Part shown: piece after piece, positions 1-64,000 of the stretch
Layout of the letters: each line of letters begins with the position of its first letter
Numbering within the stretch: position 1 is the stretch's first letter
Assembly: GCF_954871325.1 (NCBI RefSeq)
Contig: NC_088775.1
Span: forward strand, 7,975,561 to 8,039,560
Source of the DNA: Gordionus sp. m RMFG-2023
Taxonomy: Eukaryota; Nematomorpha; Gordioida; Chordodea; Parachordodidae
Length of the DNA stretch: 64,000 nt
Direction of reading: 5' to 3'
Made by a program: the position numbers and the translations under genes
Notes under the pieces: generated by a model
What the model was told of the DNA's origin: nothing
Seen by the model: the letters and a program-made list of their open reading frames with translations, nothing else
The model's database searches: none

Positions 1-1231
1 TGCGGCCGTTGAAGTGCCAATCGTGACTGTATTTGAGGGTTAGGTCCAGAATAATGTTTTCCTCGTTTAAACCTAAATGCGAATAAAAATAAAATAGATT
101 TAGAATTCATGGTTTAATTAACAACGCGCCGGCATGATATTAAATATGTATAGTAACACCATAAAAGGTAGGCCGTTATTACTCTATTTCCAAAAAATCA
201 GGTAACGACGCTACTACCATGAAAAAGTAACGGGTTAGAGTACCGCTTTTATTTTTAACGTTATTCGTTACTCTATATATCTATAATGGTTATAATTTAT
301 TTAAGTGATTATGAGGATAATATTAATTGTGATCATTACCTTTTAAGAATCAAAGGAAGAAAAAAAAGAAACAACAATAAAATTTTTAAGGGGATTCAGC
401 CCTGCACCATACCGTTTCTCTGCCAATGCGATAGCAGCAATTTTTGCAATCAATCGATTCAAGGCTGCGATAGACGAGTTTATGTTGGGAAATTCATTCA
501 AAGCTCTGTAATGTTTTTCTTGTCTTAAAATTTTAATCAAAAACTTAAATCATCTTTACTGAAATATATTTGTCTTATTAGTGTCTGCTTAAGTAGAAAT
601 GTCGTTATTATGACGCCATATTTTTTTTAGTAAATAATGTATGCAGTTTGCAAAATTAGAATTTTGTTTGTGCAATTTAGAAAGTGTATACTTTGGACCC
701 TGTTGATAGAATTAAATTAAATTTGCAGAAAACATTATCTATAAATTTTTATTGAATTTATTTTTAGAATTGACAGATTTATTGCTCAAATAAAAAATTA
801 TCATTTCAATTGGGTCGCAGTGTATGTATATATTAGATACTGTAATAATTTTGATTTATCATATTGATCTTTACCTAAAAATTATTTTTGGAATTTCAAA
901 ATGGATTTTTCACATTTTCTTTTTACTCTTGTTTGTTTATTGATAAAACAAGCATCAGAAGATTTTATATTCCATCATCAGAGAGGCAAACCATAAAACA
1001 GTACGGATCTTAAAAATCAACGCCCTGTTGGGCTTAACTCACAAACCCGACAAGTTCAAAAAGGATTGGCTGATATGGGTAATAACGAAACGGTATAAGT
1101 GCTGAGGCTTCATAAGCTCAACATTATTAGGCGCATGCATATTTCGATTTTATTTATTAAACTGATCTCCTTCAGACCATGTTTGTGTGTTTTTATATTT
1201 CAAATTTCGATTTTAGCTTTAAGTTTGATAG
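1..1231. other. Unassigned region with two exon-like islands
   Basis: No complete gene is visible. On the minus strand about 370-525 reads as a GC-richer, exon-like stretch whose product contains ALNEFPNINSSIAAL and AEKRYGAGLNPL, preceded by a possible AG acceptor. On the plus strand 1001-1093 reads TDLKNQRPVGL...GLADMGNNET between an AG acceptor and a GTATAA donor. I do not recognise either. They could be exons of a neighbouring gene, downstream exons of XPC, or old transposon fragments. Confidence 0.3.
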
Positions 1232-1239
1232 TGCCTACC

Positions 1240-3124
1240 CAGGCACGTACGCAAGAATTTGGTCTGGGGGGGGGGGGGGGATAATAAATTTTTTAAGAAA
1301 TATTATTGTTATTTAAAAATATCAAGCATAAATTTATTAGGACTAATAACTATTTCTAATACACAATTTTAAATTATATGAATTATAAAAAAATTATATA
1401 TATAAACCAGCACATAAAAACTATAAAATAAATATCAAATTAAAAAAATATAATGTGAATATGACCAGCATAAGAATCACTTAAATGACCCAAAATAGAA
1501 ATTTGAATTTTTTGAGCCTTTACACAAAATGTTTCTTAGGAATAATTGTATTTTGTATGTTATATATTTACAATGTAAAATCCAATCTTCGTTGGGATTG
1601 AACTAATTTTTCAATTACTCATCCTTGCTTGGCGTCAAATGCCTATAAATATTTAAAAGATCCAAACCATTCAATCCATTTTCAGAAGTTGTACTTCTTA
1701 GTGTTTTCAGAGAACTGTAGGCCCGGTTCTCGGACAATTTTAATTTTTTAAATACACCTGGGCAGGGTCCGAATTATTTTTTTAAAAAAAATTATCCGGG
1801 CCCGGCTATATATTTTAAAACTAAATATTTGAAATTAGCTACAAAAATCAAAAATAAATATAATTTATAAAAATATCCGGGCCGGGCCTGAAAAATTTAA
1901 TTTAAAAAAAGCCGGGCCAAGCCTGAAAATTTCTTTAAAAAAAACCCGGGCCGGCCGAAAAAATTTTTGAAAAAAATCCAGGCCGTGCCTTGCAAATTGT
2001 ATATCTGCAGAGCTCTGTTATTCTTAAAAAAGATAATATTCACTCATTAGTTTACTAATGGGAAGAATTGCTAATATATATATATAATCATTTTAATACA
2101 TTGGGAATAAAATCTAAAATATGTTTGAAATTATACAAAGCATCCATAGCATTTTTTGGGACTATATCTTAGTTAATCTTTTGAACATATTTATTCAGCT
2201 AATAAGGCATCAAACAAATATTATTTTTTTTCTATCACCATCTGAAAGGAAGGCTTTTGTGGAAGTAATATCTGCAGATTGGTAAGTGCTGCATGATGAA
2301 TTAAAAATCATTCATTTATTTGGATTATAGTTTTATAATACTTTTCTACTGATCTTATACTAATGTTTTGACGATGAGCTTGCCTTGCTGCAAATCGAGT
2401 GAGACAAATATTAAACAGTATAGCTCTCCTTTTGACTCAACAATAACATATAAAATTAAAATTCTTCATCAACATTAGCCCTAATTTCCTTGAGTTCTAA
2501 TAAAATGCTCTCCACTATTCTCATCTTCTTAATCAAGTCAATGCCATGTTTTTGAAAAGTATTACATAAAATAGTTGTATAATTAAATAATACATTCTAA
2601 TGAGAAAAAAAATTGAAATAAGTATTGAATCAAATAATTTTCTTGCTTCTGAGGAAATATTTCTTTCAGGCCATTGTGATATTTGAGTAATAGCATTAAT
2701 AATCGGTTCTTCTAACTCCATAAAAGCTGTTACTGCTTGATGGCGGAGATTCCATCTCGTTGGACAAGCTTGCACTTTCTTTCTCCCTGTTGGACAAGGA
2801 GTTTCAGAAAAATTATTATTTGACTAGAAATATGAAAATGGTAGATAAATATTATGCCACTAGAAATTTGAAAATAATAGGTAAATATTACGCCAATGAA
2901 AACCTGAAATCGAAATTAATTGATAGAATAACTTAATAGATGAATGTGATAAATAAATGTAATTAAATATATATTTAATATGAGATAGGAATAAATATTA
3001 AAAATATAAATTAATATAAACAATAATATTTTTGAAAATATATCCGGCATCTGCATTTTTTGGCTTTGGGGGGGGGGGGGGGGATTTGTCCCCCTATCCC
3101 CTTCCCTCGCTGCGTACGCCAATG
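1240..3124 (-). mobile_element. hAT DNA transposon, copy 1 (defective)
   Basis: The ends are short inverted repeats, CAGGCACGTACGC on the left and its degenerate complement ending GCGTACGCCAATG on the right. An exact 8-bp duplication TGCCTACC lies at 1232-1239 and 3125-3132, the hallmark of hAT insertion. Runs of 15 or more G sit just inside both ends. A transposase relic on the minus strand (about 2460-2775) keeps CPTRWN and an ELEEPI segment typical of the hAT catalytic region, then decays. A CCGGGCC-rich, CAGAGA-ended MITE is embedded at about 1708-2018. The whole element matches copy 2 further right. It cannot encode an active transposase. Confidence 0.85.
1708..2018. repeat. CCGGGCC-rich MITE nested in hAT copy 1
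   Basis: This stretch starts near CAGAGAACTGTAGGCCCGG and ends near TGCAGAGCTCTG. It contains many CCGGGCC/GGCCCGG blocks separated by A/T runs. The equivalent place in hAT copy 2 (about 16231-16630) holds the same insertion. A clean 89-bp member with a perfect target duplication lies at 9422-9510, which identifies the family. Confidence 0.6.
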
Positions 3125-3386
3125 TGCCTACCGTCTAAAATTCCTTGAAAAAAATATATATTTGCGAAAAAAAATATAAAAAATAATAGTTTTTTTTCTC
3201 GATATAAAGATTGAAAATAATTTGTTTGAAGATTTTTGAGAAAAAAATAAAATTCAAACGGGGAAGATTCTTAATACTTTTTACTTACTTTCTTCAACAT
3301 GGATATTTTTTTAGTTACATACTATATTTTTTTAAGGTATTGACAATGTGACAACAAATAATGCATAATATATTTTTTTAAAAAAC

Positions 3387-6300
3387 CTATGACGTAGGAT
3401 ATGGGTTTGGGTATGCCCAAGCTGTTGAGTTTTCCTTCTGGTAAATTTTTTGTGTCAAAAACATTTCCGGCTCCTTTAAAACCGGCATCGGTAAAATATT
3501 TCGATTGGGTTTCTCGGTAGTGCGGGTCGGAAAGATTTTTCCCCAAAAATGGTGGGGTAGATAACGAAGCGATATTCGCGATTTTCGATCTCCCGCCTCC
3601 CATTTTGACATCTTTTTGAGGGGAAGAATTATTGAGGTCCAGAACGCAATTAATGACTTGCCATCTAAAATTATTGGTATCGTCGATGATATCGTCACCT
3701 TGAGATTTGTTCAGATTGGCATTGGTCTTAGCAATTTTTTTGGAAGAATTTGCAGATTTTTCTTGTTTTTTGGGGGATTTATTATAAAAAATGGCCGAAA
3801 TATATAATAAATTTAATAAGTAATTAATACTCGAATATGCTCAAAAAAAATGAGGTATTAAGAAAGACAAATATAAATACAATATTCTGGGTAAGGTCAA
3901 ACCTTCATCAATTGATTAGTTTGACTTTCAAGCAAAATTTCGAATTTGGTAATGATTTTAATGCTATACTAAAACCTTTTTTTTCATAATAATAAATACG
4001 TTTTATATCGAAATCATAACGTTAAAAAGTAAAATCTGTTAAAGACTTAAAAAAATGTCAAATACTATTGAGGATGAACGTGATAACGAATTACATGAGA
4101 ATAATGTATCTTATAATGGGCACAAATTATGCGTTCGGCAGAAAACTCTGTTACAATTGCAAATAATGCATTTCGAAATGGTGTCATGTAACATCAGTCA
4201 ATTTACTAATTGGCGTTGGAATTTAATACTTTTTTTCATTCATTTTGCAAGTTAGTTTACGAACAACTCTTAAAGAACTCGAGTTTTTTTGGTTGAAAGC
4301 CGATAAAATATTTTTACCCAGATAAGAATAATAAAGGGCAACTAAAAATCTTTCCATAATTGTTTAAAATAATATAAATATGTAAACTATTTAATATTAT
4401 ATACTTATCTTTCAAAATGGAATATTTAGAAATTAACGAAATAAAAAGGCAGACGATAATTATAATCAATAAAAACCAATTGAACCGACGATATTTCTAA
4501 ATATAAAGGAAACCTAAATTTAAACAAGGGATGAGTTACGGCGAATCGCAAACGCTCAATTTATGTGCACCATTACAAATGAAGAAGTCCAGGACCGTAA
4601 AAGATGGAAAAGGGAGACCAGAAGCGGAAACTGGATTAACCAGGTCAAATCTAGAAAACCGCTATTACACGATGAAATAGAAGAAAGTGAATGAATGAGT
4701 AAAAATCTTTTTAGAAAAAAAAATTTGCACGCGTGAGAAATAAGATCAAATTTTGTAAAAAATATTCTTTCGAATCAAAAATACTTCGAGATTCCTCTAT
4801 TTCAACTTCGAGCCAATATTGGATATTGTGATGAGATGATTGTTGTGCGTTTGGCTTATTTTGTGGAGATTTTTTTGATTCCGATTTATCTATAAATATA
4901 AAAAAACATATTTTTAATACTATTTTTTTAAAAAAAAACATCTTAAAACACGTTTTTTTAAATATTTTTTTAAAAAAATAGTTTTATCAGTTGTTAATCC
5001 GATTATATATATAATTTTTTTAAAATAACAGACCCTTCCATGGTGGAAATAATTTTAAATATAATTTGGAGTTTTAAAGGCGATAAATAAAGATACTACT
5101 TATAAAGCATTGAGGCGCAAGTTGATTTATCTTCTTTAACTGTTGATCTGCATTTTCAAGAAGAAAAAAAACAACCAGAGACTGACGTGATAGTTTTGGG
5201 GCTAGAAACTAGACTTTAATCGTCTTTTTTTAAAACTCGCTTAAGCAACTTAAAATAGAGAAATCACCTATGGTAGTGAGATAAGCCAAATTTCCCTATG
5301 TAAGAATAATTGGTTCGTCAGTCGAGGTAAGGAATATTTTATTATATCAAATTTGCATTCAAAAATAGGTTAAATAATGTAACATAATATAATCCAAATC
5401 ACACCACCTTTGCTCAGTCAAATCAAATCCCCAATACAAGTCCTTTTAAGAAGGAACGTATCCTCGGATTCCTAGGTTAATGGGGGAAAAAATTGGCAGT
5501 AAATCATAATTAAAACCTTAAAATAACGATATTAACACCCTATCCCCCACCAACGTCAGTCTTAGAATAGATATTAAATTAAATCGAATTAATCAAAGAA
5601 AATATGCCTGTCAAATATAAACAAAAAACCTCGTGGAAAGACTTAGTGAATGACCACGGATGAATCTAAGGTAGAAAAATGGTGATGATTTATACCTGTA
5701 TGGGCCTATTTATAAGCCGGATCAGGGTAGATGATTGGGAAGAATAAGGTTTTAAAACTAATATTGCAAGAAAACTCTGAAAAAAATAGATTTTCATAAT
5801 AGTTCCATTTGAAAATAAATAAAATGAAAGGATTTTATTACTAATAACTAACCCCAATGCATATATGAAAAAAATAACTAAGTACATCCTATTTTGCGAA
5901 AAATTTTGTTTTAGGGGAAGGGGGGGGGGGAATTATAAATTTAATAATTTAATGATGGAAATATGATTTGGAGCAAAAGCACCCTAAATACCTCATTTTC
6001 TTAAAAAAATTTCTACTAACTACATAACCGAGCTTTAAATAAGTATCAGAGTTAATGTTATCAGATGACTTAAAAAGTAATATTATAAAACGATCTACGC
6101 AAACCTTTTTGGGATACATTGGATTGAGGCAGTTTGAGAGAACTGGGCTTGATGTTAATGATCAATCGAGCTGGGATGCCCAACGTCCTCAATAAGATGA
6201 CCGCTATTATGTTCAGGTAACCGCAGGGATCCGCGGTAAACTCCCGCCTAGAATTGGACGATTCGGTAGAAGATTTACGGAAAATATTTTCGGCGTTTTG

Positions 6301-9300
6301 GCGATTGAACGATATGAGGAAGTCCGGGTCAATTTTACGATACACGCTTAGCATCATGAGAGATCTGATGTCCTTATAAGGAAACTTTGCGTTCGTATTT
6401 TGTAAGATATCGAAGGACGGTCTAGTGAACGTTCTCTTAAATTTTAAATTTCAAATATTTTGAAATGAGGGTTAAATAGAAAATTTAAGCGTAATCACGA
6501 ATTCCGGATGGGATAAAGAAAAAAAAAGGAAATTGTTTAGCGTTTTCAGCTCTTTTCCGGGTTTACCCTGGTAATCTATCTTCTCCTTTACTATTTGCCG
6601 CGGTAGTATGTATCGGCATTTGTCAACCCTATCAATTTCATGTCATCATCTATGAGTTTTATCCAGCTGGTCTTTGGTCGCCCTCTAGATCTTGTTTTGT
6701 TCCCTTCACTTCCAACCAACGGCATTCATTCAACCAATCGTCATTTGCCGACCGTTCAACAAAAAACTAACTCAGTTAATGAATGAATCAATTCCGCGAT
6801 TCTAATGAACATAAACTGTTTTTAATTCCTCTTATTTTTTTTTGTAGCGAAACTGATCATATTTCTTAAACTAATGAAATGTTGATGCTATATGTATAAA
6901 GTAACTGTAGCCGTAAAAATTTTGGATAGAATAAAGTCGATTTGAAAAAGTATATTAATAATCTAAAAAAATAAATATTATTTGAATATTTCTTTATGAA
7001 TATATCGTCGGCCTAGAATTGGAGTACTCCACTTGCGCAAATGTTTAAAATGAGAAAATCAACATTAAAGTTTAAAATCAAATATAGGGAAAGCTTATTG
7101 ATCAATTTTGACAGAGCTATAACTTTGGCAAAAATTAATATTTTTTAATCTAGTTTTTATTTATATATATATTGGGAATCAATAAGTTACACTTCTAACT
7201 CAAAAATTTTGAAAATGTCGATTGGAGCATTCCAATTCTAGACCGATGATATGTTAAGTAAAAATTATGTTTCGTGTTATAATTTTATCTTAACGTTAAA
7301 TTTTATTAGATGTGAATACGCGTTTCGCCATATTTTATCTTAACGCTAAAATAGATTATAATTGGCTAATGTTTATTATTGTACATATCAGTGACGAAGC
7401 GTCAAGTTTACTCCTAGGGAAGCAATAGATATTTTTTTTTAATTTTAATTATAAAATAAATAGATTTCGTCTTTGTTTTTGAGTGAAATGATCAAGCCCT
7501 GAATTATAAAAGTTATTGCTAAATTTAAAAAAAAAAATTTTTTCAATCGAAATCAAAAATAGATTTGATAATCGATTCTGACTCATCCGTTTTCTGCTAT
7601 AAGATTCGAATTTTTTTAAAGATGAAAAACCCCGTTCTGCACTTGCTGTTGTTGGAGCCAAAGTTAGGATAAATTTGCATAATCTATAAAACTCTCTAAA
7701 AGCTTTCATTAAATCGATACACATAAAAACTGACATTCTTTTTCTTTCTAAATTCATCGTCCCGAAACACTACCTTTATATCGGTTTCCAGATTGTGTAA
7801 GTCGAAAAATTAGGATAAGCGTCATTTAAATTATCTAATAAATTTTTGGGAAATTTTGATCTAATATTTGGAACATAATATTATCTAACAATTTGACGAA
7901 TTTGATATTTTTTAATGTACCGAAAATCAATTTTCATTGAATATATTATCTGTTATCTTAATTAAATTTTTTTATATTGGGCAATCCGGATCTATTATGA
8001 TTTTTATCTAAATTGTCTTCAATATTCTCTTTTACATTTAAATTTCTCCAAAAAACATCAAAGTTTTCTTTGTTTGATTTAACTGAATTTCTAAAATCGT
8101 TAATACTTTTCGGACAATAATAAGATATATCGTTAATTTAAGTTTGAAGTATATCATATAATAAATCAGATTCTGGGAAAAATTCTTGAAAGAAATATCA
8201 TAAAATTAGAAATTTAAATCATTAAATATATTTAAATAGCCACGAGGTGTTATTAGAAGATCATTATCTCAAACAGTATCAGATTCTCCATCAATCATAG
8301 TTTCAACACAAACGGCTAGATCCTTCAGATTGAAAATTGTTTGAACCAGCTGACCATTGTATTCCCATCTCGTTGGGGCTACTCGTTATAATATTTTTTT
8401 GATATATTTATCAAATTCATTTATTCTCCTAGATGATGTAACTGGCTAAATAGATAAAGTTACGGGGAAAAAAACTTACATTCTTTAATTTTGCAGCAGG
8501 ATTTTGATAATATAAGATTTAACTTATGAGTAATGAATATAAAGCTGAAAGATTAACGTCTCTTATTTTCGCTTGAAGTCCATGTGAATCGCCTGACATA
8601 GCTGCTGCGCCATCGTAACTTTGACCTATTCATTTTTTCATAATTTATTTATCATAATTCAATGATAAATTTTGATAAAGAATCAGCATCTCGATGCATA
8701 GTAACGTCAAAGAATTCAATACATCTTTCATACAATGTCCCGTCATCTAAAACATATCGAAGAACAACAGCCAAATCCTCAATGATAATCTTAATAAATT
8801 TTCAATAATACAATTACAATTATTAAACATTAATTATTTCTATTAAAAATGAAAAAAATTTTTATTTAATAAAATTAAAACACGACACATAATATTTACA
8901 TAACATATATTTATAAATAAAATTTATTTTTTAGATCATGATTTTACCTTTTCAAATCTACTTTATTCTAATATAACAAGCGATAGTAATTTTTTCGAGA
9001 TAGCAGTTAGTGGTAGTGAACTATAAAAAAAAGGTTGCGTTAAACAGCAATGATAATAATTAATATTTATATGATTCAATATTGATTTGATAATTGAATA
9101 ATTAATGTAATAATATATAAAATAAATACCTGAATCCATTTTATTAAGGATGGTACATCTATCTTATCCTTAAATGAGGAGTAAATTGTTGGTTTCGTCT
9201 CTTCTTTCTCGATAGCTTTTTTGTGATTGTTTTTAGCCGTTTCAACTTCTTTGGACTTTCGGGTGGTCATCCTTATTTTAGGTTTGGGTTCGAGTTTTAT

Positions 9301-12300
9301 TCCTAATCATTTAGAGTTAAAAATTGTATTGTATATTCTCTTGAAAAAAAAGAAGATATCTCGAAATCGAGATAAAGAAACATGAATTAACATAATCCTT
9401 TCTATTTTTCTATCTATATATCAGAGACCTGCAGGCCCGGCCTTGAATAAAAAATAATCTTAAAAAAAATCCGAGCCGGGCAGTGAAAATGGTGCCTCTG
9501 CAGGTCTCTACTATATATTATCTATCTATCTTCCTTTTCCTTCAAACAAAGGTAGAGTTTATTCGCGAAAATGTATAAAAATATATTTATTTTTTTTAAA
9601 TGAATATCAAAAAAAATTTAACAAAATCTTTATATTTTTTTTTACCGGGGATAGGTACGATTTTCTCTTTATAAATGGAATTCTCAGTATTTTTCGTGTC
9701 CGCGAGCAAGGCTAACATAGCCCCTCTGAAGGCTGTATCGTTACATATCCTCGTATTAATGTAATGCGCGTGGGCTAACACAGTTAACAAATGTGCCTTT
9801 AAGAATTATAATAATAAATAATAATACTAAAAAAAAAAATTTATATATAAGAAAATATATTCATTTGGTTGGGGTGAGCTTTGCCTACCTAGTAGTATTG
9901 TTAAACGGCTCGTTTTGAGCCGATTTTTAAAAACGGCTAGCTCACTATTTTAGCCAGAAAAATATTGCCTAAACCTCGATATTTCGCTGATAGATGTCCA
10001 AACCTTTGTTCCTTCTACAAACAAAATCTTCAGGCTTGCGTAATATTATTTTAGATGAAATATTGAGTTAGCCATTTTTAAAAATCGGCTCAAAACGAGC
10101 CGTTTAACAACACTACTACCTAGAGCCATTTCGCCAATAAAGAGATCGTTTTGTTAGAAGATTTTTCGCCTAAAGCCGTTTTGCCCAAAATTGATAAAAG
10201 AGCACATTGAAAAGGAAATACCCAAATTAAAGCAAAAGTACTAGCAATTGTCAAAAAGTCCTTTTGCCTAAAAATACCAAAAAAAGCAAATACCCAAATT
10301 ATATAATAAATAAACAATTTAGTAAATAAGGCAAAAGTACCAAATGTATAAATTTATTAATTCAAAATAATTATATTTAAAAGTATACAATTATACCAGC
10401 GTTAGGAGTATATTTAAAATTATTTATGAGAATTTGTTTATATATATATTTTTTTATATTTTAAGATTTTCTTTAGCAGGATCCATGTTATAAGATAATT
10501 GTTTAAATTTGTTTTCATTTTTGTTGGAGAAGTTTTATACCATCAATAAATTTAAACTTGTATAAAACAAGGCTAGATGAGTAAAATAAAAGCTTAAACC
10601 CGCTATGGAACCGCTCGTCATCATTATTAGTGTGGGGGGATTTTATGTCACATTCATTCCAAAAGCGTGTATTAGATAGAACAGTGGATTTAATATATGC
10701 ATTAAACAAGAAAAAGAATGTAAAGGGATATGTTTAACTGTTCCCCACACTTTTTAAGTTGTTGATACACCTCTAATACTTTAGAGGGAGGGCATAATGG
10801 AAGGCCAATTATTTTGACTTCAATATTTGTGTTGTATGTAATTGTTAATTGGTTGTTCTGAACAAATCTCAAAAGGCTTTCAGAACGTCGTATATGTCAA
10901 AAGTAATAAAAATATTAATTATTAGAATCATTTTGGTAATTTGTTAGAACTTTTGATCAATTTACTATTAAATTTTTTAATTTACTATTAAAATTGCTTA
11001 TTTATTATATCATTTGGGTATTATTTGATATTATTAGATAAAACTTATTGATTGTAGTGTGTGACCCGATTAAGTTTTAGCCAAAATAAGGCAATATAAG
11101 TCCAAACCTTTCTTCCATCTATGAGCAAAATCTCCAGGTTTCATAATATATTTTGACTAAAATCTTAATAGGGCTGTTTAACAATAGTAGTTAGCTCATG
11201 TATTTATAATTTCTATTAAAATTGCTTATTTATTATAAAATTTAAGTATTTGCTATTCAAATTTCTCTTTTAGGCGGCAAAATGGGTATAGGCGAAGACC
11301 CCATTTATTTTAAGGCTACGTTTTGAAGATGCTATACTTTTAAAAATATATCATGATAGCGATGCAATCGATTAGCGATTAAATATGCACCGCTTGAACG
11401 ATATCGCCGTATTTGGCGCTTAAAATATGTTGCTGTTTTTTTTTCAAACAAACATAAAATGGGTTAAAAAACAAGCTTAAATTTTCATTTTTACGGTAAT
11501 CTGCGATACTTGTCATATAGATGACAGATTGGTCCTCCTTTGACCAAACCTTGAAGCTTCATATTTTTTGGTTAAAATCTTTATTTAGCCGTTTTTTTGA
11601 TAAAAGCGTTTAAATAGATATTTTCTACAACAACCAAAGTTAGTGATAATTTTTTTTAAACAGCGTTTATCGTTTACGTTGCCACTCCCCCCCACCCTTA
11701 TATCCCGCAAAAGGTTATTTTTTCATCCCTAATCCTTAAGCTGCATTTATGGTAAACGCGTTTCAAGCGATGCGAAATTAATCGCTAGCGAAATAACAGC
11801 TTAGATTAATCGCAGCTTGTGATGCAATGCAAAGTCGTTCCATTTGAGCCGATTTTAAAAAACGGCTACTATTTTAGCTAGAAAAATATACGTAAGCCTG
11901 AAAATTTTGGTCATATATGGCACAAAGGGGTTTGAATATCTATTAGAGAAATCTCGAGACATGAGCAATATTTTTCTAGTTTAAATATTGAGTTCACCGT
12001 TTTTAAAAATCGGCTCAAACGGAGCGATTTTTAATCATTAACCACGGCAATAATATTTTTTCAAAATATAGGTAAGCAATTGACGCGATTTCATCATTTC
12101 GTTTGATCAGGTAAATTGCGTAGCGAAATAATTTCGCATCCCTTGAGCGTATCGGGTATACTATAAATGCAGCCTTGGAAACAATTCAAAATATAAATAA
12201 ATTAAATATTGGTCCTTGTCAGAATCAACTCTTAAAAATCAGAGTTCGGAAAGGACCGGAAACAGAGTCAAGTCTATAAACCCTAAAAAGACCCTCCTTT

Positions 12301-14913
12301 ATAAAATTTATGGGAACAGGAACCCAGCTGATATTTAATTTTTATTTAATAATAATTATGCTGGTGTCCTTTTTTGCGTAAAGAATAACCTGCCTCAATG
12401 GAAGTTTAATAAACTCCATAAATATTTAACGAAGTAATAAGACAAAATATCGAGAGATCATTAAAAAAAATATAAATCCTAAGCGCTTTTAGTTCGCCAA
12501 AATAAATGACCGCCATTTTTTTAGTGACATTAGCTGGTGTGCTTTTTGCATATATAATCGCTTATCATAATGGCAAATTGCGTCTAATAAACTCCATAAC
12601 TATTTAACAAGTAATAAAACATAATATCGTTAAAAAAATATAAAACCTCTTCTCTTTAGTTCACCAAAAAAATGATCGCCATTATGTTTTTTTTGCATAA
12701 GAACGAATGTAGTTCCAGAACACATACAATACTACCAATAAATGATTAATCCTTCCCTTAAATTTTTTTTGCCTATTTTTCTTTCTTTCTAAAATTTAAA
12801 ATCAATATTTTCGAAATTTGTTTTCCAAGTGACATTTATATATTTTTTCTCCAGTTCGAAAATAAATATGTTTCCTATAATTTTCAGACAAATATTTTCC
12901 CTTTTTATTATTAAATAACATTTTTCAAAAAGTTCTGTAAAAAAATGTATAACTCTTCCTTTAAAAAAAATTGGATCATTGTTTGTAATATAATGTGTAA
13001 ATTTTGGCATTTCATTATAGTTTTGTAATTAATATAGGATTTCGTCTTTTTTAACAAAAAAATTATTAGGACTTTTAAAGATCAGATTTTCTCATTTCTA
13101 TAATTTTTTTTTATTGTTGAGATGATGATCTATACTTCTAGTCTGTTCTTAGATTTGACCCAGTCCTAAGATTTCTATTTCAAGGATTCACAATAAATAA
13201 ACACCTCTTAAATGGAATCCAAAATATCTAATATGTAGCTGTACTTATTTTTATTAGAATTTTAGAAAAAAAGTTCTGGCTTCCATTTTATTTTTTTTAT
13301 AAGCGGTTTATAATTCCTACAATTTCAAAAAGTAAATTCTGGTTTCTGGGTTTTAGATACATTGTTTTCCAAAATCTGTTAAGACTGTGTCCAAATCAAA
13401 AAAAAAATTGATTTGTATACTTTTGAGAAAAAAAAATCTCTTTTTTTAAAATAAAAACATGTCCAAAATATGATTCTAGAAAATTATAAAAATTTAACAA
13501 ACATAAAAAATTTGGGAATAAACCTAAAAGTAATTTTTAAAAAAACATACAAAAAAAATAATTTTTTTTAAACAATATATACACAAATTGTTTGCACTTT
13601 TGTTAGCTTAAAAATTTTAAAATGGGTTATGGTTCCTATATATATTTTTTTTAAAAAAAGTTTTTATTCATAAATTTGTCTCAGTTTTTAGTTCCAATTC
13701 TGGTTCTAATCCCATTTCTTAGACACATCAGGATGTATTCTTGTTCAAAGATTTATCCCAAATCATGAGATTCAGTTTCAAACTGATTTAAAAATATCTA
13801 TATTTGTATATCTATTTCACTATAACAAATCTCTCCTTCTTTAGTGGATAATTTTTTATTTTAAATATAAAGATGGAAAGCAGCAAATAGGTAAAAGTAA
13901 AACCTTGTGGATCTTTTCAAGTAAAGCCAACTTTTTTTGAATTCTTAGTTTTTCCTTTATTTTTTGCAAAAGTAATTTTTTCTCTTCCTGAGATTCAGTT
14001 TCTTGCCTATTATTTAATTATAAATTATTACTTTGCCTTAAAATTTTTTTAAAATCTTTTAATTTTTTTCCTAACTACACATTTTCCAATCTCCTCTATT
14101 CCTACACTTATTAGACCATTTAAACATATTTAATATAAGAAAAATATAAAATGGCATACCAATTTTTATTATGCTTGCCATCCACTATTTTTAAAATGAT
14201 TTCAATATTTGGGATGTCTTTTATAACATTATCATTTTCAACTTTTGGTATTAAAATATCTTCTTTTGTAATAAAATCCATATAAGACTCAACTTGACCT
14301 TTTTCTTGTGACAATTTTTTGATCAAATTTTCATCAAAACTATCTAATTCTATATAATAAAATTTATATTATAATTATAAATAATTTGAGAAAAATAAAG
14401 ATCTAAATTCAAAATATATAAGTTTAAATTATATCTCATAATATACCATTTGCATATTTTCTGGGTTTAAAACTGGTCATAACCTCTTCCCAATCTTCAA
14501 TTTCTGTATCAGTGTCTTCAATTTTACTTCACCAAATCAAGAGATATATTAGTATTAGGAATATCTTCTGATTCTGAAGTCTTAACAGCAACTTTATTTA
14601 AATTAATAGAATTTATGCCTAATATGGAAATATTTTCGAAGGAAAGTTCATTCTTAATCATGGATATACCATTGTTGGAAACTATACCATCCTCTCTTAA
14701 GCGCTTAGCCTTGTTTTTAGCTAATGAAACTGATAGCTCATTGTTTTCTCTAAATCGTTTTTGATCTAAACTTCTTGGCAAATCATTTACGTTCTTAATT
14801 ATACTTTTTTTTATAACTTTTTTAGTTTTCGAATCCTTAGAATTGACTATATTATTATTAATAGTAAGATCATTCTCTTTATTTCGATTTTTAAAAGATG
14901 ATCTAGTTTTCAT
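3387..14913 (-). CDS. XPC: XPC/Rad4 DNA damage recognition protein, N-terminal part
   Basis: The XPC/Rad4 family recognises helix-distorting lesions and starts global nucleotide excision repair. Eight exons, with splice phases agreeing at every junction: 14913-14447, 14349-14160, 14006-13904, 9796-9646, 9302-9130, 6435-6105, 4889-4785 and 3761-3387. Exon 1 is basic and ends in the DWEEV motif found in the family N-terminus. Exons 3 and 4 join as ...EKIHK/AHLLTVLAHAHY, equivalent to HKVHLLCLLANGFY. Exon 5 ends DVPSLIKWIQ. Exon 6 carries the transglutaminase-like fold segment YLNIIAVILLRTLGIPARL. Exon 7 is a Lys/Ser-rich linker plus IQYWLEVEIEE, and exon 8 contains FRWQVINC and KPISYVIG, matching the start of the DNA-binding region. 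The following beta-hairpin domains were not found before the window edge. Exon 1 needs a 1-nt shift near 14527. Introns reach 4.1 kb and hold several transposon relics. Confidence 0.8.
5924..5936. repeat. Poly-G run in an XPC intron
   Basis: An uninterrupted G run lies in the intron between XPC exons 6 and 7. Similar runs recur across the window, inside the hAT ends and in RAB3GAP1 introns. Nothing else is seen in this intron (4890-6104). Confidence 0.5.
6590..6730 (-). mobile_element. LINE ORF2 C-terminal fragment
   Basis: On the minus strand a short open stretch reads RGRPKTSWIKLIDDDMKLIG and then reaches a stop. An RGRP-(x)-TW/SW-(x)n-D(D/E)-M/L-K...LG tail is characteristic of CR1/RTE-type non-LTR retrotransposon ORF2 C-termini. 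Only this tail is recognisable. It sits in the XPC intron between exons 5 and 6. Confidence 0.45.
7449..8830 (-). pseudogene. Degenerate TTF/ZMYM-type hAT transposase
   Basis: Scattered minus-strand fragments in the right order match this hAT subgroup. About 8640-8800 gives LAVVLRYVLDD and a DADSL segment, 8560-8630 gives GQSYDGAAAMSGDSHG (a hallmark of the group), about 8340-8400 has a decayed TRW segment, and 7560-7700 gives the dimerisation region LAPTTASAERGFSSLKKF. Stops and frame changes separate the pieces, so the gene is dead. It lies in the XPC intron between exons 5 and 6. Terminal repeats were not identified. Confidence 0.65.
9422..9510. mobile_element. 89-bp hAT-type MITE, CAGAGACC family
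   Basis: A short palindromic element begins CAGAGACCTGCAGG and ends with the near-complement CTGCAGGTCTCTA, with CCGGCC/GCCGGG blocks inside. A perfect 8-bp duplication CTATATAT flanks it (9414-9421 and 9511-9518). It lies in the XPC intron between exons 4 and 5. Related copies occur near 1708-2018, 16231-16630, 46556-46685 and, faintly, 47345-47430. Confidence 0.8.
9893..10115. mobile_element. hAT-type palindromic MITE, TAGTGTTG family, best copy
   Basis: A 223-bp element with long inverted repeats, starting TAGTATTGTTAAACGGCTCG and ending with the complement AACAACACTA. Its exact 8-bp target duplication CTACCTAG lies at 9885-9892 and 10116-10123. It has no coding capacity. At least six more copies lie in the window. 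It sits in XPC intron 3. Confidence 0.85.
11057..11190. repeat. Fragment of the TAGTGTTG MITE family
   Basis: A decayed copy: the internal segment (gtccaaacctttcttcc and aatctccaggtttcataata) and the right end (ctgtttaacaatagta) are recognisable. The left inverted repeat is mostly lost. Confidence 0.5.
11740..12173. mobile_element. Palindromic element with GCTGCATTTAT ends, carrying a nested MITE
   Basis: The left end reads GCTGCATTTATGGTAAACGCG and continues through a GATGCGAAAT block. The right end is its diverged reverse complement (ttcgcatccc...tataaatgcagc). A degenerate TAGTGTTG-type MITE lies inside at about 11835-12031. No open reading frame and no convincing target duplication are visible. 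Together with the AT-rich DNA around it, this fills XPC intron 3 (9797-13903), where I see no gene. Confidence 0.5.
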
Positions 14914-15253
14914 ATAATAAATCGAAATTTATAAGAAAAAAGTAAACTGACGGCAGTCTATAATACAATTGATTTCAGATTTGAGGCATCATTAACCTTT
15001 GTTTCAACGGGCTCAAATAATGTTTAAAAACTATTATCAAAATTATCTTTTTTTAGTTAACGTTTTCAGAATTACCGTTTTTAAGCTAAAATTTTCAAAA
15101 TTCCTTTTTTTGTCCAACATTTTAAGTTTAAAAATATTTTATTTTTTTAGGGGCACCTAGTAACACTACTGAAAAATTGGGGTGGCTCTTAAATTAAATT
15201 TAAACCCTTGCTAACATTTTGTATTTTGTTATAGGGGAAAATATAAGTGAAAC
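14914..15253. other. XPC upstream region, no gene seen
   Basis: This AT-rich stretch lies upstream of the XPC start codon and ends at a MITE. It presumably holds the XPC promoter, but no specific element is recognised. Confidence 0.3.
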
Positions 15254-15439
15254 TAGTGTTGTTAACGGGCTGATTCAAGATTTTATCCAGAAAAATATTT
15301 CGCAAGCATGATGATTTTGGTTATATATGGCATTAATGCCCATCTATTAGCGATATCACGATATTTAGACAATTTTCTGGCTAAAATAATGTTCAGCGTT
15401 TTTAAAAATCTGCTCAAATTTAGTCATTTAACAACACTA
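15254..15439. mobile_element. TAGTGTTG-family MITE copy
   Basis: Starts TAGTGTTGTTAACGGGC and ends TTTAACAACACTA. The flanking octamers AGTGAAAC and ATTAAAAC agree at 6 of 8 positions, consistent with an aged 8-bp duplication. Confidence 0.7.
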
Positions 15440-17298
15440 ATTAAAACCCAATAACAATTACTAATTAAATATAGGCAATCGACATCCTATCCGATTTTTT
15501 CTATAAAGCTAAGTCTTAGACGATTTTTTTTGGCTAAGGCCAAAAGTGCGCCGATTAATTCTGATCGGCTAACTTACTTCAGAGTTCTGTAAAATATGCC
15601 CAGACTAATTACTAATATTTATTAAAATTATTTAAATATATTTATATTTTTTACTTATTGTTAATAATATTCAGGCGCGTACGCAGGAATTTGGTTTAAA
15701 GGGGGAGGGGTGGGGGGGGGGGAATTAAATTTATTGAGGAATATTATTGTTTTTTAAAAATATCAAGCATAAATTTATTAGGACTAATAACTATTTCTAA
15801 TACAAAATTTTAAATTAATTAGAGTTATAAAAAAAATTATATGTATAAACCGGCATATAAAAAACTATAAAATAATGTGAATTAAATAATATTAAACGGA
15901 TATAACTGGCGGTATATGTAACTAAAAAATAAATGTGAATTATAAAATACAAAGTGAATATAACCACTATAAAAATCACTTAAATGACACAAAATAGAAA
16001 TTTGAATTTTTTGATCTTTAAAATTTATATATATATATAAAATTTAAATGTTGGAAATATAAATTAATACACAAAAAGTATCATAGGAATAATTGATTTT
16101 GTATAATGTAAAATCAAATCTTCGTTGGGATTGAGCTAATTTTTCAATTATCTCATCCTTGCTTGTCATCAAATGCCTATAAATCCCAACCTTTCAATCT
16201 ACTTTTAGAAGTTGTACTTCTTGGTATGTTTTTCAGAGACCACCTGGCCCACCCTCTGGGCCGGAACGTATTTTAATTTTTTTTTAAATATACCGGGCCA
16301 GCCGGGCCCGATATTTTTTAAAATAACACCCTGGCCGGGTTTGAATTTTAAAAAAAAACATCCAGGCCGGGCCTTAAAATTTTTTTAAAAAAAATATCCA
16401 GACCGGCCTGTTTATTTTAAAACAGATATATTTGAAAACGTTATTATTAGCTAAAAAAATCAAAAATAGATATAATTTATTTTTTTTAAATCTGGGCCGG
16501 GCCTGAAATTTTATTTTAAAAAAAGCTCGGCCAGGCCTGAAATTTTTTTTAAAAAAAACCTAGCCGGGCCGTAAAAAATTTTAAATAAAATCCGGGCCGT
16601 GCCCCGCAAATAGTACCTTAGCAGGGCTCTGTTATTCTTCTTAAAAAAGAAAATGTTCTCTCATTAGTTCACTAATGGGAAGAGTTGCTAATATGTATAA
16701 ACCCTTTTAATACATTGGGAATTAATCTAAAATGTGTTTGAAATAATGCAGAGCATCCATAACATTTTTTGGGACTATATCAACCATAGTTAATCTTATA
16801 AACATAGGTATTCAGCTATAAAGGCATCATAAGATACTTTAACATCTTCATGATAAAAATCTAACAAATATTTTCTTTTCTATCACCATCTGAAAAAGAT
16901 TTAGAAGGCTTTTGTAGAAGTAATATTTGCAGATTGGTAAGTGCTGCATGATGAATTAAAAACCATTCATTTTTGGGTTATAAATATATCTGTATCTAAG
17001 ATATATTCTTCCATTGATCCTATATTAATGTGTTAACGAAGAGCCTGCCTTGCTGCAAGTCGAGGGATACAAATATTTAACACGTATAGCTCTACTTTTG
17101 ACTCAACAATAACATATAAAATATGAAATTCTTCATCAACATTAGCCCTAATTTTCTTGAGTTCTAATAAAATGCTCTCCACTATTCTAATCTTCTTAAT
17201 CAAGTCAAGTCGTGTTTTTGAAAAGTAATATATAAAATAGTTGTACAATTAAATAATACATTCTAATGAGAAAAAAAATTTGGAATAAGCATTGAAAC

Positions 17299-17458
17299 TG
17301 AAGTGTTTTATTAAATAAGTAAAATAGGTAAAGTAAGTAAAAGTATATTTAATACAAAATATCACGTATATATATATCATGAATTCAATCCTTCAGGTTA
17401 TTAAATTTACAAACGAAAAGTTAATATTATATTCAATTTAAATTCAATTTATATTACA
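17299..17458 (-). repeat. 3' LTR of the Ty3/gypsy element
   Basis: 160 bp, beginning TGAAGTGTTTTATTAAATAA and ending TTATATTACA on the plus strand, so it has the TG...CA ends expected of LTRs. It matches 21433-21592 except for one A/T difference. Confidence 0.92.
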
Positions 17459-17470
17459 GTTCTCCCCACT
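17459..17470 (-). other. Polypurine tract
   Basis: Read on the minus strand, AGTGGGGAGAAC lies immediately upstream of the 3' LTR, where plus-strand DNA synthesis is primed in Ty3/gypsy elements. Confidence 0.75.
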
Positions 17471-18530
17471 ATAAATTGAATTCATCGTGATAACGTAATG
17501 GGGGTTTCGAAACTCTTTTTTCAAGAGTTGTATTCTCATGTTCTGCCTTTTCCACTTCTTCGGTCAACGTAACGGGTATTTCCTTCTCTTGTGTATGTGC
17601 ATCCCTCAATTGATCTGCATGCTTGTTTTTAACGATCCCCTCTGATTCCACATCGTACAATATTGCGCTTTTTCGTTGTAACACTTTTCCTTCATGCCAC
17701 CCTGCTGTCCTTTCGTTTGCTATCCAAACTTTTTGCTGCTCTACAAACTCCCGAGGTTCAACACTTCTATCTTTGTAGTACTTTTGTTTCCATAGAGCGT
17801 TTTCCGTCCTTTCTCTCGTTGATAATTTCCACTGATCCAATGTCGTCCTAAGCGACCTTCCAAACATCATCTCGGCAGGAGATTTACCAGTAGTTGCATT
17901 GGGAGTATTACGGTGAGTAATTAAAACATTTGCTAAATTTAACTGGTCCGGAGTCCCACATCTCCTTCCAGCATAGAAACGCGTCTTTATCGTCCGTATA
18001 TATTGTTTAGCCAAACCATTCGATTTGGGGCTATAAGGGGCCGATCTAAAAGGTTTTATATTGTTTTTAAAAAGAAACGTTTTGAATTCAGATCCAGTAA
18101 ACTGAGTACCGTTATCTGAGACAATGTAGCGAGGTAACCCAAATCTAGCGAAATAATTACGCAGATTATTTATTACACTCGCCGAATTAATATGTGTTAA
18201 AATTGCAACTTCAACCCATTTGGTAAAAGCGTCTACGCAAATTAACCAATATTTTCCAGATACGGGGCCTGTCAAATCAATGTGTAATCGTTCCCAAGGT
18301 CGGGTAGGAATGTTCCAATTGTATAATGGCACTTCTTTAGCTCCCGGCCTTCCTTCTTGACAACTCTTACAACATTTAACAAAGTCTTCAACATCCGTAT
18401 CGAGATTTGTCCAAAACACGTAATATCTACACAATGATTTCATCCCCACTATCCCAGGATGTCCTCGATGAATCACATATAAAACCTCCTTTTTTATCTG
18501 GAATAATAATTCTATCATTATAAAATAATA
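17469..18530 (-). pseudogene. Ty3/gypsy integrase domain
   Basis: The integrase inserts retroelement cDNA into chromosomes. Visible in order are the HHCC zinc-binding segment (HRGHPG ... CCKSC, about 18365-18470), the core with its two catalytic aspartates (IDLTGP near 18275, VSDNGTQF near 18110), the SPKSNGLA segment, and a C-terminal part ending about 17469. The catalytic glutamate expected after SNGLA is a lysine (codon 18006-18008), and the usual arginine after it is a glutamine, so the enzyme should be inactive. A 1-nt frame break near 18490 separates it from the upstream linker. Confidence 0.85.
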
Positions 18531-20110
18531 ATCCTTCTTCGAACGAAATATTATCTTTAATCGAAATATATTTTTTTACAATCTCCGAATAATTATTTAT
18601 ATTATCAATATACCAATGATTTTTTATTAATTTAATAATCTCTTTTAGGTTTATATCATTGCTCGTTTCACTTACGACTTTACTGCGTGTGAAAGATAAA
18701 TCCTCTATTAAATTAATTTTTAATCCTCTGATTTCTTCTTCGAATTTTTTTGTAACTTCATTGGTTTTTGCTTTCTCTACCCCCAAACGGGACAGAGCAT
18801 CGGCACATTTATTTTGATTACCTGGTCTATATATTATCTCATAATCATAATTTAATAGTTTCGTCGCCCACCGTATTAAACGGTTATTTGTTATTTTGTT
18901 AAGATCTCTTTTATCCTAAAATATATTGTAATGGTTTATGATCAGTAACCAAGATAAAATGTCTTCCAAAAATATATTGATGAAACTTCTCGATAGCGAA
19001 CATGATCGCCGAAGCCTCCCGATCAATTGTGGCATAATTCTTTTCAGCCGCTGAAAGTGTCCTCGATGCGTAAGCAATCGGTTTCTCCTGGCCAGTAAGA
19101 AATCGGTGTGCAATAACAGCTCCTAGACCTTCTTCGGAAGCGTCACAAGAAATCACGACAGGGATATCGGCTGAATAAGGAATTATTGTATCTTCTTTTG
19201 ACAATATATTTTTAACTTTAGTAAATATTTCATTTTCTTTAGCTGACCAAAACCAACCAACATTTTTACTCGTTAGTCGGTGTAAAGGCGCACAAATAGA
19301 ATGCAAATTTTTAATAAATGCCTCATGATAATTCACTATTCCAAGAAATGAACGTAGTTCTTTAACATTGGAAGGTGTTTTAAAATTTTTTATAGCGCTA
19401 ATCTTATCTTCTGTAGGGTGAATTCCGAAACTGTCAATAACATGACCTAAATAAGTGACTGACTTTTCTCCGATTTTAATTTTATCGGTCGTCGTGGTCA
19501 GTCCAGCCTTCTCAAATCTTCTTAATACTTCTTCCAAATTAACTATATGATCGGAATTATTCTCACCTGCAATAATTATGTCGTCTAAAAATACACTAAC
19601 CATAGGAATTCCCTTTAATAGGTTTTTCATAAAGCGTTGGAATATTATCGGAGCGCTAGTCAAACCAAATGGAATTCTTTGGTATCGGTAATAACCGATA
19701 TGTGTCGAAATTACTAAAAGGTCCCTACATTCTGGACTAACTCCGAATTGTAAAAATGCATCTCTTAAATCTATTGTTGAAAATATTTTACCACCCGCGA
19801 TTTTATTTGTTAGGTCGACGAAAGTTGGTAGTAAATCGTTATCGATCGCTAGATATTTGTTGATTGTTAAACGAAAATCTCCGCATATCCGTACGGCACC
19901 GGATTTCTTTAAGATATTAACCGTTGGCGTAGCCCAAGTGATTGGAGTTATTGTTGGATCCACCTTCTCGATAACGCCTTCGTCTAAAAGTCTGTCCAAC
20001 TCAGCTTCAATGGTTCGACGCAACGGAAAAGGAACTCTTCTTGCTGGTAATGCAATCGGTAACGTGTTCGGTTCTATTCGGATGACTGCCTTTTGCAGTT
20101 TGATTTCACC
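18531..20110 (-). pseudogene. Ty3/gypsy reverse transcriptase and RNase H
   Basis: Copies the element RNA into DNA and degrades the template. The reverse transcriptase keeps the RICGDFR motif, IPFGLTSAP and a VFLDD active-site motif (about 19583-19597; FLDD in place of YxDD). RNase H follows with DASEEGLGAV, REASA and TDHKPLQYIL. After that a 1-nt frame break near 18911 leads into a linker with RLIRWATKLL and CADALSRLGVEK. Sequence style is closest to the mag/K02A2.6-like lineage as I remember it. It is not translatable as one piece. Confidence 0.88.
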
Positions 20111-21399
20111 TAATTTTTTTTAAAAACTTGAGGGAATTTTGAAACAATCGTATTTAAAAAGGGAATATTCATATTCATATTTATTTTATTAATACGAACT
20201 TCTTCCGGTAGTTTTATATCAAATTCTCTAATGAAAGGCATCCCAAAAATAAGGTAATTCTCCCCTTTAACTACCCAAATAAGTAAAATTTCGAAATATT
20301 TTCTTTGACTTCTACGGTACATTTACCTAGTACTTCGATTTGGATATGATTATATCCCACTAATTTATAAGCCGGTGATAGTTGTGGTCTGCCAATACGA
20401 TTCCAGGTAACCTCATCAATCACACTACACGCGGCGCCGGTATCAAACTCCATAGCTAGCTGCAACCCATTTATCTTCGCATCGATGGTAGCTTTATTTG
20501 AAAATGACAGGCGAGGTGTCCGTGGCAGAATCATTTGTATGGCATGGGTTCTACAATCTTTCGCTATGTGGTTTGCCTTACCGCAACGAAAGCATATCAC
20601 TTTCTTTTGAATAGAGTTAGGTTTGATACTAGGTCTATAATTATTATTAGGAATATAATTGTTACTAAAGTGTTTATTATTATTGAATCTATTGACGTTA
20701 GTATAATTATTATTTCTAAAATAATTATTTTTCGAACCCTGTGTTGGCTTATTTTTAATTATTTTATTAACTTCAGTCTGGGTTTCATTTTCCAACGAAG
20801 ACAGCGCGATCGCTAAACGCACGGTCTCTTCAAAAGTAATATTGCCTTCGATATACTTTGACCGAAGTTCTTTGTCCAACTCAGGTAAGCCTACTCCTAG
20901 GATAAATATATCTCTTAAAAGTTCATCAAAAGGCGGTTTAAAATTACAAAGAGAACAGACAGTTTTAACCCTAATTGAAAAGTCAATAATCGTCTCATTA
21001 CATCCTTTTAGCGTAAAAAAAATTTTCCTATTTACGAAAATGCTCGAACTATCCTTGAACACCAAATTTAAGCTTTTTATTAAAGTATCATAATTTATCA
21101 TCTCTAAATTTATTGGAAAGTGAAAGTTCTTAATTTTGATAAGATTGTCTGTTCCGATATAGGCTAAAAGCAGGTCTTTTTTTGTATTTAAATCTATAAT
21201 ATTTCTTACTTTATAAATTAACTATAAGTTGAATAAGTAGTCCTGAATATTTACTTTTTCTTTGACGAATTCTGGAATATGGAATTTAATAGGAACTACT
21301 TCCATTGAGTCTTTAACTTTAATAGGGACTACTTCCATTGAATCTACAACTTTAATAGGAGCTACTTCCATTGAGTCTTTTACTTTAAATTTAATAAAT
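20111..21399 (-). pseudogene. Ty3/gypsy gag and aspartic protease
   Basis: Gag packages the element RNA. The N-terminus contains an 11-residue tandem repeat (see the repeat entry), then a stop (about 21230), then an open stretch with the nucleocapsid zinc knuckle CFRCGKANHIAKDC (about 20558-20600) after an Asn-rich segment. The protease active site DTGAACSVI is near 20430-20455. A frame break near 20300 separates it from the rest of the protease, which runs to about 20110 just before the RT reading frame. Confidence 0.85.
21285..21383 (-). repeat. Three 33-bp tandem repeats in gag
   Basis: Three direct units (21285-21317, 21318-21350, 21351-21383) differ at only a few positions. Each encodes about 11 residues of the form KVxDSMEVxPI on the minus strand, so the repeat keeps frame. 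They lie at the start of gag, and each unit carries an in-frame ATG. Confidence 0.8.
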
Positions 21400-21422
21400 C
21401 AAATAAATCTTCTTTAAAAATA

Positions 21423-21431
21423 TCGTCGCCA
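21423..21431 (-). other. Primer binding site (tRNA-Ser type)
   Basis: On the minus strand, one base after the 5' LTR, the sequence reads TGGCGACGA. This is complementary to the 3' end of eukaryotic tRNA-Ser(GCU), whose acceptor arm ends CTCGTCG before CCA. Use of tRNA-Ser is known for mag-type elements. Confidence 0.7.
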
Positions 21432-21432
21432 A

Positions 21433-21592
21433 TGAAGTGTTTTATTAAATAAGTAAAATAGGTAAAGTAAGTAAAAGTATATTTAATACAAAATATCACG
21501 TATATATATATCATGAATTCAATCCTTCAGGTTATTTAATTTACAAACGAAAAGTTAATATTATATTCAATTTAAATTCAATTTATATTACA
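21433..21592 (-). repeat. 5' LTR of the Ty3/gypsy element
   Basis: The upstream LTR in coding orientation, 160 bp. It is almost identical to 17299-17458, which indicates a recent insertion. Confidence 0.92.
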
Positions 21593-22058
21593 GAAACCAA
21601 TAATTTTCTTGTTGAAATATTTCTTTCAGGTCATTGTGATATTTCAGTAATAGCAAATAATCGACTCTTCTAACTGCATAAAAGCTGTAAATGCTTGATG
21701 GCTAGACTTTATCCCTTGGACAAGATTGCAATTTCTTTCTCCCTGTTGGACAAGAAGTTTCAGAAATAATTATTATTTGATTAGAAATTTGAAAATGGTA
21801 GATAAATATTATGCCACTAAAAATTTGAAAATAATTAGTAAATATTACGCCGGAAAACTTGAAATCGAAATTAATTGATAAAATAACTTATGAATGTGAT
21901 AATAAATGTAATTAAATATATATTTAATATGAGATAGGAATAAATATTAACAAATATAAATTAATATAAACAATAATACTTTTGAAAAATATATCCGGCA
22001 TCTGCATTTTTTTACTTCCCCCCCCCCCCCCCACCCTCCCCCGCTGCGTACGCGCCTG

Positions 22059-22204
22059 ATAATATTATATTATTATCAAATAAATATTAACAAATATAAA
22101 TTAATATAAACAATAATATTTTTGAAAAAAAAATCCACCATCTGCATTTTTTTACTTCCCCCCCTCCCCCACCCTCCCCCGCTGCGTACGCGCCTGATAA
22201 TATT
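22059..22204. repeat. Tandem duplication of the hAT right end and flank
   Basis: The last ~138 bp ending at the terminal repeat, followed by the target duplication, appears twice in a row. The two ends GCGCCTG fall at 22058 and 22196, each followed by ATAATATTATATTATTATC. The copies differ by small substitutions and by the length of the C run. Confidence 0.85.
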
Positions 22205-22424
22205 ATATTATTATCAAAATTAACTTATGATACGATTTAATATTTTTTATTTATAATATTTGTATCATAACCCTCTTTAAAATTTAAAAAAAAAATTATT
22301 AACAAATTTTATCACGATCGTATTAAAAATTGGATCATTCGATATCACATATGTTATAATCTAACATTAAGCTATAAGGCACAGCTGTAGATTCATTCAT
22401 TCATAATATATATGATGTGAATAA

Positions 22425-25400
22425 ATGAAAAATATGAACACAGAGATATTTGAAATAAATGATTTTACTGACTCCTCTGAATTTGAAAAGTAAAGAATTA
22501 AATATCATATGATGATTGATTTATATTTTAGGTTTGTTTCTATCATTAACAAATATTTAAAAGATTGGCTTGAAAATATTGATGAAATAATTAATTTTCA
22601 CCTTTCAGAGGTTTTAACTATTCTTTATTTTGTTTCTTTAATGATTTATTTTATTAGGAGCCAAACAAGGAATGGATTAAACAAGATCAAATAATAAATT
22701 ATGCAGATGATAAATTTTTATTAACACTTTATATTTTAAATAAAAAAGTATGCAAAAGTAAATAGATCAAACATATTATTGTAATTTTATCTCAATATTT
22801 TAGCCGATGTTGAGACAAATATATATTTGTCTAACCCTAACCATATTTTTGCATCAAAAACTCACCATATTTCCAGATGGTAATTTTTTAAAATAAAAAA
22901 ACACTTAATTTTGGAAGCACGAGACCTACAAAATTTAAACTTGTTGATCCAAGGTCACTTGCTGCCTAGTGGTAAAAAATTTTGGATCTAAGCCTGATAC
23001 ATAGTTTGCTACCCAAATTTTAAAAATAATAGGGAAAAAATCTCACTCAATTTTTCTGATTTAATGTTATATAACTTTATAATTATAATTAAAACAAGGC
23101 ATGCAATGGCTATTGAAATTTTGATATAATGTGATTTCTACTTAGTGCTCTGAATGTCAAAATTTGAAAATTTATATTTTTTTTAATTGAATTTAATTCT
23201 TATGTTCAATTAGGTAAGAAATTAACAGTAGAAATAGGCTGTACCTATATTTTATCGATCATGTTACCATGGGCCAGGTTGTATATTATACAGACATGAC
23301 TCTAGGCATCTGTTTATATTTATATAATAGGATGAATTTATGGCCTATTTTAAAAATTGGGATATAAAAATACTTTTTAAAATATATTGCTCATATTATA
23401 CATTTTTAATATTAAGTTTGTATAAGGGCTGATAAGCTAACATGTATACTAGAACACTGAATGTACCAATCAGAGTTTGAACCAACCAACTTTGGTTACA
23501 TAGATATTTTCTCAAACTTGGTCAGATTTATTCTTGCTTTTAAAATTTACCTAGACATTGACCTCAACAAATTTTGAAATTATTTTGTCTTCTTAGTGTT
23601 TTCACAAATATATTTTCAAGGAGATTCATAAAATTTGTTCATTATCCTTCAGTTTTTATAATTTTTCCAATTTCATTAGATATTTTTAGTATTAAGTAAA
23701 AAAATCTATTTCTAAAATCAAATTTTGAATCAGATTACGATATTAGATTTTTTTGGATTGTATTGGTCAGGCAGAAATTTTCAAATTTTTATTTTTCAGT
23801 TTACACTGGACCCAAAAAAATTTCTAAGATTTTTATTTATAATAAAATATAAATTTAAATTTTTTTTAGCAATATCATTGTATTATTATAATAGGTATAT
23901 AAAAATATATTATATTAATGTTAATAATTGAAATAATTAGAATACCATATTAATTCAAGATAAAAGAATCATCATTGAAAAATATATAATTAGTATAATT
24001 AGTAAACAATTACGAAAAAAATAATCATAATAACAAAATGACAATATTGAGGCATAAGCATAAAGCAGCAGATATTATTCAAAACCTCTTTCATATAATC
24101 ATCAGGAGAGATCGAATTAATAAAACAAACAGCCTTAAGAATGGCTATTGCGATCCTCTGCCTTAAGTAAAAACCTTCGCGAGGCTCCCCAATATTTTTT
24201 CTGATTAGGTGGCCAACGTCTTTAAAATAGTTTTTAGCCAAATCACCATATGTAGTTAAGGTGGAGCAAATGATGGGTATGAATATGTAATTTGAGGAAT
24301 CAGCGCTGTATTTGCTGATCTTATAATTTTGAGCTCTGTTCAGAGCGTCCTTGTTAAAATTAGAGGGGGAGTTAGTGTCCAGACAAGAGAAATCCCATAT
24401 TAAAAACTTTCCTTAAGACCATGGGAATACGTGTGACCCCATCAGGACGCCTACTATCGGAAAATAAGCAAGTAGGCTCCATTGAGTTAGGAAAACCAGC
24501 TGACCTAAGTGCAAGAGATATTATTTGATTGCATTTCAAATGTCGAGTTTGCCGGCCGGGATTACGATTGCAATGTAAAGGATGAAGGCCATATTGTCAT
24601 CAACAGTATGACATTTGCTGCATTTATATGGTAATGAAAAGGGAATGTTAAGCCTGGTACATAAAGCATAACTGAGCTCATGGTTGTCCAATTCGAGTTT
24701 GTAATTGGTAGATGGAATAACATCTAAAAATTCATATCCCCGATCTTTGATAAGTTCAATAAATGTGGTTCTAGCCAATAGTGAGAGACTCGAAATAAGG
24801 TAATCAACGGAGTTTTTCACAAGTGGTAAATCCCAATCCTTCTTTATCACAGAGATCGGAAATAGGGTTGAGGTTGTGACTGATTTTGCCCATTCTATCT
24901 TAGCTGTATTCAAAAAAGGATCGTGAACCGACAGATGTTGGTCAATTAGTATACGTGCCTGAAGGTGGCTGGCAATGAAGGCACATATTGAGATCGACAA
25001 TGGGGATCTTATACCAAGGCCACCATGTTTGGAAGGAAGTGTGGCTCGATGCCAAGCTATGTCTGTAAATTTGATATTTAAGCAGTCGCTAAGGATGACT
25101 TTTATTCTGGTTTCGAATCTCACTAAATGCTCCCTCTCTAAAAATAATGGGCTCGATCGTAGGGCATAAAGGATTTTAGGGATGTTGAAGAAATTTCGAA
25201 TTAAAAAAGGCCTTGTGGGCCAAAAGGCATGTAAGAATGCGTTTTAATTTTCAAAGATATCGTCCATATCGCTAAAAAAAGAATTCACTGACTCCTCACC
25301 AATGGTTGAGCCCAAATGTGATAGATTTTTCAAGGGGACATGCTTAAAACCAAAAACGCTTTGCTGAATTGTATTAATATCGCAGTATTCAGTTTTGATT

Positions 25401-28400
25401 TGATTAATTACGAGTCCGAGGCTGTCAGTAGAAGTCTTAATAATATTGATTGCCTTTATCACTCTGCAGATTCGCCAGAGATGACCCCATCATCAATATA
25501 CCATAAGTGTAAGGGTAGCGTGCAGTCATTGTTTATTTTAGTAATCAAATCATGGATACTAAGGCAAAATAATATGGAGCCTAGGGGATCACCTTGCTGA
25601 ATACCTTCGGAAGAGGTTAGGATATGATGGCCAAATACCAAATGTGATGGTTTCTTATAAGATAAGAGGATAAGTTTGTAAAAGTGGGAAATGTTTTATA
25701 AATTGTGAGATTATTACTTGTCTATGAATACTATTGTAGGCATTTGTAAAATCGATCTTTACAAGATGTTGGGCAGCTGTGGTATTTTGAGCATAAATGC
25801 GCGTTATATGTGCAGCTGCATCACATCCTGAGCTCGTACCAACCCCAAATTGCAACGGAAGAAGTATATTAGATACTTGTGTAGAAATTCTGCTAGCTAT
25901 TAACTTAGAACAGAATCTCCTATATAAAGCACCAACAGCAATAGTTCTGTTAACATTACACTTATCATTCCACTGTGATGGGTTCACATCTAAATTAAAG
26001 ACTCTTCTGAAATCAACTTCCTGGATGCGTTAGTTTAGTATTTGTAAATGTAAAGAAGTAAGAGTAAAACTCAAAATATTAGATAATATGGGCTAGAGCT
26101 AGATATTGAAAAAAATAGTTAAATAAAGATGGTTTGTATATAATAATAATATGGATATTTGGAACAAGTATATGATAAAGGATAAATTATGGCTGCATAT
26201 ATCATGATATATATTTGTGCCTTGCTGTTCTTGATATTTTTTTAATATGATAATTTTTTGGATTTATGCATATTTTAACCATCGTGTATTATATATTCTA
26301 TAATTTTATAAACAAACTTGCTTAAATTCTAATATTGCACTACTATGACCCATATCGATGATATATATATATTTATATATATTCAAATTTAAATAATATG
26401 TTCTACTTCAAGGTTTGGTTTCAAAAAATTCATAATACTCAAACACATTAACCAATCCATTTTGTCATCTTCCAATTCAAAAAACACTAAATTTCTTCCA
26501 TCTAACCCTGTATCCACTCAACCCCTCACTCCTAGTCAAACGCTCACCTTGCTAAGTGCTTTGGCCTTAGCCCTTCAACAGTTTCGTCACAAATTATTAG
26601 ACATATCCTCTTATCACCATAATAATAATCACCCAAAATCGAAATTCCACGATCAAGGGAACCAAAACTTGTTTGACTACCCCGACCCCAATATACCCCT
26701 CTTCGTATGCATAAACGAAGAATTTCGACTCTACCAAGGAATGTTATGGGAAGAAAAAACCACAACCACTAATAATGATAATAAAAAATTGGCATGCCGA
26801 CTGAGCCTCGAAATGCTATATTTCACTCAACCTTTAGGGGGTCTGGCTTACCTAGATTCTTTGACAGAACTTTTGCCAATTGCAAACCCATCTCAAAGAG
26901 AACAGACAAGATCCGATAAAGTTTAACATTTATTTTTTATTTATTTATTTATTCAATATTTGGAAAAAGAGGGGGTGGTGGGGGGGGGGCGGGGTTAAAT
27001 TTGTTTTGGCAAAATATGCAAATATAAATCCATAAAATTTTATTTGCAAGCTAACTGACATCAGCGTGAGTCTGTGTTACTCTTTCGTTTTAATGCCCAT
27101 TCAGACCATTTTGCATAAACCCAGCTTGTTGATCGTAGAGAGAAATTATGACCTTTTCCCATTAGACCATCGTCAGCTGTCCGAGAATGATCTCGTTCTA
27201 GATGGATATAGGAATTTTACTGATGAGTACCGACCAAATCACCTCGCGAATTGCGCTTTACACGATATCCTATGGGCCATGGGTAGCCTGCGAAACCCGG
27301 TTAAACGAATAGATCTTGGTCTTCAGTGGCTTGATTTACCTCTAAGTTACAACTCCGAAGATGACTTTCGCTACTCTCACATGTCTATAGGCTTACGGCT
27401 GAAGGAAACCGAAACCGACTGTAACCTCGTTGAATATTACGACACCCTAATGACTTTATTTAAGTCAGCTGATAGAGATGAAGAAAAAGGAGGGGAAATA
27501 AAAAACGTTGATTCGGTTAAAATACAGTCAACTGCTAAGCTGATTTTTTCTTTGAAAGGTGTACCAATTGATGACGATGTCTTGGGATGTTTATTAGGTA
27601 TATAAACAAATTCCAAAAAAGAAATTGGTCAATCTCTTTTGATAATATGTAATATATAAACTTTCATCTAACCTAGACCTGTAATTTTTTTTAACCTAAT
27701 AGCTTTTACATTTTAATTAAGAGAAAGAGAAAAAAATAAAAAAAAGATGGCCTAATTTTACACTTGTCAGTTTGTCTTTCAATTAATTGGCCATCTTAAA
27801 TTAAGTGAAAACGAATGGAGTGGTAAAAAAAAATAAATTGAAATAATGATTGATAATTTCTGAATTAGAACTGAACACGAGATGATTATGTGATAAACCT
27901 TGGTTCAAACATATACTTTATTTATTTAAATCTTACCATTTCCCCTCTCGAATTATGGTTAGGAGTTAATGGATTAACTCATCATGGTATCAAAAGTACA
28001 CTTAACTAGATATGAACATTGCAAACTACAAAACAAAAACAAGTAAAAAAAAATTGTTGTTAATTAGGCTCCAAATTTAAACGGCTAACCGATCTCATAG
28101 ACCGACACCATCATTCACAAGGGACAAAATCTCAAGAGCCCTTTTTGCACAGTTTGGATTACATGAGAGGGGATATTTTAAGCCACGAGGAAAGGGGGAA
28201 AGAATCAGCTTTCAAGACTACCTTCCGCGAAAACACCGAAAATTACCAAAAAGCCCTCGATAAATTGGTCAGCAGCCATAATGTTAAACTCGGTTCGCTC
28301 AACATAGCAATGACCAACATGAGGAACAACATCGCGACACCTACCAATAGTATAACAGATGCTTCGAGTAATATATTATTTTTTTTTAAAAAATGGATTT

Positions 28401-31400
28401 TCATAACATTTACCTGATAAAAAAACTCTTTAAAAATATTTCAATTTACGGTGTCAGCGTTTTTTTTACCTGTTTGTGAACACCTAAATAAACGATGGAG
28501 ACTCATCTATTCAAAAAAAACCTTTTTTTCTATGCTAGTAATATAAAATAATAAATCCAAAGCCCATAAGAAACACTACGAGAAGAACAAGGATCATAAC
28601 GCTAAAAGCCACCACAAAGAAAATCGGAAAATAATATCGGATGCTTTAATGGACGCCATCTTCTGGACATTATTTCCCGATTCAAGGCCCAGTTTGCTCA
28701 AGATAAAATCATCCAAAATGGTAAGCTTTTATAATATTTCTCCCGCTCCCCATTACAGTGGAAAATTAAGGTAGAATCCCTTTAGTATTAAGTTCACATC
28801 GCGTACATAGTTAAATGCCCGACCTAAAAAGAAACGCCATCACACATAGTATCTTAGACTCAAAAGATCGCTTATTTTTATCAGGCGTTTGTTGCATTTT
28901 TTAAAAAAAAATATATAGACGAATAATTATTAGGAAAATGACGGGAAAATTTTCTTAACCTTTATTTGCCGCTAAAAGAAAATTAAGAATTATCCTTTTT
29001 TTTTTGTTAACGTTTCTGTTGGATATATATTTATATTGTTTATTTATTTTTTTTTAAAAAAAATGTATAACCACCGATTCACGAGAGTGATTGATTGAGA
29101 GATAAACTTTATTTATGAATTTTAGTTTTATTTGATTTATATATATACTATATTAATATTTTAATATTCCAAATTCTATTAATTTTTTTTATTTATTTAA
29201 AATAAAATAAATAATTAGAAGCTATACACGCTTTCTCCACTCATCGATCCTGACATTAATGCCGTGGATCTAGGCACCAAATTTAAAGTGTCCCTCTTTT
29301 AATATTATATAACAATAGCCATATTATTTAGATTTCAATAGAAAGAGCAGAGAGGGGGGGGGGTGTTAGAAAGTAATAAAATGGAAAGAAGGTAATTAAA
29401 TCTTGTATTACTTTTTTTAAAATTTTTTGTTGTAGTTAAGTCCTCCACACTCCCTAACCGATTTATTGACCCACACCCTATTCATGTTGGCCAATTTCGA
29501 CTCCTTGATTAAACGGACAGATTCTTTCTCTCACGATATTAGAAGCGATAAAAGTTTTTTCGATCTCGAATACATGCATCCATCACTTTTGCAACCCTTA
29601 GATCCACCAGGTTTAACGAGTGTTTGATAATCTTATGCAACATGATATATTTCTGATCATTTAAAAAAAAAATTTTGTTAGTTTGCGTGTAACATCATTT
29701 GTTTATGAGCGTAAAATATTTTATATATTCTTTTAATTTTTCATAATTTTATTTTGTGGGAATTAAATGATTGGTATAGATGGGTAAGTTCGCATGGCTG
29801 TGCCGATATTAAATATCGATCGGATCGGCACCGATATTTAGCGTTTTCGACAAATATCGGATTGGGCCGATACATTTATTTATCCCAATCTGATATTTTT
29901 ATTTTATTTTTGTTTATTTATGATTCTATATTATTATATATTGTTTATTTTACATTATTATAATATTTCAAAAAATTGTTTATTTATTTTTTATAAAAAT
30001 GGAAAAATTAAAAACTTTTTTTAGGCTATGTCCATAAATTACGATTCGCAAACTTTTTCAAACTTTATAGAATAAAAAAATATAAGCCATTTTAAAAAAT
30101 CAAAATTACCAAAATTATTTTTTCAATTTTTGAAAAAAAAGTTGAATAATTTTTCTAATGATTATAAATTGTTGAATTGAATTTGACAAGAATAAATGAA
30201 CTTCTCTGCGAACTCCCCTTACGATTCTAGATAGGATTGATGGGAGAAATCTTTAGTAAGAAATATATGTGACTATCAATGATCTGGGCCACTATAATAT
30301 TTCACAATAGTCTGAATAATATTTGTGGCTGTAATATTATCAGGCAAAATTGTTACGATTTGAGATATCGTAATATATTTATTGTATTGTTTAATAGAAA
30401 ATTGATAGAGATTCCCAGAGAATTTACAGAGATTATTAGAAGTGTAACGGTGAAGTATGTTGAATAATTTATATCTAAAAATAAAAATTTAAATAATTTT
30501 ATATAAATTGTAAAAGTTGTCCACTTATTAATATTTTCAAATACAATTAATTAAATAATTCAACACAAAATTTTACGACTTTATTAAAATGAATTCCAAA
30601 AAAATACTACACAAATATTATCAAAAAATGTTAATTATTATTTTATATAAGTTTTTGTTTATATATAATTTCCAAATATTATAAGAATGGGTATTCAAAA
30701 ATTAAAATAAATCGAAGTTCATAATATAATCATATACATAAATATAATAAAATATAAAACTAAATATTAAATTACCATACAATAATAATCCAAAATTCCA
30801 ATAACACTACTGTTCAAATAAACAAATTTAAAAATAAATATTTAACTATACAAAACAAGTAAAATCCTATTCAAAATTACAAATTAAAAAAATAACTATT
30901 TAAATATACAAATATGATAAAAAAAACAAGTAAATTCAACAAAAATAACAGTCTTACAATTCATGGACCTATTACATCTAGGTATAAATTTTTCGTACAT
31001 TGGCTCCACCAATACCCATCATCATTACGAATAACATCAGATCTAAACTAATAATTCTATAGGAACCAGTTACCATAATTGGTTAATCCTTTATGACATG
31101 GCCATTTGCCACTAGTAGTAATTGCCCTAATTTACCTGATAATGTTAATAACCTACATCCTACAAATATATAATGAAATCTAATTCGAAATATTAGATCC
31201 TGATTATTGCTGATTGATTAAATACATATCTTGCGCTAGATTCCATCAACCCTAACTACAATGTTGAGAGCAGCTTGCACAGCTGTTCGTCAGATTTAAT
31301 TTAAAAAATTCGGTTACGGATATAGTTTTAATCTTCGCTATATTTAATTAAATTTTATGCCCCCTCAGTGTTTAAAGTTATATATAACGAGGTTTTAATT

Positions 31401-34400
31401 TTACTGCATAGAAGGAAGGAAGGAATAAGGAAAAGAAAGAAAGCATAATATTATTATTCACGCCTTAAAATGGCTTTAAGCGATAAACAAAAAAGTCTTG
31501 CTATCGCATTGAAAAAATTATATATATTATATCGTCATCTATACACATTTATACATACGAGCCATATTTATTTTGTGGAAATTGAGCATTTCTTATTATT
31601 GCATAGAATGTTAGAAAAAAGGGAGTGAATAAACATTAGGAAAAAATAAAATTAAGTGGTCATAATTATTTTGAAAAAAAATTACAAAATTTTTGAAACG
31701 GACATAATATGACCACTCAGGGTTAATTTTATCTTTTTTTAGGAGGGGGCGGGGGAGGGGGTGATATTTTTTTCTCTCCCATATTTCGACAATCATAATT
31801 TATGTAATTAATAAAATTTCTTTTTAAATTTAAAATAAAAGATGTACATCAAACTCGCATTTTTTTTTAAAAAATATAAAATAAAAATAGTGTGTCATAA
31901 ACCTCCATCTTGACATTTATTTTTTTATTCAATTGTATTTAGTGATTTTCTTTTATTTTTTGTCGAATTAATAAAAATTCACTGTATTCATGGCAGACGA
32001 CCCAATCGTCGAAAATTGTGAAATGGGGCCAAATATAGAAAATGGTAAGCAACATCGAATCGCTGTGAGCAAATTGATTTACGACATTTCACCGAAGGGT
32101 GCAGTCGGGGAGGATATTCTCGATTCGATATTAGGGGCTTTGAAGGAATTTTGGAAAGAATTCGTGCTCGAACTTAGATACAGATGGGACAATTGCATAC
32201 CCATCACTTTGTAATATTTTCGATTTACCTCTATAACGAAAACTATAGAAGCGATTATTTAATATCATTTTTTCGAATAATGATTATAGATATGAATTGT
32301 GTTCTAGGAAACTTATTTGACATGAAATTTATAATAAGAATTAAAAATTTTCTTCTAAATATACGCTGTAGAATTATTTTCGCGATTTATTTTACTTAAA
32401 AACATTTTTTCTTAAATATTCAATAAAAATAAACGTTGACGAAAGAATAGAAGATGCTAAACCTGATTACAAATACTGTCTACTGCATCAAAAATTGCAA
32501 GTTAATTTTTTTCCTTTTTTTAGAAATGAAATCAATTTTTCTCGAGGATTAATTATTTTTCTTGAAATATACTTATTTTACCTCTTTTTTTTATTACATA
32601 TGAAAAGTTAAGAAATACATCGGATTAAAAAATTGGAATAAATATTATACAGATGCTGAACAGATGCATAAAGATAAAAAAGCAACAACAACAATATTCA
32701 AGCCTCAAACTAGACCAGCTGACTAACGAAGATAGCGAGGGGGATACCTTTTTCGAATGCCAGAATGATAATAGCCCTTCCCTCATCAGGAAGAAATCGG
32801 AATCAGAAAATGACAGAAAATCGAAATCCCAAAATTCCGAAAATTTGTCAAAATTCGGTGATTTGACCGCGAGGGAGGTACCTGAAGGAAGGTCCCATAC
32901 GCTAGAAGGGAACGTAAAACTTTTCAACGGAACAGATTACTTGTACGTCCCAATAACTCAGGTTGCTTTTTTCTTCTAATTTTTTTTTATAAAACAATCC
33001 GCATCGATAAAATTAACACTTAAGACGTCAGGGATTTTATGAATTCTCTAGCATTGAAATTATTTATAGGGTACATTTTTCTGTGATGCTTTAAAGCAGT
33101 GCTGTGAATACTCGTTCTAAAATAAAATGTTTCTGGTTCACAAATCTAACATAATTAAATCAGTATTTTTTTAAAAAATAAAACGCATCTTTAAGCAATT
33201 TTATTTCACATTAAACAAACTCTCAACCTGGGATGATAACTTGAACATGTTTCTATCAAAATTCCAATTAATTTAGATTGACAATCTTTGGCTGTATAAA
33301 ATTCCGCAACAAAAATGTATTTGGTGGTTGATCTGTGAATTAAAAACTCGGCTTAATTTATTTATAAAATTTTTTTTTTAAAAAATGAACAGAATGTACA
33401 TATAATAAATTATATATTTTTCCCATATTTTTTTAAGGAAAAATTTAAAGTTATGAGTAACGTTTTGCTTTATCGTTACTTTAGAACAAGTAATTGCGTT
33501 CCTTTTTCTCAAAAAAAGTAACGCCGTTTGTAACGACCTTTTTTTTACAGCGTCAGTTTTTAATGACCTTTTATGCATTTAATTATATTCAAATAATTTA
33601 TACTTCACTGATATAGAAGCCCAGAAAAAACGTTTACCGCTGCCACCATAATTTATTATTAAAAAAAATTCAATAAGTCATATAATATAGAAATAAAATA
33701 AAAAGTTAATACGAGTTTTAAAACCATTAGCAATATTTTATTTATTATGTGTAAAATAAAATATGTTTAAAAAATGTTAAACCTTTGGGATTAATCACAA
33801 AAAATTTGACGCCATGTCCTATAGTATATAATACATAAAAATCAACATTTATAAATATTTAAATATAGTTAGTTTTGATTATAAAAAATTATTTTTTTTT
33901 AGCTCTCTTTATAGCAGCATCCTTCTAAACAGAGTAAAGAGAAATTTAGACTATTTATGATGCATACAATTTTAAACAAAACAAAATAGGGGGGTGTCAA
34001 AATCTGAATAGACTTGTCTAAACAGAGATTTTCAAAAAATAAGATGAACGGGGACAGGATGAAAAGAATGATTGACTTAGGATGGAAAATCCTATGAGGT
34101 TGGGAAATAGGGATTTCAGGTTTTCTATCATATTTGTCGAGAAAGTCTCAGAGTAAAACATGCGTAAATTGTTTGAAAACGGCAAAACAATAAAACAAAA
34201 AGGCCAATAAATTGAAAAGAAAATTTTTAAGAATTAAAGGAAAAATTTTTTTTCCAATTTTGCAGGAACCACCTTTCATGACCGAAGATCATTTAATGCA
34301 ACATCAATCCCTCCTACTCCATCTCACGAGCGCGAGCTCTGACAAAAATGAATCGAAAAATGTCAGCGAGAGGGCACAATTTCAGAGCCGGACCCTGGCC

Positions 34401-37400
34401 TCCGATATGAGAGCTTTCAAGGCGGCTAATCCCACTTGTGATGACGATATAAGAGACTTCCTCCGCTGGTATTCGCCGGCCGATTTGATTTGGGATGATA
34501 AAGGTTTTTTGAAAAAATTTTTTGTCAAATTATTTTCCTTACATTTTATTTTAACCCCTCATTCATAGTTAGCGCGAATTCGAAGCGAATCATGAAAAAA
34601 ACTGCAATTTTGTTGATTTTCAAAATAAATTTGCTCAAAATTTTGTGCTACAAAAAAAACTTTCAAATGCTCGTAAAATTTTTGTTAAACCTAGCAAAAT
34701 ATATAACATAACAGAAAAGGAAAAAATAGGAAACTGTGAAACCATAATTTAGGGTTCAGGAATTTTGAAACTCTTATTTAGTCGATATTTGGCTAATAGA
34801 AACATAATCGAAACCGACCCCGAACATTCTCCTGGTTCATATTACCCCGGATTCTATGAGTTGTTCATAAATGGTTTCTTGTTTGGTCTGAGACAATTGT
34901 TAAATGTTTGAAAAACCCTAATTATTTTATATTTTCTAAAATAGGTATAACGTATATTTTTTTAAAAAAATAATATATATATTAGATAAAAGCAAATGTC
35001 GTCTAAGTGATCGAATGAATATTGGATACGATAAATATTCCAAAGCAGCTTCCGACCTCAAATCTAAAGATGGTAATCTCATACCCCTTCTCCCCAATCT
35101 CAAAATAACCGTTGTTCAATCTCATTTTTTTTCAATTTTTAATTTTGAAACCAGTTTTTATTTACAAAATAGAAAAATAGGTACACAAAATAGACTTTCC
35201 TGGGGGAGGGATAGGATATTCTGCACTTTAATTTGTTTTCGAATAAAAAATAAATGCGAACCCAACACCACGTGATCCTGAGTCCCCTTCCGGCCAGATT
35301 CTCCTTTTCCATACTATTTAAAATTTATAAAAATATTGGCCATTTAAAAAAAATAAATGTTTTTTTTATTTTCCATTTTGATTAATTTACTAATCAAATA
35401 AAAATCATATCGATTTTAATTAATTAGCTATTTTACTAAAATCAGGTGATTCATCTCAATTTAATGGCGCGTTCCAAAAAAAATTTATGGATCAGTGGGG
35501 GTGGTGCGCGAGTTAATTTACTTCCGGGTTCTTTTAAAATTGCGTTAAATTTCCAAGAAATTCGAGGTTAAAAGTGAATGACATAGAATTGTTTAAAAGT
35601 ATAAAAAAAAATAAGCTTTGCCATTTTTTTTAGCCTACTAAAAAAACGGTTTAAATGGCTAAAAATTGGTTTAGTCAGAAGATAGAGGACATTACTAAAT
35701 TACTAAAAAAACGGACATCATGTGATTAAACAAAGCTATATAAATTATATTATAAATAATTGTATTCTTTTGTATAAAATAAAGAGGATATAAATGAAGA
35801 CATTAATTCGGAAGAATTAAGTGAGTACGATCAACAGCTGACGGATAATATATGGACCCGATTATGGTTATAAAAATATAAAAATTTATTTGCCATTTTT
35901 TTTTATATTTCTGCCTTTTTTTTCTCAATAAATTATTTCCATATAATATCTAGATTTAAATCTATTATCGGTTTCTCTCACACACATTTTTATCAGGTTT
36001 ACCGAAACCCTACCAATGCCAGCTTGCAAGCAAGCTCGACTCTTTGACCATCTGACCCAAGGCGAATTAGCGTTGCATCATTTGGCCAAATTAGACCTGC
36101 CCGCCATTTTGCACGATTCTTCGGGATCCGTGTGGAATCACATGGCGCCTTATGCCGTCAAATGCGTCTCCGTTCTAGCCAACAATTTGTCAAATGACTT
36201 CGCCAATATAAATTTGAACGAGCATGTTTCCGGGGACGATTCAATGAATAATTTTAAGTCGGTGACCCCCAATAATTTTTTAGACTCAAAGCAGCTCGCT
36301 GGTTTGCTATACATCGTTCGCAAAGCCCTGGAAAAACTATCCGATCCGACTGGTTTCGAAAACATAACTGACTACGACGAAAGATTCACCGCTGCGTTGA
36401 ACAAATTTGAAGCCGACCGGGCTCGTATCCAATATTACGACCAGTTCGTAAAACTGTATTTTGGGGACGGAGACACTAAAGAAAATCAAGAGCCCGAAAG
36501 CGAGAATGGGCATGATAAAGATGGCGCTCCGATTCGTTATCATCACGATTTGAAAAGTTTGAGTCGCTATTTATCCTCGGGAGAAAGTAGAGTGGATATA
36601 AAACTACCACCCGGGGCGTCTACCAATCACATCGCCAATATTTTCCCGATTTTTCGCGCCTTAATTTCTGGTAAAAACATACTATAAAAAAATAAAAGGA
36701 TCATATTTAGGCTCCGCAGCATCTTATCATTCTTTACCTCTTTTTTTTAAAAAAATTAACTTTTAACATTTATCAAGACATGAAATTGACAGACATCCAT
36801 ATGTTTAAATATGCAAAAAATAAATAAATATATTTTTCATACTAAGATGCCTTAAAGTATTTTTTTTGTTTACATTTCTCCTCACTATATTTATTAACTA
36901 TTTTACCAGGCAGAGTTGTTAATCGTTACTTTTATGAGTAGCGCGCTACCGCTATCGCTATTTGTCAAAAAAAGTAGCTCGCTATTAGCTATTATTTTTC
37001 AAAAGTAGCTTTAGCTACTTTTTAAGCTACTTTTTATAAAAAAAATTTTAGAAACAAATTAGTTTTATTTTTTGCTTATAATGTTATTGTATAGTAAATA
37101 TAAAAAAATCAACATTTATAAATATTAAAATATAGTTAGTTTTGATTATAAAAAAATTTATGTAATAAAAATAAATATTTATGGTAATTTGTTGCATTTT
37201 ATAAGTTTTTACCTAGTGTTATGTGTCTAACTATCTGCCGTGGTACATATATATGATATCTCTGATAACTCTACTATTAGAGCATCTTTCATCACTTTAA
37301 AGTTATCTGCTATTTTATTCATTAGTGTCTGACGTCATAAAATTGTTGTACCAGAAGATAGAGTTTTAATCATCATGGTAATAGATGGATTATCAACCAA

Positions 37401-40400
37401 GGACATTGGCTGAACTGTATCAATAAAATCAACAATAACTTTATCAGCCAATTTCTGAGAAATATTGCCATTCGGATTATTAATTAATTTGGTTTGATTT
37501 AAATTAGTCTTTTTGGATGTAGAATCGCCTATACCAAAATTATTTTAATGTTTGCCCATTTCCTTAAAGCTATATGGTATGAACATCTTATGAAATAAAC
37601 ACTATTAGAATGTAATAATGACAATTTACCTTTTGGTGTTTCTTGAGGTTATAACTGGATTGATTTGAGGAAATATTTTTTTTTACATTTTAAACAAATA
37701 AATTTGAAGCCAGTTTTGGTTTTTATATTTATTTTAATCAAATCTAGGGAATGGGAAATTTGTATTACATTTTATTAATTAATTGTCTGAATCACTTTCA
37801 ACTATTTGGATATTCAAAGGCGATCACATTTTAAATTATTAACCCATGATTTAGGTTTATAATACAAATGAAAATACAAATTGAAAATATATTTCAATTT
37901 TAAAATGAAATAATAAATCCTAAAAATTATAATTAATTATGATATTATATTTAAATTTTCATGTTTATACTTACCTTCATTATATTTTTTAAAAGTAGCT
38001 AAGTAGCTTCAAAAAATGTTTATCGCGCTAAAAATTTAAATAATTACAAAAAAAGTAGCCGTTATTAGCTATAGCTACAAAAGTTAGCGCGCTACAAGTA
38101 GCTCGCTACTTTAACAGCTACCAGGTTTATCAGCATCTTTATGAAAGTAAATATCGGAGGCAACATATTTAGATTTACCTTCCCCTTATATTTTTTCCTT
38201 ACCTCGTCTAAGATCATACCCTCCTGAAAAATGGATGGAGGCAAATGACTACTACCCCCCCCCCCCCTTCCCGAATTACTTAGCCATATATCGTATGATA
38301 ATTGGTTTAGTCCTAGCCTTTTTTTATGGGTATACCGTAAATTATTCATAGCTGTTTGTAACATCTCATAAAGTCGGTTAAGAAACTAAGATTTCTCCTC
38401 CTTAACAAATATATAAATCAAAAATTTTTAAAGATTAATTTTTAATTACGGTTCATCATTTATGAGCTGTAAATATTACTAATCTATCATTATAAAAACA
38501 ATATACTATTATACTCAAGTTTTTTATATTTTCGACCGTATAAGTTATCAATATTGTTTCCTGCTTACCATAAAACTTATAATAATTTTTTAAAAAGGGA
38601 GTAAAAATTATTTTTACTAAACTTTTTTAAAATCATTTTTCATTTACAGAATAAGTAAAAAATAATATTCCCTCTAGTTTCTTCAATTGAATATAACCCA
38701 GTGGTTCCCATTCTAAATCGCTGAAAATTGGGAATTTTGATTATATCCCGGAAATTTTATAAGTAAACTTGAAATTAATATTAATAGGTGCTAGGGAAGT
38801 GTATTTAAGCTGAGTTTTTTAAAAAAAATTTACTAAAAAACAGAGGAAATATTATCATCGCTTGGTTTTCAAAATGGTCAATTTGATAACCAAATTTGGG
38901 AATATAAATATTTTCCTCCATTTTTAGAGATTTTCAAGTTCCTTAGCATCTTCTTCTCCGTTTAATGGCGATTTCCAGGTTCACCCAGGTTGGCTAGTTT
39001 TTCATCTAATTTAATCATCTTTTACAATCGGATGCCCTTCCTGACATCAACTTCTTAAGGTGATTTTTAAACCCCGCTGAGGATACGTGAACCTTCATTA
39101 GGCGCCAAAAGACGTTGCCACGATGTGGCTGAAGGTAAGATTTGGAGGGGGGGGCTTACCTAGCATCTATTAATATTAATTTCAAATTTACTTTAAAAAT
39201 TTTCTAGGAGATATAAGCGTGATCGATTATAAACTTATCCCAATTTATTTATTTTTCCAGATATTTCACATCCATTATAAATATAAATTTATTAAGTTTG
39301 AAAGTATTTTAGCGGATAAAGTATTGTATAAATGACAATTCAATATCCTATATTCACTTAAAAAAAAATTAGATGACCCCCGCAAAGTGTCATTTTTTAA
39401 AGGTGGCGACATTGAGCTTTTAATCGAACCCAGAACGTTGGATTATAGTTGCTTCGAAAATAAGTCGTATTCCAACATCGATCGAGAAAGGGACCAAAGG
39501 TTCGAAAAAATAAATATTCAATATAAGTTTACGAAGGTTTTTTTAAATAAAAATACATTTCACGATCATGGATATCCTCTAGGGTTACTGATTTTACGGG
39601 AAATGTTTTCCAGCATCTTTGAAATACATTTCTTAAGAATTGTAGACAATTTTGCCATTAACCTTTGAGTCATTTAGAATTTATATAAAATAAATCGAAC
39701 ATATAAGTTCATAATTTCATGGCAAAATTGCCTGGAATTCATAAGACAAGTATTCCAAACATGATGAAATACATTTCCGGTAAAATCAGATTTTCAAATT
39801 TAAAAAAATAACGCTCTCAAAAAATAATTTAAAGTTGAAAAAAAAGTAACACATTACCGCTAGACATATAAAAATAATAAAAAAAAATTAATAACAAGAT
39901 TCATTACTATTTTTATTAACTATATTTTTTATCGATACAATATATATGAATTTTTACGTATTCAAGATGAATTATTTTTATATTTAAAATCGATAATTTG
40001 TTATATGGAAATTTTTTTTGAATAAGGAAAGCTTAATCTATCAATCGTGTATACTAGTGGTTATAAGAATAATCAAAAATATTATTATCAGCGCTGGTTG
40101 CAGGAGTAAATTTTTATATGTCCAAAGGACTTTGAGTAATTTAATTTAGGGTGATCGATGATTGTCCTAGAACTTAGTCAAATGGATACACGGATTTTAG
40201 ACGAATATCATTTTAATAAATAATATGTAGTTAATGGAAATTGTTTTTTTTAAATATAAAATAAGTCCCTGATACACAATCATAAATTGTCTCAAAGTTC
40301 TTACGTAAATTCTTTTTTATTTTTATTAGCCCCAGTTCAAATCATTTTTTCAAAGTTTTGTCGATAGAAAATATAGGCCATTCTGGAGGTGATGAAGATC

Positions 40401-41267
40401 ATTTATTTAAATGCGGTCTCACTGGCAAGGAATACTCATTTCAACGGAAACAGTATAAAGGTTTTTTTTTATTTTTTATTCTGTGAGAATTACCTTGGGT
40501 CCAAGTTAGCACGAATTCATGACGAAGTATATAAAATGAGTTTTTAGCTATCCCCACGGGTTTACCCCAAACCATCGGTAACAGAAGTCTCACAACTTCC
40601 TTAAATAGGCAACGGGGAGGGGTGATCGCCTCGACTAAGTTTTATAAGCTGTTTTTTGTATATTTTGCCACTAATTCGCATTAACTGTGAATGCAAGGTT
40701 ATACTTCAAAATTTTGAATTGCAAAAAAAAACTGAATATTTTGAACAAGTTTTTTTTTTTAAATATAAAATGTTTTATAAAATACAAAAAAATGATTAAA
40801 TATTATTATGATTTTTCCGTGTATTGATTTAAATAAAAAATTTTAACTTCGCAACCTCTTAAAGGTTTTTAAAAATATTTACGTTGTAAGATACTGATTA
40901 TTATTTTATTGCTCGAGCCATTGAGAAATGAGGGAGGTCTAACTAGTGTTGTTAAACTGGTTTATTTTTTGAAAAAAGAGTTTTTAATCATATTTGGCAG
41001 AAAGGCTTGAACATCTATTAATAAAAACTAAGACTTGTGTTATATAATTTGGACTAAGTCGAACCTCTTAACAACACTAATCATGGGTTTAAAAAAAATC
41101 GAATAATTAATTAGTAAATAGTAAAAAAAAAATCTTATATTTAACAAAAAAAAATCGCTCCATATTTTTCAGATAGGAATGATGACGATATAAATGCTGA
41201 AGAAATGAGACGGATTCTGTACGTTTCAGTAGAGAAAAAGGAATTCAGGATAGCCAAGATAGATTAA
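22425..41267 (+). CDS. RAB3GAP1: Rab3 GTPase-activating protein catalytic subunit, complete, 20 exons
   Basis: Catalytic subunit of the Rab3GAP heterodimer, acting on Rab3 and Rab18 in vesicle release, ER organisation and autophagy. Exons: 22425-22489, 22532-22610, 22658-22757, 22804-22879, 26413-26920, 27051-27597, 28068-28367, 28563-28720, 29219-29287, 29436-29610, 31997-32210, 32446-32500, 32653-32961, 34266-34503, 34986-35072, 35785-35866, 35997-36670, 39373-39526, 40330-40460, 41173-41267. All phases agree, giving 4,116 nt and about 1,371 residues (human about 981). Landmarks in order: IFEINDFTDSSEFEKF; ADDKFLLTLYIL; HHISRW/FGFKKFIIL; IPLFVCINEEF; ISDALMDAIFWTLFPD; FWKEFVLELRYRW; YCLLHQKLQ/MLNRCI; YLYVPITQ/EPPFMTED; AFKAANPTC...FLRWYSP; LSDRMNI; ARLFDH...ALHHLAKLDLP; RRILYVSVEKKEFRI. 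The arginine of LSDRM aligns with the region of the catalytic arginine reported in the human protein. Exon 10 and 18 ends are the least certain. An AATAAA lies at 41538. Confidence 0.9.
23999..26036 (-). mobile_element. Degenerate non-LTR retrotransposon, RT plus restriction-like endonuclease
   Basis: A 5'-truncated LINE in RAB3GAP1 intron 4. In minus-strand order: RT N-terminal motifs (ALYRRFCSKLIASRI, PLQFGVGTSSG), motif A (KIDFTNAYNSI), motif B (IQQGDPLGSILF), motif C with WYIDDG, a thumb segment (HRATLPSKHGGLGIRSP), a CCHC zinc motif (CSKC...HPLHC, about 24560-24620) and a restriction-like endonuclease segment (LFSDSRRPDGVTRIPM, about 24420-24500). A C-terminal tail with KNIGEPREGFYLRQRI follows (about 24090-24200). 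The RPDG segment places it with R2-like/RLE elements rather than those with an APE endonuclease. Frame breaks divide it. The 3' end is not sharply defined. Confidence 0.8.
26965..26996 (+). repeat. G-rich tract in RAB3GAP1 intron 5
   Basis: A run of GGGGG, TGG, then ten G, C and four G on the coding strand, inside the 130-bp intron 26921-27050. It could fold as a G-quadruplex in the pre-mRNA. Comparable runs lie in introns at about 29351-29365, 31741-31761 and 39147-39155. Confidence 0.6.
29780..29885. repeat. CGATATT-rich palindromic stretch in RAB3GAP1 intron 10
   Basis: Contains several copies of CCGATATT and its complement in both orientations (GCCGATATTAAATATCG, GGCACCGATATTTAG, AAATATCGGATTGGGCCGATA). 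It resembles transposon terminal repeats, but no partner end or target duplication was found. The rest of intron 10 (29611-31996) is AT-rich with nothing recognised. Confidence 0.4.
36911..38117 (-). mobile_element. BED-type hAT transposon relic in RAB3GAP1 intron 17
   Basis: The left end starts CAGAGTTGTTAATCG followed by GTAGC/GCGCTAC blocks, and the right end is a decayed complement ending near TTTAACAG. The flanking octamers TTACCAGG (36903-36910) and CTACCAGG (38118-38125) agree at 7 of 8. Inside, on the minus strand (about 37300-37500), the reading ISQKLADKVIVDFIDTVQP and MSLVDNPSITMMIKTL matches the region after the BED zinc finger in hAT transposases. Only a fragment of the transposase survives. 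Confidence 0.65.
38950..39140. repeat. Possible LINE/SINE-type fragment
   Basis: Contains cggatgcccttcctgacatc, a sequence style I associate with dispersed retroelement tails in other animals. No reading frame or terminus is visible. It lies in RAB3GAP1 intron 17. Confidence 0.3.
40944..41079. mobile_element. TAGTGTTG-family MITE, internally deleted
   Basis: Starts TAGTGTTGTTAAACTGG and ends CTTAACAACACTA, 136 bp. No target duplication is visible. It lies in RAB3GAP1 intron 19, about 90 bp before the last exon. Confidence 0.6.
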
Positions 41268-43520
41268 TATATTTTCTTCGCGTTTTTTTTGTAACCATGT
41301 CCTAAGAATGGCGCTGCGCGTGATAAAAAAATTTATAAATATGATTGTGTAGTGCAATAATTATTGTAATTAATCTTTAAGGGAGACGTCGTCGTTAATA
41401 CATTTTTTTTATTTAAAAAAAGTTATTATGTATGATCCGTTTCAGTAACGAACCTGATGAGTTGGTTTAAGCTAGTAATGAATGAATGAATTATAGTAAA
41501 CTAAACGCCCTATAGCGATTGTAGTAATTTATTTTCTAATAAAAACTAATTATATTGCAATTTGTGCCTTTATTTCGATTCCTTAAATTTTCGGAAAATT
41601 AATTATATTAATACAAATAATGGATGGTTAATAGTAAATAGTTACAAGTTACATTCTTAAAAAGGGTAATTGAGTTATTTATATATTTTTTTTAAAAAAA
41701 GTGAATAAAATGTAGTCATTCTTATCTCAAATCGATCGAGAAACACATGATTTCCGCTGGACCCCTACCCTTAAGATTTAGATAAAATTTTGTATACAAA
41801 TGAAGGCACACGCAACTAAAGAAGTGTTTAAATTATTTTAGCATCATAGCACTTATATTTTTTTGGAGAGAATCAAAAATCGTACTATGAAAGGTGACTT
41901 ATTTTTATACTTACCGATTTTTATTCAATTAAAATATTTATTAAAAAAAATGTATAAGGATTTTTGCATCAAAATATATTTTAATGTGACAGTCCGGTTA
42001 GTTCCATTCTGTAATTAATTGTTCTAATATTATCTAAAATGTTTTTATGATATCCTTATAGCAAAGATTCTACACCATACTTTTGCAATATTTTAATTTA
42101 TATTAAAAAGAAATAATATTGCCCAAAAATATTTTTCAAAACACCCAATCTCAATTTTTTTTGCTTGCATCGACTTCTATCAAATATAAACAAAGATTTA
42201 TTAGCTACAGAATAATTGTAATGTGACAAATACATAATTATTGCTTCGTTCCGGTCATCACGCCACTCTTACAACTTTTGGTCAAGCCCAAGACCTAATT
42301 AAAAAAACTGAGACTAATTTCGTTCAAAACATAGGCACCAAAAGTTTGTTTCCGACTTGCAATCCAAATTTTCATTGTTTTATCAACTCATTTCCATCTT
42401 GACTCTTTTATTCTAATTTCTTTCCTCTTTATTTATAATAAATTATATTTATATTTTTTTTCTTTATCATAATTTTACACTTTCTATATCTTGTTTTATA
42501 GGTCCATTTACAGTTTTAAATTCTTGTTAATTATACGTATTATAATTAAATTTGTTGATGAATTAATAAATAAAACTAAATAAATTTTAAATCATATTAG
42601 AACAATTAATTGCATGTAGAGCCACTTACAGACTGAGTAATTATGAAAAAAAAGTATACCTTATTTATTTTTGATGTTTTTATTCCATGCAACTAAAATT
42701 ATAAAAATTGGGAAACCAACATTTTTTACAAGTATTATGAACTTTGGACCGAACATTAAAAAATTTTTTTTTTTAATATAATGTATATTTTGATATTTAT
42801 TATTATAATTCTATAGTTTTTTATAGTGTTGTTAAACGGCTCGTTTTGAGCCGATTTATAAAAACGGCTAACTCAATATTTTAGCCGGAAAAATATTTGC
42901 TAAGCCTCATGATTTCGCTAATATATGTCCAAACCTTTGTTCCTTCTACAATCAAAATCTTCAGGCTTGCGTAATATTATTAATATTGAATTAGCCGTTT
43001 TTAAAAATCGGCTCAAAACGAGCCGTTTAACAACACTAGTTTTTTATAACGACAATCGGTAAGTGTAAAAATAGGTCATTCTTTATTCTTTGGTCCTTGA
43101 TATCTCCAAAAATATAAGAGCTAGGATGCTAAAATTTGAAAACTGGTTTAGTTGTGCACCTTAATTTGCATATAAAATTTCACCCAAATCATATGAGACG
43201 AGGAGAATTGTGATGGAGCTGACATGGTTTGACCTTATGAATATTTATCACATTTTAAAAAGTAATAATTTTGTGGCTAAATAGCTAGTAATTTCTTTAT
43301 TAAATTAACTAGTTACACTTATTTTTTGCAAAAATTTAACTAGTCACTATAACAACATTAGATATAAGTTACCATATTTTCTAAATCGGAAAATAAATAA
43401 AATAATTTCAATTCTTATCCGAAGCAATTTAAAGGTATATCATCATTTATTAGAATCGTTATTGAGCAAAAATATAAATAATTAAATTGACATTAAAGTG
43501 AGGCAGGTGTATAATTTGAT
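41268..43520. other. Intergenic region between convergent RAB3GAP1 and NOL8
   Basis: AT-rich DNA between two 3' ends. It holds an AATAAA at 41538-41543, a candidate polyadenylation signal for RAB3GAP1, and one MITE copy at 42824-43038. No gene is seen. Confidence 0.5.
42824..43038. mobile_element. TAGTGTTG-family MITE with perfect target duplication
   Basis: 215 bp, TAGTGTTGTTAAACGGCTCG at the left and its complement ending CAACACTA at the right. An exact 8-bp duplication GTTTTTTA lies at 42816-42823 and 43039-43046. It is nearly identical to the copy at 9893-10115. Confidence 0.85.
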
Positions 43521-45684
43521 TTAATTTTTGCGACGTCTAGAGTAAAATTGAGGCTTGGTATGTCGTAAGAATCTTTTCCTTTTTGTTCTGAACAGGCGAG
43601 ACAACTCTTTCCTCCTTGATTCCCATACTTGGGGATCCTTGAAAGATTTATCCTTTTGACAAAAATTTGAAACTGCCAGCATTAAGGTGGAATTGGGGTC
43701 TTCGAAAATGGAAGGGTCGATGAAGAAGTTTTGGCCAGTCGATGATGATTGGTCACTTTGGATATGTTCTTTAGCTTTTTATACATTGAAAAAAGAGATG
43801 AATTTTATGATGATCTGTAATTAAAAGCTCCAACAGCAAATGGTTTATTTTATTTATAATCTGAAATTTAACGAGAAATAGCAAATTATTAAAATTAGTA
43901 AATAATGTATATGAAACAAATTTGAGATTTAATCAAAAAACAATGTTAAAAATGAATAGAACTGATAATTTAACTAATTAGATTAACTTAAAAATAAAAC
44001 TACACAATAAAATGTTTAAGTATTAATTCCAGTATATAATTTTAAAAATACAGAATTAAATTTATCAGACTCAAGGCTGAGGTGATAAACTTTGGCTAAA
44101 ATTTAGGGTTAACTGTCATTAAGAATTTCCCACTTGCTTTAAAAATAGTATTGAAAGTGGGGGGTTGCAAATTCAAGTTATTTAGCCTGTCTGGACAAAA
44201 TTTTTTATGAAGTCAAGAGATAAAAATCACTAATTACTTTGTGCTTATTGCAGTTTATATAATTTTATTTTGATATCTATTTCTATGCTATTTATTTAAA
44301 AAATATTTATAATGCCTAAATGAGCCCTGCCCAAAATATATTGAAATTTAGCCCAGGCCCTTAGTGTCAACTTGAATAAGCCTGTGCAACAAATGGAATG
44401 GTATTGATAATTGTAACTAGAAAAATAGTATACCTATAGTAGATAGTTCAGGTTCTGCACTAAAATTTTGATTGCCTCTGCTATAATCAAAAGACAAAAA
44501 TTGGGTAAGGAATGTAGGGTCATTCTTTCCTTCCTCTTTGAGTATCTCTCTAAATTCATTGTCTACAATATCTTCTAAATAATCTAAATTAAATCTTCCA
44601 CATTCAGTATCAATATCTGAAATCTTTTCTGTACTTATAGATTCAAAATTAATTTTTTTATTATTGATAAGTAATTTGTCTAAATTATCATTTTCATCTT
44701 GGAAAAATTTAAAAACCATAGCCTTTACATCCTTGCCTTTCAAACTTTTGCTATGATCTTCATTATCTTGAGTAAAGGCAGTTTTAAAATCTTTGAGTAC
44801 TTCAAAACTACATTTTGCATCTTTTTCTACTTTAGTAACATTGTTGTCAAGGATATGTTTTGATTTGTTTTTTAGTTTACTATCTTCAATAGCATTACCT
44901 TTATTATTAGAAATAGGATTTATTTTTATATCATATTTTGTGCAATGATCAGGATTATTAGGGTCATACCTCTGAATTAATTGAAATCCTGATCTACTAA
45001 TAGAACTATTTGAAAATTTATTTATTTTTGTCTTTACATTATTGGTGTGATGACTGGATGGCTCTTCCGATAACAAAGAATTTAAGGTTTTATTATAAGT
45101 TTCTAACTCTGATTTAAGATCATCCTGAGTGATATTTTTATTATTGTTTAATGTTTTGTGAAAAGAAATCTTAGAAACATTTACTTTATCATCATGAGAA
45201 GTATCACCTAATTCTTCTTCTTCACTATCACTAGAAGCAAATTTTTCACCCAATACAAATCTTTTATCATTCCCTATACTATTAATATCTATTAAAATGA
45301 ATGATTTTTAATGAGTTACCTAAGGCTCAGTTTTAATAATTTTTCACCTTTCTTACCTTCAAATTGAGGCTTGATATTAAACCCATTATATATATTAGAT
45401 TTATTGTTGGTGTCAGTTTCATCATTTTGAAATAATTGTAAATTTTTATTTTTAATGTCTAATTTTTTGTATTCATAGTTAAAATCAGGTTCTTCAGGAT
45501 CACTAAATACTATATGACCTGCTGGCTTATTATTTGTATTAACATTGGCATAATCTTTAATTTGAATATCAAGTGAACTTTTAATTAATGCCCTTTTTTT
45601 CTGTGTTTGTAAATGCTTAATGTTAATAGATTCTAAGCGTCTTTTATTAATAAAATTTTTTTTAAGTTCTTTAATTTGTTTCAT
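43521..45684 (-). CDS. NOL8: Nucleolar protein 8 homologue lacking the RRM
   Basis: NOL8 is a nucleolar protein needed for ribosome production and cell growth. Three exons with matching phases: 45684-45320, 45278-44434 and 43774-43521, giving about 487 residues (human over 1,100). Recognisable conserved blocks are a basic start (KKNFINKRRLESI), GHIVFSDPEEPDF, the family signature NIKPQFEGKKGEKLLKL continuing as GNDKRFVLGEKF across the 41-bp intron, an acidic SSDSEEEE segment, LIQRYDPNNPDH, and a C-terminus with FFIDPSIFEDP and VWESRRKELSRLFR followed by a basic tail. The N-terminal RNA-recognition motif of the vertebrate protein is absent. The start codon is 36 bp after the RBIS stop, so the two may share a transcript. 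Confidence 0.8.
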
Positions 45685-45720
45685 GTTCCGACTAGTAATA
45701 TGTATACACTTAGGCTAAAC
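45685..45720 (-). promoter_or_regulatory. 36-bp intercistronic gap with candidate acceptor site
   Basis: Between the RBIS stop and the NOL8 start there are only 36 bases. On the minus strand TTACTAG lies 7 bases before the NOL8 ATG and could act as a trans-splice acceptor. This is inference; no spliced leader was seen in the window. Confidence 0.35.
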
Positions 45721-46067
45721 TTATAGTTTTTTGAATAAATCTATTGTTTTTTCCAAGTCATCATTTGAAAAACCTGCTTTAATTATCTAAAAAAAATAAA
45801 ATTTAAAGTAGAAGAATATACTTTTTTGGACTGCGATGTTTGTGGCAATTTAGTATCGTTGATACCTATAACAATATTTCGCACAAGTAACTGAAATTTA
45901 TTATCATCAAAAATTTCATCTATTATAGATTTTTTTTTATTCAATGAATGAGACAACTTTTTCAAATTAGTTGTTACTGGTTTTGGTTTTTGAATAGTAT
46001 TATATTGAATAGATTGTTTAATAGAATTTTTAATATCTTTATGTTCCTTCTTTTTCGATTTTCCCAT
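45721..46067 (-). CDS. RBIS: Ribosomal biogenesis factor (RBIS/C8orf59-like)
   Basis: RBIS is a small basic protein linked to assembly of the large ribosomal subunit. Two exons, 46067-45822 and 45786-45721, give 103 residues (human about 100). The conserved core KPKPVTTNLKKL (human KAKPVTTNLKKI) is in the first third after a Lys-rich start MGKSKKKEHKD. The C-terminus DDLEKTIDLFKKL corresponds to the family's DEATRLMALL end. The intron is only 35 bp (GTATAT...TTTTTTAG), and the splice is phase 0. NOL8 follows 36 bp downstream on the same strand, and both products act in ribosome assembly. Confidence 0.75.
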
Positions 46068-46555
46068 TATAATGTATGAATGAAATTAATATTATGTACT
46101 AAACATTAATTCGCATGGCAACATCTAATAAACGAAATGTTTAAAATCAACCCAAATGTATCAATCATTTTATCAAAATAACTTAAAAATATAAAAGCTA
46201 ATTTTAATAAGTTTAAGATGGCTCTCGAAAATATCAGATGGTACCAAGTTCTAGCATCAAATCAAAAAAGAATTGACCTCAGTAAATGGTTTAAATTTGA
46301 GAGGATTCGATTTCCTTCAAAAAAGGACGGACTGATTATGAGCATATGTGCCTTGAAAAATAAATATTACAATGTAAAATAATTCATAGTAAATTAGTAA
46401 ATCTAAGAGTCGCAAGATGAAGAATGAAATCATCGAATAAAAAAATTCAATTCTAAAAAATAAAATATACCCTAAGGGTAATTTTATTTTTCTTCTAACA
46501 TATAAATTGAAAAAATATAAAATATATTTTTACACTATATTGAAATTAAAAGCTG

Positions 46556-46685
46556 GTTAGGGACCTAAACTTTTTAAGAAAAAAAATACCCGGGCCGGTA
46601 TAAAAATATAAAATCCGGGGCGGAAAAAAATTTTGAAAAAAAAATCAGAGCCAGGCCGTGCAAATGGTACCCCTGCAGGTCTCTG
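46556..46685. mobile_element. CAGAGACC-family MITE, left end decayed
   Basis: The right end CCTGCAGGTCTCTG is intact and the interior has CCCGGGCCGG and CCAGGCCG blocks. The left end (TAGGGACC) is diverged and no target duplication is visible. Confidence 0.55.
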
Positions 46686-48282
46686 ATTTACCTATATGCA
46701 AAATATTTTCAAATGGTCGGATTGTAAAGTGATGGATATGGAATGGCCCTTATCTAAGTTTCTAATTTTAATATAATATAATTTTTAATGAATATAATAA
46801 AAACGAATGAAATAGTATTTATTTAAGCTTAATATATCAATGGCCAAAACAAATAAAAAAAACAGTTACACTGATGACCAGGTGGGATCTTTAAAAAACC
46901 CTTATAACTCACGAACAAAATAAATTAATTTTGAACACATTTAATTAACCTAAAAATGTTAATCTACCATAAGATTCATGCAAAAATATTTAAGAATTGT
47001 AATTATAACTTTTTTTAAATGCAGGGGCTTCAATAAACTTATCTCAGAGGGCTCAATGAATTTTTTTTAAATAACCTTTTTTTAGCCAAATTTACATTGT
47101 CTAAAATTATCTTTTTTTAAACATTATCCTAAATTTTTTTTTTAGATAATAAATATAAAATTACCTTATATACATTTCAAAATTTTGATGTGGCTCTTCA
47201 AATTTTTTATGAGGCTCGAGACCTTCCGCCCTTCCCCTCTAGTGATGCTACAGTTAAAATGACTTAGGTCTGCATAGTCCCACTTATGCAACGAAGGATT
47301 AAAGTATTTTGAAAAATAAATTTGGGGAAATAATAACGAATTTTATTTGGCCAGGCATAAAATTTTTTAAAATGTCGGCCGAGCCTGATTAAAAATATAA
47401 TACCCGGTGTTAGGCCAAATCTCTGATAAATATAGCATAAGGTAAGATTTAAAATTGTTGCTTACTTGATGCAGTGTGTATACCAAAAATTTAAGAACAC
47501 CTTGTACATTTTCTTTTTTTTTCGGTGTTAAAAAATGGTTTTTATATTAATGAAACCATTTTCTTTAAGGTATTCAATATTTCTGGTATTTAACTTGTAA
47601 AAAACTCATTAAACTCTTCCTCGGCCATAAAATCATGGCTCTGTGCCAAGTGCGTCTACATATATTTTAAATATACAAATGAGTACGGGAAAAATATATA
47701 ATTTTAATTCCGAATCACGGTGTATATCATCAGGCATAAGGTAAATGTAGTCCAAGTCCTCGCTCTTGTTGCAATTACTCATATTTAATATATATTTTGC
47801 AATATATTTCAATTATTATATAATTCATTTCATATTTTTATATAATTTAATGTAATTTATATGAAATGGTATTATTTCAAACAGCTTTTACAGAACTAAT
47901 ATTACATTTCGTATATCAGGTAGCTGTTGTATTGTATGTGATGAATTGTTAAAAATTGTAGTGTCACAAGACAATGGAGTTTCGAAGATAGCATGGAAAA
48001 TAGGCGAGATGAGAATATGAATTTTTACGTGTATTGATGGAATATGATTTATTGTATTATGATTTAAATTGCTTATTTTTAAAATTATTTAATAAAATAT
48101 ACCCGATAAATTCTGGGTATATGTGTTTAACAAATTAATCCTTCAATATTCTTACTTACAAGTGCCTTTCTAATCTTTCGTAATTGAATGACCAATTCAG
48201 ATGTAATTTCATCCAAAGCCTTTTGATTTTTGTTAGGTCGGCTATAAAACTACATAGCATTTCAATAAAGGCTTTAAAGTGA

Positions 48283-48560
48283 TTAACGACAGTAACACCA
48301 ATTATAGCATCCGACACTGCTAGTTCTAAACCATGCTTTATACAATGTCAGGGTATAATAATTGGATAGAGTGCGCAAAAGCACGTTCACACCATATTTC
48401 TTCCTAATCATGACATTGGCGCCATCGTTAACGAAAAAAAGTTTCAGAAAACTTGGCGGATATAGAAGATTTTTTTTTATATCAATTAAAATATGGTTAA
48501 TCAAAACGAATATAAATGCCATTTTTCCATTTGTATCGTCTGCTTTTAAGAATTGATTAA
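48283..48560 (-). pseudogene. hAT transposase fragment
   Basis: A minus-strand open stretch contains KLFFVNDGANVMIRKKYGV, which resembles the (T/N)DGAxxM segment of hAT transposases before the zinc/RNase H core. The adjoining sequence is degraded. Confidence 0.4.
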
Positions 48561-48879
48561 AATAGAGTAGGGTTAGTTTTTTGAATTAAAAATGTATATT
48601 TGAATTAATATATTACACATTTTATTTATAAAATATACTAGAATGTTTATTTCATAATGTGCTAGATAAGCTAAGATTAATAATATGCTAAAATACCTTT
48701 AAAAAAAATGTCAAATTTTTTTAAGGAATCTAAATAAATTTATTTATGATGTTTTAAAAATAATCTAATTATTTTAAAAGATGGGATATGTAAAAATATG
48801 ATATTATTTTTATTTTACAACAAAAAAAAGACTTTTTAAAAAAATAAAAGTATAACGAGTCAGCTGTATACATTTTACC

Positions 48880-49062
48880 TAGTGTTGTTAAATGGCTTTA
48901 TTGGAGCCCTATTTTTAAAAACGGTTAACTCAATATTTTATCCAGAAAAATCTCACGCTATCTGAAAATTTGAAATCTCGGCTTAGACAATATTTTTCTG
49001 GCTAAAATATTGAATTAGCTATTTCAAAAAATCAGCTCAAATCGAGTCGTTTAACAATACTA
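48880..49062. mobile_element. TAGTGTTG-family MITE copy
   Basis: Starts TAGTGTTGTTAAATGGC and ends TTTAACAATACTA, with the family interior between. The flanking octamers do not match well, so this is an older or rearranged copy. Confidence 0.65.
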
Positions 49063-49745
49063 ATTAATCATATATTAGATGAGATGTTAACACTTATCAT
49101 TAGTGATGTACCGGATATCATCTTAAACACCCTAAAGTTTTTTTTTTAAGTTTGCTCATAGTTGCTTATTTTTCTGTCTATAAATTATTGATCTTATTAA
49201 TGACTTTGGTACAAAGATAGATGATATATAAAAAATCTATCTAAATATGGGATAGGGTTTATATGAATATCCTTATATTACCTAGAAAAAATTATGGATT
49301 GGCAGTGAAATATTTAAATAGAATCCTCTATTATATATTATTACCATGATGTATTTAGACAGAATTCTCTTATATATTATTGTTCGAATAAATCACAATT
49401 TTATTTTATTTTTTTATAAATTACATTTTATTATCACTGTTTTAACCAAAAACAATTTTCCTTTTTATATCTTTTTTTTTAACAATAAATAAATAACCAA
49501 TTATCTGAAATACAAATTGATATTAAAAAAAATGTAACGTTAAAATGATATAAATAAAAATGTTAATATAAAATTTTCACCGAAAGGTTTAATCTCTATT
49601 ATTTAACAGACAGCACAACAGCCCTAATTATAAATAAATTTACATAGATTTTCTTAAATAATATTTATACGAGTGCGACTAATGACCAAAGTCAATTTCA
49701 TATAGTTCTGGCTAATATATATTTTTTATAAATTAGTGAGTTAGC

Positions 49746-49943
49746 TGGTGTTGTTAAATGTTTTAATTTTTTTCAAAGAATTGTCCAATATTTTAGAGCC
49801 AAAAAATATTATTCAAACCTGAAGATTTTGCTTATAGATGTGAGAAAGTATGGACATCTATGAAAGAAATATCGAGGCTTACGTAATATTATTTTGGCTA
49901 ATTTTAATTTAAAATTGGCTAAACCGAGCCGTTTAACAACACT
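49746..49943. mobile_element. TAGTGTTG-family MITE copy
   Basis: Starts TGGTGTTGTTAAATG and ends CCGTTTAACAACACTG. Flanking octamers GAGTTAGC and AAGCTAGC agree at 6 of 8. Confidence 0.65.
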
Positions 49944-52684
49944 GAAGCTAGCGATATTCATTAATGAATATAAAAAAAAATACAGCTAAATTCCCTAAAG
50001 AATATAAAAAAAATACAATCAAACCTGTCTAATTTGGGAACCGTTGGGACTAAGATATTAGTCAAATTTAAACAATTTATAAAGACCTTTTTCTTAAACA
50101 TTTTGCCTTCTGTTATATTTTTAGTTTGGCAAAAAAAGTGAGACTATGTTCAACCATTTTCAAATAATTTTTTATTAAGCACCAAATTCAGAAGTGAAAT
50201 TATGTATGATACATACTTAAAAAAAAATACTAATTTATATTCGTGGTATTGGGATCGATGATGTATTCTACTAAATTAAGGATTGATTTATTAAATGCAT
50301 TTTAAAATGTCGATACATAGGAGTCAGCTGCAACGCCATTTTGTGGCTTGGTAATTAATTTATGAAATAAAGTAAGATGTTATTTTTGTTAGCTTATTTG
50401 GTAGTACAATATGTTCGTTGATGGCGTTTGATAATTTTTTAATTGGATTCAAGAATATTGCGAACAGTTAGCTTAAAAATATCAAATATTTTAGAGCTTT
50501 GAGTATGATAATTTAAATTTAATAACCTCATTTTTTTTAATTTACAATAACTTGTTATGTTTATTTACTTTATAAATTTTGTTATTTGAAATGAATAGTT
50601 TTTAGTAAGATGATAAAATTTATATATTATAAATGAATGAATGCAACAAAAAACAAATGCCAAATTTATAAAGGTCTTACGCAAACGGATAAAAAATTAA
50701 AAATTTGCCCACTTTTTAAAGTAGAAAGTTGCCAAATTTATCATTTTCTAATAGTAGTTATTAGGAATTTGATTGGTACTCATCAAAATTTTGGTCAAAT
50801 TAGGGAGTTACCTGAATTATTAAGAGCCCAAATTAAATAGGATATGATAATTAAATAAAAAGATCTAAGAAAAATATTCATATTTACATCTTCGGACAAA
50901 AATTGACTTCTATATAAAAAAAAATTATTTCTAAAAAAACGATAACTAAAAATATATTTCTTAATAAGTGCCTAAAAAGGATAAGAAATTAATAAATATT
51001 TTTTAAAAATGGTTTGAGATCATTCAAGGGAGGAGTGAATGCTTAGGAGGTTAGATCGAAAGATTTATGAGGAGAGCGTCTGTATCCCTCGTTGGGATCT
51101 CCAGTGTCTAGTTTTTCTCATAGGTTCTTGATTGATTGCAAAGCTATGCATAGATTCTTAGTGTATTAAATAAAGAAGTTTCCTATTTTTTTTTAAAGAA
51201 TAAAAAACTATGAAAGATTAAAATAAGCAACAGTTTAGTTGGGAACATAAGCAATTTCATAGTCCCTACGCCATGATATTAGCCCAATATTCTTGTCTTA
51301 ATCTCAATTATTGTTAACTAAAGTTATATACAGCTAACTCAAAACGGCTGTCACACGATGATTGATTCATCTTAGTTAGATATATTGGCTAATAAGTTGA
51401 CTAAAGGGCACTTAAATTGGCTAGGCGTAGCCTTGTATATTATTGATAGGCAAATAAAATTAACATAGATGTAGGAAGAATTTTCCTAAAGGGGAAAACT
51501 TTCCCTACCCCATTAATTTTATTAGAAGGCTTTAAGACCACCTTTTGTAGAACTTTCCCGTTAATATTATTTAATCTTTAAATATGCTTTTCCCGAGAAT
51601 CGCAACTAGCAACCATTTAAAAATAATAATTATGTATTCATTTTTTCAGCTCTGGTATGGAGCATAACCTCTCATTCACTGTCAGCGCGGATTTGAGGAG
51701 ATATATACAAATTATGCTCTATTTTTGTATTCTTCGCCGCGAATTCTCGCTAACTAATGTGGGGTAAGGATAATTTTTTTTCTAAAAATTATATCTAACA
51801 AATCCGCCAGTGCAGCAAGATTCCCAACCCTACCAATATATAATAACTATTAACTATTAAGTAAATAAGGATTTGTGAAATAAAATATCAAAACTTTGAA
51901 AATAAATTTCATAAGTACAGAGTTCTATAAAAAAAATATTTTCTATAGCCCAACTTTAGTGTTATATTATCAGATTCAGATCCAGAAATATTCACTTATT
52001 ATGGGAGGGGGTATTTTTTATAAGCTATTAGAAACAAATTTGTTTTTTGGGGGTAGGGGAAGGTCTAAGGCTATGGTGCTTGATATCTTCCTGGGTGTCT
52101 AACCAAATTGAATTACAAATCAAAATAATCCATTATAAATTTCTAAACAATAACCAAAGTGATAAGAAATATTTAGAGGGAGATAACTTAAACATTCTAG
52201 GCAACTGTTATCCAGTTTATAATGGTTTTCCATATTATATTTTTAAAATAATTGACATAATTTTAAAATAAATTATGTGATTATATTTTAGATGACTTGT
52301 TTTTGTTTCTATTCATATTTCATAATAAAATAAAATAAATTAAATCAACTTATTTTCTATAAATTTTTTAAGATTTAAAATTTTTTTATTTGATTTATGT
52401 TTCCTTAAGTTTTTTAAATATTTTTTAATAAATTATTATAAGCCAATTAATAAAATATGTTATAATTTAATTTAAAAAATATGAACAAATAATTTATTAA
52501 ACCAGGAAGATTTTCTAATTCTAAACTAAAACCTAAATGGAAATTGAACCATTTAACTAACAGTTTGGCACCCTGCTCCCTGGAGGTCAATATAAAATGT
52601 GATTGACATATTTTTTATTAATATAATATAAATAAAAAATAATTACATATTTAAATATATAACACATACAGAGGATAAAAATAT

Positions 52685-53779
52685 TTAATCAACAAACAAT
52701 CTTTTGGCTGGCCTTTTACCAATAAGCTCTTCATTTTTACGTTTAGTTCCTGCTCCTACAATTTTATTAAATCCATTAGTATTATCTGAAGGCTGTAAAA
52801 TATGTTTAGGTATAGGTAATTTGGAGCTGGGAGTTGGTATAGGTGGCATATAAAAATAGTTACATTTTAGGCATTGAGTGCAATCCCATCTTGTTAATGG
52901 ATCATAGGCAAACATAAATTTTAGTAATTCAAGTAAATTACTGTCTGCTGCTGTGAATATATCCCTAAGGGCTGTTCCAGGAAAATTTTTAAAGCTAATA
53001 TAATCTGGCAAATTTTCCACTCCTGACCATGAATTTTCTCTATCCAATGAATATTGACTATTAATAGAATCTTTGGAGGTAATTAAAGTGTTTGGAGTGC
53101 CTAAAGCCTCAAATATTTTGGACAATTGATCTAGGTCTGATTCACCAGGGAATATAGGAATTCTCAATAAGAGTTCAGCTAAGACACACCCCATTGCCCA
53201 TATATCAATGCAGGTACCATAATTTTTTGCTCCAAATAATAATTCAGGAGAACGATACCACCTTGTGACAACTTGATTTGTGTAAATTCTGTTAGGAGAA
53301 CCAAAATATTTAGCAAGGCCTAAATCTGCCAACTTTAATATTCCTTTTCTATCAACCAACAAATTGTTAGGTTTAATATCCCTGTGAAGTATCCAGTTTT
53401 TATGCAAATATTCTAATCCTCGTAAAGCCATGATAATATAGGCCTTTATGTCAGCTTGTGATAAAACAAGTGTATTATCTTTGATAATTACTTCAAGGTC
53501 AGTATCCATAAAATCAAAAACTAGGGATATAACTGTATTTTCAGATAATACATCTAATAATGTAATGAGATTTGGATGATTAAGTTCTTGTAAGTATTTA
53601 ATTTCTTTTAAGGCAGTTCTGTTTATGCCATCTACTGTATCAGATCTAAGGCCCATTTTAAGTTTTTTGATAGCAACAATTTTTTGTGATATTAAATCTT
53701 TTGCTTGGTATACTGTGGCAAACTGCCCTTCACCAAGAAATTTAATTTTTTCAAAATTATTATTTTTATTAGTTTGCAT
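52685..53779 (-). CDS. CDK7: Cyclin-dependent kinase 7 (CAK/TFIIH kinase), intronless
   Basis: CDK7 with cyclin H and MAT1 phosphorylates CDK T-loops and, within TFIIH, the RNA polymerase II C-terminal domain. 364 residues from the ATG at 53779, in one exon. Visible are the glycine loop [12 protein letters not shown] (about residue 15), the lysine in IVAIKKLK, the cyclin-binding helix [14 protein letters not shown] (NRTALREI in human), the CDK7-typical [17 protein letters not shown], the catalytic loop [14 protein letters not shown] and [15 protein letters not shown] with the activating threonine, and a basic C-terminal tail ending AKRLFVD. The metal-binding motif is DLG, not DFG. An upstream in-frame TTG would add six residues, but the ATG fits the family better. 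The ATG overlaps the ANAPC11 stop by one base. Confidence 0.95.
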
Positions 53780-54033
53780 TATTGAGTGAATTCCCAAGTT
53801 TGTCTACACATAGGGCAATGTGGATTTGTTTGTTGAGAATTGAGCCATTTCATTATACAGTGCATATGAAAACAATGATTACATTTTCCCCATATTAAAG
53901 GGCAATTATCTCCAGGAATTTTACAATTGGGGCAGGTATTTTCAAAAGGCATACGACAGATTCCACAATTATCATCATTTGCAACCCATTTCCATGAAGC
54001 AACAGTGTTCCATGAATTTATTTTTATTTTCAT
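53779..54033 (-). CDS. ANAPC11: Anaphase-promoting complex subunit 11 (RING-H2), intronless
   Basis: APC11 is the RING E3 subunit of the APC/C, which recruits the E2 and drives cyclin and securin ubiquitination. 84 residues, the same length as the human protein, starting [20 protein letters not shown]. Zinc ligands are all present: CGIC near residue 23, CPNC, the C of [14 protein letters not shown] with its two histidines, and a final CPMCRQ. The WEFTQ tail corresponds to human WKFKE. It has no intron. The stop TAA shares its last A with the ATG of CDK7, giving TAATG, so the two could be read from one bicistronic mRNA. Confidence 0.95.
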
Positions 54034-57000
54034 TAATTATTGATAAATAATTCAAAACCATACCATTGTATAAAATGAAAAATCATGTAAACAATTATTA
54101 AAAGGGGTAAAAGTATTAAATAATAATAATAGATACTTATTTCTTCAATATTTATGATAATTATATAAAGGTATCGCCTCGTAAATTTAAAATTTTCCCA
54201 AAGTAATGAATGAATGATATAATAATATTAAATGTGTAGGATAATGTTAAATATCGCATAAGGCGATATTGAACTAATCAAAATGTGAAGTGATCGAGCA
54301 AAGCTTGTTTCAAGAGTTTGAAAACTTTAAAGTCTTAAATTAAAGTTTTAAAAAATTTTCACAATTCAAAATTTAGTCATATTTTCAGTATCCATTAAAC
54401 AACATACCTTAGTAGGTTCTTGAACCAAATCTAAACCTTTATACTTTTTTTATGGAACCTGAACCAAACCTATATATTGAAAGATTCGAGACTCTGATTT
54501 AAAGTCACGATTTACATCTTAACTATAGATTTGATTTGTGAATAACAAGTCATATATTCCACTATTATTGCTTTTAAAAATTTGCCATTTAAGCTTTTAA
54601 TTATATATGTTTGCTTCAATATGATTTTACCGATGATATACTTTTTCCCACCATTAAACACATTTCATAAGCTATAGCCGAAGCCTTTTTTAAAAAAATT
54701 TTTTTTTAAAGATGCGTCAACGGCTGTGTCATAACCAATGACATTAATACTATAGACTGCCGATCGTAATGCTAAAACCAAATTTGAAGTGGCAAAAATT
54801 GAATTGAGTAGCAGCCATTTTATGTGTGGAACTTATACGTAAGAAACATATGATAGTTTCATAAATTTCAGGTTTATTTTTAATATATATTATATAGAAA
54901 AATCGAAGTATTAGGGCATATTCTCAGACAAGCACCAAACAACCTAGTTTAATAAGATCTTTTTATTACCCCTCTGGATAAGTCATCTCTCAAACCTTTC
55001 CTATCCTATAAAAATAGTTGGTTTGGGAGATTAAATTCATTATCGGAAATAGGTTTATCTTGGGAATTAATACAACGTGCTTCTTCTGATAGGAAAACTT
55101 ACAAAATTGTACTAAGACTTATCTATGAACACTTGACGAATAACTGCTGAGAATATACCTGAAAGGCTATTGTGTGGAAAGGAAGTGTAAAGGAAGTCAT
55201 TTATTCTAAATAAACAAGTCAAGAAGAATAAGTTAAATTTATTATATTATTTAAAATACAATTTCATATATTGTTTTGATCTATGTCTAAGAGTAGAACT
55301 TAAATTTGATTAGGATTATAGTAAATGAAGGCGGATTAAAGTATTTAAAGTTGTAAGAAAATTATAAATTGGTTAACCATTACACTATGAGAATCAAGGT
55401 ATAAATAGGTTAAATAGGTATATTTAACTAAATAATTATAAAAACCAAAATATAATTTTTATATCTTCTAACTAATTAATTGGTAACAAATCATAAATTA
55501 ACTAAATGAAATAAAATATTCCTATTAAATAAGATCCTTGCTCAAGGATCAACAATAAAAAATAATTTTTATAATAAAATAACTAATAATTTGTATTGGA
55601 TACAGTACCTCTTTTTTTCAGTTCTCGCTTTCTCAAAAATACTCATAACTATTCCTTATGCTAATATTATTATTGGATTGGGTGAGTTCTACACCTTTAA
55701 TAATTATATCTGGGTTATAAAGTTTGTTGGTATCCTGAGGAAAAAAATCGGCATAATTATTATGGAGGATAGGGCCTCTATAGTAATACACGTTCGCTCA
55801 TTTTGGGCAGGCCCATATTACAAAAAAATTAAATTTAGGATACCTAACAAACATATTATCTATCGTTCGTAAAACAGGTGATTTTAAAATTAAAAGAGCT
55901 TAATAATTTATATTTTATCGTATGCTCTGCTGAAACGCTTGAGACATAGCCGATTTTAATAATTGAAGACTCAATCGCTAAAACGCCACAAAAAAATAAA
56001 AGCTATCAAGATGTGTGAGTAAAATACTACTTTGGTCTACATCCTGTCTGATTCAATATTACTTATCCATATTATAATTTTCCGATTCTTCCTCACAACG
56101 TCACACCTTCTAGTGACGACATTTTTAATATTAAAAAATAATAATAAAGAAATTTTAATAAAAAATAAATAAAAATATTATAACCACATGGCTCTTAGAA
56201 ACTCAATAGAAAATACGGGAATAAAAAAAATATTTCTAATCAGTAATTTAATTTATAATTATCAATGTTTTGACTTGTAATAAATATAGATATTATACAT
56301 GATCAGAAGCATCATCAAGTTTTCCTAACAATCCTAAAAAAGTATTTTAAGAATTCCATATAAAAGAGCAATTATCTCATCATAGATGAGTTATATCACA
56401 TTTTATATATACTATTTAGTAAAAATTTTAATGATATGGCTAATTTAGAAATATTTTAATGATATGGCTTATAAAAACCCAATAGAAAATGGGAACAGGA
56501 AATATTTTAAATCAGTAATATAATTTGTTATTTATGACCTATTTCCTGATTAATAAAATTAGCTACTGAAAATGCACTTAATTTTATTATGGCGGTCCAT
56601 ATATTAATAATATTTTTTTAAATTTACTCAGCCGCACACCTATATTATATTTTTCTTTTTTTTTAAAACTCTGATGTCTCGTGATATGTAATCCATCGAT
56701 ATTTCCTGTTCACTGTGATTCCTGCCAATTTCTTATTCCGTACCATGTGTAATTTCCAGGCTACACTCCTCCCGAGCTAGGCAGCTTTAGGTCGATGCCC
56801 TAGTATATTATAATTTTCCCTTAATGACAAAATGGTTGTCAAGGTATATTTTCCATAACATAGTTAGGTAAAGGCCATATCAGAGTTTTGTTTATTATAA
56901 AAGATTAAAATGGTGTAAAATAGTTGTGCCATTGGGTTTAATAAGATTAATAATTGAAATAAAAATAATTATATGTAAAACTAAATACTTTAGTAATAAA

Positions 57001-59021
57001 TCACATATGACCACCTATTTCGTAATACAACAAATTCAAACATAAAATCATAAATTAAAATAATAAGAAGTAAAAGTACAAAAAAAGATCAAAGTTAAAA
57101 ATAATCTAACAAATTAAAAGTTAAAAAAAATTAATGTTATAATATAAATCATCCTGCGCATAAAATTCATTTCCAATTTATAAAATCTAATATAAAATAA
57201 ATACCTTCTGATTGTCTATAAAATAATAAATCTACAAATTTTTTATAATAACATATCCTAATTATAATTTCTGCAAAATCTAAATTATACAACTCACATT
57301 AAATATGTAAATTCTTTACAAAATCTTATTTAAGTATCACAACAAAGACTAATTTAAATTCATAAATAAAATATTTTCTTGTCAAACCAACTCTATTTGT
57401 TTAGCTTGATATTATTTTAATAAGTTTATAATCGAACTAATCGTCTTTACGCATATTTGAATAGCAAGGTATAATTATTTTTCATACAAAGTACCATATA
57501 AATCTCTAATAAATTAAATTTATATTGAGAAGAATAAGAAGAAAAAAACACGATTTAAAGCTACTAAAAATTTTATTTTCAATGTTTATTTATATATATA
57601 AAATGATTGCAATGTATAATTAAAATATGTTCTTCTCCCTTGATTTTATAAAAGAAATTAATAAATTTCCAAATGTTGTAATGTTTCTTTATTCCAGATC
57701 TATATTTTAAGAGAGATGAATAGAAATCACTTAATTGTTCTGATTGTAGATATATACCGGGTATAAAGCGATTAATATATTTTTTTATTGTATCCCAGTC
57801 CATCTCATTTCATTTAAATAAATATCAGGAGATGAATAAATATTACTTTCTTAAAAAATCGCAAACGCCAATAGATTTTTATTATATATTTTGAATTTAT
57901 TATCTTTATATATATATAAATAAATATGACATAACATATCACATGAGTGTTAAAAAAACAATTACATAATAAATACTATAAAAATTTTAAAAAACAAACT
58001 ATATAGACCTGTATTTCGAACCTCAATCATGCCAATTTTTCATTAACATATATATTTTTTTTGCTGATAAATATTCCACCTTAATAGCTGAGTTCACTCA
58101 TTTCCACTTCAGAAAAATCAAACCCATTAGGCATTTGAAATTATTTAGTTTACCCCATTCCAAACAAATTTCTTTCTATTAATTAAAGCTATTTATTTAA
58201 ATATTCATATTTATAACATTAAAATTTTATATCTCGCTTATTTAATGGTGTAATAAAAAAATAACTTAATATTTATATTAACACAATAATAGCAACTTTA
58301 TTTTAAAATTATAGTAATTCTATGTTCATATTCTGAAAACAAATGAGTCATTGTGTCTCAAGATACAAAATATTAAATACAAACATTAATAATGTATCGA
58401 ATATGAATTTATAATGTATTTTCTAAATTGAACGTTTGGAGATACTTTTTTTGACAGTCGATTCACGGGCACAAGTGTTATCATTTATAGGTCCTCGTTC
58501 TTGGCTGACATTGGTTTTCGTTCTTCTGTTCTCGAAGATTCCGATTTTCATTGGAAGGGGTGCATGCTTACTATTAAAAAAAAATCTTTTTAATAAATTT
58601 GCATTTATAAAAAGGCAATAAAATTGTTATTATTAAGACTTTTGACTATGAAAGGGGGAAGGCGGTTTTAATGCAAGATCATCATTAAAATGAAATGGGG
58701 ATGGGAGGTGAGTAGGGGAAAGGAGGTCTAGGATTAAAAAAATCAAATTTTTTACCCATGCTGCCAACTTAGCTCATAGAAAAAGAATTGAAGCCCAAAT
58801 TTTTTTCTTGTTACAAGGCAAACCTTCACAGATTATAACTTAGTTTAATTTCAACATGTTAACATATTGATAAATTTTTTAAATAATTTTACTTAATGCA
58901 GATTAAGTATGTGTATAGATTGTAATCAAAATAAGTATTGAAGAAATATGATTTGCACTTTCAGTGATATTGATTGAGTATATAACAAATTTGTATAATA
59001 TTTTTTGAAATAATTTATTGT
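54034..59021. other. Region without a recognised gene
   Basis: Five kilobases of AT-rich sequence lie between ANAPC11 and the CDC7-like gene. Short open stretches occur, for example 55591-55872 on the plus strand and 57579-57803 on the minus strand (74 codons beginning MDWDTIKKYINRFIPGIY). I cannot tie any to a family. No tRNA or clear repeat was seen. Confidence 0.4.
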
Positions 59022-60092
59022 TCAAGTTAAATGTTTCAAAACATCATATGCTGAAGGACGCTTAGAATAATCGATGTTCAATAATTCGCTCATAATATTA
59101 TAAATTGCTGAATCATCCACAAATATATTATCATGAAGTGTTTTTATAGAGTTTGCACTATGCCTCAAAATTTTACATAAATCTTTTAGATTTTGTTTTG
59201 CATATTTATCAGGTTCATCAATATTGATTGTAAAGCCAATCTTTTTAGCAAGATTGCTGATATCCTCAATCCCAAATAAAACAATCATTTGTATCAATGA
59301 ATCCCCTATCATGTTTGTACATCTTTTGTTGCTTGATAACTTTTGATATTTTAAAAAGTTAATATTGAAAAATGGATAGCATCCTGATAAAATAGACAAT
59401 AAAATAATCCCTGCACTCCACATATCTCTATAGACAGTGTTACAAGAGGGCAAAATCAATACTTCAGGGGCTATATATCCATAAGTGCCTATTATATGAC
59501 TAATTTATGTTATAATAAAAACAAATTAAAATACTTTTCCATAGAGCTATTGGGTAATTCTGCAGAATTTTCAAAATCTATCAATTTGTAACTTTAAAAT
59601 AGATAATATTAAAATTATAATATAATATAAATACCTTTTTTCTCTAATATTGCATATAAAATTTTCAGGCTTTATATCACAATGTATAATTCCTTTCCAA
59701 TGAATAAAATCTAAGGCAGAAAATAAGTTTCTAAAATAGGTGATTATTTTGTCCAGGTCTAAATCTAAATAAAAATCCTATGAGATAATAATCAAGCATT
59801 GCTTCAAATAATTTAACAACTTTAAACTTTTGGTTAGGCATATAATTATAAAATAATATTATTCTATCTCTGTAAATATTTGATCCAATATAATTTATAA
59901 TATTCTCATGCCTTTTTAAAAATATGCTATAATAATGTATTAAAAATATCACTTTAATTGTAATAATATTTTGATTTCCTTTAATATAAATTCAGGGCTA
60001 ACATATGTATTATATTCCTTTGCAACAACAAACTGATTCTTTTCAAATTTTTTTAACTTGGCTAAATATATCACCTTTCTATCATCTATCAT
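59022..60092 (-). CDS. CDC7: CDC7-like kinase with altered HRD and DFG motifs
   Basis: CDC7 (with DBF4) phosphorylates MCM proteins to fire replication origins. Five exons with matching phases: 60092-59953, 59911-59821, 59777-59635, 59591-59535 and 59499-59022, totalling about 302 residues; introns 1 and 2 are 41 and 43 bp. Retained features are the lysine in FVVAKEYN, a KEI glutamate, YKLIDFEN, GTYGYIAPEV, and RDMWSAGIILLSILSGCYPFF, which is the strongest CDC7 match. The end has SELLNIDYSKRPSAYDVLKHL. Differences: no glycine-rich loop if translation starts at 60092, HCDIKPENF in place of HRD, and DFE in place of DFG. The large CDC7 kinase inserts are absent. An upstream exon may exist. It could be a pseudokinase or a divergent paralogue. 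Confidence 0.7.
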
Positions 60093-61363
60093 TGATATAA
60101 ATTGTAATCAAGAAAAAATAAAATACTTTCGAATAATTTCAAATAATATTTCATATGATATTTTATGCAAGCTGCGATAAATAGAAAAATGTCAATATTA
60201 AAATGTTTTTTTTTGAATAAGTAATACTTTATTAAAAAAACAAATTTCACAAATTTTGCATTTACTAATTAAAGATATATATTAAAAAACAAATATTATA
60301 TTTTCGTTTAAAGCAGGTGTTTATATATAGACCTTTTTATTTTTCGTAGAAAAACGGTGATGTAAATATTTTACAATTCCTTAAAAAAGATATTTAATAC
60401 ATATTTTAAGATTAATTCATAAATATTAGTACTATTCGAGTAACTTATGAGATAAAATAATGATTACAGTAAGTAATGTTGTTAAACGGCCCGATTTAAG
60501 CCGATTTTTAAAAACGGCTAACTCAATATTTAGCCAGCAAAATATTGCCTAAGCCTCGAGATTTCGCTAATAGATGTCCAAAAATCTTCAGGGCTTTCAT
60601 AATATTTTTCTGGATAAAATAATGATTTAGCCGTTTTTAAAAATCGTCTCAAATCGAGCCATTAACAACACTAACAGTAAAACTTTTTTTAAAAAAGAAA
60701 ATGTTATATTATTTTTGAAAAGAATCTACAATTATTAACTTGTTACATGTTATTTAGCTAACGTCATTTATAGTTTAATTTTATTTGTATCTAACATTTA
60801 ATTATATAATGAAGAATAATAATTAATTTCATTATTATTAAATACTTTAGAAATTCGTCACCCAGGATAAAGCTTATTAAGATTTAACTAATAAAAGAAA
60901 AAAATAATACGTTCATAGCACAATGATCCTATGCAAGATTAAGAAAACTGTTATTTCACTCAATTAGCTCTTTATATAAAAAAAATTAAAATTATGATGT
61001 TAGGCTTTAAGCCAAAGCCAAATCAGCATGTAGTGAAGAGATTTTTTTAAATCATAAAATATATAAAAAAATTGACATTGGGCCAGTACTGTGAGATTAC
61101 AAGTTTAAATATTTGATTTTCTTCAGTGCCTCATATTAATCCTTCAGTTAATTTAGCCAAACATAAAAAACTATCTTAATAATAAGCCAAATAAAAATGA
61201 TGGTAATTAGCCTTTAGCGTTAAGTCAATTAAATTTCAGGAGGTATTAATGCTTTAAAGTATTAATGCGTATTGATAAAATTTTAGTGCTTTAACACGTA
61301 TGGTAGATAGAAAAAAATGAATTGTTGACAAAGGAAAAAAAATCCCGAAATTAGCATCATAAT
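60093..61363. other. Upstream of the CDC7-like gene, no gene seen
   Basis: AT-rich DNA with one TAGTGTTG MITE. A minus-strand stretch near 60115-60170 (ISYEILFEIIRK before a GTATTT) could be an extra 5' exon of the kinase, but I cannot support it. Confidence 0.3.
60474..60673. mobile_element. TAGTGTTG-family MITE with near-perfect target duplication
   Basis: Starts TAATGTTGTTAAACGGC and ends CATTAACAACACTA, 200 bp. Flanking octamers ACAGTAAG (60466-60473) and ACAGTAAA (60674-60681) agree at 7 of 8. Confidence 0.8.
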
Positions 61364-64000
61364 CAGGGTTGCCAGGTCAAAATTTTCAAATTGCGGGAGA
61401 AATTTGGTATTATGCGGGAGAAATTTGGTATTATGCGGGAGAAATACGAAAATTGCGGTAGAAATATAAAAATTGCTAAAAAATATTTTTTGCGGGTCAC
61501 TTAATTATCCGCCTATTATTTTTATAATAAGTTTATATAAATACAAAGCAGGTAACTATTTTAAAAAATAAAATACGTCTTGATTTATTAGAATATATTA
61601 ATTTATAAAAAAAACCAACGATCTTTTTTAAATATAAAAGAATGTAAACAAGATAAAATTTTATTTAAAAAAATCATTTTAATTTTACAATTAAAAATAT
61701 ATTTTATGTGAATGTCCCGCAAAACCGCAATTGGAAATCTACCGTGTGTTTGTATGTATAACATTATAGGGATAGGCGCTAAATTATCACGTATCACGTT
61801 TAAATACATAATAAGATACTCCAAAAATAAGAAATAATACAGATGAAACTACAGTTGCGGCAATTTTAATAGTTTTTTTGTAGTGCAACATTCACAGAGA
61901 TACATATTATCACAATGTTGGTAGAATCTTTTCCCCATAATATTTAACGACTCTAATATAAATAATAACTTTACTTGTAGAACAAAAATGAGCAAGGCTA
62001 TCATCAATGTTTTAGGACCTAAATCCAGCAAGTCAATTCTTGACGATTTGAAAGATGGCCATACACATGCAATTCTAAGATGCATCGCTATTTCAACAAA
62101 ATTACGGTAGTTTCATAAAACTATTAAATATTTTCCCCTCAAATAGTGAAAAATCTAATGACATAGCTAACCATATAATGGTAAATATAGCAGATTCGAG
62201 ATTATCAATAAATTGCATGTCAGCTTTCTGATCTGATAATGCCTCAGTGAATTTGGTAAAAACAAAGTGTATTTACAGAATTGAGTCAGCACAATGTTGG
62301 TTGCGATATGTTCCTAATACCCGCTATCGATAGAATTTTGAAATTTAATACTTTAAAAATATATTTCTTAAATAAAGATTATAAAAGCTGTCCTAACATT
62401 ATGAAATTTTTTTCAATAATGAATGGCAGAGGTATATTTAGGAATGATTTTACATGTAGGAAATCTACTACATGCTGTTAATGTGGTTGCAATCAGAAGA
62501 ATCTTAACAAAGATTCACAAAATTATGCTGCAGATGTGTTCATCTTTACAGTTATAAATTGACAATAAATTTTATGGCGCCATTGCTAAAACTTAATTAT
62601 ATTTTATTTGAGATTGAAATAATAGAACTATGTTTACCGTCGTTATTGAGATATTTATTAGATTCCTGGCATGACATATTATATATTTGTTTAACCATTA
62701 GCTCTGCCTCTAATGTTGTTAAAGCAATCCGATATCTCTCCTTTTTCCAGGTAGTCCTCATCAGGCTAAAATGCGCTCGTATGAGGCATTATAATAAGGT
62801 AAGGAGAAGACATACTCGCGTATATATTCTAAGCATGGGATTTATCGTTATTACGAAAAAATTCTACCCATTTCTCCGCTGCTTTTAGACCATCTAACTT
62901 TAAGTATTTTGGCGAATCATAAAAAATAGAGAGAATTGCAATCTCCTCAAACAAGACATCAATGTCTTTCGGTATTTTTAATATATTTATTAAATTATAA
63001 AAATCATCAATTGATGGTTTCTGTTCCAAGGTCATAATATTTAAACATTTATAAATAGAGTTATTAAAATCAAATTTTGATTGTAAATATTCTAAAATTG
63101 TCGTGATAAAAATATCTGCTTCATTTAAAAATGTATTAATTTGAGTATTATTTGAACATTTTAATATAATATTTTAGCAATAGCGCCATAAAATTTATTA
63201 TCAATTTTTAACTGTAGAGATGAACAGAGCTATAGCATGATTTTGTGCTTTTTTAATAAAGAATATTCTAATTGCAACTGAATATTAACTGCATGAAATA
63301 GATTTCCTACATGTGAAATGAATCCCAAATATGCTTATGCTATTTCATACTCGAAAAATTTTTTCAAAATTTTAAGACAGCTTTTAAAATCTTTATTTAG
63401 TATTTTTTTAAGGGTTTGTAAAATTTAAATTCTATCGATGACAGGTATTAATGACAACCACCTGATAGGTATATATCGCAACAACTCATACCATTCCAAG
63501 TCAGACCACTTTACTAACTCTTTTAATCCATTAACTCTTTTAGTTGATGAACTAAATTCGATAAAACATTTCATCACAATTATTTCGACATCCACTGATA
63601 GTACATTCATTGCCTTCTTGCAAAAATTATGTAGTATATGGCATATACAGCCAATTAGTATTAATTCCTTATTGTGCTGCCTCAATTCAGTAATTTTGGT
63701 TTTTGCCAAATTATACAGAAGCATTATCAGAGCAGAAAGCTGACATGCAAATCATTGAAAACTCTGAATCAGCTATATTTACCATTATGTGGCTAGCTAC
63801 ATCGTTGGATTTTTCACTATCCGAGGAAAAAATTTTGACAGTTTTTTTGAATATTCTTATTCATGTTGAAATAGCGAAGGATCGAGGGAAATGTTTTAAT
63901 ATTTTCCTTATTAGATGCATCTGTTAGAATTGCATATGGATGCCCATCTATCAAATTTTCTAGAATTGACCTCTAGTATTCAGGTACTAAAACACTTGTG
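61364..64000. mobile_element. hAT transposon copies in inverted arrangement, truncated by the window
   Basis: A hAT-like left end CAGGGTTGCCAGG lies at 61364, followed by 21-bp tandem repeats (61392-61490). From about 61990 to 62620 the plus strand matches the minus strand of about 63165 to beyond 63990, so the two copies face each other. The minus-strand copy encodes recognisable pieces: CICHILHN and YIPIRWLSL (63425-63724), then LKAAEKWVEFF (about 62830-62900), then the dimerisation segment FSLMRTTWKKERYR (about 62710-62770) after a 1-nt break. The plus-strand copy keeps PAIDRILKF. All copies carry stops and frame breaks. Confidence 0.75.
61392..61490. repeat. Tandem 21-bp repeats next to the hAT end
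   Basis: About five units of a tgcgggagaaatttggtatta type, the first three nearly identical and the last two diverged. They lie 28 bp inside the CAGGGTTGCCA terminus, where hAT elements often carry subterminal transposase-binding repeats. Confidence 0.65.

Follow-up and report, generated by a model that had tools for sequence, protein, structure and literature searches.

Dicistronic loci are already known from animals. FlyBase lists 159 dicistronic pairs, with a spacing of −34 to 319 nt among the exclusively polycistronic loci (PMC4528330). In the Drosophila lemming locus (lmgA/lmgB), which is proven to be dicistronic and is intronless, Apc11 is the first ORF. The second ORF, 92 nt downstream, encodes a dispensable unrelated protein whose translation was not detected, and the mRNA can also end 56 nt after the first stop codon (PMC3372440). 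Among human overlapping ORFs, 22 of the 24 tested were translated, five apparently by termination-reinitiation (PMC3923131). Influenza B (M1/BM2) and caliciviruses use UAAUG-type stop-start overlaps for termination-reinitiation; the elements responsible, 45 nt long in influenza B, carry an 18S-complementary motif towards their 5′ boundary (PMC3035654).

Gordionus belongs to the Nematomorpha (horsehair worms), the sister phylum of Nematoda (PMC11603191). In its genome, the ORFs of ANAPC11 and CDK7 overlap by a single nucleotide. The sequence-only reading had called such an overlap unusual for an animal, a view that is tempered by the FlyBase pairs and the dicistronic Apc11 locus of Drosophila. 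What is new is the ANAPC11/CDK7 pair, the phylum and a hint of recurring overlaps; the junction is unusually constrained, and the second cistron is a conserved kinase. As in lemming (PMC3372440), ANAPC11 comes first in a two-ORF locus without introns, but in Gordionus the second ORF encodes CDK7 and overlaps the first by 1 nt. The two arrangements likely arose independently. MOCS2 and the FlyBase polycistronic set resemble the pair in that single transcripts carry two ORFs with an overlap or almost no gap between them (PMC4528330); they differ in that the Gordionus pair is known from its genes, whose products are conserved, unrelated and part of different complexes. Among the papers listed, titles and the beginnings of abstracts showed no report of an ANAPC11/CDK7 pair, and the one text that combined Gordionus with 'operon' used the word for bacterial operons.

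The ANAPC11/CDK7 locus

Both ORFs were located on the minus strand of the window, the whole 64,000-nt stretch of DNA analysed (Table 1), where they meet in the sequence CAATAATGCAA (minus strand). One A belongs both to the stop codon of ANAPC11 and to the start codon of CDK7, as had been noted before, and the earlier statements that both genes are intact and lack introns held for the two coding sequences; introns in a 5′ UTR would be invisible at this level. Upstream of its ATG, the CDK7 frame was open for only eight codons and contained no further ATG. A public protein record was identical to the 364-aa CDK7 of the window.

Table 1. Features of the ANAPC11/CDK7 locus and of two other tight gene pairs (window positions unless stated otherwise).
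Feature	Position	Strand	Description
ANAPC11 ORF, first cistron	53779..54033	-	84 codons + TAA (84 aa); intronless coding sequence; start TTAATGA, weak context with T at −3
CDK7 ORF, second cistron	52685..53779	-	364 codons + TAA (364 aa); intronless coding sequence; start with A at −3
TAATG junction	53777..53781	-	ANAPC11 TAA (53781-53779) and CDK7 ATG (53779-53777) have one A in common
Upstream ORF	54033..54086	-	17 codons; its TAA and the ANAPC11 ATG share an A (second TAATG)
Internal out-of-frame ORF in ANAPC11	53804..53848	-	14 codons; AUG context GAAATGG; ends 24 nt before the CDK7 AUG
AATAAA within CDK7 codons 4-5	53765..53770	-	possible poly(A) signal of a monocistronic ANAPC11 mRNA, from sequence
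First AATAAA 3′ of the CDK7 stop	52614..52619	-	possible 3′ end of a dicistronic mRNA, from sequence
RBIS-like gene	45721..46067	-	103 aa; interrupted by a single 35-nt intron (45821-45787); leads the second tight pair
NOL8-like gene	43521..45684	-	starts 36 nt after the RBIS-like stop
NAA38-like stop/TAF11 start overlap	L041 1260-1263 (C2:9549759-9549762)	+	ATGA, four bases; TGA of NAA38-like

The ANAPC11 ORF matched the Pfam family zf-ANAPC11 (1.3e-34). Its top PDB match, human ANAPC11, covered 83 of the 84 residues with 57 of 83 identical, and the worm protein retained 14 of the 17 Cys/His found in the human stretch. For the second ORF, CDK7 ranked first in PDB (6.7e-125; 156 of 225 residues identical in the first aligned stretch). 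A Meloidogyne entry that headed the protein matches of CDK7 was rejected as a closer relative, its score being inflated by an internally duplicated kinase. Residues 150–154 of the Gordionus CDK7 (window 53318–53332, minus strand) read LADLG instead of the human LADFG, and SPE replaced the human APE. For a core kinase, these are departures in catalytic motifs, whereas VVTRW and the HRD motif were retained.

A search of the whole assembly (287,057,807 bases, 267 contigs) gave one full-length CDK7 match, and the next-best CDK match reached 53% over 119 residues. Two ANAPC11-like matches were present in the assembly, that of the window itself and one at 42% identity, which we take to be RBX1. CDK7 is a core kinase and belongs to TFIIH. 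Since this core kinase has no second full-length copy in the assembly, the route by which it is made must work well.

A CDC7-like kinase was represented by exons about 5 kb upstream of ANAPC11 (window 59025–59991, minus strand; the best PDB match was a CDC7-related kinase), so that three cell-cycle genes (CDC7-like, ANAPC11 and CDK7) stand in line on the same strand. Elsewhere, the window contained a retroelement (17472–21101, minus strand) with ORFs for an integrase core, RT/RNase H and zinc knuckles. In the genome, 48 COX1-like matches, many with in-frame TGA, lay on chromosome-scale contigs (e.g. L011, L012), amounting to many nuclear mitochondrial copies. The translation of one nuclear COX1 copy agreed with the Gordionus alpestris protein at all of 447 residues, against an insect or aphid origin that the AT content had at first suggested.

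Tight gene pairs and chance expectation

The pentamer TAATG alone is unremarkable, because TA precedes 218 of the 2068 ATGs in the window (10.5%). By a crude estimate from 10,819 genes in 287 Mb, or one gene per 26.5 kb, about 0.1% of genes should be followed by a start codon on the same strand less than 50 nt from their stop; the estimate ignores gene clustering, which would raise the baseline. The gene number is the count for G. montsenyensis (PMC11603191), probably the species of the window or a very close one. The feature that is unlikely to occur by chance is the abutment of two conserved ORFs, not TAATG itself.

Several gene pairs of the genome, ANAPC11/CDK7 among them, lie tightly spaced on one strand. 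A second pair, about 7 kb away in the same window, consists of an RBIS-like and a NOL8-like gene (Table 1). The RBIS-like protein matched DUF4665 over its full length (E 0.0023, under the curated cut-off), and a PDB search with it gave no sensible match. A public Gordionus protein of 467 aa begins at the same Met as the NOL8-like gene. The NOL8-like protein had no match in Pfam, and one of its exons had none in PDB. A protein search with it recovered only Gordionus itself and one weak match (E 0.08) sharing the stretches FEGKKGEKL and DKRFV.

The third pair came from a genome-wide survey of the downstream neighbours of Sm/LSm genes, in which all 13 profile matches were inspected by eye; some of these loci held only part of a gene, and two (L042 and L044) look like near copies. 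A tight downstream neighbour was present at one of the 13 loci, where the two ORFs overlap by four bases, and inspection by eye revealed no tight downstream conserved ORF at the other 12. The first ORF at this locus is NAA38-like, its LSM assignment resting on Pfam. The second was guessed to be TAF11 from its second exon, and the only TAFII28 match of the genome was then found 3.4 kb downstream on the same strand; the name TAF11 rests on this Pfam family. The genome further contained 4 Prefoldin_2 and 19 UQ_con matches.

Besides ANAPC11/CDK7, two tight pairs were thus counted among roughly 18 genes (binomial P 1.3e-4), where 18 is a rough hand count of the 13 Sm/LSm loci and about five other genes in the window, and one of the two pairs shares the window with ANAPC11/CDK7. 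The frequency of tight pairs in the Gordionus genome is accordingly drawn from a small sample. In 264 kb (the window with 200 kb of flanks), 30 tight ORF pairs were present, compared to 6 in the reversed sequence. Sorting by eye assigned 12 of the 30 to transposon-like sequences (RT, RNase H, gag zinc knuckles) and one to two exons of a gene which we take to be XPC-like; three concerned genes described in this text, among them the upstream ORF, and the other 14 were left unassigned. With transposon-like, exon and unassigned pairs among the 30, the excess alone is no measure of dicistrony.

A proposed dicistronic mRNA

Two intact, distinct and conserved ORFs lie close together on one strand, as in known dicistronic loci. 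We put the probability at roughly 0.55, somewhat better than even, that ANAPC11 and CDK7 of Gordionus are transcribed together as a dicistronic unit in which CDK7 is reached mainly by termination-reinitiation at UAAUG. A bicistronic mRNA with termination-reinitiation had been one proposal of the sequence-only reading, and for two intact overlapping ORFs it is still the likeliest one. The ORFs, their overlap, the single full-length copies, the absence of coding introns and the two other tight pairs were observed; from these we infer the shared mRNA and the route of translation.

A single promoter upstream of ANAPC11 would give rise to an mRNA that contains both ORFs and ends near the AATAAA after CDK7. 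Normal scanning would lead to ANAPC11. Ribosomes terminating at its UAA could then restart at the overlapping AUG, for which only a slight backward movement would be needed, and translate CDK7. As an auxiliary route, ribosomes that bypass the weak start codon of ANAPC11 might read short ORFs inside it and then reinitiate at CDK7; the 14-codon ORF that ends 24 nt before the CDK7 AUG would be suited to such short-ORF reinitiation. Between the starts of ANAPC11 and CDK7 there are twelve AUGs, several of them in good context. Simple leaky scanning is therefore unlikely and reinitiation is favoured. Some transcripts may stop early, at the AATAAA in the beginning of CDK7 (53770–53765), and yield ANAPC11 only, comparable to the Drosophila mRNA end shortly after the first stop codon (PMC3372440).

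Three SUI1 pieces and a single Pre-PUA match in the genome suggest that the worm may possess parts of the reinitiation machinery. We associate these domains with MCTS1 and DENR, and the candidates would be MCTS1, eIF2D, eIF1 or DENR.

Several points count against this reading, among them the 12 of 13 Sm/LSm loci that had no tight downstream gene. Eukaryotic ribosomes usually reinitiate after short ORFs, and the first ORF, with its 84 codons, is longer. The undetected second product of lemming likewise speaks, by analogy, against translation of CDK7 from a dicistronic message. The 53 nt preceding the ANAPC11 AUG contain three further AUGs, which would impede the translation of ANAPC11 itself if the 5′ UTR were long; the 17-codon upstream ORF would matter only if the transcript begins above it.

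As in viral TURBS elements, stop and start codons overlap in TAATG. A viral-type tether was nevertheless not evident. A search that began 60 nt above the ANAPC11 ATG and ended at the junction gave a single TGGGA, 10 nt before the UAA, and the fold around the junction was unexceptional, with z −0.76 and 42 of 200 shuffled sequences folding equally well. The pair differs from the influenza B and calicivirus overlaps in consisting of cellular genes and in that no properly placed 18S-complementary motif was found.

Very small introns occur in this genome. Ten were 35–66 nt long, even in genes of about 100 codons (L038, L041, L043–L048; window 45279–45319 and 45787–45821), and the eight from Sm/LSm and TAF11 genes measured 39–66 nt. 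A joint loss of introns from ANAPC11 and CDK7 would fit one shared spliced mRNA as the template. Other kinase matches of the whole-genome CDK7 search lay in open frames of 429–552 aa. Long coding stretches free of interruptions are thus found outside ANAPC11 and CDK7 too, and the absence of introns carries little weight.

Alternative explanations

The strongest competitor, although we consider it rather unlikely, is that CDK7 has transcripts of its own and the two ORFs are merely tightly packed, so that dicistronic translation would be unnecessary. Such transcripts could start inside or just upstream of ANAPC11, or a 5′ exon could be spliced into ANAPC11, for example at TGTAG/ACAAAC (53804, the stroke marking the splice site). 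The AG at this position is located 24 nt before the CDK7 AUG, right after a stop in the CDK7 frame, and the AATAAA at 53770 could end mRNAs of ANAPC11 only. Drosophila polycistronic loci often also yield monocistronic transcripts; an alternative promoter or poly(A) site is the usual source, and sometimes splices break one coding region (PMC4528330). In Gordionus, however, the tract before the AG at 53804 has 5 T in 15 nt, compared to 6–11 T in ten cis acceptors (eight from Sm/LSm and TAF11 genes, two from the RBIS-like/NOL8-like pair). A promoter would need to be placed inside a conserved 255-nt coding sequence or a short way above it. NAA38-like/TAF11 has a stop/start overlap too, with 43 nt between the nearest AG and the ATG.

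Less probable still is an operon resolved by spliced-leader (SL) trans-splicing, in which the CDK7 mRNA would receive a leader at an acceptor inside the end of ANAPC11. Nematodes, the sister phylum, have SL operons (PMC7986045; PMC1657053), and most operons of the tunicate Ciona, resolved by SL, have no intercistronic region (median 1 bp; PMC7986045). The recurrence of tight pairs in Gordionus agrees with such operons, which likewise consist of tight same-strand pairs. In Gordionus, though, the coding regions themselves overlap, leaving no intercistronic space. Because of the overlap, one pre-mRNA could not give both intact mRNAs.

Upstream of the ATGs of CDK7, TAF11 and NOL8-like, the nearest AGs were at 24, 43 and 7 nt, with 5, 5 and 6 T in their tracts, respectively. 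The acceptor before NOL8-like hence equals the weakest of the ten cis acceptors, whereas those before CDK7 and TAF11 are weaker than all of them. The 100 nt before the ANAPC11 ATG contained no AG. With up to three mismatches, the SL1 22-mer had two matches, compared to one in the reversed control; the query was the nematode SL1, and other SLs may differ in sequence. An Rfam SL1 search found none among the 50 of 91,546 candidates scored, and no control signal either. In open-access PMC, no text naming both Nematomorpha and 'spliced leader' was found. The earlier proposal of trans-splicing inside the end of ANAPC11 consequently found little support: its last 100 nt hold a lone AG (53804) with a poor tract, and SL1-like exons did not exceed chance.

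An assembly error or a dead retrocopy pair, which the sequence-only reading had named as a refuting possibility, is very improbable: the ORFs lack introns like retrocopies, but they are intact and well conserved, searches of the whole assembly found no intron-bearing parent copies, so that the copy numbers given above speak against a retrocopy pair, and a second overlap, backed by TAF11 exons, is present on C2.

Implications

A dicistronic ANAPC11/CDK7 unit would contrast with the Apc11 locus of Drosophila, where the second ORF encodes a dispensable protein that was not detected (PMC3372440); here the second ORF is CDK7. Taken together with the second overlap in the sampled loci, the pair suggests that this animal may make some two-protein messages in the manner of bacteria. 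More tentatively, horsehair worms could use unresolved polycistronic mRNAs whose conserved second cistrons (CDK7, TAF11) would be translated by stop-start coupled reinitiation, that is, operons without trans-splicing. Whether such pairs are leader-bearing operons or true dicistronic mRNAs bears on whether compact pairs preceded trans-splicing in the nematode-nematomorph lineage. If true, operons without trans-splicing in the sister phylum of the nematodes would have a bearing on the origin of operons in this lineage.
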